Shown here piece after piece: positions 1 through 39,042 of a DNA stretch of 39,042 bases. This stretch comes from a virus. Both the position numbers and the translations under genes were made by a program. The notes beneath the pieces are model-generated. The model made no database searches. It was not told the origin of the DNA and was given only the letters and a program-made list of their open reading frames with translations. How positions within the stretch are numbered: the stretch's first letter is position 1; each line of letters opens with the position of its first letter. Location: positions 1 through 39,042 of the IMG/VR virus record IMGVR_UViG_3300026184_000001. One strand, 5' to 3'.

Positions 1-127
1 AGTTCTGTTCGGGGAACGCGGCCGGGCTCGCCGGGCCGCCGGCCGGAAGCCGGTCGACGACCCAGGCGAGGACCCGCGCGATCACGACGCCTCCAGGAGG
101 CGCATCGCCTCGTCGAGGCCCCGCTTC
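1..127. repeat. Direct terminal repeat, left copy (circular closure)
   Basis: These 127 bases are identical to the last 127 bases of the window. A repeat of exactly 127 is a common maximum k-mer length of short-read assemblers, so this most likely marks a circular or circularly permuted genome of 38,915 bp and is not a biological terminal repeat. It contains the 3' end of the 61-residue gene and the first 28 codons of the 118-residue gene whose full copy sits at the right end. Those two genes overlap by GTGA across the join, so the operon is continuous there. Confidence 0.97.
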
Positions 128-267
128 ACCCGCTTCCCGACATGGAAGCCGTTCGACAGGTGGCCGGAGCGGTCGGCGTAGTCGCGCAGATCGGAGAGAA
201 CCGTGTGGGCGTCCTCGATCGCGTCCTTGTGGACGAAGCCGAGGCGTCGCATTAGGGCTCGGAACAT
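82..267 (-). CDS. Small hypothetical protein (61 aa)
   Basis: I do not recognise a family. The product starts MFRALMRRLGF and is mostly helical and charged, with a basic stretch HVGKRVKRG near residues 42-50. I chose the ATG at 267 because an AAGGGAG ribosome binding site lies just upstream; a longer open frame exists but would run into the metallopeptidase gene. Its stop overlaps the GTG start of the next gene as GTGA across the circular junction, so the two should be co-translated. It closes the replication/nuclease operon. Confidence 0.7.
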   Translation of the reverse strand: MFRALMRRLGFVHKDAIEDAHTVLSDLRDYADRSGHLSNGFHVGKRVKRGLDEAMRLLEAS

Positions 268-278
268 GATGACTCCCT

Positions 279-905
279 TCAGGCCGGGGCGAACAGTTCC
301 AGTTGATTGATCGTCCGCGCGAGTTCCTCCTGGCGCGTGCCTTCCTCGATCCCCCAACGGCGGATGATCTCCACGAACTCCTCGACGTCATGCCGGCGCG
401 AGACGATCTTCGGGCTCCCGTCGGCCGTCGATTCCTCGACGAGATGCGAGAGTTCGTGGTCGACGAGCCGGATCCGGGCGGCGGCCCGCATCCCGACCCA
501 GGACGTCCAGTTGATGTCGACGAACCAGTCGACGCCGAACCTCTCCCGGTAGCGCCCCGACGCCTGTGTGACCTTCCCGTGTGTGACCTCGCCGGCCCGC
601 GTCAGGTTCTCCCGGTAGACGTAGACGATCGTCTCGTCCTCCAGGTGCGGATGAAACGCCTCGATCAGGAGGCGCGCGATCGCGGCAACGTCCGGCGCGG
701 TCGGGTAGCTGGCCGACTCCGGGAACTTCTCCGGCGGCGGCGTGCGGTTCAGGGCCTCGTCGAAGTCGTCGAGGCGGGACTGGAGGGGTTCCGGGAGGTC
801 CTCCTGGACGACCGAGACGGACGTCGGGCGCTCCGCGCGGTCGACGCCTTCCTCCAGGTCCTTCCTCGCCTCGTCGACGTGGTCAGCGATGCTCGTGATC
901 GTCAT
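279..905 (-). CDS. Putative phage metallopeptidase
   Basis: The product (208 aa) carries the zinc-protease motif HELSH at residues 150-154 within DHELSHL, followed by RHDVEEF at 171-177, which supplies a possible third ligand. This layout, with a hydrophobic FVDINW strand before the motif, matches the phage metallopeptidase family (Pfam PhageMetallopep). The substrate is unknown in this family. The N-terminal 70 residues are acidic and probably disordered or a separate helical region. The ATG at 905 is preceded by a strong AGGAGGG site. It sits between a nuclease and small unknown genes in the replication operon, so a role in DNA metabolism or host takeover is possible. Confidence 0.8.
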   Translation of the reverse strand: MTITSIADHVDEARKDLEEGVDRAERPTSVSVVQEDLPEPLQSRLDDFDEALNRTPPPEKFPESASYPTAPDVAAIARLLIEAFHPHLEDETIVYVYRENLTRAGEVTHGKVTQASGRYRERFGVDWFVDINWTSWVGMRAAARIRLVDHELSHLVEESTADGSPKIVSRRHDVEEFVEIIRRWGIEEGTRQEELARTINQLELFAPA

Positions 906-960
906 ACTGCCCTCCTGGGCGGTTGGTGAACTGTGGCCCCCGAGAGGGGTCGCGAGCAAG

Positions 961-1596
961 TCAGAACGGGGTTCGGCGGACGTGAGCCCACCCGTTGAAC
1001 GCGGTCAACTTCGCGAGGATGTCGATGAAGTCTTCCTCGGTCGTGAGGATCGCGTCCAGGGGCCGGTCGCCCCGCGCGACGACCCTGAACTGGACCGGGT
1101 AGATGTCGGACTCGGGCGACGCGAGGACCTCGCGGAGCGGGTCCTTCCAGCGCGGCCGGCGGCCCTCGACCTTCTTCCGGACCCAGGGCGGGGGGAAGGT
1201 CCAGACCCCGATCGTGATCAGCGCGTGTGTCAGCCGGCGCACGTCGCGCGGCCGGAGCGCGACGACGTCGACCGACTCGGGGTGAACGAACCGCTCCAGG
1301 CGAGCCCACCCGACCGGGATCGTATCGTCTCCCAGGTCCTCGACGCCCTCGATCGCCTGGAGAAGCGCGTCGCGCCAGGGCGTGCCGCCGGCGTAGTGCT
1401 TCGCCTCGATCCACAGGGGGAGAGGGAGCCGGTCGAGGTTCCCGTTCGTCAGCGCGACTTCCTCGGCGACGTCGCCGTCGTTCGCGGTCCGGTATTCCTC
1501 CAGGTTGCGCTTCCAGGAGCGGCCGGTCGCCGACCGCATCAGCTTCGCGACCCGGTTCATGTAGGTGATCCCCTTCGTCCTCGACTTCCGCCCCAT
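961..1596 (-). CDS. PD-(D/E)xK superfamily nuclease, Holliday-junction-resolvase-like
   Basis: The N-terminal part of this 211-residue protein has an ordered nuclease signature: a basic helix YMNRVAKLMR, RNLEEYRTANDGDV with Asp42, and LPLWIEAKHY giving the E64-x-K66 pair. This is the D...ExK core of small phage resolvase or endonuclease proteins. The C-terminal half (after about residue 95) has no motif I recognise. It likely acts on branched or replicating phage DNA beside the winged-helix genes. The start overlaps the upstream stop as TGATG, so translation is coupled. A role in resolving junctions produced by the RecT/YqaJ pathway is inferred from context. Confidence 0.72.
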   Translation of the reverse strand: MGRKSRTKGITYMNRVAKLMRSATGRSWKRNLEEYRTANDGDVAEEVALTNGNLDRLPLPLWIEAKHYAGGTPWRDALLQAIEGVEDLGDDTIPVGWARLERFVHPESVDVVALRPRDVRRLTHALITIGVWTFPPPWVRKKVEGRRPRWKDPLREVLASPESDIYPVQFRVVARGDRPLDAILTTEEDFIDILAKLTAFNGWAHVRRTPF

Positions 1597-1979
1597 CAGT
1601 CAAGCTCCCCCAGGCGGCGACGCGAGGCCATGTCGGCCGCCACGAAGCGCCCCTTCCGCGTGAGTCTCCATACGATCGCCGGGTTCCCGAACTTCGTGTC
1701 CCGTCGGCCCCCGGAGTCCTCGACGAGGCCCTTCGCGACGAGTTCGGTCCGCCGGGTGCGAAAGCCCGACGGGCTGATCTTCACGCGAAGCGCGACGGAG
1801 GCCTCCAGGAGCACCTCATCGGTCGCCGGGGCGGCCTCGTGCATCACGCACAGGACACGCTTCTGTCCCCGCGACAGGTCCTCCTGTTTCAGCCGGCCAG
1901 CGGCCTCGTGGCTCGTCTCGGGATCGGTCCTTCGCGCGTGGGCCGATCCGCCGAACAGGTTGATCTGATCGTGTCCCAT
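1596..1979 (-). CDS. Winged-helix DNA-binding protein
   Basis: This 127-residue protein begins with the DPETSHEAA segment frequent in phage winged-helix proteins and continues with a helix, a turn and a wing: RGQKRVLCVMHEA, then RTRRTELVAKGLVEDSG and a strand ending IVWRLT. The fold resembles MarR-like or DnaD-like wing domains and should bind DNA. No effector domain is present, so it may be a regulator or a replication accessory protein. Both ends overlap neighbours as TGATG, showing tight coupling inside the replication operon. Confidence 0.72.
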   Translation of the reverse strand: MGHDQINLFGGSAHARRTDPETSHEAAGRLKQEDLSRGQKRVLCVMHEAAPATDEVLLEASVALRVKISPSGFRTRRTELVAKGLVEDSGGRRDTKFGNPAIVWRLTRKGRFVAADMASRRRLGELD

Positions 1980-2437
1980 CAGTCCGCCCCCGGCGGGAGC
2001 GCGAGCCGGACGCCTTCGCCAGGGAGCGCGCCCCGCGCCGCCTGACCGATCTTCTGGCCGACGGTCGCTCCGTCCTGGAGCATCACCGACCCGGCGAACA
2101 CTTCCTCGACCGTGAACAGGCCGGACTCGACGATCTCCAGTTGAAGCTCGACGAAGTGCTGAAGCTGTCGCCACGCGACGGCCTCGGGGTCGGCCGCCTT
2201 CGACCGCCCGAGAATCCCTTCCTCGTCCATCCGGCGGCGGACGCCGTCCACCTTCGGCGCGAGCGAGAACGGGATCCGCCCGTGCTCGGACTCCAGGACG
2301 AACTCGACCGACACGGGACTCCCGCCCGAGTAGTTCACCCGGCGATGAAGTGCGCCGTACCGATCCAGGAGCCGGCCGACGCCGTCGGCGCACTCCCGGA
2401 CGTCCTTCGACGTCGTCCAATACTTCGGCCGTGGCAT
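1979..2437 (-). CDS. Conserved-type phage hypothetical protein (152 aa)
   Basis: No domain of known function is visible. The region AWRQLQHFVELQLEIVESG (residues about 88-106) followed by FTVEEVFAGSVMLQDGATV resembles a recurring hypothetical phage protein that I recall near resolvase genes in several siphoviruses; this is from memory and not verified. The first half is a mixed alpha/beta region with YWTTSKDVRECADGV. GGGAGG lies ahead of the ATG. The position between the helicase-loader-like gene and the winged-helix gene suggests a replication accessory role, which is inference. Confidence 0.72.
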   Translation of the reverse strand: MPRPKYWTTSKDVRECADGVGRLLDRYGALHRRVNYSGGSPVSVEFVLESEHGRIPFSLAPKVDGVRRRMDEEGILGRSKAADPEAVAWRQLQHFVELQLEIVESGLFTVEEVFAGSVMLQDGATVGQKIGQAARGALPGEGVRLALPPGAD

Positions 2438-2439
2438 GA

Positions 2440-2955
2440 TCAGGCCTCCCTTCCTGGGGCGAGCGCGTGGACCTCGTCGCCGGCGAGCGCGCGGCGATCG
2501 TCGGGCTCCCGGAACTCGGTGTAGGCGTCGAGGAACTCCCGGCGGGTGAACGCGAGGTCGCGCGGCTTCAGGCCGGTCAGGGTATGGATCCCCCCGACGC
2601 TCGCCAGGGCCGCACGCGCGGCGGCGTTGAACGTCTCGTAGGCCTCCGACCCGTAGAAGGTCTGATGGTCCGTCGCGCCCTCGACGATCTCCCCCCAGGC
2701 GACGAGCGCCTCGCGGCGGGCGTTCCCCGACCCCTCGACCGCGAACACGAAGTCGACCGGGCGGGGGAAGGTGTAGGGCTGATCGGAGCGCCACGGGTAG
2801 GCGTCCAGGATCCGGGACACGGCCCGGCGGAACTCGTCCTCGTCTAGGCGGGCCTCGATCCGCCGCCGGTAGAAGTCACGGAACGCGGCCGAGTGCTCGC
2901 GGCCGAATCGTTCCTCCAGGAGCGTCCAGGCGGACGCCCAGGTTCGGTCCTCCAT
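2440..2955 (-). CDS. Hypothetical protein, possible helicase-loader-like
   Basis: The protein (171 aa) opens with TWASAWTLLEERFG and RRAVSRILDAYPW followed by FPRPVDFV. The order of a Trp helix, a Tyr-rich helix and a final FP.P.D segment is reminiscent of the helicase loader/inhibitor G39P family, which usually sits next to a winged-helix replication initiator, as here. The similarity is weak and the protein is longer than G39P (about 125 aa). The C-terminal 100 residues show no known motif. AGGGAGG precedes the ATG. Confidence 0.65.
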   Translation of the reverse strand: MEDRTWASAWTLLEERFGREHSAAFRDFYRRRIEARLDEDEFRRAVSRILDAYPWRSDQPYTFPRPVDFVFAVEGSGNARREALVAWGEIVEGATDHQTFYGSEAYETFNAAARAALASVGGIHTLTGLKPRDLAFTRREFLDAYTEFREPDDRRALAGDEVHALAPGREA

Positions 2956-2971
2956 CGTTCCTCCCTTCGGT

Positions 2972-3808
2972 TCAGGAACCGTTCTTCAGGATCTCCGCGA
3001 CACGGCTCGCCCTCTCGGCGTCCTTCTTCGACAGGCCGAGGGACTCGCGGCGACCGTCGCGGTAGAACCGCCGGACGGTATCGTCGTCGCGGAACAGGTA
3101 GCGGCCGGGGTCGAGGTAGCGGTCGCGCTCCTGCCAGTCGTCGGCGTAGAAGCCCTGGGCGGCCACTCCCAGGTACACGATCGCGTCGGTCGGACTCGCT
3201 CCGGCCCGGAGTAGCTCGCGAGCCCTAGCGCGGATCTTCGACAGGCGGGAGTCGGTCGGTTGCAGGTCGGGGCCTGGGCGGTTGCCGACCCGTTCCTTCC
3301 AGGCGGCCAACGTGTGCTCCCAGACCTCCGAGACGACGTCCTCCAGGGGATTCGACCCGTTCCCCTCGGAAGACCCCAGGAGTTCCCCCTGGAACTCCGA
3401 CGTTTCTTCTCTTACTCCATCTCTATACTCACTCTCTTTACTCTGGGCGACGCTCGTGTCACCCCCCACCCGACGCTCCTGTCGCCCCCCACCCGACACT
3501 TCCGTCGCGTGGGGTGGACGGAAGAAGACCCGCCGCTCAGTCCCCCAGGCGTGCCGCTCGTACTCGACGCGCACGAGTCCGGCGTCCTGGAGGGCGGCGA
3601 GGCGACGTTGGACGGCCCGTTCAGACACGCCCAGGTCGTCGGAGAGGTAGGCGTTCGACGCGAAGGCGAAGCCTCGATCGGTCGAGAGGCCGTGGAGCCG
3701 GCCGGCGAGAACCTTCGCGGAGTCGGCGAGTGTCGGGTGACGGAGGATGTAGGGCGGGATCCATGCCCCGCCGACATGACGGGGATCTGGCGGGCTGTCG
3801 GATGTCAC
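2972..3808 (-). CDS. Winged-helix replication initiation protein
   Basis: The N-terminal 95 residues of this 278-residue protein form a typical winged-helix: AKVLAGRLHGLS, then FASNAYLSDDLGVSERAVQ and RRLAALQDAGLVRVEYE. This is the helix-turn-helix type found at the N terminus of phage replication initiators (O-like or replisome organiser proteins). Residues about 100-150 are a low-complexity linker. A C-terminal domain follows with W-rich and aromatic motifs (FYADDW, YLDPGRYLF). It probably binds the origin and recruits the host or loader helicase. It starts with GTG behind GAGGGG. It is the first gene after a 125-bp gap with two stem-loops, so it may begin its own transcript. Confidence 0.75.
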   Translation of the reverse strand: MTSDSPPDPRHVGGAWIPPYILRHPTLADSAKVLAGRLHGLSTDRGFAFASNAYLSDDLGVSERAVQRRLAALQDAGLVRVEYERHAWGTERRVFFRPPHATEVSGGGRQERRVGGDTSVAQSKESEYRDGVREETSEFQGELLGSSEGNGSNPLEDVVSEVWEHTLAAWKERVGNRPGPDLQPTDSRLSKIRARARELLRAGASPTDAIVYLGVAAQGFYADDWQERDRYLDPGRYLFRDDDTVRRFYRDGRRESLGLSKKDAERASRVAEILKNGS

Positions 3809-3866
3809 GACGTTCGTCCCCTCTCGTGTAGGAGTCGAAGTCCGGGCGGCGACACGAGCGCGCTTC

Positions 3867-3908
3867 CCCAGGCTCGCGGCCTGGGCGTATCCCGCGACGT
3901 CTCGCGGG
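3867..3908 (-). promoter_or_regulatory. Two tandem stem-loops upstream of the replication gene
   Basis: The gap between the sulfotransferase and the replication initiator holds two perfect hairpins: CCCAGGC-TCGCG-GCCTGGG (3867-3885) and CCCGCGA-CGTC-TCGCGGG (3891-3908). No U-tract follows either in the transcript, so they are not classic terminators. They could be a leader structure, an RNA processing site or a weak terminator. The first hairpin shares the 14-mer GCCTGGGGAAGCGC with the hairpin after the capsid gene. Confidence 0.6.
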
Positions 3909-3933
3909 ACCCGGACAGGGTTCCGAGTCTACC

Positions 3934-4839
3934 TTAGAGGTCCTCCGGGGCGCAATACCCGAGGGCCTGTGCCGTGGGCTCCAGGCGTTGCCATAGGGCC
4001 TTCACGCGGGAGGGCGGGAGGTCCTCCCTCCAGCGCCCGACGTGCGCGTCCCCGACGACGTTGACCATCGACTCCGACCACGCGATGTCGAGCCGGATGC
4101 ATAGGTCCTTCGTCACGAACTCCGGGTCGTCGACGAGCTTCTCCAGGTGGACGGTCGGGTTCGACTCGTCGAAGTGAGTCAGGACCCGGATCTCGTATTC
4201 ACGGAGGTTCTCGGCCAGGGCGTTCCAGTCGTTCGGCCACCACTTCGGCGCGATCGAGCCCTGGGAGGCGATCACGTCGAGAGGGTGCCGGGCCGCGAAC
4301 ACGAAGGTCGCATCCGGGAACAGTTCGCGGAGCGTCGACACACGAAGGCAGTTCTCGGGCGTGTCCTCGACCCAGGCCCGCACGCGGCGGCCGTAGACGA
4401 AGAAGTCCTCGACGAACTTCGCGAGGCGCTTCCGGATCTCCGGGTAGTCGTTCACGCTCCTGTATCTGGGAGCGATCGGGACCCATCTCGCCGTCGCGCT
4501 CCGGCGGTAGGGGTGATCGAAGGTCCACCCGACCTCGCGGCCCGTCAGGATCGACCGGACGTGGTCGAGGGACTCGTTGATCGCGGCCGACGGCCGGATG
4601 TCCGTCAGCGCGTCCCATCGGTGTTGAAGAAGCGCCAGGAAGCGGTCCCAGGCGATCGTCGCGCGGTAGGGCGTCCAGGCCTTCGGCCGGATCGCCTCCC
4701 ACAGGTCCAGGACCCCGTCCGGCTCGGTCAGGATCCGGAGTTCGTGGGGGAGGACCGCCACGTCGGGCGACTCCCCCACGATCCGCCGGAGGACGGACGT
4801 ACCGGAGCGGCCGAAGCCGCCGATGAAGATCGGTCGCAT
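3934..4839 (-). CDS. PAPS-dependent sulfotransferase
   Basis: The 301-residue product has the two nucleotide-binding elements of sulfotransferases. The 5'-phosphosulfate loop is IFIGGFGRSGTSVLRR at residues 4-19. The 3'-phosphate site is FAARHPLDVIAS at 181-192, with Arg184, Asp188 and Ser192. A late HLEKLVDDPE element (231-240) matches the usual region near the end of the family, and the length is typical. Where many members have EKTP, this one has EDTP (158-161). It should transfer sulfate from PAPS to a hydroxyl or amine; the acceptor cannot be read from the sequence. It has no signal peptide, so it is cytoplasmic. It is coupled to recT by TGATG. A host glycan, lipid, small molecule or nucleic-acid derivative are all possible substrates. 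Confidence 0.88.
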   Translation of the reverse strand: MRPIFIGGFGRSGTSVLRRIVGESPDVAVLPHELRILTEPDGVLDLWEAIRPKAWTPYRATIAWDRFLALLQHRWDALTDIRPSAAINESLDHVRSILTGREVGWTFDHPYRRSATARWVPIAPRYRSVNDYPEIRKRLAKFVEDFFVYGRRVRAWVEDTPENCLRVSTLRELFPDATFVFAARHPLDVIASQGSIAPKWWPNDWNALAENLREYEIRVLTHFDESNPTVHLEKLVDDPEFVTKDLCIRLDIAWSESMVNVVGDAHVGRWREDLPPSRVKALWQRLEPTAQALGYCAPEDL

Positions 4840-6008
4840 CAGTCCCCCCCGTTGACGGGCTCCAGGCTCGCGATCAGGACGGTCAGTTCGCCCCTCGTGA
4901 ACTCGACGTAGGCCTTCGGCTCGTCGAGGTCGAGGATCTCCTGGGCCTTCTCCCCTAGGTCCGCCCACGACCACCCGAGGTCTTCACGGAGCGCGTCCAG
5001 GCGCTCGCGAAGCTCGTCGGTCGACTCGTCCTCGTCCTCCGAGAGGCGGGCGGCTTCCTCCTGGCACTTCGCCTCGGTCCACAGGTCCTCGGGGGAGTTC
5101 ACGAGGCCCCCGCCGGCCTTCCGCATCAGGTAGCGGCCCGCGCCCCTGTGGGCGATCTCCCAGTCGTCGCCGAGCGCCTTCCAGGGGAGGTCGTCGAGGT
5201 CGTCGTCGGGGTCGGGCTCGACCTCCGACTCGGCCTCGGCGAGGCGGCGTTCCAGGGCGCGGCCCTGGGCGTCCGCGTTCGCCTCCAGCGTTTCCTCGGC
5301 GAGCGTTCTCGTCCGTGCCCTGGCGCGCGTCTCGCCGACGACCGTCCCGAAGCCCTGGGCGTGGTCGAAGTCGATCGCGGCCTGGGCTTCCGGCGCGAGG
5401 TCGAGGTACTTCCCGAGCCGCTTCACGACGGTCTTCCGCCGCATCTCGTCCGGGTAGTTCTGCCACGCCGGCGACGGCTTCTTCTTCTCGGCCTGTGCCT
5501 GAATCCGGTCGAGTTCGTCGCGGTCGATCACGTCGAAGACCGTCTCTCCGTTGTCGAGCCACGCGATCGCGTAGGCGTAGGTCGTCTCGCCCCGTCCGTC
5601 GGTCGCCGCCGGCTTGTGATCGAGGTACGGGGTCAGCCCGTACCCGTAGTCGAAGTCGTCCCCGTCCTTCACGACGCGGGCCTCGACCTTCCGGGCGTTC
5701 CCGTGCCGCATCATGAGGCGGGCGATCCCCTGCCACATCTCTTGAAACTCGGCCGTATTACCGTAAGGGATGATCGCGGCCTCGGTCCCGTCCGGCATAA
5801 GCCCGGTCCGGGCCGAGTCCAGGAGGGCGAGGTACAGGGACTCGGTCGAGCATCGCATCAGCTTCTCGTCGTGAACGATCGCGGTCAGCGCGACCCGGAC
5901 GAACCTCTCCGGGTCGATCCTGTGCGGGAGCGCCTTCGCGAACTCCTGGACCTTGCCCTCCAGGGTCCGGGTCAGTTCTCCCCTCCGTGCGGTCAGCGCG
6001 TTCGACAT
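4839..6008 (-). CDS. recT: RecT family single-strand annealing protein
   Basis: The 389-residue protein shows RecT hallmarks: STESLYLALLDSARTGL with PDGTEAAIIPYG at about residues 54-83, EMWQGIARLMMRHG at 90-103, and MRRKTVVKRLGKYL near 190-205. RecT binds single-stranded DNA and anneals it to homologous strands, working with a 5'-3' exonuclease, here the YqaJ gene just upstream. After about residue 230 comes an acidic linker (EPDPDDDLDDL) and a C-terminal extension not needed in classical RecT, perhaps for recruiting partners such as SSB. It overlaps both neighbours as TGATG. Confidence 0.93.
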   Translation of the reverse strand: MSNALTARRGELTRTLEGKVQEFAKALPHRIDPERFVRVALTAIVHDEKLMRCSTESLYLALLDSARTGLMPDGTEAAIIPYGNTAEFQEMWQGIARLMMRHGNARKVEARVVKDGDDFDYGYGLTPYLDHKPAATDGRGETTYAYAIAWLDNGETVFDVIDRDELDRIQAQAEKKKPSPAWQNYPDEMRRKTVVKRLGKYLDLAPEAQAAIDFDHAQGFGTVVGETRARARTRTLAEETLEANADAQGRALERRLAEAESEVEPDPDDDLDDLPWKALGDDWEIAHRGAGRYLMRKAGGGLVNSPEDLWTEAKCQEEAARLSEDEDESTDELRERLDALREDLGWSWADLGEKAQEILDLDEPKAYVEFTRGELTVLIASLEPVNGGD

Positions 6009-6145
6009 CAGTCGTCCTCCGTCTCGTGTTGACAGGTGGGACAGATCAGGCCGTCCCCTTCTTCGCTCCAGTAGTCACGCCCGCACTCCCGGCACTCGTC
6101 GGGCTCCGTCCAGGGCGGGTCGTACTCGTGCGGGATGTTCGGCAT
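6008..6145 (-). CDS. Tiny zinc-ribbon protein (45 aa)
   Basis: This 45-residue product has four cysteines as C18-x2-C21 and C35-x2-C38 with a short WSEEGDGLI hairpin between them, the spacing of a zinc ribbon. It is coupled on both sides by TGATG overlaps, lying exactly between the exonuclease and RecT. That position suggests a small partner of the recombination pair, for example a nucleic-acid or protein-interaction module. No function is known to me. Confidence 0.75.
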   Translation of the reverse strand: MPNIPHEYDPPWTEPDECRECGRDYWSEEGDGLICPTCQHETEDD

Positions 6146-7260
6146 CAGTCGCCCTTCGGGTAGGCCCGGACGTAGGCCGACGGCGCGGACGTCGTGCACA
6201 GGGCCTCGACGTCGAGTGCCAGTTCGCCGGCCAGCGCCTCCACGTCGGAGGGCGAGGCCGGCAGTTCTCCGGCGTGCCCCATCTCGGTCAACCATCGCAC
6301 GAAGGCGTCCCGGTCGATCGGCGCGGCCTCCACGACGCGGGTCTTCGACAGGTAGGACCGGCCCTTCGTCTCGACCCACCTGTACGTCCCGAGGCCGGGG
6401 ACGCGGATCCCCACCTTCCCGATCTCCCGGAGGAACTCGCCCATCTCGTCGCGACGGAGGTCGTACAGTTCCTTCCCCCGCTTCTTCAGGTCGACCGCCT
6501 CGTTCACCTTCTCGGCGAGCGCGCGGGCCTTCGGCGAGTCGAGGTCGATCACGTCGCCGCTCGGGAGGTTCAGGGGCGGGGCGAAGTCCCTCTCCGAAGC
6601 CCAGGCGTCCGGGTCGGGCGGGATGCGCCTCTCGACGTGCTCCGTCCAGAACGTCTCGGCCTTCGCCAGGAGCCACGCCCCCAGGGACTCGTTCGCCAGG
6701 ACGTCGACCGCATGGAGCGGCCCGCTCGACGCCTCCAGCGAGTAGAGGGCGAGGGACCCCCAGGAGTGCCGCCGGACCGCGAGTTCGGTCTGGATCTGAA
6801 TGATGTTTTCCTCGTCCAGACCGCCCTCGACGATCCGGTCGAACTTCGACCCGCGCGGAGCCTTCGCCTCCAGCGTTCCGGGGCCGTCGTGCTCGTGCTC
6901 GTCGTCGGCGAACTGGGTCCCGTCCGTGTGGATCCGGACGTGTGGGAACTCCGGGTGCGTGAAGGCCCGGTTCCGCTCGTGCCGCCCCTGGCGTCCGGTC
7001 CTCCGGAAGAACTCCCGCGCCGCCAGCGGCTCCAGGACGTTCCCCCGGACGAGGTCGATCGGGGTCGCGCCGGCCAACATCTCGTCGCGGATCGCGTCCG
7101 CGTCGATCGGCCGAGTCTTCTCGTGGTAGACGGTCAGGGCGTCGCCCCAGTCGACCGTCCCCAGGATCCGGGGGAGGTCGGACGCGCCGATCCCCTCCTG
7201 GCGGTCACGGAGGAACTCGATCCTCCGGTCGATCTTCCGTTCCATCGCTTCGCTTGCCAC
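6145..7260 (-). CDS. YqaJ-family viral exonuclease (lambda exonuclease fold)
   Basis: Residues 24-34 (IGASDLPRILG) are the signature start of YqaJ recombinases. The nuclease core follows: RGNVLEPLAAREF (72-84), Asp113 in HTDGTQF, E131-x-K133 in LEAKAP, and the Gln-rich helix IIQIQTEL (153-160). This is the PD-(D/E)xK 5'-3' exonuclease that resects double-strand ends and hands ssDNA to RecT. The start is a GTG with an AAGGGGG site; an ATG five codons later has no good site. The C-terminal 140 residues are a helical extension. It forms one operon with the zinc ribbon and recT. Confidence 0.92.
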   Translation of the reverse strand: MASEAMERKIDRRIEFLRDRQEGIGASDLPRILGTVDWGDALTVYHEKTRPIDADAIRDEMLAGATPIDLVRGNVLEPLAAREFFRRTGRQGRHERNRAFTHPEFPHVRIHTDGTQFADDEHEHDGPGTLEAKAPRGSKFDRIVEGGLDEENIIQIQTELAVRRHSWGSLALYSLEASSGPLHAVDVLANESLGAWLLAKAETFWTEHVERRIPPDPDAWASERDFAPPLNLPSGDVIDLDSPKARALAEKVNEAVDLKKRGKELYDLRRDEMGEFLREIGKVGIRVPGLGTYRWVETKGRSYLSKTRVVEAAPIDRDAFVRWLTEMGHAGELPASPSDVEALAGELALDVEALCTTSAPSAYVRAYPKGD

Positions 7261-7330
7261 GGTTCCCCCTTCGGTGATAGGATCTTCGTCGAGGCCCGAC
7301 GGTTCGGCACCGGCGGTTCCTCCCTTCTGG

Positions 7331-7361
7331 CCGCCCGGCGCGCTTCGGCGTTGCCGGGCGG
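7331..7361 (-). promoter_or_regulatory. Stem-loop between membrane gene and exonuclease
   Basis: A perfect 9-bp inverted repeat, CCGCCCGGC and GCCGGGCGG with a 13-base loop, fills the 109-bp gap upstream of the exonuclease. No U-tract follows on the minus strand. It may be an RNA processing site, a weak terminator or a leader structure. The loop contains GAAGCGC in the transcript, a heptamer that recurs in other intergenic hairpins of this genome. Confidence 0.6.
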
Positions 7362-7369
7362 TTCAACGT

Positions 7370-7699
7370 TCAGTCGATCCCGCACGCCTCCAGGAGCGCG
7401 ATGTCCTCGCGCACGTTCGGCCCCGACGTGTCCGGGACCCAGGAGCGCGCGCACTCGACCTTCGCCTTCCAGGCGTCGGCCTGTTCGATCGCTCCCTCGT
7501 ACGCTTCCTCCTGGACGTACTGCGGTCCGGCCGGGGCCGGCACGGTCACGGGCGCGACGTAGACCGTCTCGGGGACGGTCCCCGCCGCCTGGGCCGCGTC
7601 CTTCGCTCCGTGTGTCCACCCGGTCGCGAAGCCGAACACGCCGGCGAGGATCGCCACGGGTAGGAGCCCTCCGAACAGGATGATCTTCACGAGCTTCAT
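7370..7699 (-). CDS. Small single-pass membrane protein (109 aa)
   Basis: The N terminus (MKLVKIILFGGLLPVAILAG and on to residue 25) is one hydrophobic helix with positive charge before it, giving a membrane anchor or uncleaved signal. A Pro/Val/Ala-rich stretch follows and then a charged domain with two cysteines (near residues 82 and 107) that could form a disulfide in the periplasm. I know no family. The start overlaps the ribbon-helix-helix stop as ATGA. It could be a host-envelope-targeting early protein; that is inference. Confidence 0.68.
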   Translation of the reverse strand: MKLVKIILFGGLLPVAILAGVFGFATGWTHGAKDAAQAAGTVPETVYVAPVTVPAPAGPQYVQEEAYEGAIEQADAWKAKVECARSWVPDTSGPNVREDIALLEACGID

Positions 7700-7878
7700 C
7701 GCTCCCCCTCGTCGGCCTGGGACGCGATGAAGTCGCGCGCCTCCTGGGCCGCCTCTCGGATCTTCGGCACGATCAGGTCGGACACGTTGACGCCCTCCAG
7801 GGCCGCCCGCGTGTACAAGGCTCGCTTATCGGCCGGATCGACCCGAGCATACACAGGGACCTTCGCTTCCTTCGCCAC
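7696..7878 (-). CDS. Ribbon-helix-helix-type DNA-binding protein (60 aa)
   Basis: The sequence VPVYARVDPADKRALYTR continues into a helix and GVNVSDLIVPKIREAAQE, the strand-helix-turn-helix pattern of small RHH proteins of the Arc/CopG/ParD type. Such dimers bind operator DNA or act as antitoxins. No toxin gene is adjacent: the next gene is a membrane protein. It starts with GTG behind AAGGGGAG. It is a candidate regulator of the early operon, and a candidate binder of the CCGTCTACG boxes upstream. Confidence 0.75.
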   Translation of the reverse strand: MAKEAKVPVYARVDPADKRALYTRAALEGVNVSDLIVPKIREAAQEARDFIASQADEGER

Positions 7879-7896
7879 GGTCTTCTCCCCTTCCGT

Positions 7897-8793
7897 TCAG
7901 GTTCCCAGGTGAATCGTGTCGCCGTCCGCCATGACGCCTCGGGCGCACCCCTGATAGATGTTCCGGGCGCTGTAATTGTCCGAGTCGGCGTAGGGCGTGT
8001 CGTCGAAGTACGCGCTGATCGTCGAGTCCGAGGGATTGTCGTGGAACGTCACCACGCCGGTCCCGTGATCGGTGTCCAGGTAGCCGCCGACGATCAGGTA
8101 GCCTCGCTGTACGGTCGTGTCGGCCACGGTCACGCGGATCGGGCCGCACCCGGAGGACTCGTAGGCGAGGACGGTCGAGTCCTGGACGGCCACGAGCGAG
8201 TCGGCCTGGAGCGCCCACAGGGACGGATTCCCGTACTGATCGGTCACGAGGTCCGGCCGGCCGAGGTCGCCGGCCACGTCGAACGGACTCTCGCGGTCAG
8301 GGAAGCCGATCCCACGGAGGGCGTCGGTCGCCACGCCGGGGTCGACCCAGTACGCGATCGTCGTGTCCACGATCGCCTCGCCCGTCGACTGTTCGACCCA
8401 ACGGACCTCGACGTGCGCCGGTCCGCCCAGGGCCGGGCGCGTCCACGCCCAGGTCCCCGCGACCACGCGGTTCCGGACGGTCCCGTCCTTCGCGGTCTTC
8501 GTCGTGGTCACGAACGGGTCGCCCGCGTGTTCCTCGACGACGTGCCAGTCGACCAACTGATCGGCGACCGGCTTCCCGTCGCGCGTGACCTTCACCACGA
8601 AGTCGGCCGGGAGCGTGTCGGACGGGGCGGCTCGCTGGCCGGTCCCCGAGACGATCGCCAGGGCGGGCGTGCCGACGCTCCCGGTCGGCCCGGTCGGTCC
8701 GCCGCCGCACCCGGACGCGACGGCCGCCAGGGCGGCCAGCGCCCAGATCACGAACACGGTCTTCATCTTCGCCTGCCAGTTCTCGCGGTACAT
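7897..8793 (-). CDS. Secreted lipoprotein with bacterial Ig-like domain
   Basis: The N terminus (KTVFVIWALAALAAVASGC) is a lipoprotein signal with the lipid-accepting Cys29. After a short Gly/Thr/Pro linker comes an Ig-like segment: VSGTGQRAAPSDTLPADFVV, KVTRDGKPVADQLVDWHV. That phrasing is characteristic of Big-type domains in secreted Gemmatimonadota and related bacterial proteins. The C-terminal half is beta-rich with two cysteines and many Asp/Thr/Ser. The start at ATG 8793 has GGAGAGG; an internal ATG at 8766 lacks one. Early expression of an envelope lipoprotein fits superinfection exclusion or receptor blocking, as for T5 Llp; this is inference from context. Confidence 0.8.
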   Translation of the reverse strand: MYRENWQAKMKTVFVIWALAALAAVASGCGGGPTGPTGSVGTPALAIVSGTGQRAAPSDTLPADFVVKVTRDGKPVADQLVDWHVVEEHAGDPFVTTTKTAKDGTVRNRVVAGTWAWTRPALGGPAHVEVRWVEQSTGEAIVDTTIAYWVDPGVATDALRGIGFPDRESPFDVAGDLGRPDLVTDQYGNPSLWALQADSLVAVQDSTVLAYESSGCGPIRVTVADTTVQRGYLIVGGYLDTDHGTGVVTFHDNPSDSTISAYFDDTPYADSDNYSARNIYQGCARGVMADGDTIHLGT

Positions 8794-8830
8794 GGTGCCT
8801 CTCCAGTCGCGTGTGATCAGGAACGGCGAA

Positions 8831-8858
8831 GGCCGGGGGGCGTCCCCACCCCCCGGCC
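8831..8858 (-). terminator. Strong GC hairpin after the DUF932 gene
   Basis: A perfect 10-bp stem, GGCCGGGGGG and CCCCCCGGCC with an 8-base loop, lies between the DUF932 stop and the lipoprotein start. In the transcript it is followed by TTCGCCGTTCC, only mildly U-rich. It is the strongest hairpin in the window and probably a terminator or attenuator that separates the DUF932 gene from the rest of the early operon. Confidence 0.7.
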
Positions 8859-8882
8859 ACGCCTCGGACCCGACGCCGGCGT

Positions 8883-10025
8883 TCAGCCGGCCAGGAGCGC
8901 CTCGCGCTCGTCGGGCGTGGACGTCGCGTAGGTGACGAGGGCGTTCAGCCGCTCGTGCTTCACGCGGTCGAGCTTGCCGTTGTAGGCCGAGCGGATCCGG
9001 CGTTCCTCGTCGCCCGAGATCGCGTCGGGCGCGTGGTCGGTCCACTCGATGAGGGCGTTGTACGCCTCCCAGGCGTTCCGCGCGCCCTCGTGACCCTTCC
9101 CGTGGTCCCACAGGTTCCGGATCGCCTGTCGGCGGTTCAGGGCGCGCTCCAGGGCGGCCTCGGTCCGGCCGCTCGCGTCGCCCTTCTGGATCCGCTTCTC
9201 CAGGTGACGGAACGGGACGACCGGGTCGAGGATCAGCCGGTCGAACGCGGGCTCGGGAAGGTCGGTCCGACGGAGGACCGTCCGGTGTCCGGCGAAGGCG
9301 GCGACCTTCTCGGCGTAGGAGCCGAACAGGATCCGCGACGACGCGCGGACGTTGTCCTCGACGTCGCCCGTGTGCTTCACCTTGATCGTCGTGCCCTCGG
9401 TCGCGTTCAGCGACATCGCGAGCGTGTTCGCGCACACGACCCGGACCGCCGTTTCCTTCAGGACGACCTTCCGCGACCCGTCGTGGTTGTTGGCGATCAG
9501 GCCGTAGGGGACGACCTCGTCCAAGAGCGTCTCGATCTGGGAGAAGTCGACGTGTGCGTCGCGGGCGAACCCGTTCTCCTGGATCCGACGGAGGATCGCC
9601 GGCCGGTCGAACCGGACGAGCATCCAGGCGTCGGCCCCACCACGGAGCGCGCCGGTCGTCTCGATCCGCGCGATTCCGTCCTCCAGGAGAGGCTCGATCA
9701 CGCGGAAGGCGTCGCGGTTCTGGAGGGGCGTGTACACGTTCCCGACGTGACCGAGGACCTTCTGGCGGTCCGTGCGGACGATCAGGTAGGAGTCGGGCGC
9801 TTGCTGGAACATCGGCTCGGAGGGCGACCGCTCCAGGTCACGCCGGCGGTAGTAGGCCGGGACCTTCTCGACCGTGTACCCGACGCCGCCCTTCGCGACG
9901 GCTTCCTCGTAGGTCGCGTCCGCCGGGATCCCGACGCCCGACCTGTGCCACATCGTCTCGGGGCCGCCGACCGCCGCCACGCTGGCCTCGCCCGTCAGTT
10001 CGTTCCGGTCCAGTTCTGCACTCAT
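8883..10025 (-). CDS. DUF932 (phage/plasmid-like) protein
   Basis: The 380-residue product matches the DUF932 family seen in phages and conjugative plasmids: MWHRSGVGIP near the start, VGNVYTPLQNRDAFRVIEPL at about 95-114, then YGLIANNHDGSRKV and RVVCANTLAMSL, which is the most conserved part of the family. Its role is not established; members occur with anti-restriction and single-strand DNA functions. Here it is the first large early gene, alone between two gaps: upstream a cluster of CCGTCTACG-like boxes, downstream a strong hairpin. AAGGGAG precedes the ATG at 10025. It is likely made early and in quantity. Confidence 0.85.
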   Translation of the reverse strand: MSAELDRNELTGEASVAAVGGPETMWHRSGVGIPADATYEEAVAKGGVGYTVEKVPAYYRRRDLERSPSEPMFQQAPDSYLIVRTDRQKVLGHVGNVYTPLQNRDAFRVIEPLLEDGIARIETTGALRGGADAWMLVRFDRPAILRRIQENGFARDAHVDFSQIETLLDEVVPYGLIANNHDGSRKVVLKETAVRVVCANTLAMSLNATEGTTIKVKHTGDVEDNVRASSRILFGSYAEKVAAFAGHRTVLRRTDLPEPAFDRLILDPVVPFRHLEKRIQKGDASGRTEAALERALNRRQAIRNLWDHGKGHEGARNAWEAYNALIEWTDHAPDAISGDEERRIRSAYNGKLDRVKHERLNALVTYATSTPDEREALLAG

Positions 10026-10079
10026 GGTGAAGCTCCCTTCTGAAGTCTCGGCCAGGGCCTCTCCCCGGCCACGACTAAA

Positions 10080-10131
10080 CGTAGACGCCCGCCACCTTTC
10101 GCACAAGGGGCGGGCGTCTACGCCGTCTACG
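10080..10131. promoter_or_regulatory. Operator-like cluster of three CCGTCTACG-type boxes
   Basis: The 113-bp gap ahead of the DUF932 gene holds three copies of a 9-base box: CGTAGACGC (10080-10088), GCGTCTACG (10114-10122) and CCGTCTACG (10123-10131). The first two form the ends of a perfect 13-bp inverted repeat (GTAGACGCCCGCC at 10081-10093 and its complement at 10109-10121). A weak minus-strand promoter could be TTGTGC (10106-10101) with TACGTT 17 bases on. The boxes would overlap it, which is what a repressor or activator site looks like. Two similar boxes lie in the next gap upstream. Confidence 0.6.
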
Positions 10132-10138
10132 GGCTCCG

Positions 10139-10393
10139 TCAGATCGAGCCCTGTTCCTCCGCGATCGCGACGATCTCCGGGACGGTCAGTTCGTGGCCGC
10201 ACCCGTCGAACTCGCGCCCGAGGCCCCGGTCGTGCTCGCGGCCCTCTCGGCACTTCAGGTAGCGCAAGCCGAGACGATACAAGAGTGCCTCCCCGGCCTC
10301 GACGAGGTCGGATCGGTAGGCGACCACGATCGAGCCGGTGACGCCGCACGCGGGACAGGTCGCCCGCGTGAGGTCGATCGACGGGGCCGTCAT
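10139..10393 (-). CDS. Small zinc-ribbon protein (84 aa)
   Basis: The 84-residue protein has a metal site C13-x2-C16 and then C48 and C65/H67 flanking a loop, giving a split zinc ribbon. The middle is a short helix SDLVEAGEALLYRLG. It overlaps the upstream zinc-ribbon gene as ATGA, so the two are co-translated. The end is acidic (VPEIVAIAEEQGSI). Its function is unknown; the context is the first early operon, so host transcription or nuclease control is possible. Confidence 0.75.
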   Translation of the reverse strand: MTAPSIDLTRATCPACGVTGSIVVAYRSDLVEAGEALLYRLGLRYLKCREGREHDRGLGREFDGCGHELTVPEIVAIAEEQGSI

Positions 10394-10983
10394 GGGACGA
10401 GCGTCCCGCCGACCACGCCCTCGGGAAGGTCCGGGGCGGGCTCCGGCTCGGGCTCCGGCTTCTTCGCGTGGGGCGAGTACCCGCACGCTCGGCACGTCAC
10501 GACCTCGACGTCGGAGGCGAGGACGTTCGGGCTCCCGCACTTCGGACAGAAGTTGAGGCCCGTCCGCTCCCTGGCGACCTTCGCGGCCTCCTGGAAGGCG
10601 AGGTCGCCGGCGTCGTCCTCCAGGTGGGAGAGGACACGGTACACGTTCTCCAGCGCGACGCAGATCCCGTCGTCGGCCTCGGCCGCGCCGTCGGCCGTGC
10701 TGGCCTTCGCGAGGTCGTGGGCCGCCTTCAGGTCGCGCGCCGCGCGGGCGACATACTCGCGGAGCGTAGCGGGCTCGGCCGGCTCGTCCCCGCACGGGTC
10801 GCCGCCTGTCCGGGACGCCTCGATCGTAGCGGTCTGGAGGCCGGCGCTTACTTCCTCCAGGACGGACTCGGCCGAGTCGGGGTCGTCGAGCTTCAGGAAC
10901 CGCCGCGCCTGGGCGACGAGGTCCTGGGCTGTGGCGACGGCTCCCATCAGGAGCGTCGATCGGTTCTCGTGTCGGCACTTCAT
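10390..10983 (-). CDS. Zinc-ribbon protein with helical N-terminal domain (197 aa)
   Basis: Residues 1-140 are predicted mostly helical (AQDLVAQARRFLKL, EYVARAARDLKAAHDLAKA). A classical zinc ribbon follows: C146-x2-C149 and C164-x2-C167 within FCPKCGSPNV and TCRACGYSP. The tail is a PEPEPEP repeat. It is the first gene of a transcript starting in the 120-bp gap upstream, where a promoter-like pair and two CCGTCTACG boxes lie. AAGGGAGAG precedes ATG 10983. No known family; a nucleic-acid or RNA-polymerase-binding early protein is a guess. Confidence 0.75.
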   Translation of the reverse strand: MKCRHENRSTLLMGAVATAQDLVAQARRFLKLDDPDSAESVLEEVSAGLQTATIEASRTGGDPCGDEPAEPATLREYVARAARDLKAAHDLAKASTADGAAEADDGICVALENVYRVLSHLEDDAGDLAFQEAAKVARERTGLNFCPKCGSPNVLASDVEVVTCRACGYSPHAKKPEPEPEPAPDLPEGVVGGTLVP

Positions 10984-11029
10984 GGTCGTCTCTCCCTTCT
11001 GCGGTGAACGGTTCGACGTCTCGACACCG

Positions 11030-11059
11030 ATGATAACGCCGGCCGCCGTCTACGCGCAA
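11030..11059 (-). promoter_or_regulatory. Candidate sigma70-like promoter for the early operon
   Basis: On the minus strand TTGCGC (11059-11054) is followed after 18 bases by TATCAT (11035-11030), placing a start about 40 bases before the first early gene. The match is moderate. One CCGTCTACG box falls inside the spacer, which would suit repression. The call rests on sequence only. Confidence 0.45.
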
Positions 11060-11099
11060 GTATCAGTCGTGATGCGGGATGTTGGCGATCCGTAGACGG
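11046..11099. promoter_or_regulatory. Pair of inverted CCGTCTACG boxes
   Basis: CCGTCTACG (11046-11054) and its exact complement CGTAGACGG (11091-11099) lie 36 bases apart in the gap upstream of the first early operon. The same box, in variants, occurs three times in the next gap. Spaced inverted copies at a promoter suggest a dimeric regulator or DNA looping. Confidence 0.55.
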
Positions 11100-11103
11100 A
11101 GGA

Positions 11104-11688
11104 TCAGAAGGTGATCGAGAGGCCCCCGACACAGTCGAAGCCGCCGCCGGCCGCGAGGCCGCATGCGCCGCCTGGACCGGCCTTCAGTCCGAACGGGAGG
11201 TCGAGGCCGAGCCCGGAGAGGCCGGCCAGGGGACAGGTGGGGAACCGGCCATAGTCGACGCGGACTCCCTGGGGGCCGGTCTGGATCGAACGCACGGGGC
11301 CGAGCGTGACGTGGGCCTCGGTCTGACGCCGGAGATAGATCCCCGCCGAGTCCGCCCCGATCTGAATCAGACCGAAGAAGCTCGTGTCGCCCCGCGCCTG
11401 GGCGAGCTTCGCCCAGTCCAGGTAGAACCGGGTCGGGAGCCGGTAGACCGTATCGACGCGGGTCCGCCAGCGAGTCGTGACGACGTTCACGGTGTCGGTC
11501 GTGACCTTCTCGACCGTGTCCAGGTGGAAGACGTGGATCGAGTCGATCGCGTGCTTCGTGACCGTGACGGTGTCGGTCCGTCCGGGTAGCTGAAGCGTCT
11601 CGGTCCGAGGCCATAGGAACCGGGTCCCCAGGACCGCCAGGGCGGCCACGACCGCCGCTCCCCCGATCGTCCGCAGTATCTTCGTCAC
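11104..11688 (-). CDS. Membrane-anchored hypothetical protein (194 aa)
   Basis: One N-terminal hydrophobic helix (residues about 8-25, GGAAVVAALAVLG) is followed by an extended region rich in repeated D-T-V units (RTDTVTVTK, LDTVEKVTTDTVNV, RVDTVYRLP), then a compact Gly-rich end with four cysteines and the finish LSITF. It is likely exported with an N-in anchor. It follows the lysis-region lipoprotein after a 201-bp gap, so it could be a spanin-like partner, but the length and cysteines do not match a known spanin. The start is GTG with GGGAGG. Function unassigned. Confidence 0.68.
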   Translation of the reverse strand: MTKILRTIGGAAVVAALAVLGTRFLWPRTETLQLPGRTDTVTVTKHAIDSIHVFHLDTVEKVTTDTVNVVTTRWRTRVDTVYRLPTRFYLDWAKLAQARGDTSFFGLIQIGADSAGIYLRRQTEAHVTLGPVRSIQTGPQGVRVDYGRFPTCPLAGLSGLGLDLPFGLKAGPGGACGLAAGGGFDCVGGLSITF

Positions 11689-11889
11689 TCGTGGGCCTCC
11701 CTGTGCGCCTCGCTAACGTCCGAGGCCTCCGGCGTGCACCTACAGCCGCGAAGGCCTCGTGGCCCTTAGAGGGCCGTTCTCGTCGTTTTCTGGAGGTGGG
11801 GCGGCCGGAGAGGTTCCCGGTCGGATCTCAATGCACGAGGCTACTCGCGAACCCTGCCGCCGGGGATGTCACGCCGTACCGCCCGCCCC
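11689..11889. other. 201-bp gap without a gene, with one small hairpin
   Basis: This is the second-largest non-coding stretch. I see no open frame with convincing codon usage. It holds a perfect 6-bp hairpin, GGCCCT-TAG-AGGGCC at 11761-11775, followed on the plus strand by the T-rich GTTCTCGTCGTTTT. I found no convincing promoter hexamers on the minus strand. It separates the lysis region from the 194-residue membrane protein and may contain the terminator of the late transcript. Confidence 0.6.
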
Positions 11890-12597
11890 CTACTCGGTTC
11901 GTGCGTCGAGCCACGCCCAGGCGAGACGGATCACGCGACCCGTCGGGGGCCGTGAAGCGAGGGCGAGGTTGCACGCCCCCGAACAGACCACGATGGAGTC
12001 GCCGAGCCACCCGAGGGCGGTCAACTGATAGGTCGGCGCGACGCCCACGGGGAAGCCGGCCGAGTCGATCCGCCTCCCGTCCTTGTATGCGCGGACGTCC
12101 CAGGTCGTGTCGCTGGAGAACGTCGAGACGACCCGGCGGAAGGCGACCGAGTCGGCGTCGAGCGTCACGCTGTCGAGCGAGGCGACGAGCGTGTCGACCT
12201 GGACGTCGACGCCCGGAGCGCCGGGGAGGACGATCCTGGGCGGGATGTCGAAGCTCGTGCAGGCATTTGGTCCGGCTCCGGCCGCGTTCTCGGCCCGGGC
12301 GCAGATGAACGCCGAGTACCGGGCGTCCGCTCTCGGCACGTCGAACCCGTACGTGAGCGAGTCCCCCGCCGCCGAGTCCTCGTACACCACGCCGGCGTCG
12401 TTCGAGCCGACCGTCACCACGTAGCTGAACGGGGGCGTCCCGGTCGAGGGTGGGGCGATCGTCACGGTCGCCCGGACCGTGGAGTCGGTCGCCGCCTGGA
12501 GCGTCACGCGCACGCCTGGGACGGCCGGGGCGGCTTTCGCCGGCCGGCATGCCGGGAGCGCGAGCGCCAGGGCAAGAAGGGCGGTCAGTCTACGCAT
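11890..12597 (-). CDS. Lipoprotein with fibronectin/Ig-like beta domain (235 aa)
   Basis: The signal MRRLTALLALALALPAC ends in a clean lipobox, LPAC, with lipidated Cys17. The rest is a beta-rich domain: VRVTLQAATDSTVRATVTI, FSYVVTVGSNDAGVVYED, then strands with Asp/Ser/Thr. This looks like fibronectin III or Ig-like folds of envelope proteins. GGAGG precedes the ATG. It overlaps the short gene upstream by eight bases. In the lysis region an outer-membrane lipoprotein could serve as outer spanin, but it is much longer than usual; alternatively it protects the infected cell from further phage. Confidence 0.78.
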   Translation of the reverse strand: MRRLTALLALALALPACRPAKAAPAVPGVRVTLQAATDSTVRATVTIAPPSTGTPPFSYVVTVGSNDAGVVYEDSAAGDSLTYGFDVPRADARYSAFICARAENAAGAGPNACTSFDIPPRIVLPGAPGVDVQVDTLVASLDSVTLDADSVAFRRVVSTFSSDTTWDVRAYKDGRRIDSAGFPVGVAPTYQLTALGWLGDSIVVCSGACNLALASRPPTGRVIRLAWAWLDARTE

Positions 12598-12760
12598 CTC
12601 GTTCCTCCAGTCTCTCGACCCACCCCTTTCGCGCCAGTCGCGGAACGAGGTCGGCCGGTAGGTCGTCGACGTCCCCCTCGGCGTAGCACTTCTGGCGGCC
12701 GTCCGGGAACGGGACCCCGATCAACCGCCGACACGTCACGCGACAGGGAACGAGCGTCAG
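12590..12760 (-). CDS. Small phage protein, probably CTG-initiated (56 aa)
   Basis: The codon usage of this short frame is like its neighbours, and the product ends with YAEGDVDDLPADLVPRLARK and GWVERLEE, like short phage proteins of the type '..GDVVDLP..LA.RLIARGWAE'. No ATG is present. A CTG sits at 12760-12758, overlapping the holin-like gene's stop as CTGA, with GAGAG upstream. The alternative is GTG at 12739, which lacks a ribosome binding site. It ends inside the lipoprotein signal. Function unknown. Confidence 0.55.
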   Translation of the reverse strand: MTLVPCRVTCRRLIGVPFPDGRQKCYAEGDVDDLPADLVPRLARKGWVERLEERDA

Positions 12761-13029
12761 GCGTTCTCTCGCTTCCGGATCGCGTCGAAGAGGAGGTCGA
12801 CCGCATCTCCGGGCGCGGTGAACAGGACGAGGCCGGCGGCGATCGCGCCGCCGTCGAGGATCGCGAAGGTCTTCCAGGGGAGGACCGGCGCGCCGTCGGT
12901 GAACAAGCGATAGAGGTAGACCGCGCCCAGGACGACCGCGAACGCCCAGGCGATCCACGCCCCGACCTTCGACTCCGACACCTTCGGGAGCGGGCTCCCC
13001 TGTTCGTCGGTTCGCTTCAACATGGTCAC
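12757..13029 (-). CDS. Holin-like membrane protein (90 aa)
   Basis: Two hydrophobic helices are visible (residues about 22-41, VGAWIAWAFAVVLGAVYLYR, and about 55-75), with a basic C terminus IRKRENA. Small size, two helices and position directly after the CHAP endolysin fit a class II holin that lets the endolysin reach the wall. The start is GTG, overlapping the endolysin stop as GTGA with GGGAGG at ideal distance; an ATG two codons later is less well placed. Holins vary too much for a sequence-only assignment to be sure. Confidence 0.72.
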   Translation of the reverse strand: MTMLKRTDEQGSPLPKVSESKVGAWIAWAFAVVLGAVYLYRLFTDGAPVLPWKTFAILDGGAIAAGLVLFTAPGDAVDLLFDAIRKRENA

Positions 13030-13565
13030 GATCTTGCCTCCCTGGCCCAGGTGAAGAACACGGTCCCGTCGGTCACGTCCCGGACCCTGGACGCGACTTT
13101 GATCCCCTCGCGGCTCGCCTCGTCGTCCGTGTTGCCTTCGATCGTCGAGAACTGGCCGTCGCGGGGCGGGTCGAATACGAAGCCGATATGCGCGTAGCGC
13201 CCCTTCGAAGGGAACAGGAGCGCGAACAGGTCGCCCGGCTCCGCGTGGTGGGCCGGGATGATCCGACCCTCTCGGTTCGCCCAGTCGACATAATCCTGGA
13301 CGTACGCCTGTCGGCGGATCGCCTCCAGGGGCGACCTCTCGTTCTTCTTCCCGGTCGCGATCTGGACGACGGCGTTCACGAAGTCAGCGCACCATGCCTC
13401 GCCGACGGTGTCGCCGCCGAGCTTCTGGAACAGTTCGACCGCCGGCCCTCGGTTGTCCCCTCCGACCTCGACCGTCGCGAGGAAGTCCTGGGCCTCGGCC
13501 AGGGCGAGGTCCTGGAGGCCCAGGAGCCGGGCGCGATCGCCGAGCGTGGCGACCTGGGAGGTCAC
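13026..13565 (-). CDS. CHAP-domain endolysin
   Basis: The 179-residue protein is a single CHAP domain. GEAWCADFVNAVVQIA carries catalytic Cys59; PAHHAEPGDLFALLF and GRYAHIGFVF give His126; and STIEGNTDDE supplies the acidic/Asn residue near 143-145. CHAP enzymes are amidases or endopeptidases that cut peptidoglycan peptides, here for host lysis. There is no separate cell-wall-binding domain, as usual for Gram-negative-type hosts. There is no signal peptide, so release needs a holin; membrane proteins lie on both sides. It starts with GTG in a GTGA overlap. Confidence 0.88.
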   Translation of the reverse strand: MTSQVATLGDRARLLGLQDLALAEAQDFLATVEVGGDNRGPAVELFQKLGGDTVGEAWCADFVNAVVQIATGKKNERSPLEAIRRQAYVQDYVDWANREGRIIPAHHAEPGDLFALLFPSKGRYAHIGFVFDPPRDGQFSTIEGNTDDEASREGIKVASRVRDVTDGTVFFTWAREARS

Positions 13566-13891
13566 GAGAGGACCCGGACGGCGATCACGATCAGGTAGGG
13601 GACGGCCCCGCCGATCACGGCCGCCCAAAAGTCCCAGGCGTCCGGATGGTCGTCGGTCCCTTCCTCTTTGAACCCGTAGGCCCCGACGTCCGCGTGCATC
13701 CCCAGGAGCCACGGCATCGCGAAGTAGTCGCCGGGGAACCCGAGGAACCGCCAGGGGAGATACCACGCGGCCATGACCGCCGTCACGATCAGCGAGCCGA
13801 CGAGTCCGTGGCCGATCCGGTTCAGGACCGGGTTCGACGAGGGGAAGGCGTCGTTCCCCCACTTCTTCAGGCGTCCGAGAAGCGTCCTCAT
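13562..13891 (-). CDS. Two-helix membrane protein of the lysis region (109 aa)
   Basis: Hydrophobic helices span about residues 31-50 and 89-108. Between them an acidic segment contains AYGFKEEGTDD and PDAWDFWA, and the first helix begins with RIGHGLVG. This H..G / KE.D / D..D pattern appears in small phage and VanZ-like membrane proteins. It overlaps the endolysin as GTGA and the gene upstream as TAATG. It could be a holin or antiholin together with the 90-residue protein; which is which cannot be told from sequence. Confidence 0.7.
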   Translation of the reverse strand: MRTLLGRLKKWGNDAFPSSNPVLNRIGHGLVGSLIVTAVMAAWYLPWRFLGFPGDYFAMPWLLGMHADVGAYGFKEEGTDDHPDAWDFWAAVIGGAVPYLIVIAVRVLS

Positions 13892-14388
13892 TACGTACCC
13901 CCTTGCGAGAAGCGTTGCCGGATGTCTTTCAGCGCCTCGGCGTCGCACGCCTTCGGCTTCGGCTGATAGGCCCGGCACGACTGATAGACGAGAAGCCCGA
14001 GCGCGGCGTCGATCTTCGCCTCGATCCGCCGACGGTCACGTCCGTTCTCCCGAAGCTCCTGGCGGACCTCTCGGTTCGTTTCCGCCTGGGACTTGGCGAC
14101 CCTGTGGAGCGAGTCGAGGATGGTCGCGTCCGCCTTCCTGGATTCGTTCCGGTTCGCCATGATCGCGGCCTCGTTCGCGTCGACCCTGGAGCCGCGCCCG
14201 AACAGTTGCTCGGCCCCCCTCGACAGTCCGAACCCGAGCCCGATCAGGCCGAGGGCGACGAGGATTGCGAGACGAACGTCGGAGAGGTTGTGGACGAGCT
14301 TCCGCCACCCGTCGGCGACGGTCGAGAGGCCCACGACCATGAAGTGCGGCGTCAACCGCTTCATCTCAATCCAGTTCCCGAGGTCCAC
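13891..14388 (-). CDS. Membrane-anchored coiled-coil protein of the lysis region
   Basis: A hydrophobic helix (VRLAILVALGLIGLGFG, about residues 38-54) is followed by a long charged coiled coil (RNESRKADATILDSLHRVAK and on to RRRIEAKIDAALG) and a Cys-containing end. An N-terminal anchor plus coiled coil recalls inner-membrane spanins or XhlA-type lysis proteins. The start is uncertain: GTG 14388 has GGCGGGGA upstream, ATG 14364 has only GGA, and GTG 14457 would add codons with unusually many A/T third positions. The stop overlaps the next gene as TAATG. Confidence 0.68.
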   Translation of the reverse strand: MDLGNWIEMKRLTPHFMVVGLSTVADGWRKLVHNLSDVRLAILVALGLIGLGFGLSRGAEQLFGRGSRVDANEAAIMANRNESRKADATILDSLHRVAKSQAETNREVRQELRENGRDRRRIEAKIDAALGLLVYQSCRAYQPKPKACDAEALKDIRQRFSQGGT

Positions 14389-14464
14389 GTCGTCCCCGCC
14401 ATGCTGATCTATCGTCCTCGGGCCGAACGGTAGGGCCGTCCGCCCCACGAAAGCCACCCCGACA

Positions 14465-14896
14465 TCACTTCTCCCCGGCGAACCTGTGCGCCGGCTCGGC
14501 CGCCACGACCACGTCGTCGTCAGGCCGCACGTCGGCGGGTCGGACCCGTTCGCGGACCTCCCGGCCGTCCACTTTCCGGCGCACGACCGCTCGGGTCGCG
14601 TGCTCGCGGACGACCTTCGGCCCTCGGAGGTATCGGGCCTCGGGCGGTCCGTGCGTCAGAACCTCGCCGGGAAGGTCGTCCCAGGCACCCGCGCGCTCGC
14701 GGCCCAGGTCGGGCTCCCCGAGCCGACCGCAGTCCATGATCCAGCCGCCGTCCGGGTGGTCCCCGACGACGACGAGGCTCCAGCGGTCGAGAAGATCCTG
14801 CGCCGTCGCCGGCCGCTCGGTCCCCGCGTCCTGGAGGCGCGGGTCGTCCGGTACGGTCACGGTCGGCCAGTCGGGGACGTGACGTAGGTGCGCCAT
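14465..14896 (-). CDS. Hypothetical protein after the tail fibre (143 aa)
   Basis: The protein begins MAHLRHVPDWPTVTVPDDPR and is Pro/Arg/Asp-rich, with a middle segment WSLVVVGDHPDGGWIMDCG that looks like a small beta domain. No family is recognised. It is coupled to the fibre gene by TGATG. It could be a fibre chaperone or a tail component. The complementary strand is also open here, but the minus strand continues the operon and has the overlap start. Confidence 0.62.
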   Translation of the reverse strand: MAHLRHVPDWPTVTVPDDPRLQDAGTERPATAQDLLDRWSLVVVGDHPDGGWIMDCGRLGEPDLGRERAGAWDDLPGEVLTHGPPEARYLRGPKVVREHATRAVVRRKVDGREVRERVRPADVRPDDDVVVAAEPAHRFAGEK

Positions 14897-16260
14897 CAGT
14901 AGGCCGCCGCGTCGAGGTGGAAGTCGGCCAGCTCGTCGAGGACCGTCTGGGCGTCCGCGTTGCTGATGCCCGGCCCGAGGAGACCGGCGCTGTCGAGGTC
15001 GCCGAGGTCCACGACCTTCAGCGCCAGCGCGCCGACCGAGGCGGCGTCGAACGGCACGAGGGATACGGCGGGGTGCCCGAGGGTCTGGTATCCGCCGGAC
15101 AGCGCCGCCGAGACGCCGGTCCCCGTCGCCTGCCCGCCCTCGTGGGCGCTAATCTGCATGATCGAGCCGTCGTTGAAGATCACGCCGACCTGCTGGATGC
15201 GGTCCCCCGGCTGGATGCCCGTGATCGCCTGCGACCGCGCCACCTGCCCGCCGGACTCGTGATAGACGAAGTACAGGGACGTGTCGGGGAAGTTGTTGTG
15301 CATCTCGCACCGGACGTGCGGGTCGTACCCGCTGGAGTCGTCGCCCAGGCGTATCGTATCCGAGTAGGTCGCCCACACGCCGTGGAAGATGTACTCCCAG
15401 TAGAACGCGAGGCCGGCGGCGGGTAGGTGCTGGAAGGCGTCCCAGTAGACGTTCTGACCGCCGACCTCGGTCGCTCGGGAGAGCGTCGTCGAGCCGTCGC
15501 CCGGTAGCAGGCTCCCGAACCCCGCCTTGTCCTGCACGTTGCAGTAGTGAAGGATCGTCGTGTCGCCGGCCTTGTCGGCGTCCGGGTAGAACTTAATCTG
15601 CCGGAGGTTCCCGCTCGTCCCCGTGAACATAAACCACAGCAGGAACAGGCGGCCGCCGTTCGGGCCGCGCCCCATGTCGACGTAGCCGAAGTCGTCGAGC
15701 GCGAGGGGGCCGTGGTCGGTCACGGTGTAGGTGCTCCAGTCCATCTGGACCTGGTATTCGGACCCCATGCTGTTGTCGCGGATCGCGCCGATCGACCGCC
15801 CAGCACTTACCTCCTCGCAGATACAGACGTACGTCTCCTTGCTCCCCGACAGGTTCCCCGCCCCCTTGTAGATCGCGCCGCCCCCCGACGACCAGGTGAA
15901 CGCGGCCGCCCACCCCTGCATCGCGGCGTCGGCGAAGATCGACGTTGCGGCGACGGCCGAGTAGCTGGAGATATTCCACCCGCTTGCCGTGACGAACTCG
16001 GCCGTATTCCCGACGATGTTGTCCGAGTATCCAGGCTCGACGAGGAGCGCCGGCCTCCGGTACGGGGGCGCGCTCGCCTGCCCGACCAGGTTCTCCCAGT
16101 GCATCCCATACTGACCCGCCCGCGCCTGGTGGTAGAGGCCGTCGCGCCCGAGGACCCACTTCGACGAGTCACGCGAGAAGTGAAACGGCCCGCCGACCTC
16201 GGCCTCGGGGCCGGCGGCGAAGTCGTTGTAGAACAGGACGGACGAGCGAGACAGGGTCAC
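14896..16260 (-). CDS. Tail fibre / receptor-binding protein
   Basis: This 454-residue protein has the organisation of phage fibre tips: RRPALLVEPGYSDNIVGNTA and EFVTASGWNISS resemble the LLVE...N...W segment of fibre proteins with a jelly-roll or concanavalin-like lectin domain, followed by a second beta domain (from about residue 270, with YWEYIFHGVWATYSD) and a short helical end. It likely recognises the host surface. The GTG start has GGGGAGG and overlaps the upstream gene as GTGA. Codons look unlike the neighbours: more GGC for Gly, CGC for Arg, and some ATT and TTA/TTT-type triplets. This suggests separate acquisition of the receptor-binding gene. Confidence 0.75.
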   Translation of the reverse strand: MTLSRSSVLFYNDFAAGPEAEVGGPFHFSRDSSKWVLGRDGLYHQARAGQYGMHWENLVGQASAPPYRRPALLVEPGYSDNIVGNTAEFVTASGWNISSYSAVAATSIFADAAMQGWAAAFTWSSGGGAIYKGAGNLSGSKETYVCICEEVSAGRSIGAIRDNSMGSEYQVQMDWSTYTVTDHGPLALDDFGYVDMGRGPNGGRLFLLWFMFTGTSGNLRQIKFYPDADKAGDTTILHYCNVQDKAGFGSLLPGDGSTTLSRATEVGGQNVYWDAFQHLPAAGLAFYWEYIFHGVWATYSDTIRLGDDSSGYDPHVRCEMHNNFPDTSLYFVYHESGGQVARSQAITGIQPGDRIQQVGVIFNDGSIMQISAHEGGQATGTGVSAALSGGYQTLGHPAVSLVPFDAASVGALALKVVDLGDLDSAGLLGPGISNADAQTVLDELADFHLDAAAY

Positions 16261-16538
16261 GGGAGCCTCCCCAAGCGGTCGGCGTGCTGGATACAGACCG
16301 TGCACACGAAGTCGAGGCCGGGGAAGGCGTCCTGAAGCTCGGGGTGTCGCGTAAGGTCGACCATCTCGTCCGCCCTACGGCGCGGGTTACGGCACCCCGG
16401 ACAGGTGCCGATGAAGGCCTCCGGATCGGAGCGGCCCGGCCGCCGGCCGTGAACGAAGCTCGCGCGAGCGCGCTCGGCCTTCGGGCGGTCGGCGAGCGTC
16501 CGGAGCGGCCTGTGTGTCCAGGGCGTGCGGTCGGCCAT
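16257..16538 (-). CDS. Small zinc-ribbon protein in the tail module (93 aa)
   Basis: Cysteine pairs C46-x2-C49 (GTCPGCRNPRRR) and C79-x2-C82 (FVCTVCIQH) make a zinc ribbon. The N-terminal 40 residues are basic and unstructured. GGAGGG precedes its ATG. It lies between the tail-tip protein and the fibre, an unusual place for a zinc ribbon; it may be a fibre assembly factor or an unrelated insert. No function is known. Confidence 0.68.
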   Translation of the reverse strand: MADRTPWTHRPLRTLADRPKAERARASFVHGRRPGRSDPEAFIGTCPGCRNPRRRADEMVDLTRHPELQDAFPGLDFVCTVCIQHADRLGRLP

Positions 16539-16539
16539 G

Positions 16540-19500
16540 CTACTGTCCCTCCAGCGCCAGGAAGCTGATCAGTCCGTCGTTGATCGCATAGTGCGAGACG
16601 CTCGCGCTCGTGTAGTTCGTGTGATTCGGGTCACAGTCGGCCGATCCGCTCCCGACGCTCGACCCCGGACCCGAAAGGCTCCAGGTCAGCTTGACCCGGA
16701 TGTCGTCGCCGGCTCCGAGCGCGGTCTGTGTGAACTGGATCGAATCCGAGAATGAGTCCGAGTTCGTGGCCGAGTTCCCGTTGGCCGTCACCTGATACGA
16801 CTTCGATCCCTTCGTGACCCAGGAGCCGGACCCGACCTTCGACTGGATCTCGACCACGGCCGTGCATGTCGTAAGGTCGAACTCACCGGGTCCACCCTGG
16901 GCGTAAACGTTCCCCGAGAAGTAGGTCGTGTACTTCCCGTCGACGGCCGTGAAGGACAGGCCGCCGAGCGCGATCGTGCCGCCGTTGGAGTTGATCGTCC
17001 CCGAGGGGAAGTTGTCCTGCCGCCCGGTCGTCGACGTCCGATCCTGAAACTCCAGGAGCATATCGAAGCCGAGTTCGTCGAGGTTCTCGGGCTCGGCGAC
17101 GAGCCAATGTTTCGCGCCCGACCCGATCGACGGATGGTAGGTATAGGGCGGCGGTCCGAACAGGACGGCCGGCGTCGACCCGAAGCCGCCGGAGATCACG
17201 GTCGTAAAGTCGACCGCGTCGCCGTCCTTCGCCGTACCGAGGATGATCCCGCGAGCGATCTTCCGGAGCGTCCCCGAGACTTCGACCGATGCCGTCTCGT
17301 CGAGCGCCCCGGAACTGGCGAGCCGCGCGATTTTGTTCACGACCGAGATGTCGTCGGTCGACAGGAGTCCCGACTGGATCCGCTTCGTGGCCGCCTCGAT
17401 CAGCTTCGTCATTCCGTCGTCGGACATGACATCGACGAACGCCTTCGGCGTGCTCGGTGCCGTCCCGCCGAAGCCCTGGAAGACCTGCGGCTCGCGGCCG
17501 ATCGCGTGCGGGCCGTAGCGCGCCCCTGTGTGCACCCCGTCGAGGTCCCAGTTTCGGCCCGAACCCGGAACGTCCGGACGGAAGCGACCGTCGCCCCCGA
17601 TCCCCTCCAGGACCGGCGGGATCGTACGGAAGGCGTGCTCCCCCTCCGGACTCCCCGAGAGGCCCGTGTCCCTGGGAACGACCTCCAGTTCGACGTCCTC
17701 GGTGTAGTCGCGGGTGACGGCCACGTCGAAGGGGACGGCCGCGTAGGACGACCACGAGCCTTGCGCGGAACCCGGACCGTTGACCCTGTACTTCGCCTCC
17801 AGGTTGGCCGTGCCGCCCTCGCCCGCGACCGCGTCGACCGTGTAGGTCAGCGTCGAGGTCGAGAACGACTTCCGGGTGAAGGTCGCCTTCGGCGGGAGGC
17901 CGATGTCTCCAGCCAGGATGTCGTCCCAGGTGATCGACCGCCGGGCCGTCGCGAGAGGCGTCGCCGAGTTCGTGGACGTGTAGACCTCGACGTAGACGTA
18001 GAGGGTGTCGCCCTTCATGATCGTGTCGACGGGCGCGACCGAGCCGTCCCCGTTCGCGTCCAGGGTCTTCGTCGAGTACGGGTCGCCAGGGCCGGGGAAG
18101 CTCGCGGTCGACGTGTAGTAGCGAGCGTGGTCACACGACGAGGCCCCATCGATCTCCAGCGCGACGTCCCCGGTCGTCCGGTCGAGACGAAGGTCGAGGA
18201 CGAGGTTCGGGCTCGGAGGCCTCGCCCCCAGGTTCTTCGGGATGTAGTAGAGCGCGTGTTCGATCCAGGAGGTCGGCGACGAGTCCGTGTAGCCCGCGCC
18301 CCTGTGGATCAGGCGGAAGAACTTCGATTGCTGGAGGACTTCCAGGCCCCGCTTCAGATAGGTGTACTGGGTCGTCCCGGCCGGTAGAAGGATCTCCGAG
18401 ATGGTCGCGAGGTCGGGGTTCCCAGGGTTCCCCGCGTCCTCGTCGGCGACCTGGAGGACGAGCGGGATCGACGGGTCGGCCGCGTAGACCCAGAAGGCGA
18501 CGCCGATCTTGCTGTAGTCGACCTCCTGGCCGTAGGCGACGAAGATCGGGTCGAGCCCGAGCGGACGCGGGGCCGTCTCGGTCCCCGTCCCGCCGCCGGC
18601 GGTCCCCGCCGTCCACGTCCCGGTCGCGGTCGTCCCCACGCCGCCGACCTCGTCGACCTGGACGACGTCGATCTGATAGGCGTCGCCAGCGGTCGTCCCC
18701 CGGACCTCGTAGACCTCGGAGCCGGCCGCCAGGAGGACAGGGTCGCGGGCCTCGCCGGTCGTCGTGTCCGTGACCGTCACCTTCACCCGGAGGTCGGAGT
18801 CGCCCACGGTCCACGACCACTTCGACCGCGTCCCCGTGTTCGTCTCCTGTGTGAGCCCGGTCACGGCCGCGATCGCGCCTGTGTCGACGTACCCGTTCGG
18901 CGTGGGATAGACCCAGTCGGAGAAGACCATCTTCGGCGACTCGGTCCGGGCGCGCGTCCAGATTCGCTTCCCCGCCCCGATCGCGTAGGCCTTCGGTTCC
19001 TGGGTCCCGCCGGCGACCTTCGATCCCATGAAGCGCCACCCCGCGTCGTCGTCGGCCGGCCGCACCCCGACACTCGTGTCCGTCACGTTGTACTCGACGA
19101 CGGCCGGCCCGTCGGCGTCCGCCGTGACGGCCTGTGTGATCGTGTAGGCGAGGTCCGTCCCCTGGGCGGCCGTCGGGTCGCCGGACGGGAAGGTCGGGGC
19201 CGTGGCGATCGCCGCGTCGAACAGGTCGAGGAACCGAACCTCGACGACCCCGCGCTTCGGGGTCACGCCGATCGCCTGCATCACGCGAGCGCCGCCCCTG
19301 ACGTTCGTCCTCGGATCCGGGAGGACGTCGGCCTGGACCTCCAGGAAGTCGCCGGGCGTGATCGCCTGTACGACCGCCTCGGAGCGCCGGAGGGGGAGTC
19401 GGAGGTACTCCGGGCCGCGCGAGAACGGGACGCGGTAGACCTGGGCGACCTTCGCGAGCCGGTCCTGGATCCCCCGACCCGTTTCGGTCGTGGTCGACCG

Positions 19501-21078
19501 GAAGCCGATCGCGTCGATCTCGTACTTCGACTGTGGGAGCGTCGGGTCCCCGACGTCGAGGATCTGGAACGGGACCTCCTTCGACTCGACGAGGAAGGGA
19601 GAGACGTCCGGGTACTCGCCCTTCGTCTCGACCTCCGAGACGTCCTGGAACTCGTCCAGGTAGTAGGTGAAGTCGATCCGCGTTATCGCGTCGTCCCTGG
19701 AGTGCTCCCAGGCCGGCGTCTCGTCCTGGGCGACCATCGCCTGTGTGATCTGCGGGAGGCCCGACGCGGTCGCCTTCGGGGGCGTCCGTAGGTCCGTGAA
19801 GACAGCCTCCCCCGAGGCGTTCAGGTACAGGCCGAACCCGTAGGGCTTGAACAGGTGTTCGCGGAGCCACTTCCACTTATCGTCGGGCGGCTCCCGGATC
19901 AGGCCTCGGAACGTGCCGAAGCTCGGGTCGTTCTCCAGGTTGTCCGGATCGATGTAGCTGAACGAGCGGAAATGCGACCCGTCCAGCTTCAGGAGGTCGA
20001 AGTCGCCGTCCAGGAGGTCCTTCGCGAGCCGGACCGGGTGGACGTCCTCGATCAGGATGGGCGTGTCCTTCGTCGGCTTCCGCCCCGACTCCAACCAGAA
20101 GTCGACCGAGGCCCCGTCGGGCGGGAGCGCGAGGTACTGGGGGTCGGACGAGTCCAGTTCCGTGATCCCGATCGACGTGACCCGGTGTTGGCCGGCCTCG
20201 GTGTCCTCCGTCCCGATCGCGCCGAAGGCCGTCCCGAAGATCCCCGTCCCGAACCCGGCCAGGAGCGAGAACTGTCCGGACTCCCCGGAGCGCGCTCCGC
20301 TCGTGATCGTCGCGTTCACCTTGATCGGCGAGGGCGGGGAGATGATGGAGATCCCCGTGTCCGTCCCCAGGTTCGACCCGGCGACCGACTCGGCCTCGTC
20401 GTGGAGGGCCTTCGTCACCACGAGCCGCTCCAGGAGATCGTCCGGGAGGGAGCCGACGTCGACCTCCAGGCGAGCCGGGACGAGGCCGGGGTTCTTCGTC
20501 GTCGACGGGATCTTCGACACGGTCTTCGCGTCGGCCCAGGTGAACGGGAGGCCGATCGGGAGAAGCGGACAGGCGTGGGCGTAGGTGATCGACGAGTGCG
20601 GCCGACCGTAGAACGTCGGGATCTTCAGGTCGCCCTTCAGGTCCCGGATCGTCAACGCGAAGACCGCCCGCGACTTCAGGGACGGTGCGTTGATACGGCC
20701 GGTGAAGTAGTCGGCCCAGGTCGCGCCGCCGTCCAGGGATTCCTCGACGAGGACCTTCTGACCGCCGATCTGCGGCTCGCCGTCCGCGTCCCCGACGAAG
20801 GCCGTGACCCATCTCTCCAGGTTCGACGTCGTCCGATCGAGACGCACGTCGAGAAGCTGGATCCGGATCTGGCCGGTGTCCGTGTTGCGGTCCTTCGGGC
20901 CGAACTCGCCCGCGCGCCCCTCCGGGAAGCTCATGTACGGTTGGAAGCCGGCCACCCCCCGAGCGGTCGCCACCTGGAAGGGGTCGGAGTGTACGGCCCC
21001 GGCCGCCGGCGTGAGGGCCGTCGTCATGGCCTCGTCGGAGTAGATCGTCAGCCGGTAGATCGCGTCGAAGCTGGACAC
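16540..21078 (-). CDS. Tail tip / central fibre protein (1512 aa)
   Basis: This is the largest protein in the genome and follows the tape measure and a distal tail protein, the usual place of the tip attachment protein J or baseplate hub. The first 600 residues, with WADYFTGRINAP, ALTIRDLKGDLKIP and DFLEVQADVLPDP, look like hub domains that close the tail tube. Residues about 650-1130 are beta-rich repeats of fibronectin III character (KWSWTVGDSDLRVKVTVTDT, TYTVDAVAGEGGTANLEAKY). The last 380 residues include helix-rich ISVVNKIARLASSGAL and a C-terminal beta domain. It probably mediates adsorption with the downstream fibre. The start is GTG, one base after the previous stop. Confidence 0.8.
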   Translation of the reverse strand: MSSFDAIYRLTIYSDEAMTTALTPAAGAVHSDPFQVATARGVAGFQPYMSFPEGRAGEFGPKDRNTDTGQIRIQLLDVRLDRTTSNLERWVTAFVGDADGEPQIGGQKVLVEESLDGGATWADYFTGRINAPSLKSRAVFALTIRDLKGDLKIPTFYGRPHSSITYAHACPLLPIGLPFTWADAKTVSKIPSTTKNPGLVPARLEVDVGSLPDDLLERLVVTKALHDEAESVAGSNLGTDTGISIISPPSPIKVNATITSGARSGESGQFSLLAGFGTGIFGTAFGAIGTEDTEAGQHRVTSIGITELDSSDPQYLALPPDGASVDFWLESGRKPTKDTPILIEDVHPVRLAKDLLDGDFDLLKLDGSHFRSFSYIDPDNLENDPSFGTFRGLIREPPDDKWKWLREHLFKPYGFGLYLNASGEAVFTDLRTPPKATASGLPQITQAMVAQDETPAWEHSRDDAITRIDFTYYLDEFQDVSEVETKGEYPDVSPFLVESKEVPFQILDVGDPTLPQSKYEIDAIGFRSTTTETGRGIQDRLAKVAQVYRVPFSRGPEYLRLPLRRSEAVVQAITPGDFLEVQADVLPDPRTNVRGGARVMQAIGVTPKRGVVEVRFLDLFDAAIATAPTFPSGDPTAAQGTDLAYTITQAVTADADGPAVVEYNVTDTSVGVRPADDDAGWRFMGSKVAGGTQEPKAYAIGAGKRIWTRARTESPKMVFSDWVYPTPNGYVDTGAIAAVTGLTQETNTGTRSKWSWTVGDSDLRVKVTVTDTTTGEARDPVLLAAGSEVYEVRGTTAGDAYQIDVVQVDEVGGVGTTATGTWTAGTAGGGTGTETAPRPLGLDPIFVAYGQEVDYSKIGVAFWVYAADPSIPLVLQVADEDAGNPGNPDLATISEILLPAGTTQYTYLKRGLEVLQQSKFFRLIHRGAGYTDSSPTSWIEHALYYIPKNLGARPPSPNLVLDLRLDRTTGDVALEIDGASSCDHARYYTSTASFPGPGDPYSTKTLDANGDGSVAPVDTIMKGDTLYVYVEVYTSTNSATPLATARRSITWDDILAGDIGLPPKATFTRKSFSTSTLTYTVDAVAGEGGTANLEAKYRVNGPGSAQGSWSSYAAVPFDVAVTRDYTEDVELEVVPRDTGLSGSPEGEHAFRTIPPVLEGIGGDGRFRPDVPGSGRNWDLDGVHTGARYGPHAIGREPQVFQGFGGTAPSTPKAFVDVMSDDGMTKLIEAATKRIQSGLLSTDDISVVNKIARLASSGALDETASVEVSGTLRKIARGIILGTAKDGDAVDFTTVISGGFGSTPAVLFGPPPYTYHPSIGSGAKHWLVAEPENLDELGFDMLLEFQDRTSTTGRQDNFPSGTINSNGGTIALGGLSFTAVDGKYTTYFSGNVYAQGGPGEFDLTTCTAVVEIQSKVGSGSWVTKGSKSYQVTANGNSATNSDSFSDSIQFTQTALGAGDDIRVKLTWSLSGPGSSVGSGSADCDPNHTNYTSASVSHYAINDGLISFLALEGQ

Positions 21079-21079
21079 G

Positions 21080-21541
21080 TCAGTACCAGTTGAAGGCGGT
21101 ATCGTCGTCGGACTTCGCGACGAACCTCGGGATCTGTTTCAGGCCGGTGTTCTTCTCGTGGCCGTACTGGGCCGAGCGCGGCTTCAGGAGGATGCACGAC
21201 TTCTTCGTGGCCGCGTCCTTGTCCGGGTAGAGGTCGAACACGCCGGCGTCCCAGGCCCAGGCGAGGAAAGCCGCCCACCCGTTCGCCTCCTGCCACCCGG
21301 TCGCCGTGTACCCGAACGCGGTCAGGTTCGTCAACGGGACGTGACGGACCGTGAACTCGACGAGGTAGATCGTGCCGCCGTCCCAAGCGTCCACCATGCC
21401 GGACGGGAACCTGTGGATCTCCGACGAGTCGTACGGCTCCGGGTAGTCCTGGGGCGTGTCCGGGGGACCGGGGAAGATGATCGTGTTCCCCAGGGCGTCG
21501 CCCCACACGATCTTCGGCACGTTGAATCTGAAGTCGGACAC
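21080..21541 (-). CDS. Distal tail protein, hypothetical (153 aa)
   Basis: The position between tape measure and tip protein is that of a distal tail or tail-assembly protein. It starts like the tip protein (MSDFRFNVPKIVWGD; the tip is MSSFDAIYRL), with beta strands IYLVEFTVRH and a hydrophobic AAFLAWAWDAGVFDLYPD segment. It resembles small Dit-like tail proteins only in size and location. GTG start, one base after the tape-measure stop. No motif identifies an enzyme. Confidence 0.68.
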   Translation of the reverse strand: MSDFRFNVPKIVWGDALGNTIIFPGPPDTPQDYPEPYDSSEIHRFPSGMVDAWDGGTIYLVEFTVRHVPLTNLTAFGYTATGWQEANGWAAFLAWAWDAGVFDLYPDKDAATKKSCILLKPRSAQYGHEKNTGLKQIPRFVAKSDDDTAFNWY

Positions 21542-21542
21542 G

Positions 21543-23444
21543 TCAGCCTCCCTCGATAACGATGTCTCGGTCGCCCAACTGGGAGAGGGCGGCCGAGAGT
21601 GCGCGGGCCTGCCTCGGGTCGTTCATGTCCAGGAGCCCGCCCACGACCTTGATCGTCCCCGGCGGCTTCTTCGCGTTCCCCGCTCCCTCGACCTGGGAGT
21701 TCGCCGCGTTCGCCGCCGCGCCCCCGGCCGCGCCTCCCGCGCCCCCGCCACCCGAGACGGCCGCCGCCGCGCCTCCCAGGGCCGCCGCGAGCCCGAACAT
21801 GAGGCCCGCCGCGACCGTGTATTGCTTGGCCGCCGCGAAGCCGCGCGGGTCCCCGAGGATTCCCTGGGCGAGCGCGCCCGCCGCCTCGGCGAGGTAGAAC
21901 GCGCCCTTCCCGGCCGCCATCTTCGCGAGCGCGCCCAGGAAGCCGTCGCGCATCCCGTCGGCCGCCAAGATCGCCCCGGCCAGGGCACCCGAGAAGGCCT
22001 TCGACGCGGTATCGCCGAAGTTCAGCATCGCCTTCCCCGCGTCGACGCCGGCGTGCTGGACGTTGATGATCTGATCCTGGAGGTCCTTCAGGTGCTTCGG
22101 GGCGTCAGCGAGCCCGGAGGTCGCCAGGGTATCGACGGTCCCCAGGGAGCGCGACGACTGGGGTGTGATCGGACCCTTCACCCAGTCGGGCACGCTTCCG
22201 CCGCCCCCGCCGCCACCCCCGCCGCCGGCCTGGGCCGCACGTTCGGCCTGATCGGCGACGCCCTTCGCCGCGTTCTGGGCGCGGCCGGCCGCCTGATGCG
22301 CGTCCTCCCAGGCCCCGGCGAGGTCCTTCACCGAGTCCACCCCGTCCATGATGTTGGCCTTCATCGCCTCCAGGGACGTGTTCGCGTCCCGGAAGAAGGC
22401 CTGGGCGGGGAGCCGCTCGATCCGGAAGTCGAAGTTCACGCCGGGGATCTTGTTGATCCCGTCGAGGACCTTGTTCAGGCCGTCGATCGCGAGGTTCACG
22501 AGCGTCGAGACGTGGCCCAGGAACTCGGAGGTCGCCACGCGGATGAAGTTCCCGATCGCCTGCCCCGTGTTGAACGCGAGCCGGGTCAGGGTCACGAAGA
22601 CCTGTCCGACGAACTTCCCGGACTGGATCGCGAAGTCGACCCAGGCGGCGATCTGGGAGCGGTTCCGCTTGATCGCCTCCGTCCACCCGTAGAGCTTCTC
22701 GGTCAGGGTCGTCGCGTCCTCGTTCAGCGTGCCGGCCGTGACGATCACGCCGCCCAGTTGTTCCTCCAGGTCGCCCCAGGCGTTCCCCAGTTGCTTCAGC
22801 CGGCCCCGGACGCCCTTCGCCCTGTCCTCGGCGGCCCGGAAGAAGTTGACCGTCTCGGGGAAAAGCTGATTCACCTTCTCCTGGGCGGACGCCGTCACGT
22901 CCAGTTCGATCCCGTACCGGACGAGAGCGTTCGTGCTGGACCGGAGAGTCTTCCCGAGCAACTGGGCGGCCCGCTCGGTGTCGCCGTTGAAGAACTGATC
23001 GGCGAGGCCGACGACGATCTTCTGGGCCTTCTTCAGGCCCTCCGGGTTCAGCGCCGGCACCATCCGGGAGAGGGCGGCCGTGGCCGCGATGATCGACTCG
23101 TCGCCCTGGGTCGTCGCGTGCTGGAGCGCGGTCGCGTTCTCGGTCAGGAGCTTCAGGGCCTCGGACCCGTCGTGGCCCGCGTCGATCAGCGCGCCCCGGA
23201 GCCGGTTCACGGCTTCCTCCTGGATCCCGAACTTCTCGACGAACTTCTGGGCGAGCCGCTCCAGGACCGCCCCGGCGGCCAGTCCCGCGATCGCGCCCCG
23301 GACGGAGAAGACCGCCGCGCGGAGCCGGGCGAACCGCTCCCGCGTCCGCGCCGCGAAGCCACGGAGGCCGCGTTCGGTCTTCTTCAGGACCGCCCCGGTC
23401 AGGTCCTTCGCCTTCACGACCAGGGACAGAACCGTCTCGCCCAT
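21543..23444 (-). CDS. Tape measure protein
   Basis: A long helical protein (633 aa) placed right after the tail chaperones. The N terminus is helix-rich with a hydrophobic RGAIAGLAAGAVLERLA segment; the middle has many amphipathic helices; a linker of about ten consecutive glycines occurs near residue 430; the C-terminal part has hydrophobic Ala/Gly helices (GLMFGLAAALGGAAAAV). These are usual tape-measure traits. At the known relation of about 0.15 nm per residue the tail would be near 95 nm, a flexible siphovirus tail. TAGGAG precedes the ATG. No lysozyme or peptidase motif is evident. Confidence 0.9.
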   Translation of the reverse strand: MGETVLSLVVKAKDLTGAVLKKTERGLRGFAARTRERFARLRAAVFSVRGAIAGLAAGAVLERLAQKFVEKFGIQEEAVNRLRGALIDAGHDGSEALKLLTENATALQHATTQGDESIIAATAALSRMVPALNPEGLKKAQKIVVGLADQFFNGDTERAAQLLGKTLRSSTNALVRYGIELDVTASAQEKVNQLFPETVNFFRAAEDRAKGVRGRLKQLGNAWGDLEEQLGGVIVTAGTLNEDATTLTEKLYGWTEAIKRNRSQIAAWVDFAIQSGKFVGQVFVTLTRLAFNTGQAIGNFIRVATSEFLGHVSTLVNLAIDGLNKVLDGINKIPGVNFDFRIERLPAQAFFRDANTSLEAMKANIMDGVDSVKDLAGAWEDAHQAAGRAQNAAKGVADQAERAAQAGGGGGGGGGGSVPDWVKGPITPQSSRSLGTVDTLATSGLADAPKHLKDLQDQIINVQHAGVDAGKAMLNFGDTASKAFSGALAGAILAADGMRDGFLGALAKMAAGKGAFYLAEAAGALAQGILGDPRGFAAAKQYTVAAGLMFGLAAALGGAAAAVSGGGGAGGAAGGAAANAANSQVEGAGNAKKPPGTIKVVGGLLDMNDPRQARALSAALSQLGDRDIVIEGG

Positions 23445-23446
23445 TG

Positions 23447-23827
23447 TCAGCTCCTACCGTTGCGGGTCTTCGCCTGGAAGGCCTGGAATCCTGGGAACGC
23501 CTCGTCGAGGACGACCCCGACCTTCCGGCTCGCCTCGGCCTTCGTCTCGGCGAACGCGACGTCGATCGCGATCCCGATCCCCTGGGACAGGATCAGGCGG
23601 TCGTTCGCCCAGGTCGCGGGGAGGTCGCCGGCCAGGGCGTAGAACAACCTCCAGGGGATGCACCCGTCCCTCGTCCGGAGGTCCTCCCGCGTTGTGATCG
23701 TGTTCCATCCGAAATACAGGTGGGGGCCGAAGCGGTCGATGAAGTGCGCGACCGTGACCCGCTCCAGGTCGGCCTCGGTATGATCGGCCCGCTCCAGGTA
23801 CTCGGGCCGGAGGGCTTGCGTCGTCAG
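23447..23827 (-). CDS. Tail assembly chaperone, T-type downstream frame
   Basis: This frame (126 aa from CTG) directly follows the first tail chaperone and precedes the tape measure. That is the place of the lambda GT extension. It has no ATG or GTG; the only canonical start is a TTG that would leave 66 residues. It can be entered by CTG at 23827-23825, overlapping the previous stop as CTGA, or by -1 frameshifting from the upstream gene, for example at GGGGAAG (23857-23851). The product, with VTVAHFIDRFGPHLYFGW and CIPWRLFYALAGDLP, fits a tape-measure-binding chaperone. Confidence 0.78.
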   Translation of the reverse strand: MTTQALRPEYLERADHTEADLERVTVAHFIDRFGPHLYFGWNTITTREDLRTRDGCIPWRLFYALAGDLPATWANDRLILSQGIGIAIDVAFAETKAEASRKVGVVLDEAFPGFQAFQAKTRNGRS

Positions 23828-24327
23828 TTCAGGCCAGTCCTCCGCGTCACCTTCCCCGTCCGCACGAGGTCCACGGTGTCCCGGAGGTTCCACCCTTCCT
23901 CCCGGACCTTGTCCGCCACCTGTTCGACCGCTCCCGCCCAGGCCTCCGGGAGATCCTTCAGGTCCGCCCCGTTCGCCCTCGCCTGGGAAATGAAAAAATC
24001 CGCGACGACCGCCTCCTGGACCGGCCGAGGAAGCCGCCGAACCTTGTCGGGGGGGATCCGTTGCGCCACACAGAAGTCCCACAGGGCCTTCTCGGCGGCC
24101 TTCGGTTGGGCGTCCTCCGGGAGGTCGTCCAGCGCCATGAAGCGCGCTCGGAACGCCTCAAACTCCGGGTGGGACAGGAGCCGTCCGACGTACTTCTTCC
24201 GCTCGGGGTCGAGGTTCACCGCTGGGAGAAGGTTCACGAGCCGGACGAGGATCCGCCCGACGACGCCCCTCCGGACGACGATGGAGGGACGCCGAAGGGC
24301 GTCCTCGTAGGCGACCGCGTCGATCAC
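23824..24327 (-). CDS. Tail assembly chaperone, G-type
   Basis: A 167-residue helical protein between the major tail protein and the tape measure, the usual G position. MIDAVAYEDALRRPSIVVRR opens the protein, followed by DPERKKYVGRLLSHPEFEAF and several amphipathic helices. It would coat the tape measure during tail assembly. It starts with GTG in a GTGA overlap with the tail protein. Its end, RTGKVTRRTGLN, lies over the open -1 frame of the T-type extension. A TTT-TTC pair (23996-23990) stands out because TTT is rare in this genome. Confidence 0.78.
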   Translation of the reverse strand: MIDAVAYEDALRRPSIVVRRGVVGRILVRLVNLLPAVNLDPERKKYVGRLLSHPEFEAFRARFMALDDLPEDAQPKAAEKALWDFCVAQRIPPDKVRRLPRPVQEAVVADFFISQARANGADLKDLPEAWAGAVEQVADKVREEGWNLRDTVDLVRTGKVTRRTGLN

Positions 24328-25343
24328 TTCGCGGTCCAGGTGTAGTGGTCGTCCGCCGCCGGCGCGCTCGGCGGAAGCTGGAACTCCAGGTCCCAGGTCG
24401 CGGTCGGGCCGTCGTTCGACGGGCTCGGCGGGGAGATCAACTGCGCCTGTGGAGCGTTGAACCCGACCTGATTGTACTGGGTCCCCCCGAAGGTCGCGTC
24501 GATCGCCGCCTCGATCGCGTCCTCGTAGAACCTGTCGGGGTCGAACTCCGTCGCCGTGTGCCAGGGCGTCGAGGCCGCCAGGGCCGGGGCCTCGATCGTC
24601 ATGGTCACGCGCGGCTCGACGATCCCCGGCGCGAAGCCGGCGTGGCCGCCGCCGCCGTAGTCGTTCCGACCGGCCACCTGACGCCCCTGATCGAAGGCGA
24701 AGGACCGGAGGATCGCGACGTAGTTCCCGATCTGGATCCCGATGTTCGTCGCCGTCGGATGGATCCCCGACTGGAGCGTGATCGACGGTCGAGCGACGTC
24801 GGTGAACGGGTCGGCGAGTTTGAAGCTGAAGTCGAACGTGAACAGGAGGAATCCCTGATCGTTCAGTTCGGCCTTCAGGCTCCCCAAGCCGCCCGTCGCC
24901 TTCGCCAACTGGCCGCGCGTGTAGAACCCTGCCGCGATCGACGCGAGGTTCGCGAGGTCGGTCGTCGGCGCGTACTCGATCGTCTCGGACCCGGCGGTCA
25001 AATCGACGGTCGCGACGTGACCGCACGCCTGGAGAAGCGCGTTCAGTTCCAGGTCGCCGGCCAGCGCGTAGGCCGACCCCGGTCCCCGGAACAGGGACGG
25101 GATGGAGATCGCGCCGAACCTGCCCGAGGCCGCCCCCCTACGGAGCGTCCCGGTGCCGGCCCCGGCCCCGGTGTCCCGCTCCCCGCCGAAGGCGTAGTCG
25201 GGCGGAACCTCGATCGGACCTTCGGGCTCGACGCCGTCGGTCGCGCTGTCCGGGTTCGTGGTCCCGTACCCCTCGTCATACGAGCCCTCCAGCGCCACGA
25301 CGAGGCCGTGGCGGACAATGGTCTTCGCTACCTTCGTACCCAT
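24324..25343 (-). CDS. Major tail tube protein
   Basis: A 339-residue beta-rich protein just upstream of the tail chaperones in transcription, the place of the tail tube subunit. Features include FGAISIPSLFRGPGSAYALA near residue 75, LKAELNDQGFLLFTFDFSF near 155, RVTMTIEAPALAAS, and a last strand TWDLEFQLPPSAP. It should polymerise into the hollow tail around the tape measure. The length is typical of siphovirus tube proteins with an added domain. ATG start directly after the TAA of the upstream gene. Confidence 0.82.
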   Translation of the reverse strand: MGTKVAKTIVRHGLVVALEGSYDEGYGTTNPDSATDGVEPEGPIEVPPDYAFGGERDTGAGAGTGTLRRGAASGRFGAISIPSLFRGPGSAYALAGDLELNALLQACGHVATVDLTAGSETIEYAPTTDLANLASIAAGFYTRGQLAKATGGLGSLKAELNDQGFLLFTFDFSFKLADPFTDVARPSITLQSGIHPTATNIGIQIGNYVAILRSFAFDQGRQVAGRNDYGGGGHAGFAPGIVEPRVTMTIEAPALAASTPWHTATEFDPDRFYEDAIEAAIDATFGGTQYNQVGFNAPQAQLISPPSPSNDGPTATWDLEFQLPPSAPAADDHYTWTAK

Positions 25344-25664
25344 TTAGGCTTCCTCCTCGTCCTGGAGGCTCGCGATGTGGGCCTCGATCGCCGCCCTGGC
25401 GGTCGTGCGGCCCTCCATCGCCCGGAGGAAGCCGAGGACCTCGGGATCCTCCACGGCCTCGTCCTCCAGGCGGGAACGCATCTCGTCCGCGTTCACGTCA
25501 CGCGGATCGAAGGGTAGGAGCCAGTCCGCATCCTCCAGGGGTTCGTCGCCGTTCCCCCGAGGACAGGCCCGATCGAGAACGTGGTGGCGGACGGAGTCCG
25601 CGCCCTTCTTCTCGACCTCGCTCGGAACCTCGATCACCTGACCCTTCAGCTTGTACCTCGTCAC
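25344..25664 (-). CDS. Hypothetical protein of the neck/tail region (106 aa)
   Basis: A charged acidic protein (MTRYKLKGQVIEVPSEVEKK at the start, ending LQDEEEA) with a few hydrophobic residues. It stands between the tail completion protein and the tail tube gene. No family is recognised. Perfect AGGAGG before a GTG start indicates strong translation, consistent with a structural or assembly role. Confidence 0.7.
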   Translation of the reverse strand: MTRYKLKGQVIEVPSEVEKKGADSVRHHVLDRACPRGNGDEPLEDADWLLPFDPRDVNADEMRSRLEDEAVEDPEVLGFLRAMEGRTTARAAIEAHIASLQDEEEA

Positions 25665-25673
25665 GGTCGCCTC

Positions 25674-26201
25674 CTACGGAAGAAGTTCGCGGGCCTGGAA
25701 CTGGGAATCGAGGCGCGCCGTCACGGCCCCCGAGTCCAGTCGCCGCCCGGTCAGTCCCATCGTGTGTCCGGTCAGCGCCTCCAGTTGGATCCCGTTCTGA
25801 ACCCGGTCGGCTTCGCTTCCCGCCCTCCCCGGATCGAACAGGTCGACCAGGGTCCACAGGGCCGCGCGTATCGTGTAGTACCCGTCCCGTAGCGCGACCT
25901 CGTAGTCGGGCTTCCGGGTGTAGTACAGGACGGACACTCCCCCGCCCCTGCCCTGGAGGTTGTCGGTCAGCGGGAACCCGTCGAGGCTCCAGGGCGTCCC
26001 GACGGTCACGATCAGCGCCGGCCAGTCGGCCGGGTCTTCCTCGCTGGCCGTCCGCTCGTCGTCGAAGATCGTCAGGACGTTCTTCACGTTGGGCGGCTGA
26101 TCATGGCCGGCGAACCTGGGGACGGTCGGGATCTGGGCGTTCACCCCGATCGTCGCGTCCGCCAGGGCGTCGGCTACGATCTTCACGCTTTCTACGATCA
26201 T
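25674..26201 (-). CDS. Tail completion / tail terminator-like protein (175 aa)
   Basis: Position after the gp10/gpG-like protein and before the tail tube fits a tail terminator or completion protein. The sequence shows alternating strands and helices: MIVESVKIVADALADATIG, ALIVTVGTPWSLDGFP, GGVSVLYYTRKPDYEVALRD and YTIRAALWTLVDLF, a pattern seen in terminators that cap the tail tube. The ATG at 26201 has GGGGA upstream inside the preceding short frame. Assignment rests mainly on gene order. Confidence 0.68.
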   Translation of the reverse strand: MIVESVKIVADALADATIGVNAQIPTVPRFAGHDQPPNVKNVLTIFDDERTASEEDPADWPALIVTVGTPWSLDGFPLTDNLQGRGGGVSVLYYTRKPDYEVALRDGYYTIRAALWTLVDLFDPGRAGSEADRVQNGIQLEALTGHTMGLTGRRLDSGAVTARLDSQFQARELLP

Positions 26202-26286
26202 TCGCGTTCCCCTTCCCGCCGCAGACGTGCGTCCCGCCCGCTCCTATCCAGCGCCCGCACAGGAGGCACCGGCGTTGCCTCGTCAT
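26101..26286 (-). CDS. Possible small zinc-knuckle protein (61 aa)
   Basis: An ATG that overlaps the preceding stop as ATGA opens a 61-residue frame: MTRQRRCLLCGRWIGAGG, with C7, C10, H20 and C22 making a zinc-knuckle-like site. The rest is Arg/Asp-rich and runs 101 bases into the tail-completion gene, which has its own ribosome binding site, so the second half may be only a shadow. The overlap start and the 81-bp space it fills favour a real gene. Confidence 0.4.
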   Translation of the reverse strand: MTRQRRCLLCGRWIGAGGTHVCGGKGNANDRRKREDRSRRPGGRDDRGERPDPDRPQVRRP

Positions 26287-26750
26287 TCAGCGAAGTGAAG
26301 TTCCAGGGCCGCCAGAAGGCCCGCCTCCAGGACCGGGACGGGACCCTCGGGGAAGATCGGACGGTCCGTGTCCGGTCCCCCCGCGTGCCGGGCGTAGGGG
26401 ACGTCGGTCCCCCGCCGGTACTCGTCTCGTGTGATCAGCCGGATCGGCCGGTTCAGGAGCTTCGACCGCAGATTCCCCGTGTCCCACAGGGGGTGATCCA
26501 CGCCGCCCCTGTTCCCGCCCGGCCGCCGCCGCTTCTTCTGTGTGGACGCCTTCAGGGGAGCCCAGGGGTGGCCGCCGAACGCGCCGGCGGTCTGGAACTG
26601 TTCGTCGAGGAAGGGACGGACCGACTCGCGATCGAACCGCCGGAACGCGCTCGTGAGGTCCCGCGCCTTCTTCCCCTTCGCCTCCAGCTTCGCGAGGGCT
26701 TCCTTCAGCCCTACGAACTCGACGTCCAGGCCACCCGACTTCGCCGGCAC
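26283..26750 (-). CDS. Phage virion morphogenesis (gpG/HK97 gp10-like) protein
   Basis: The 155-residue product has the signature of this head-tail joining family: HPWAPLKASTQKKRRRPG, then HPLWDTGNLRSKLLNR, and DVPYARHAGG near residue 115-125 where homologues have YA..H..G. Such proteins complete the neck or act as tail terminators. The start is GTG behind a G-rich stretch. It lies in the expected order between the adaptor and the tail completion gene. Confidence 0.82.
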   Translation of the reverse strand: MPAKSGGLDVEFVGLKEALAKLEAKGKKARDLTSAFRRFDRESVRPFLDEQFQTAGAFGGHPWAPLKASTQKKRRRPGGNRGGVDHPLWDTGNLRSKLLNRPIRLITRDEYRRGTDVPYARHAGGPDTDRPIFPEGPVPVLEAGLLAALELHFAE

Positions 26751-26759
26751 GCGCGCCCC

Positions 26760-27527
26760 CTACCTGTGGACCCATCGAAGGTCTTCCTCCGTCTCCTGGA
26801 ACGGCCGGAGGATCGCGTCCACGTCGTCCGCGAACTCGCCCATCTTGCGGAGCGACACGAGCGAGGATGCGTCCTGGGACCGGGACAGGAGGTAGCGTTC
26901 CAGGAGGAAGTCAGCCTGGGCCGCGATCGCCGCCTTCACCGCGTCCTGGGCCTTCGGGTAGGTCAGCCGGAACGGCTTGTCGGGGAGAAGAAGTCCGCGC
27001 CGGTTCTGATCGAGCTTCCGGGTCAGGATCATCCTCTCGGCCGTGCGGATGATGCGGGTGCGGTCCGTGTCGTTCTGATTCCGCAGTTCCTTACTGACGA
27101 GGTCGAGGTCGTTCGCGCCGGCGGCCGGATCGAACAGGGTCGCCCATGCCTCGACCTCGGCGACGTAGGCCCCGTCCTGGGCGGTCACGGCCGCACGGAG
27201 CCAAGTGTCGCCCTCGTCGGGAGCGGTCGCCCAGTCGTTGTCGTCCCCGGCGGCCGTGGACCCGACCGTCTCGTTCGCCTGGGCGTTGTAGGTCTTCGTG
27301 AACTTGGTCGCGAACGCGCTGTCCATCGATCCCCAGGGACTCGCCTGGATCTCGATCGTGACGGAGTTCGTGACCGACAGGACCCGGACGCGCGCCTTCC
27401 ATGTCGTGAGCCGGAGCGTGGCGAACAGGCCTTGCTCCAGGTCGACATCCTCCCGCGCGGTCAACGGGTAGTAGGTGTCGGTCCTCTCGGCGAGCGGGAG
27501 AAGAACGTATCGGAAGGCGCTCTCCAT
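26760..27527 (-). CDS. Head-tail adaptor-like protein (255 aa)
   Basis: The C-terminal 100 residues contain LTYPKAQDAVKAAIAAQADF and LLERYLLSRSQDASSL followed by EFADDVDAILRPF, the helical pattern of head-tail connector proteins of the HK97 gp6/SPP1 gp15 type. The N-terminal part is beta-rich (LRLTTWKARVRVLSV, VTIEIQASPWGSM) and makes the protein longer than usual adaptors (about 100-120 aa). It may combine adaptor and decoration roles. ATG start three bases after the previous stop. Confidence 0.68.
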   Translation of the reverse strand: MESAFRYVLLPLAERTDTYYPLTAREDVDLEQGLFATLRLTTWKARVRVLSVTNSVTIEIQASPWGSMDSAFATKFTKTYNAQANETVGSTAAGDDNDWATAPDEGDTWLRAAVTAQDGAYVAEVEAWATLFDPAAGANDLDLVSKELRNQNDTDRTRIIRTAERMILTRKLDQNRRGLLLPDKPFRLTYPKAQDAVKAAIAAQADFLLERYLLSRSQDASSLVSLRKMGEFADDVDAILRPFQETEEDLRWVHR

Positions 27528-27530
27528 GCC

Positions 27531-28226
27531 CTAGGCCTCCAGTTCGTCGAGGGCGGCGGCGATCTTCTCGGCCGTCGCGTCCCCGATCCCGTTGATCTGG
27601 GTCACGTCGCCGAACCGGCGGACGTCGCCCACGGTCGACAGGCCCGCGCCACGGAGCTTGTCCACGGCCGGGAAGTCGTCGAGAAGGGTGATCTCCGGGG
27701 GCGTGGGCTCCGGGTCGGACTCCTGGCCGCCCTTCTCGGACGGGAGAGGCTTCAGGTGCTCCGGGAGGTCCTCGCCCTTCAGGCTCGCCAGGATCGCCTC
27801 GGCGATGTCGGTGAAGGTGGCCGACTCGGAATCCAGAAGGTGCTCGACGTCCTCCAGGGCGATCACGAGATCGGTCACGCCGGGGAGGACTTCCCGCACC
27901 ATCTCGGGCGCGCTGTCCTCTCGTGCCTCGGGCGCGCTGTCCTCTCGTGCCTCGGACGGGTTCTCCGGGTCGAACTCCAGGACCTCGATCGGGGTCCCAT
28001 CGGCCTCCCGGATCGCGTCGTTCACGCGCTCGTAGGCGTCGAGGACATCGTCCAGGTCCTTCTCCACCAGGACGAGGTCGGCCCTCTCCATCTCGGCCGG
28101 GTCCCATCGGTTCGCGTCCCGGTTGTGGATCTGGGCGCTCGTGTGGCCTCGGTCGGCCGCGATCCGTGTTGCCAGGACGCGGGCGGCGGGGATCGAGTCG
28201 GGGCGGGCGATGATGATTACGCGCAC
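27531..28226 (-). CDS. Helix-hairpin-helix protein downstream of the capsid gene (231 aa)
   Basis: Residues 1-75 look like a small alpha/beta domain (RVIIIARPDSIPAARVLATR, ADLVLVEKDLDDVLDAYERV). A low-complexity acidic linker contains two copies of the 8-residue EAREDSAP. The C-terminal 60 residues form a DNA-binding-type helix-hairpin-helix: DDFPAVDKLRGAGL, then VTQINGIGDATAEKIAAALD. It sits in the head module, where a non-specific DNA-binding protein is unexpected; it may bind DNA at the portal vertex or be a minor capsid protein. GTG start with GGAGGG. No family name can be given. Confidence 0.72.
   Translation of the reverse strand: MRVIIIARPDSIPAARVLATRIAADRGHTSAQIHNRDANRWDPAEMERADLVLVEKDLDDVLDAYERVNDAIREADGTPIEVLEFDPENPSEAREDSAPEAREDSAPEMVREVLPGVTDLVIALEDVEHLLDSESATFTDIAEAILASLKGEDLPEHLKPLPSEKGGQESDPEPTPPEITLLDDFPAVDKLRGAGLSTVGDVRRFGDVTQINGIGDATAEKIAAALDELEA
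27903..27955. repeat. 24-bp tandem repeat, 2.2 copies, in frame
   Basis: The unit CTCGGGCGCGCTGTCCTCTC plus GTGC is repeated without mismatch over 53 bases, coding twice for EAREDSAP in the linker of the helix-hairpin-helix protein. The exact identity suggests a recent duplication. Confidence 0.95.
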
Positions 28227-28261
28227 GGTTCAGTCCCTCCGTGGGAGAAGAAGTGAGAGGC

Positions 28262-28289
28262 GGGGACCTGGGCGCTTCCCCAGGCCCCC
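28262..28289 (-). terminator. Stem-loop after the major capsid gene
   Basis: GGGG-A-CCTGGG, a 6-base loop, then CCCAGG-C-CCCC, forms a stem of ten pairs with one mismatch, just after the capsid stop. In the transcript it is followed by a pyrimidine-rich CTCTCACTTCTTCTCC. It could end or attenuate transcripts after the capsid gene or stabilise the capsid mRNA 3' end. Confidence 0.65.
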
Positions 28290-28307
28290 TACCTCCACGG
28301 TCGGCCG

Positions 28308-29282
28308 TTACTGGGTCTTCAGCGCGACCCCGGCCGCATCCTTGATCGAGTTCGCGACGAGGTTCCAGTTGGCGGACGTCGCCAGGGTGGCCTTCGTCGG
28401 GTTCGCCCCGCCGGCCGCCTCGTCGTAGGCGAAGCCCTTCACGCCCACGGTGTAGGCGTACTCGCCCTTCACGACGAGCCGGAACTGTTCTTCCTCGTGG
28501 CCCTTCAGGGTCGAGTCGACGAAACGAGACTCGGACTCCCAGGCCCCGGCCGCACCGGCGACGAGCGCGAGAGTGTAGTAGTTGTCCGGCGTACCCGTCT
28601 CGATCAGGTCGCTGGAGTCGGTCACGACCACGGGCTTCCCGAGGGTCGCCGTGTTCCCCTGAATGATCAGGAAGGAACCGATCCCGCCGACGTAGTTCGC
28701 GATCTGATCCTCGAACAGGTCGAAGGCGGGCGTCGAGTGCATGACCCAGGCGACGACCCGGCCGGCGCGGTCGCCCATCTTCCGGAGCGCCTTCGCCAGC
28801 ATCGCGGTCGTCAGCGTACCCGTACCCGACTGATCCTCCAGGGTGGAGGCCTGCTTCGTCAGGCACGCCACGAGGGCGGCGATCACGTTGTTCAGGTAGT
28901 CGGCCTGGACGTCCGGCCCGACCTGTTCGCCGATCCAGGACGAGAAGACGTCCGGGTTCATCCCCATCTTCACGAAGGCGTCGCGCGTGTGGGAGAGGGG
29001 ACCGATCTTCCGGTCGGCCTTCACCCGAATGAAGTCGTCCATCGAGACTCCGTTCGGGGTCACGCCGGCGGTCGAGGTCAGGTCGCGCCGAGAGACGGTC
29101 GACCCGCCGTAGGTGATGAAGTGTTCCTCCTGATACTGCCCCGTGTGCGCGCCGGGGGCGAGGATCAGGGCGTTCCGCGACGCGCCGTTGAAGGCGGCGA
29201 CGTTCTGGGTCGCCGTCTCCACCATGCCGCCGAAGAACTGATCGGGATTGATCTTGAAGTCCGCAAGGGTGCCGATAGCCAC
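28308..29282 (-). CDS. Major capsid protein
   Basis: A 324-residue protein directly downstream of the scaffold. It begins MAIGTLADFKINPDQFFGGM with helical N-terminal arms, has FDLFEDQIANYV and the hydrophobic core GSFLIIQGNTATLGKPVVVT (typical P-domain strand and turn of HK97-fold coats), and ends KGFAYDEAAGGANPTKATL with NWNLVANSIKDAA, which closely recalls the end of coat proteins in small siphoviruses. AGGAGG precedes the GTG start, inside an inverted repeat. There is no cleavable delta domain, in keeping with a separate scaffold. The assignment is from pattern and position. Confidence 0.87.
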   Translation of the reverse strand: MAIGTLADFKINPDQFFGGMVETATQNVAAFNGASRNALILAPGAHTGQYQEEHFITYGGSTVSRRDLTSTAGVTPNGVSMDDFIRVKADRKIGPLSHTRDAFVKMGMNPDVFSSWIGEQVGPDVQADYLNNVIAALVACLTKQASTLEDQSGTGTLTTAMLAKALRKMGDRAGRVVAWVMHSTPAFDLFEDQIANYVGGIGSFLIIQGNTATLGKPVVVTDSSDLIETGTPDNYYTLALVAGAAGAWESESRFVDSTLKGHEEEQFRLVVKGEYAYTVGVKGFAYDEAAGGANPTKATLATSANWNLVANSIKDAAGVALKTQ

Positions 29283-29286
29283 GGGT

Positions 29287-29337
29287 GCCTCCTGTCGACA
29301 GGTGTCCTATTCACCCCGGAGGGGCGCGACAGGAGGC
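29287..29337 (-). promoter_or_regulatory. Inverted repeat sequestering the capsid ribosome binding site
   Basis: The perfect 11-bp arms GCCTCCTGTCG (29287-29297) and CGACAGGAGGC (29327-29337) pair in the transcript, hiding the capsid AGGAGG. A nested hairpin CCCC-GGA-GGGG lies at 29314-29324, and the arm next to the start also belongs to the palindrome CCTGTCGACAGG (29291-29302), so two exclusive folds are possible. This may tune capsid translation or couple it to ribosomes finishing the scaffold gene. Confidence 0.65.
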
Positions 29338-29358
29338 CGGGCCTGTGAGGGTCGCCGA

Positions 29359-30180
29359 CTACTCCTGGGGACGCTTCTCCGGGAGCTTGGCCCACTCGTC
29401 GTACCCGCGCTCGTTGATGAACGCCACACGATTCGCTCGCGATTCCTGCGGCGTCTCACCCTGGAGATCGGACTTGTAGGCGACCCCGGAGAACTTCCGA
29501 CCGTCGGAGTTCTCGGAGCCCTCAAACCCGCCACCACCACGGGAACGACTCTTGAACCAGGAGGCGTACTTCCCGTCCCCGTCCTGTCGCTTCAACGCAA
29601 GGTCTTCGGCGACAGTCAGGTAGGGCTGATCACCATCCCCGGAGGCGACGAAGTCTCCGTCCTCGTTCAGGAGGAAGGTCGCGTCGTGCTCGGGCGAGTA
29701 CCTGACTCGCCGCGAGTAGTAGTCGCGGATCAGTTCTCGCTGTCCCGCGTCCTCGACAACGTCCTCGGATCCGAAGGCCTGAAGGACGTCACGGTCCACC
29801 CGGTCGGTCCGGAGCTTCCCGTTCTCGCCCTCCAGCGTCTCGACCTTCTCCTGGAGCGGCTGAAGGTGCTTCCGCTCCCAGGCATGGAAGTGTTCCTCCA
29901 GGCGGTCGTCCGGGATCCCGTCGCCGTCCCCTTTGAATAGGTCCGGCCGCAGTTCCCGGAGGCGGTCGTCGTCGCTCGCGAGTTCGTCGGGCTTCACGAG
30001 GCCCTTCGTCGCGTTCCTGACTCGCTTATCCAGTTCCTCGGAGAAGCGCGACTGGAACCGACTATCGATCTCGTCGGCCGAGACAAGCCCGGCCTCGGAG
30101 AGTGCGTCGTCGGGTAGCGTGACCTCGACTTCGCGTTCCTCGCCGTCGACTTCGACCGTCGTCTTCGTTGTGATCGGCAT
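29359..30180 (-). CDS. Capsid scaffolding protein
   Basis: A 273-residue, highly charged protein just ahead of the capsid gene. It begins with EVDGEEREVEVTLPDDAL and has a coiled-coil region (AWERKHLQPLQEKVETLEGENGKLRTDRV, quoted here in part as LQEKVETLEGENGKLR near residue 115) and an acidic middle, then a Gly-rich stretch and a basic, Arg-containing C-terminal part. These are features of phage scaffolds, which direct procapsid assembly through their C-terminal end and then leave. No protease motif is seen. ATG start. Confidence 0.8.
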   Translation of the reverse strand: MPITTKTTVEVDGEEREVEVTLPDDALSEAGLVSADEIDSRFQSRFSEELDKRVRNATKGLVKPDELASDDDRLRELRPDLFKGDGDGIPDDRLEEHFHAWERKHLQPLQEKVETLEGENGKLRTDRVDRDVLQAFGSEDVVEDAGQRELIRDYYSRRVRYSPEHDATFLLNEDGDFVASGDGDQPYLTVAEDLALKRQDGDGKYASWFKSRSRGGGGFEGSENSDGRKFSGVAYKSDLQGETPQESRANRVAFINERGYDEWAKLPEKRPQE

Positions 30181-30325
30181 CCTGGCCCCTTCGTCCGGTT
30201 GCCCCAGGCCGGGAAGCCTGGGCGGGTGGCGGTTGTCTTCTCGCCTGCCGTAGGCGGCTCCCTCCAGTTTCAGCCGGGAGGGGGTCGGCGCTCCCCGTTA
30301 CTTCCGCCACGAGGGAGGGCGGTCG
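30181..30325. other. Structured 145-bp gap ahead of the scaffold gene
   Basis: No gene is evident in this stretch. It contains three inverted repeats: CCCAGGC-CGGGAA-GCCTGGG at 30203-30222, the small palindromic GCCG-TAGG-CGGC at about 30247-30258, and CCCTCC (30260-30265) with GGAGGG (30277-30282). The first repeats the stem found at 3867-3885. The region may hold a promoter or processing site for the scaffold/capsid transcript; I see no convincing hexamers. Confidence 0.6.
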
Positions 30326-30529
30326 TCAGGTCCTATCCTCGGGCGTACTCGGGACCTCGTCAAGTCCGACGCGATCAGGATCGAGGACGCGGATCACGAT
30401 CCCAGGCCCGAACCGAACCTCCAGGAGGACGCCCCCGTCACCTTCGCAACGCGGACACGGGCCGCCCCCAGGAGCGAGCCCGGAACCCTTCGGGGCGCAC
30501 GCCGGACAGGGGAAGAAGCGGCGGATCAG
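30326..30529 (-). CDS. DnaJ-like zinc-ribbon protein, probably CTG-initiated (67 aa)
   Basis: Starting at CTG 30529, which overlaps the previous stop as CTGA, this frame encodes (L/M)IRRFFPCPACAPKGSG then GGGPCPRCEGDGGVLLEVR. Cys8, Cys11, Cys25 and Cys28 form a zinc ribbon with the CxxCxGxG character of the DnaJ central domain. Downstream are strands FGPGIVIRVLD and an acidic end. No ATG, GTG or TTG lies at a reasonable place. Entry by -1 frameshift from the 109-residue gene is the alternative. Function unknown; a head assembly factor is possible. Confidence 0.6.
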   Translation of the reverse strand: MIRRFFPCPACAPKGSGLAPGGGPCPRCEGDGGVLLEVRFGPGIVIRVLDPDRVGLDEVPSTPEDRT

Positions 30530-30855
30530 TAGATCCGTTCGGGGAGCTTCGCGGGGTCCTCGCCGGGCTCGTACTCGATCTCCCAGGTCGCCCCCGGCCA
30601 GACGTCGGCGATCTTCTCGGCCTTCGCCTTCAGGATGTCGGCGGCCGGAGCCTGTGCGTCGAACTCGACCTCCCGGAACTCGACGCCGAAGAAGAACCGG
30701 AGGTCGCGCCGAATCGCGTCCATGATCCGGGTCGAGGGCTCGACGTCGTCCTCCAGCGGGCCGACCTCCCAGGTCGGGTCGTCGCCTTCCTCGGTCGGGG
30801 GGGAGTCGTATGTGGCCCGAATGTTCTCGGCCTCCCAGGTGATCGTGAGCTTCAT
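30526..30855 (-). CDS. Hypothetical head-module protein (109 aa)
   Basis: The product begins MKLTITWEAENIRATYDS and has helices ILKAKAEKIADVW and a final WEIEYEPGEDPAKL. It is acidic and compact, alpha/beta. It lies between the MuF protein and the zinc-ribbon gene. No family is recognised. The start overlaps the MuF stop as TGATG and the end overlaps the zinc-ribbon frame. Confidence 0.7.
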   Translation of the reverse strand: MKLTITWEAENIRATYDSPPTEEGDDPTWEVGPLEDDVEPSTRIMDAIRRDLRFFFGVEFREVEFDAQAPAADILKAKAEKIADVWPGATWEIEYEPGEDPAKLPERIY

Positions 30856-33116
30856 CAGAACGCCCCCGTCATAATCTTCCAGGTGAAGGTGAAGTGGCCG
30901 GGGTCTTCCTCCCAGAAGTCCAGGGGGTCCCGCCACATTCGCTCAAGTCCCATCGTCACGATCTCCGTCGCCGGTCCTCCCTTGTAGACCCGCCCGACGT
31001 AGGGGTTGTAGAAGTCGTCCGGCTTCGCGACCTCGTAGCTCCTGTATCCGAATCCGGGCTGGAGGTCCTGGAGCTTCTGGAGCGCCTCCCCGGCCGTCCT
31101 CTCGCTGAAGAAGTCCGCCGTCGCGCTGGCGACCTCGGGGTGCTCGTACTCGATCGCGTGGGCGATCTCGTGAATGATCGTGTCCGGGCTCCGGCGGTCG
31201 GGGTGGAAGTTGACCGACTTGTTCCCGTTCCTGTAGAAGGCGCGGGACGAGGACGCCGGCTTCCCCTCCAGCGTCAGGCCGTCGAGGTACTTCTTGTCCA
31301 CGAGGTCGCGGAAGCCCTCGATCCCTTCCTCGATCTGCTTCCGGTTCTTCCGGAGCCGGTGCATGACCTTCACGGTGTTCCGGCGCTCGGGCGGGCGCTT
31401 CATCACCTTCCGCATCTCGTTCCGCTCGGCACGGTTGACCTGGAACTCGTGCTTCCGGAGGGCCGACTTTTGTTGGGCGAGACGTTCATACTCGGGGTCC
31501 CGGATCGCCTCGCCGTAAGCCTTGCGCGCCTCGGTCAGCCGCTCGGAGATCGACCGATAGGACTCCTGGGCGGCGTTCGCTTCCTCCGTCGCCTTCTCCA
31601 GGGCGACCCGCTTCTTCTGGAGGAACTCGGTCAGGTTGTCGATCGCCTCCTGGGAGCCGCCCCGCTCCCGGATCACCTGGATCTGGCGCTCGGTCTTCCC
31701 GATCTCCCAGTTCAGGTCAAGGACTCTCTTGGCCGTGTCCTCCTTCCTCTTCCACGCGGCGTCAACCCGGTTGCTTAGATCGTCCTTCAGGGCCTTCGCC
31801 TTCTCGATCCCCGACCGCGCCCGCACTTCCTCCAACTTCTTCTCGATCGCCTCCTTCCGCGCCGCGACGCGCTGGCGGACACCCTCGGCCTTCGATCGGA
31901 CCTCGGTCAGTTCGTTCGCGATGTCCTCGGCGGACCGTGCGAGCGCCTCCTGCCCCGCCGCCTTCGCGGCCGTTTCCTGGAGGACGCCGTTCAGGACGCG
32001 GATCGGGGTGCCGGTCTTCACCGCGTCCGCGAGGCCCCGCATCGCGGTTTCCCCCTGGACGAGCGCACGGTCGACGTTCGCCTGGATCCGGCCGATCCTG
32101 GCCTCGGAGAGTCTGTGGGACTGGGGGACCTGGACCTGGGAGGCCGACCGCTTCCTCTCCACCTGGAGCGGCTTCGGGTCCTTCGCGTTCTTCAAGTCAC
32201 GGGTGACCGGCTCGCGTTCGCACCTATCCCAAGGGTGGGGCGGTCCGGGGAACTGGGTCAGGGGATAGACCCCGCCGCCCATCCCGTAGAAGTCGGCGTC
32301 GGCCATGACGTCGCACTCGTCGGGCGGATCGAAGCTGATCCCACGGTTCGGGGACAGGACCCAACGGGCCGCCTCGGTCAACGGATCCTGTATGAAGTGC
32401 TGAAGCTCGGCTTCCGACCGCGCGTTCTGGATCTCCGAGAAGGCGATCCTGTTCGCGTTGTGCACCATCTCTCGGGCCGCCCCGCGCGTGCCGCCGGGGA
32501 CCTGTCGAAGGTCGATCTTCGCCACCCGGCCGGTCGCCGTCTCGATGCCCTGGAAGGCTCCCTGGAAGTCCTCGGACCCGGTGACGTACTTCCGGAGGCG
32601 ACGCCCGAGTTCGTCGGCCGTGACCCCCTCGGCCATGCCCAGGCGGACGATCTGATTCGCTTCCTCGGCCGCGTTCGCGACGTGGGCCTGGATCAGCGTC
32701 CGCCAGTTCTGGGCGGCCCCGATCGCATCGAAGGCGTTGACGAGGGAGATGTCGGCCGCCCGGAGGCCGCCCAGGGCGTGAAGGTCGGTCCCCAGGTCCT
32801 CCAGGATCAGCCGTTGGGTCTTCCGCCATTGGTGGAGGATCGACGTGAAGGCCGTCGACCGGCCCTCGGCCGTCGCCTGCCATAGCTCCCCCTGGAGCCG
32901 GCCCGCCTGCCCCGCGATGATCTGATACGACCGGGACAGGGCCTCCGACTGGGAGACCCCCTGGAGGGCGTCCCCGGACATCGCTCGCTGGATCCCGAGG
33001 CCGTAGGCCTGGACCGCCGAGAGGATCCTGTTCCCCCGTTCCTCGGTGATCCGCGCGGCGATCCCTCTCGCCTTCGTCAGGGCCTCGCGGTAGGCCCCTG
33101 TCGGCGGCTTCGGCAC
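30855..33116 (-). CDS. MuF-type minor head protein fused to a coiled coil and zincin-like peptidase
   Basis: Three regions are visible in this 753-residue protein. Residues 1-330 are a head morphogenesis (MuF/SPP1 gp7) region: NRIAFSEIQNARSEAELQHF, WVLSPNRGISFDPPDECD and YPLTQFPGPPHPWDRC, the usual conserved end. Residues about 380-600 are long charged coiled coil. The C-terminal 105 residues hold HEIAHAIEYEHPEV with HExxH at 649-653, a candidate third ligand Glu718 (GGPATEIVTMGLERM), and DPLDFWEEDPGHF. The protein is likely injected or placed in the capsid with the portal; the peptidase could act on host or virion proteins. The TAG before it abuts its GTG. Confidence 0.82.
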   Translation of the reverse strand: MPKPPTGAYREALTKARGIAARITEERGNRILSAVQAYGLGIQRAMSGDALQGVSQSEALSRSYQIIAGQAGRLQGELWQATAEGRSTAFTSILHQWRKTQRLILEDLGTDLHALGGLRAADISLVNAFDAIGAAQNWRTLIQAHVANAAEEANQIVRLGMAEGVTADELGRRLRKYVTGSEDFQGAFQGIETATGRVAKIDLRQVPGGTRGAAREMVHNANRIAFSEIQNARSEAELQHFIQDPLTEAARWVLSPNRGISFDPPDECDVMADADFYGMGGGVYPLTQFPGPPHPWDRCEREPVTRDLKNAKDPKPLQVERKRSASQVQVPQSHRLSEARIGRIQANVDRALVQGETAMRGLADAVKTGTPIRVLNGVLQETAAKAAGQEALARSAEDIANELTEVRSKAEGVRQRVAARKEAIEKKLEEVRARSGIEKAKALKDDLSNRVDAAWKRKEDTAKRVLDLNWEIGKTERQIQVIRERGGSQEAIDNLTEFLQKKRVALEKATEEANAAQESYRSISERLTEARKAYGEAIRDPEYERLAQQKSALRKHEFQVNRAERNEMRKVMKRPPERRNTVKVMHRLRKNRKQIEEGIEGFRDLVDKKYLDGLTLEGKPASSSRAFYRNGNKSVNFHPDRRSPDTIIHEIAHAIEYEHPEVASATADFFSERTAGEALQKLQDLQPGFGYRSYEVAKPDDFYNPYVGRVYKGGPATEIVTMGLERMWRDPLDFWEEDPGHFTFTWKIMTGAF

Positions 33117-34742
33117 CTACCCTCCGAACGCGAGCGGGACGCCTCCCTGATCGCGGTTCCTCTGGGCCTCAATCATCTGGGAGAACCCGTCACGGACCTG
33201 ACGCTGGATCAGTTCGCGCCGGGACACTTGCTCGGCCCCCTCGCCCTGGCCCACCTGGATCGTCTCGTCCAGGTCGATCATGTCGGACGACTCGACCATC
33301 CGCATGAAGGCTTCGGACAGGGCCTCGGCGCTCGGGAACCGACCGAACGACTTCGTTGCATCCCCGACGATGCGGTTGATCCGCGAGGCTTCTTCCTCGG
33401 GGCGGAAGTCGCGGTTCCGCTCGACGCCCATCCCCGCCAGATCAGACACACGGGCTTCACGGTCGACGAACTGGGCGACGATCCACATGACGCCGGATTC
33501 CACGTCGTCCAGCGTCTCGGCGACCTCCCGGAGTAGGGGCGCGAGGGACAACTGGAAGTCGGCCTGGAGCGCGATCCCGGACATCTCGCGAGCCTGGGCG
33601 TCGGCCGCCTTCCGCTTCGCCGACTCCTGCCATGCGTCCAGGGCGATCTTCACCTGTGCCATGCCCGAGTCGACGGCCGCCGCGTCGGCGGTCAGCCGCG
33701 TGAGAGAGACGTTGTCCTCGTCACCCAGGGCGATGAACTTCGACCCGCCCACGATCAGGTCACGGACGGACGAGGGCTCCGGGCCGACGTGGACGAACGG
33801 GCTCCAGACCTCGTCCCGGTAGCCTTCGCGCATCTCCGAGACGGTGTTGAAGATGTCGATCACGATGTCGTCGAGGCCCATCAGGAGGCCGGAGCCGAGC
33901 CACGGGACGTCGGGGTGCTCGCCGAACGTGGCCGGCACGATCGGGAGCGTGGGCGTCCCCTGGCGATCGACGAACACGCCCAGGTCGATCCCCTGGCCGT
34001 CCTCGGTCAACTGATCGTCGGGGACCTCGGGGACGATCGGGTCGCCCTTCTCCGTGAACCGACGGACGACCGTGTGGGCCTCGTCCTCCGGTCCCTCCAG
34101 GGAGTAGACGAGGTAGCGCAACGTGAACTCCCCGCCCTCGTCGTCCCAGGTCCTCTCGTCGATCGACTCGACGAACTTCATCCACCTGAACCCGTTCCGG
34201 GAGCGGCCGGCGTCCAGGAGGAAGGACGACTGGACGAACCGGAGGTAGGGCCGGAACTGGGCGTCCTGGGCGGCCGACTGGGGCCGACCCTGGGGCGCGT
34301 CGACGATCACGAAGCCGCCGGGGGAGGTCAACTGCCACTCCAGGACCTTCCGGAGGAAGAAGTTCCTCCACGAGACGTTCGTGTTCGTCGCGTCCTCCCA
34401 GATCGAGAGGGCGACGGTCCCCGCCGGGGGCGCGCCGGACGTGGCGACGTCGGGTTCCTCGTCGGCCAGGAGTCCCCAGGAGTAGCTCGACGCCGCGTTC
34501 CGGACGTGTCCCAGGATGTCGGACAGATACGACTCGTTCACCGAGAGGCCGTACCCGAGGTCGCCCCTGGCGAGCTTCGTCGGGTCGCCCTCGTTCTCGT
34601 CGGTGATCTCAAAGATGTACGGGACGAGGTACGGGACGAGGTCCTTCCGGCGAGCGATGTAGCTCGCCCTCTGGGACTTCTCCGTTGCCCTCCAAAAGTT
34701 GTACTGCGGGTGCCGCTGTTCGACCCAGGCGCTTGTCGGCAC
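33117..34742 (-). CDS. Portal protein
   Basis: A 541-residue protein between the large terminase and the MuF gene, the standard portal position. MPTSAWVEQRHPQYNFWRAT leads to a globular N-terminal domain with GFVIVDAPQGRPQ, a central GEHPDVPWLGSGLLMGLDD segment, and a long helical part (MAQVKIALDAWQESAKRKAAD, AREMSGIALQADFQLSLAPL) that corresponds to the stem/wing helices of portals of the DUF4055-like type. Twelve copies would form the DNA channel and dock the terminase. GTG start with AGGAGG. Confidence 0.85.
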   Translation of the reverse strand: MPTSAWVEQRHPQYNFWRATEKSQRASYIARRKDLVPYLVPYIFEITDENEGDPTKLARGDLGYGLSVNESYLSDILGHVRNAASSYSWGLLADEEPDVATSGAPPAGTVALSIWEDATNTNVSWRNFFLRKVLEWQLTSPGGFVIVDAPQGRPQSAAQDAQFRPYLRFVQSSFLLDAGRSRNGFRWMKFVESIDERTWDDEGGEFTLRYLVYSLEGPEDEAHTVVRRFTEKGDPIVPEVPDDQLTEDGQGIDLGVFVDRQGTPTLPIVPATFGEHPDVPWLGSGLLMGLDDIVIDIFNTVSEMREGYRDEVWSPFVHVGPEPSSVRDLIVGGSKFIALGDEDNVSLTRLTADAAAVDSGMAQVKIALDAWQESAKRKAADAQAREMSGIALQADFQLSLAPLLREVAETLDDVESGVMWIVAQFVDREARVSDLAGMGVERNRDFRPEEEASRINRIVGDATKSFGRFPSAEALSEAFMRMVESSDMIDLDETIQVGQGEGAEQVSRRELIQRQVRDGFSQMIEAQRNRDQGGVPLAFGG

Positions 34743-34752
34743 GGTTGTCCTC

Positions 34753-36249
34753 CTACCCTCTCCGGGCGGGTTCCAGGTCCTTCAGGGAGCCACCACGATC
34801 CGGCGGCTCGGCGAAGGCGAGCATCACGGCCTCGGCCCGGTCAGGCGACCCGACGCCGCGCGATTCCAGCGAAGCCTTCTTCTCGACGCGCATCGATCCG
34901 TCGTGCCATGTTTCCTTCCGCACGGCCGAGAGTTGGGCGAGCGCCTCGTCGTCGTCGACGCCCCGTAGTCTACCGTCTCTCGCCCGCTGGCGCAGGTTGG
35001 CCCACAGTTGGGCCTTCAGGTTGAAGTATCGCTCGCGGGCCTTCCGGCGCTCCGATCGGTTCTTCCCCCAGGGGTTCTCGCCGACGTTGATCCCGTGAAC
35101 GGGGAAGGCGTACTCCTGGGCGCGAAGCTGATCGAAGATCGAGTGATCGCCCGCCGAATCGACCTTCACAGACTCCACGCCCCACCCCTCGCGGTCCTTC
35201 CAGGAGCGGATCCGGTTCTTCACGAAGCCGGCGTTCGACGGGAAGCCCTTTCGGGTGCCGTCGATCTCCAGGACGGTGTCCCCACGCCGGACACAGACCG
35301 CCGTCTCGTCCCCGCCGCCCCTGGCGACGTCGATCCCGATCTGAACGGGGCCGGGTTCGACCCGCCTGTCCTTCCTGGCGGCCTCTACGCGGTCGATCTT
35401 GTCGACAATCGTGTCCAGACCGACGCTCGGGAACCGCCCCATCACGCGGGCCTCCCAGTCGAGCGTCCCCGGCCCCTCGTCCTCCCACATCTCCAGGATC
35501 CACTCGGCGCGCACGAGGTCGGGGAAGATCACGGCCTCGGCGAAGTCTCGCTCCGTGTGCTCGGAGAGGGCCTTCACGAGGACCTCGTCGGCCGTGTCGT
35601 GCGGGTCCAGGCCCCCCAGGAGCGGGCGGACGTTCGGAGTGTCGAAGGCGTTGATCGTGATCGTGTGCCAGCGCCCGCGCCCCTTCGTGAAGGCCTCGTG
35701 GTAGGGGCCGCCCAGGATGATCGGGTTCCCCAACATGACGACCGTGACCCGGCCGCCGGCCCGCACGCCCTTCAGCGCGTCGAAGATCGCGTCCCCCACG
35801 CCTGGGGCCTCGTCGATGATCACGAGGATCCGGCCCGAGAACCCGGCGAAGTCCACGTCCCGAGAGGTCGCGACGCCGATCGCCCAGTTCTTCCGGCCGA
35901 GCGTGAGTTCGGTCTGATTCGGCTCGGGGAGGGCGATCCGGCACGTCCGCGCCATTGTCCCGATCTCCGACCACAGGTTCCGCTTCACCTGTCGGAAGTT
36001 CGGGGACGTGGTGACGACCTTCCCGTCCGGGTAGCGCACGAGCCACCACAGGACGAGTTCCGCCACGCTGAAGGTCTTCGACGACTTGTGGCACGCCTTG
36101 ACCGCGATCCGATCGTGGTGAAGCGGAGCGCGTAGGAGCCTCTCCTGGGTCCACCACGTCCGGTGACGGAGCGCACGCCTCGCGAACAGGACGGGATCGC
36201 GAAGGGTGGCGCGGATCCCGTCGTGGACGGCCTCGACGGAGCGTGTCAC
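34753..36249 (-). CDS. terL: Terminase large subunit (ATPase-nuclease)
   Basis: The 498-residue protein has both terminase domains. The ATPase carries a Walker-A-like KACHKSSKTFS (51-61), Walker B ILVIIDEAPG (141-150) and coupling motif LGNP near 173-176. The RNase H-type nuclease has IGIDVARGGGDETAV with Asp307, a second acidic site VKVDSAGD and a final DRAEAVML. It drives DNA into the prohead and cuts it. The Walker A lacks the usual last glycine (SSKT for xGKT), a variation seen in terminases. GTG start within a GTGA overlap. Family type (headful or cos) cannot be judged here. Confidence 0.93.
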   Translation of the reverse strand: MTRSVEAVHDGIRATLRDPVLFARRALRHRTWWTQERLLRAPLHHDRIAVKACHKSSKTFSVAELVLWWLVRYPDGKVVTTSPNFRQVKRNLWSEIGTMARTCRIALPEPNQTELTLGRKNWAIGVATSRDVDFAGFSGRILVIIDEAPGVGDAIFDALKGVRAGGRVTVVMLGNPIILGGPYHEAFTKGRGRWHTITINAFDTPNVRPLLGGLDPHDTADEVLVKALSEHTERDFAEAVIFPDLVRAEWILEMWEDEGPGTLDWEARVMGRFPSVGLDTIVDKIDRVEAARKDRRVEPGPVQIGIDVARGGGDETAVCVRRGDTVLEIDGTRKGFPSNAGFVKNRIRSWKDREGWGVESVKVDSAGDHSIFDQLRAQEYAFPVHGINVGENPWGKNRSERRKARERYFNLKAQLWANLRQRARDGRLRGVDDDEALAQLSAVRKETWHDGSMRVEKKASLESRGVGSPDRAEAVMLAFAEPPDRGGSLKDLEPARRG

Positions 36250-36533
36250 TTCAGGAGGTCGAGGGCGACGATCACGGGCGCGCCCATCAGGTCGACCCAG
36301 CGCCCGGAGGCGTGGCGGGGGTGGACGCCCAGGAGGGAGGCGACGTTCTTCGTCAGTTCAGCCGAGGCCGTGTAGAGACGGAGGACCGGCCGACCGTCGT
36401 ATCGGAGGCCCTTGTCGACCAGGGCGACCGCTCCAGGCTCGCGGGCGTGCATCAGGGCGGCCGGCCGATCGTAGTCGGAGAAGTAGGCCCAGTCGAGGGC
36501 CTCCAGGTCCGAGAGGGCGGGCCGGCGCGCCAC
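36246..36533 (-). CDS. Small hypothetical protein between terminase genes (95 aa)
   Basis: The sequence (VARRPALSDLEALDWAYFSD, then AVALVDKGLRYDGRPVLRLY and helical ASAELTKNVASLLGV) resembles a compact alpha/beta protein of unknown family. It starts with GTG as TAGTG on the upstream stop and overlaps terL as GTGA, so it is translated with them. It could be a packaging accessory factor. I cannot name a function. Confidence 0.68.
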   Translation of the reverse strand: MARRPALSDLEALDWAYFSDYDRPAALMHAREPGAVALVDKGLRYDGRPVLRLYTASAELTKNVASLLGVHPRHASGRWVDLMGAPVIVALDLLK

Positions 36534-36742
36534 TACAGGTCGAGGGAGGTCTGCGGCTCCAGGTGCTTCTCGACGTGAGGATTGAGAAGCGGCTTGTGTG
36601 TGCGGCACGCCCCCACTTCGACGGGGGGCCGGATCTGGCGGACTGGGACGGTCAGGTGGGCGTCGATCCGCTCGTGCTCCCACACGCCGGGCTCGACCTC
36701 GACCATGTAGACCGCCTCTCGGTCGCACCATCGGCAGATCAC
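36533..36742 (-). CDS. Small Cys/His protein, zinc-ribbon-like (69 aa)
   Basis: Cysteines C3-x2-C6 at the start (MICRWCDREAVYM) and C46 with H49 near VGACRTHKPLL make a possible zinc site around a strand pair. It lies between small and large terminase genes with GTGA and TAGTG couplings at both ends. Function unknown. Confidence 0.68.
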   Translation of the reverse strand: MICRWCDREAVYMVEVEPGVWEHERIDAHLTVPVRQIRPPVEVGACRTHKPLLNPHVEKHLEPQTSLDL

Positions 36743-37359
36743 GGGTGCGCTCCGTTGCCGTTCCCCTGGCCGTCCAGGAGGCCGCCGCGAACGACGACCG
36801 GCTCGGGGATCGACTCGGGGACCTCGTCCTCGTCGTCGCCGTCCCCCAGGAGGGCTCGCGCGGCCCCCAGGGCGAGGCGCGTCCCCCCGCTCGTGACGTC
36901 CAGGCGACGGAGGTCCTGCCAGCGGTCCTTCTGGCCCAACTGACGGGCAAGGTTGACGTGAAGGTAGATCGTCTCGGCCGCCGAGGTCTTCCCGGAGATC
37001 GCGCGTTCCAGCATGGACTCGGTCAGGCGCTCAAACTGGGTCGGCCGCCGGGCCTCGACCGCCGCGTCCCACAGTTCGGTCAGTTCAGGGCTCGACGTGA
37101 CGCGCCGGCGGATCGTGGCGTAGCTCGGACAGTCGGGCGAGTCGTTCACCACGTCCTCGACCCGTCCGGCCGCGTCCTCCAGGATCGCCTCGATCGCCTT
37201 TTGTACATCGGCTTTCACGCTGTCAGGGGGGCCTTCCCCCTGGATTTCGGGGTGGTAGTGACAGCGTTCGCCCTCGTTCTGGACGCGAACCCGGCACGGT
37301 TCTCCGTGGGCGTTCGTTCCGCCGGCGTCGCCACAGGTCGGGTAGTTCTTCTTTCCCAT
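36739..37359 (-). CDS. Terminase small subunit-like protein with zinc knuckle
   Basis: The 206-residue product opens with a Cys/His motif, C9...C22...C33-x2-H36 (YPTCGDAGGT, GEPCRVRV, GERCHYHPE), the zinc-binding start found in small terminases of several soil phages. A helical part follows, with CPSYATIRRRVTSSPELTEL, a helix-turn-helix of the kind that recognises packaging sites, and FERLTESMLERAI. The C terminus is acidic. Position two genes ahead of terL supports it. It should bind phage DNA and start packaging. Confidence 0.78.
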   Translation of the reverse strand: MGKKNYPTCGDAGGTNAHGEPCRVRVQNEGERCHYHPEIQGEGPPDSVKADVQKAIEAILEDAAGRVEDVVNDSPDCPSYATIRRRVTSSPELTELWDAAVEARRPTQFERLTESMLERAISGKTSAAETIYLHVNLARQLGQKDRWQDLRRLDVTSGGTRLALGAARALLGDGDDEDEVPESIPEPVVVRGGLLDGQGNGNGAHP

Positions 37360-37361
37360 CT

Positions 37362-38078
37362 CTACTCCCCTACCTCCTGGGGGGACTCTCTCTCACCCCC
37401 CTGTAGTCCCCCCTCTCTCTCTCGCTGGCGATCGAACTCGACTTCGATCTTCGATCGGGCCTGGACGGCGTCGATCGCGCTCCTGGCGAGTTCATACTTC
37501 AGGCCGTCCTCGCCCTGGAACCTGTGGACGACGTTCAGGGCGGCTCCCAGGGGCGACTCGGCGGCGAACTCGATCATCACCGCCAGGGCGGCCTTCTCGC
37601 CGGCGGCGTGTTCCTTCGCCGCCCCCTTCGCCTTGCGGAGCCGGTCTTCCAGGTTGCGAACGACGTCGAGCCGGCCGTCCGCGACGATCTTCTCGTCGTC
37701 GACCCGATCCTCCAGCCGGAGAACCTTCGCCCGCTCCTGTTCCAGGTCATGCGCGAGGTAGTCGATCGTGGTCTGGACGTGGGCGACGTACCTCCGGACC
37801 CGCGCGAGCGCCGGAGAGGGGCGCGCGAGGATCTGGGCGAGGGCGTTCAGGTCCTCGATCACCTGGGCGCGCCTCTCGATCGTATCGTCGGGGTCCACGC
37901 GCGACCCGGCCGCCCTGGCCGCGCCCCGGCGGTCGTGGATCCGAGCGAGCTTCTCCCGGACCTCCCGCATACGCCTGTTGACCATCGGGCTTGGCGTGTG
38001 GAGGGCCGCGATTTCACACGCGGCGATGCAGGCCTCCAGGACCTCGTCGGTCACTCGGCGCTCGTTCTCGCTGGACAT
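37362..38078 (-). CDS. Coiled-coil hypothetical protein (238 aa)
   Basis: A helical, charged protein: RMREVREKLARIHDRRGAAR, then VQTTIDYLAHDLEQERAKVL and RLEDRVDDEK, giving a long coiled coil, followed by a hydrophobic AALAVMIEFAAESPLGAALN and a Gln/Glu/Gly-rich end. Similar helical proteins precede small terminases in some siphoviruses, but I cannot assign a function. ATG start; it is followed two bases later by the small terminase. Confidence 0.7.
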   Translation of the reverse strand: MSSENERRVTDEVLEACIAACEIAALHTPSPMVNRRMREVREKLARIHDRRGAARAAGSRVDPDDTIERRAQVIEDLNALAQILARPSPALARVRRYVAHVQTTIDYLAHDLEQERAKVLRLEDRVDDEKIVADGRLDVVRNLEDRLRKAKGAAKEHAAGEKAALAVMIEFAAESPLGAALNVVHRFQGEDGLKYELARSAIDAVQARSKIEVEFDRQREREGGLQGGERESPQEVGE

Positions 38079-38099
38079 GGTGTTCCCCCCTTCTGGGTT

Positions 38100-38303
38100 C
38101 TACAGGTAGACCTTCGCCGGCTTGTACTGGACGAAGTCGATCCAGGCGAACCGCTTCCCGTCCGAGTGCGCCTGGACCGCGACACTTCGGACCTCTCCGG
38201 CCGGGAGCGCGTCGGCGATCAGGGTCGCCGTCACTTCGATCCCGGAGCCACGCGCCTTCCGCACTCGTTCTTCGGCGAGTGCCACGAGTTCGGCTTTCTT
38301 CAC
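38100..38303 (-). CDS. Small hypothetical protein (67 aa)
   Basis: The product (MKKAELVALAEERVRKARGS, then EVTATLIADALPAGEVRSVA and FAWIDFVQYKPAKVYL) looks like a compact alpha/beta protein. It starts with GTG overlapping the upstream zinc-ribbon stop as GTGA, with GGAGG four bases before. No family is recognised. It closes the group of small genes running from the circular junction. Confidence 0.68.
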   Translation of the reverse strand: MKKAELVALAEERVRKARGSGIEVTATLIADALPAGEVRSVAVQAHSDGKRFAWIDFVQYKPAKVYL

Positions 38304-38647
38304 CACGCCTCCGTCGGCTCGGGTGGATCCTTCGGGCTGAAGAAGTCGCCCAGGTATCCTCCGACGTCGTCGAAGTACCCGTGAACGACCAGGAGCGGGC
38401 GCGTGTCGACTTCGACGTCGACGACGCCGTCCCCGCCGCACTTCCAGCACTCGGGGTTCGGGTCCTCCAGCGCGAGGCACTCGGGACACGGCCCGACGCA
38501 CCGGAGGCCGGGACAACCGCACTCGTCGACCCGGAACTCGTGAAGTCCCTTCTCGACGATCGGGTAGACGTGCCAGACCTGGGGCGACCCTTCCTCCTGA
38601 CGGATCAGGTTGTCGATCTGATCGCGGTCCCGCTCCGGCGCGTTCAC
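38300..38647 (-). CDS. DnaJ-like Cys-rich zinc-ribbon protein (115 aa)
   Basis: Seven cysteines between residues 43 and 70 (DECGCPGLRCVG, CPECLALE, ECWKCGGDG) form a double zinc site with the CxxCxGxG spacing of DnaJ-type zinc fingers. The flanks have VWHVYPIVEKGLHEF before and VVDVEVDTRPLLVVHGYF after. GTG start in a GTGA overlap. It resembles in character the zinc ribbon in the head module at 30326-30529. It may bind nucleic acid or chaperone a small partner; unknown. Confidence 0.73.
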   Translation of the reverse strand: MNAPERDRDQIDNLIRQEEGSPQVWHVYPIVEKGLHEFRVDECGCPGLRCVGPCPECLALEDPNPECWKCGGDGVVDVEVDTRPLLVVHGYFDDVGGYLGDFFSPKDPPEPTEAW

Positions 38648-39000
38648 TTCGCCACCCGGATCAGTTGGACGCGCTCGACCTTCCTCTCCTGGGCCGCGCC
38701 GTCCTCGGGGTCGCCCTCGACGAAGGCCTCCGTATGGATCCAGACCGGCGGGTGGAAGCCGGACTGGACGCCCAGGTAGAGCCGTCCGGTCAGGAGGACG
38801 CGGACGCGATCCCAGAACGGGAGGTCCCAGGCCGAGATGAAGACGTTCTTCCCGTCGGGCGTCTCGCCCTTCCAGGCGGGGAGGTCCCCGACCCCCCCGT
38901 GGCCCGTCAGGGTGAAGTTCTGTTCGGGGAACGCGGCCGGGCTCGCCGGGCCGCCGGCCGGAAGCCGGTCGACGACCCAGGCGAGGACCCGCGCGATCAC
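38644..39000 (-). CDS. Phage hypothetical protein (118 aa), starts across the circular join
   Basis: After an N-terminal helix (MIARVLAWVVDRLPAG) there is NVFISAWDLPFWDRVRVLLT followed by GRLYLGVQSGFHPPVWI, a segment I recall from hypothetical proteins of many siphoviruses (..W..R...L..GR..L.V..F.PP.W). It is probably membrane-peripheral. The GTG at 39000 overlaps the stop of the 61-residue gene as GTGA, seen at positions 82-85 of the left copy, which shows the operon crosses the junction. Function unknown. Confidence 0.7.
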   Translation of the reverse strand: MIARVLAWVVDRLPAGGPASPAAFPEQNFTLTGHGGVGDLPAWKGETPDGKNVFISAWDLPFWDRVRVLLTGRLYLGVQSGFHPPVWIHTEAFVEGDPEDGAAQERKVERVQLIRVAK

Positions 39001-39042
39001 GACGCCTCCAGGAGGCGCATCGCCTCGTCGAGGCCCCGCTTC
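38916..39042. repeat. Direct terminal repeat, right copy (circular closure)
   Basis: Exact second copy of the first 127 bases. It holds the start of the 118-residue gene (GTG at 39000) and the last 15 codons of the 61-residue gene that is complete at the left end. Once the two copies are merged, no gene is broken by the ends of the window. Confidence 0.97.

Follow-up and report, generated by a model that had tools for sequence, protein, structure and literature searches.

The gene at positions 3934 to 4839 (minus strand) of the IMG/VR record IMGVR_UViG_3300026184_000001, from an uncultivated bacterial virus, was confirmed by profile, motifs and predicted fold to encode a PAPS-type sulfotransferase, full-length as the original prediction held. 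The window, which is the whole stretch of 39,042 nucleotides analysed here, carries this gene directly behind recT. Our best explanation, put forward tentatively and rated somewhat short of an even chance, is an accessory enzyme that transfers the sulfuryl group of host PAPS onto a host surface glycan, perhaps blocking competing phages.

The coordinates of the open reading frame were exact, and the frame was intact from its ATG start, encoding 301 amino acids with a codon-position GC of 0.66/0.46/0.92, like that of the adjoining phage genes. In the Pfam search, Sulfotransfer_3 (PF13469) matched residues 3-256 and covered the entire profile, with an E value of 6.3e-19 and 69.5 bits, far above chance against the curated cut-off of 27 bits. 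The 5' phosphosulfate-binding loop GFGRSGTS (residues 8-15, codons 4795 to 4818, minus strand) and the 3' phosphate-binding element RHPLDVIAS (residues 184-192, codons 4264 to 4290, minus strand) were both found; the GRSGTS loop, and RHPLDVIAS with Arg184, Asp188 and Ser192, lay at the residues that had been predicted. The loop was conserved when the protein was aligned with six cellular proteins; Ser12, Gly13, Thr14, Arg184 and Ser192 were invariant in this alignment and Arg11 nearly so. No signal sequence was evident in the protein, and a PADLOC search for a defence role returned no match for it.

The AlphaFold model, built from the alignment with the six cellular proteins from five loci, had a mean pLDDT of 76 and a pTM of 0.77 and was weak around residues 100-130. 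Foldseek gave 18 PDB matches below E 0.001, all of them sulfotransferases, with tick and human tyrosylprotein sulfotransferases (TPST) first and a best E value of 5.9e-07. Every match listed by VIA-align was likewise a sulfotransferase: human TPST1 (Z 19.3, rmsd 3.8 Å over 228 residues), the olefin-synthase and CurM sulfotransferases (Z 16), and the heparan-sulfate and cytosolic sulfotransferases (Z about 12-13). The model thus matched a PAPS sulfotransferase fold, and the best match was not another P-loop kinase family, the outcome that would have spoken against the original prediction.

Based on the profile alignment to TPST1 and the homologue alignment, Glu33 (codon 4741 to 4743, minus strand) is the candidate catalytic base, since Glu33-Leu-Arg35 aligned with the TPST motif ETR, in which the Glu is catalytic. 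The catalytic Lys before DP/TP in TPST was absent, and its position was occupied by Asp159 (codon 4363 to 4365, minus strand); Lys or His is usual there in the homologues (E[K/H]TP), and an Ensifer homologue has Asn. As for the basic residues of TPST that bind the peptide, this low-identity alignment kept Arg35 and placed Glu39 at the next position, so that the peptide-binding Arg four residues beyond appears replaced. Judged from these alignments, Asp159 is the main doubt on the predicted catalytic activity.

The gene order was exonuclease, recT, sulfotransferase, a 125-bp gap and a replication-initiator-like gene, all on the minus strand, which agrees with the predicted place between recombination and replication genes. 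The YqaJ/RecE-like exonuclease lay at 6145 to 7260 (Pfam 5.5e-13, phrog_434 4.8e-31), the RecT-like ssDNA annealing protein at 4839 to 6008 (Pfam RecT 4.1e-32, phrog_148 4e-56), and the O-like replication-initiation protein with a winged helix at 2972 to 3808 (Pfam HTH_36 2.9e-07, phrog_270 8.7e-11). The gap after the sulfotransferase gene contained an imperfect inverted repeat (3880 to 3919), not scored as a terminator. The stop codon of recT and the start codon of the sulfotransferase gene overlapped at base 4839 (TGATG), and a G-rich stretch upstream of the ATG could serve as a ribosome-binding site. From the one-base stop/start overlap, translational coupling to recT, as had been proposed, is likely, and we infer early expression of the sulfotransferase.

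The link to recT was not conserved when six recT neighbourhoods in other phages were read. The gene after recT in four annotated phages encoded an SSB, a sliding clamp, a hypothetical protein or a Rha regulator, and no sulfotransferase stood beside recT in the viral records G047 and G027, whose capsids are related to that of this phage. Because different genes fill that place in the neighbourhoods read, the slot behind recT is variable, and the position of the sulfotransferase gene looks like an accessory slot rather than a functional link.

Positions 1-127 and 38916-39042 were identical, forming a direct terminal repeat of 127 bp, which makes it probable that the record is an entire genome, 38,915 bp long, although its database entry gives no completeness value. 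Its genes include those for terminase, Gp13-like capsid, tape-measure and CHAP/endolysin-type proteins. No APS kinase was detected in this apparently complete genome, hence PAPS would have to come from the host, which supports the earlier proposal that the host makes it. The nearest relatives allowed no host assignment: a Methanosarcinales virus for the terminase (30%), a Tunturiibacter phage for the capsid (38%), and Fusobacterium and Arthrobacter phages for RecT. The genome also encoded, on the minus strand, a DUF932 protein (8883-10025; Pfam 2.8e-32, phrog_1221 1.3e-44), a putative phage metallopeptidase (279-959; PF18894, 1.7e-23) and two predicted lipoproteins, at 7897-8766 (lipobox ...VASGC) and 11890-12597 (lipobox ...LPAC), neither with a Pfam family above cut-off. 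The two lipobox proteins are candidate surface or exclusion proteins, and would agree, if weakly, with a phage that modifies the surface of its host.

Sulfotransferases had been said to be seldom carried by phages. They are already known in BFVD, from Synechococcus phage S-SCSM1, uncultured Caudovirales phages and Xanthomonas phage FoX4, and in the literature, where OM43 phage contigs carry them (PMC10580990) and another report exists (PMC8290583); in 2023 the role of phage sulfotransferases was described as remaining unclear (PMC10580990). A capsid scan yielded 80 viral loci, and among the 48 larger records examined, which were distantly capsid-related, a Sulfotransfer_3 match occurred in 2, recT in 3 and both together in none. 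The two sulfotransferase genes lay at other places in the genome. In G008 one unnamed ORF separated the gene from the capsid gene before it, and two phrog_1962 glycosyltransferases (PHROG category "moron, auxiliary metabolic gene and host takeover") came after it within a few genes; this accessory block of a sulfotransferase and two glycosyltransferases spans L103:8345-12266, after the capsid gene and ahead of later genes. In G029 a Sulfotransfer_1-type gene (4.9e-22; L104:8295-8963, minus strand) was located among tail genes, with a DUF6950 gene on one side and a large tail-type protein on the other.

Sequence searches for closer viral kin were negative. A tblastn search of 50,697 phage records gave no relative of the sulfotransferase even at E 10; since BFVD holds phage members, this search misses part of the family. 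Scans of viral contigs with the single sulfotransferase, RecT, terminase and capsid proteins found no relatives, and such scans need short exact peptide patterns and so miss distant kin. Alignment-based scans of viral contigs for the sulfotransferase also found none, nor did a search with a GC-rich DNA pattern encoding GGxGRSGT, which covers part of the possible codons. The protein scored at most 5 bits against the G008 and G029 sulfotransferases, whereas its best cellular match, a protein of a Euryarchaeota MAG, reached 67 bits, which suggests that this gene and those of G008 and G029 were probably acquired separately. A sulfotransferase in a phage is in itself nothing new; this one is divergent and lies in an unusual place.

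The cellular relatives, retrieved by a query to which two artificial motif variants had been added, were distant, with 21-30% identity in alignment A7 and about 23-32% between the phage protein and Sulfotransfer_3 members of polysaccharide clusters in the alignments made. Three phylum samples comprising 789 genomes gave no match surpassing the Euryarchaeota MAG at E 1e-10. Each of the five retrieved loci with a cellular homologue lay in a sugar or glycan cluster, a count uncontrolled for the base rate of the family; the neighbouring genes were named by eye from their sequences. The Euryarchaeota MAG locus (L008) contained genes of DegT-type aminotransferase, oxidoreductase, UTP-glucose-1-phosphate uridylyltransferase and UDP-glucose dehydrogenase types. 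The others had glycosyltransferases with an ABC-export-type permease (L009), a flippase and glycosyltransferases (L010), a glycosyltransferase (L011), or a sugar epimerase and a glycosyltransferase (L012). No glycosyltransferase was found next to the phage gene.

The fold of a sulfotransferase does not reveal its acceptor. Because the five cellular loci and the G008 module hold glycan genes, a glycan acceptor is suggested, by association only. The nearest solved structures are protein-tyrosine enzymes, which counts against the glycan reading and lends some plausibility to a different acceptor, which could be a small molecule, a host signal or a tyrosine residue in a protein of the host or the phage. 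That alternative is possible, though we consider it unlikely: the best structural match and the alignment of Glu33-x-Arg35 with the ETR motif speak for it, but the peptide-binding Arg of TPST appears exchanged for Glu39. Moreover, polyketide-synthase and polysaccharide sulfotransferases have the same fold, so the TPST match points to no single acceptor. Loss of catalysis, or a different role, with the fold kept, would accord with Asp159 in place of the common Lys/His at the catalytic-lysine position of TPST, and with the poorly predicted middle of the model (about 100-130); we hold it to be quite improbable, as the reading frame is unbroken, Glu33 and the residues that bind phosphate are retained, and the Ensifer homologue has Asn at the same position.

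The place behind recT, among recombination and replication genes, could instead point to modification of phage DNA or of a nucleotide precursor, in which a sulfated base would guard the DNA from host nucleases. A passage of PMC10829341 cites Iyer 2013 for sulfotransferases proposed in phage base-modification systems. On the other hand, no thymidylate-synthase-type gene was found in the genome, no base-modifying enzyme of the families searched appeared among the ORFs scanned, and ordinary DNA bases have no alcohol group for sulfation. This explanation is highly improbable, and a nucleic-acid precursor is the least supported of the three roles originally proposed.

We keep to host-surface-glycan sulfation as the preferred reading. 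The sulfotransferase would be a moron-like accessory gene in the slot behind recT, probably co-translated with the recombination genes, and would pass the sulfuryl group from PAPS made by the host to a hydroxyl (or amine) on its acceptor, most likely a sugar or lipid-linked sugar of host surface-glycan synthesis. Sulfation would alter the surface charge and could hinder adsorption of competing phages. The activity, the glycan acceptor and the exclusion of other phages are what we infer together; the fuller version, with early sulfation from a gene coupled to the recombination operon that excludes competitors, is doubtful.

Sulfotransferases recur across phage genomes, and this one belongs to an apparently complete genome; the phage records searched contained no relative that could be recognised by sequence. 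Its position directly behind recT, a gene of known function, makes timing and substrate testable. We know of no described case in which a phage changes the host surface type by sulfate, and if the host surface is indeed sulfated, this would be a new chemistry among the ways in which phages remodel their hosts.

Compared with known systems, the phage sulfotransferases of BFVD have the same fold in tailed phages, at 11-15% identity to this protein in structural alignments. TPST1/2 offer the closest solved fold and have the PAPS loops and the Glu-x-Arg motif in common with it, but identity is about 20%, and a peptide-binding Arg and the catalytic Lys appear lost. Cellular Sulfotransfer_3 members such as that of the Euryarchaeota MAG match over the full length, with the MRPxFIGGxGRSGT start and the PAPS-binding elements; their genes lie in glycan clusters, whereas the phage gene lies behind recT.
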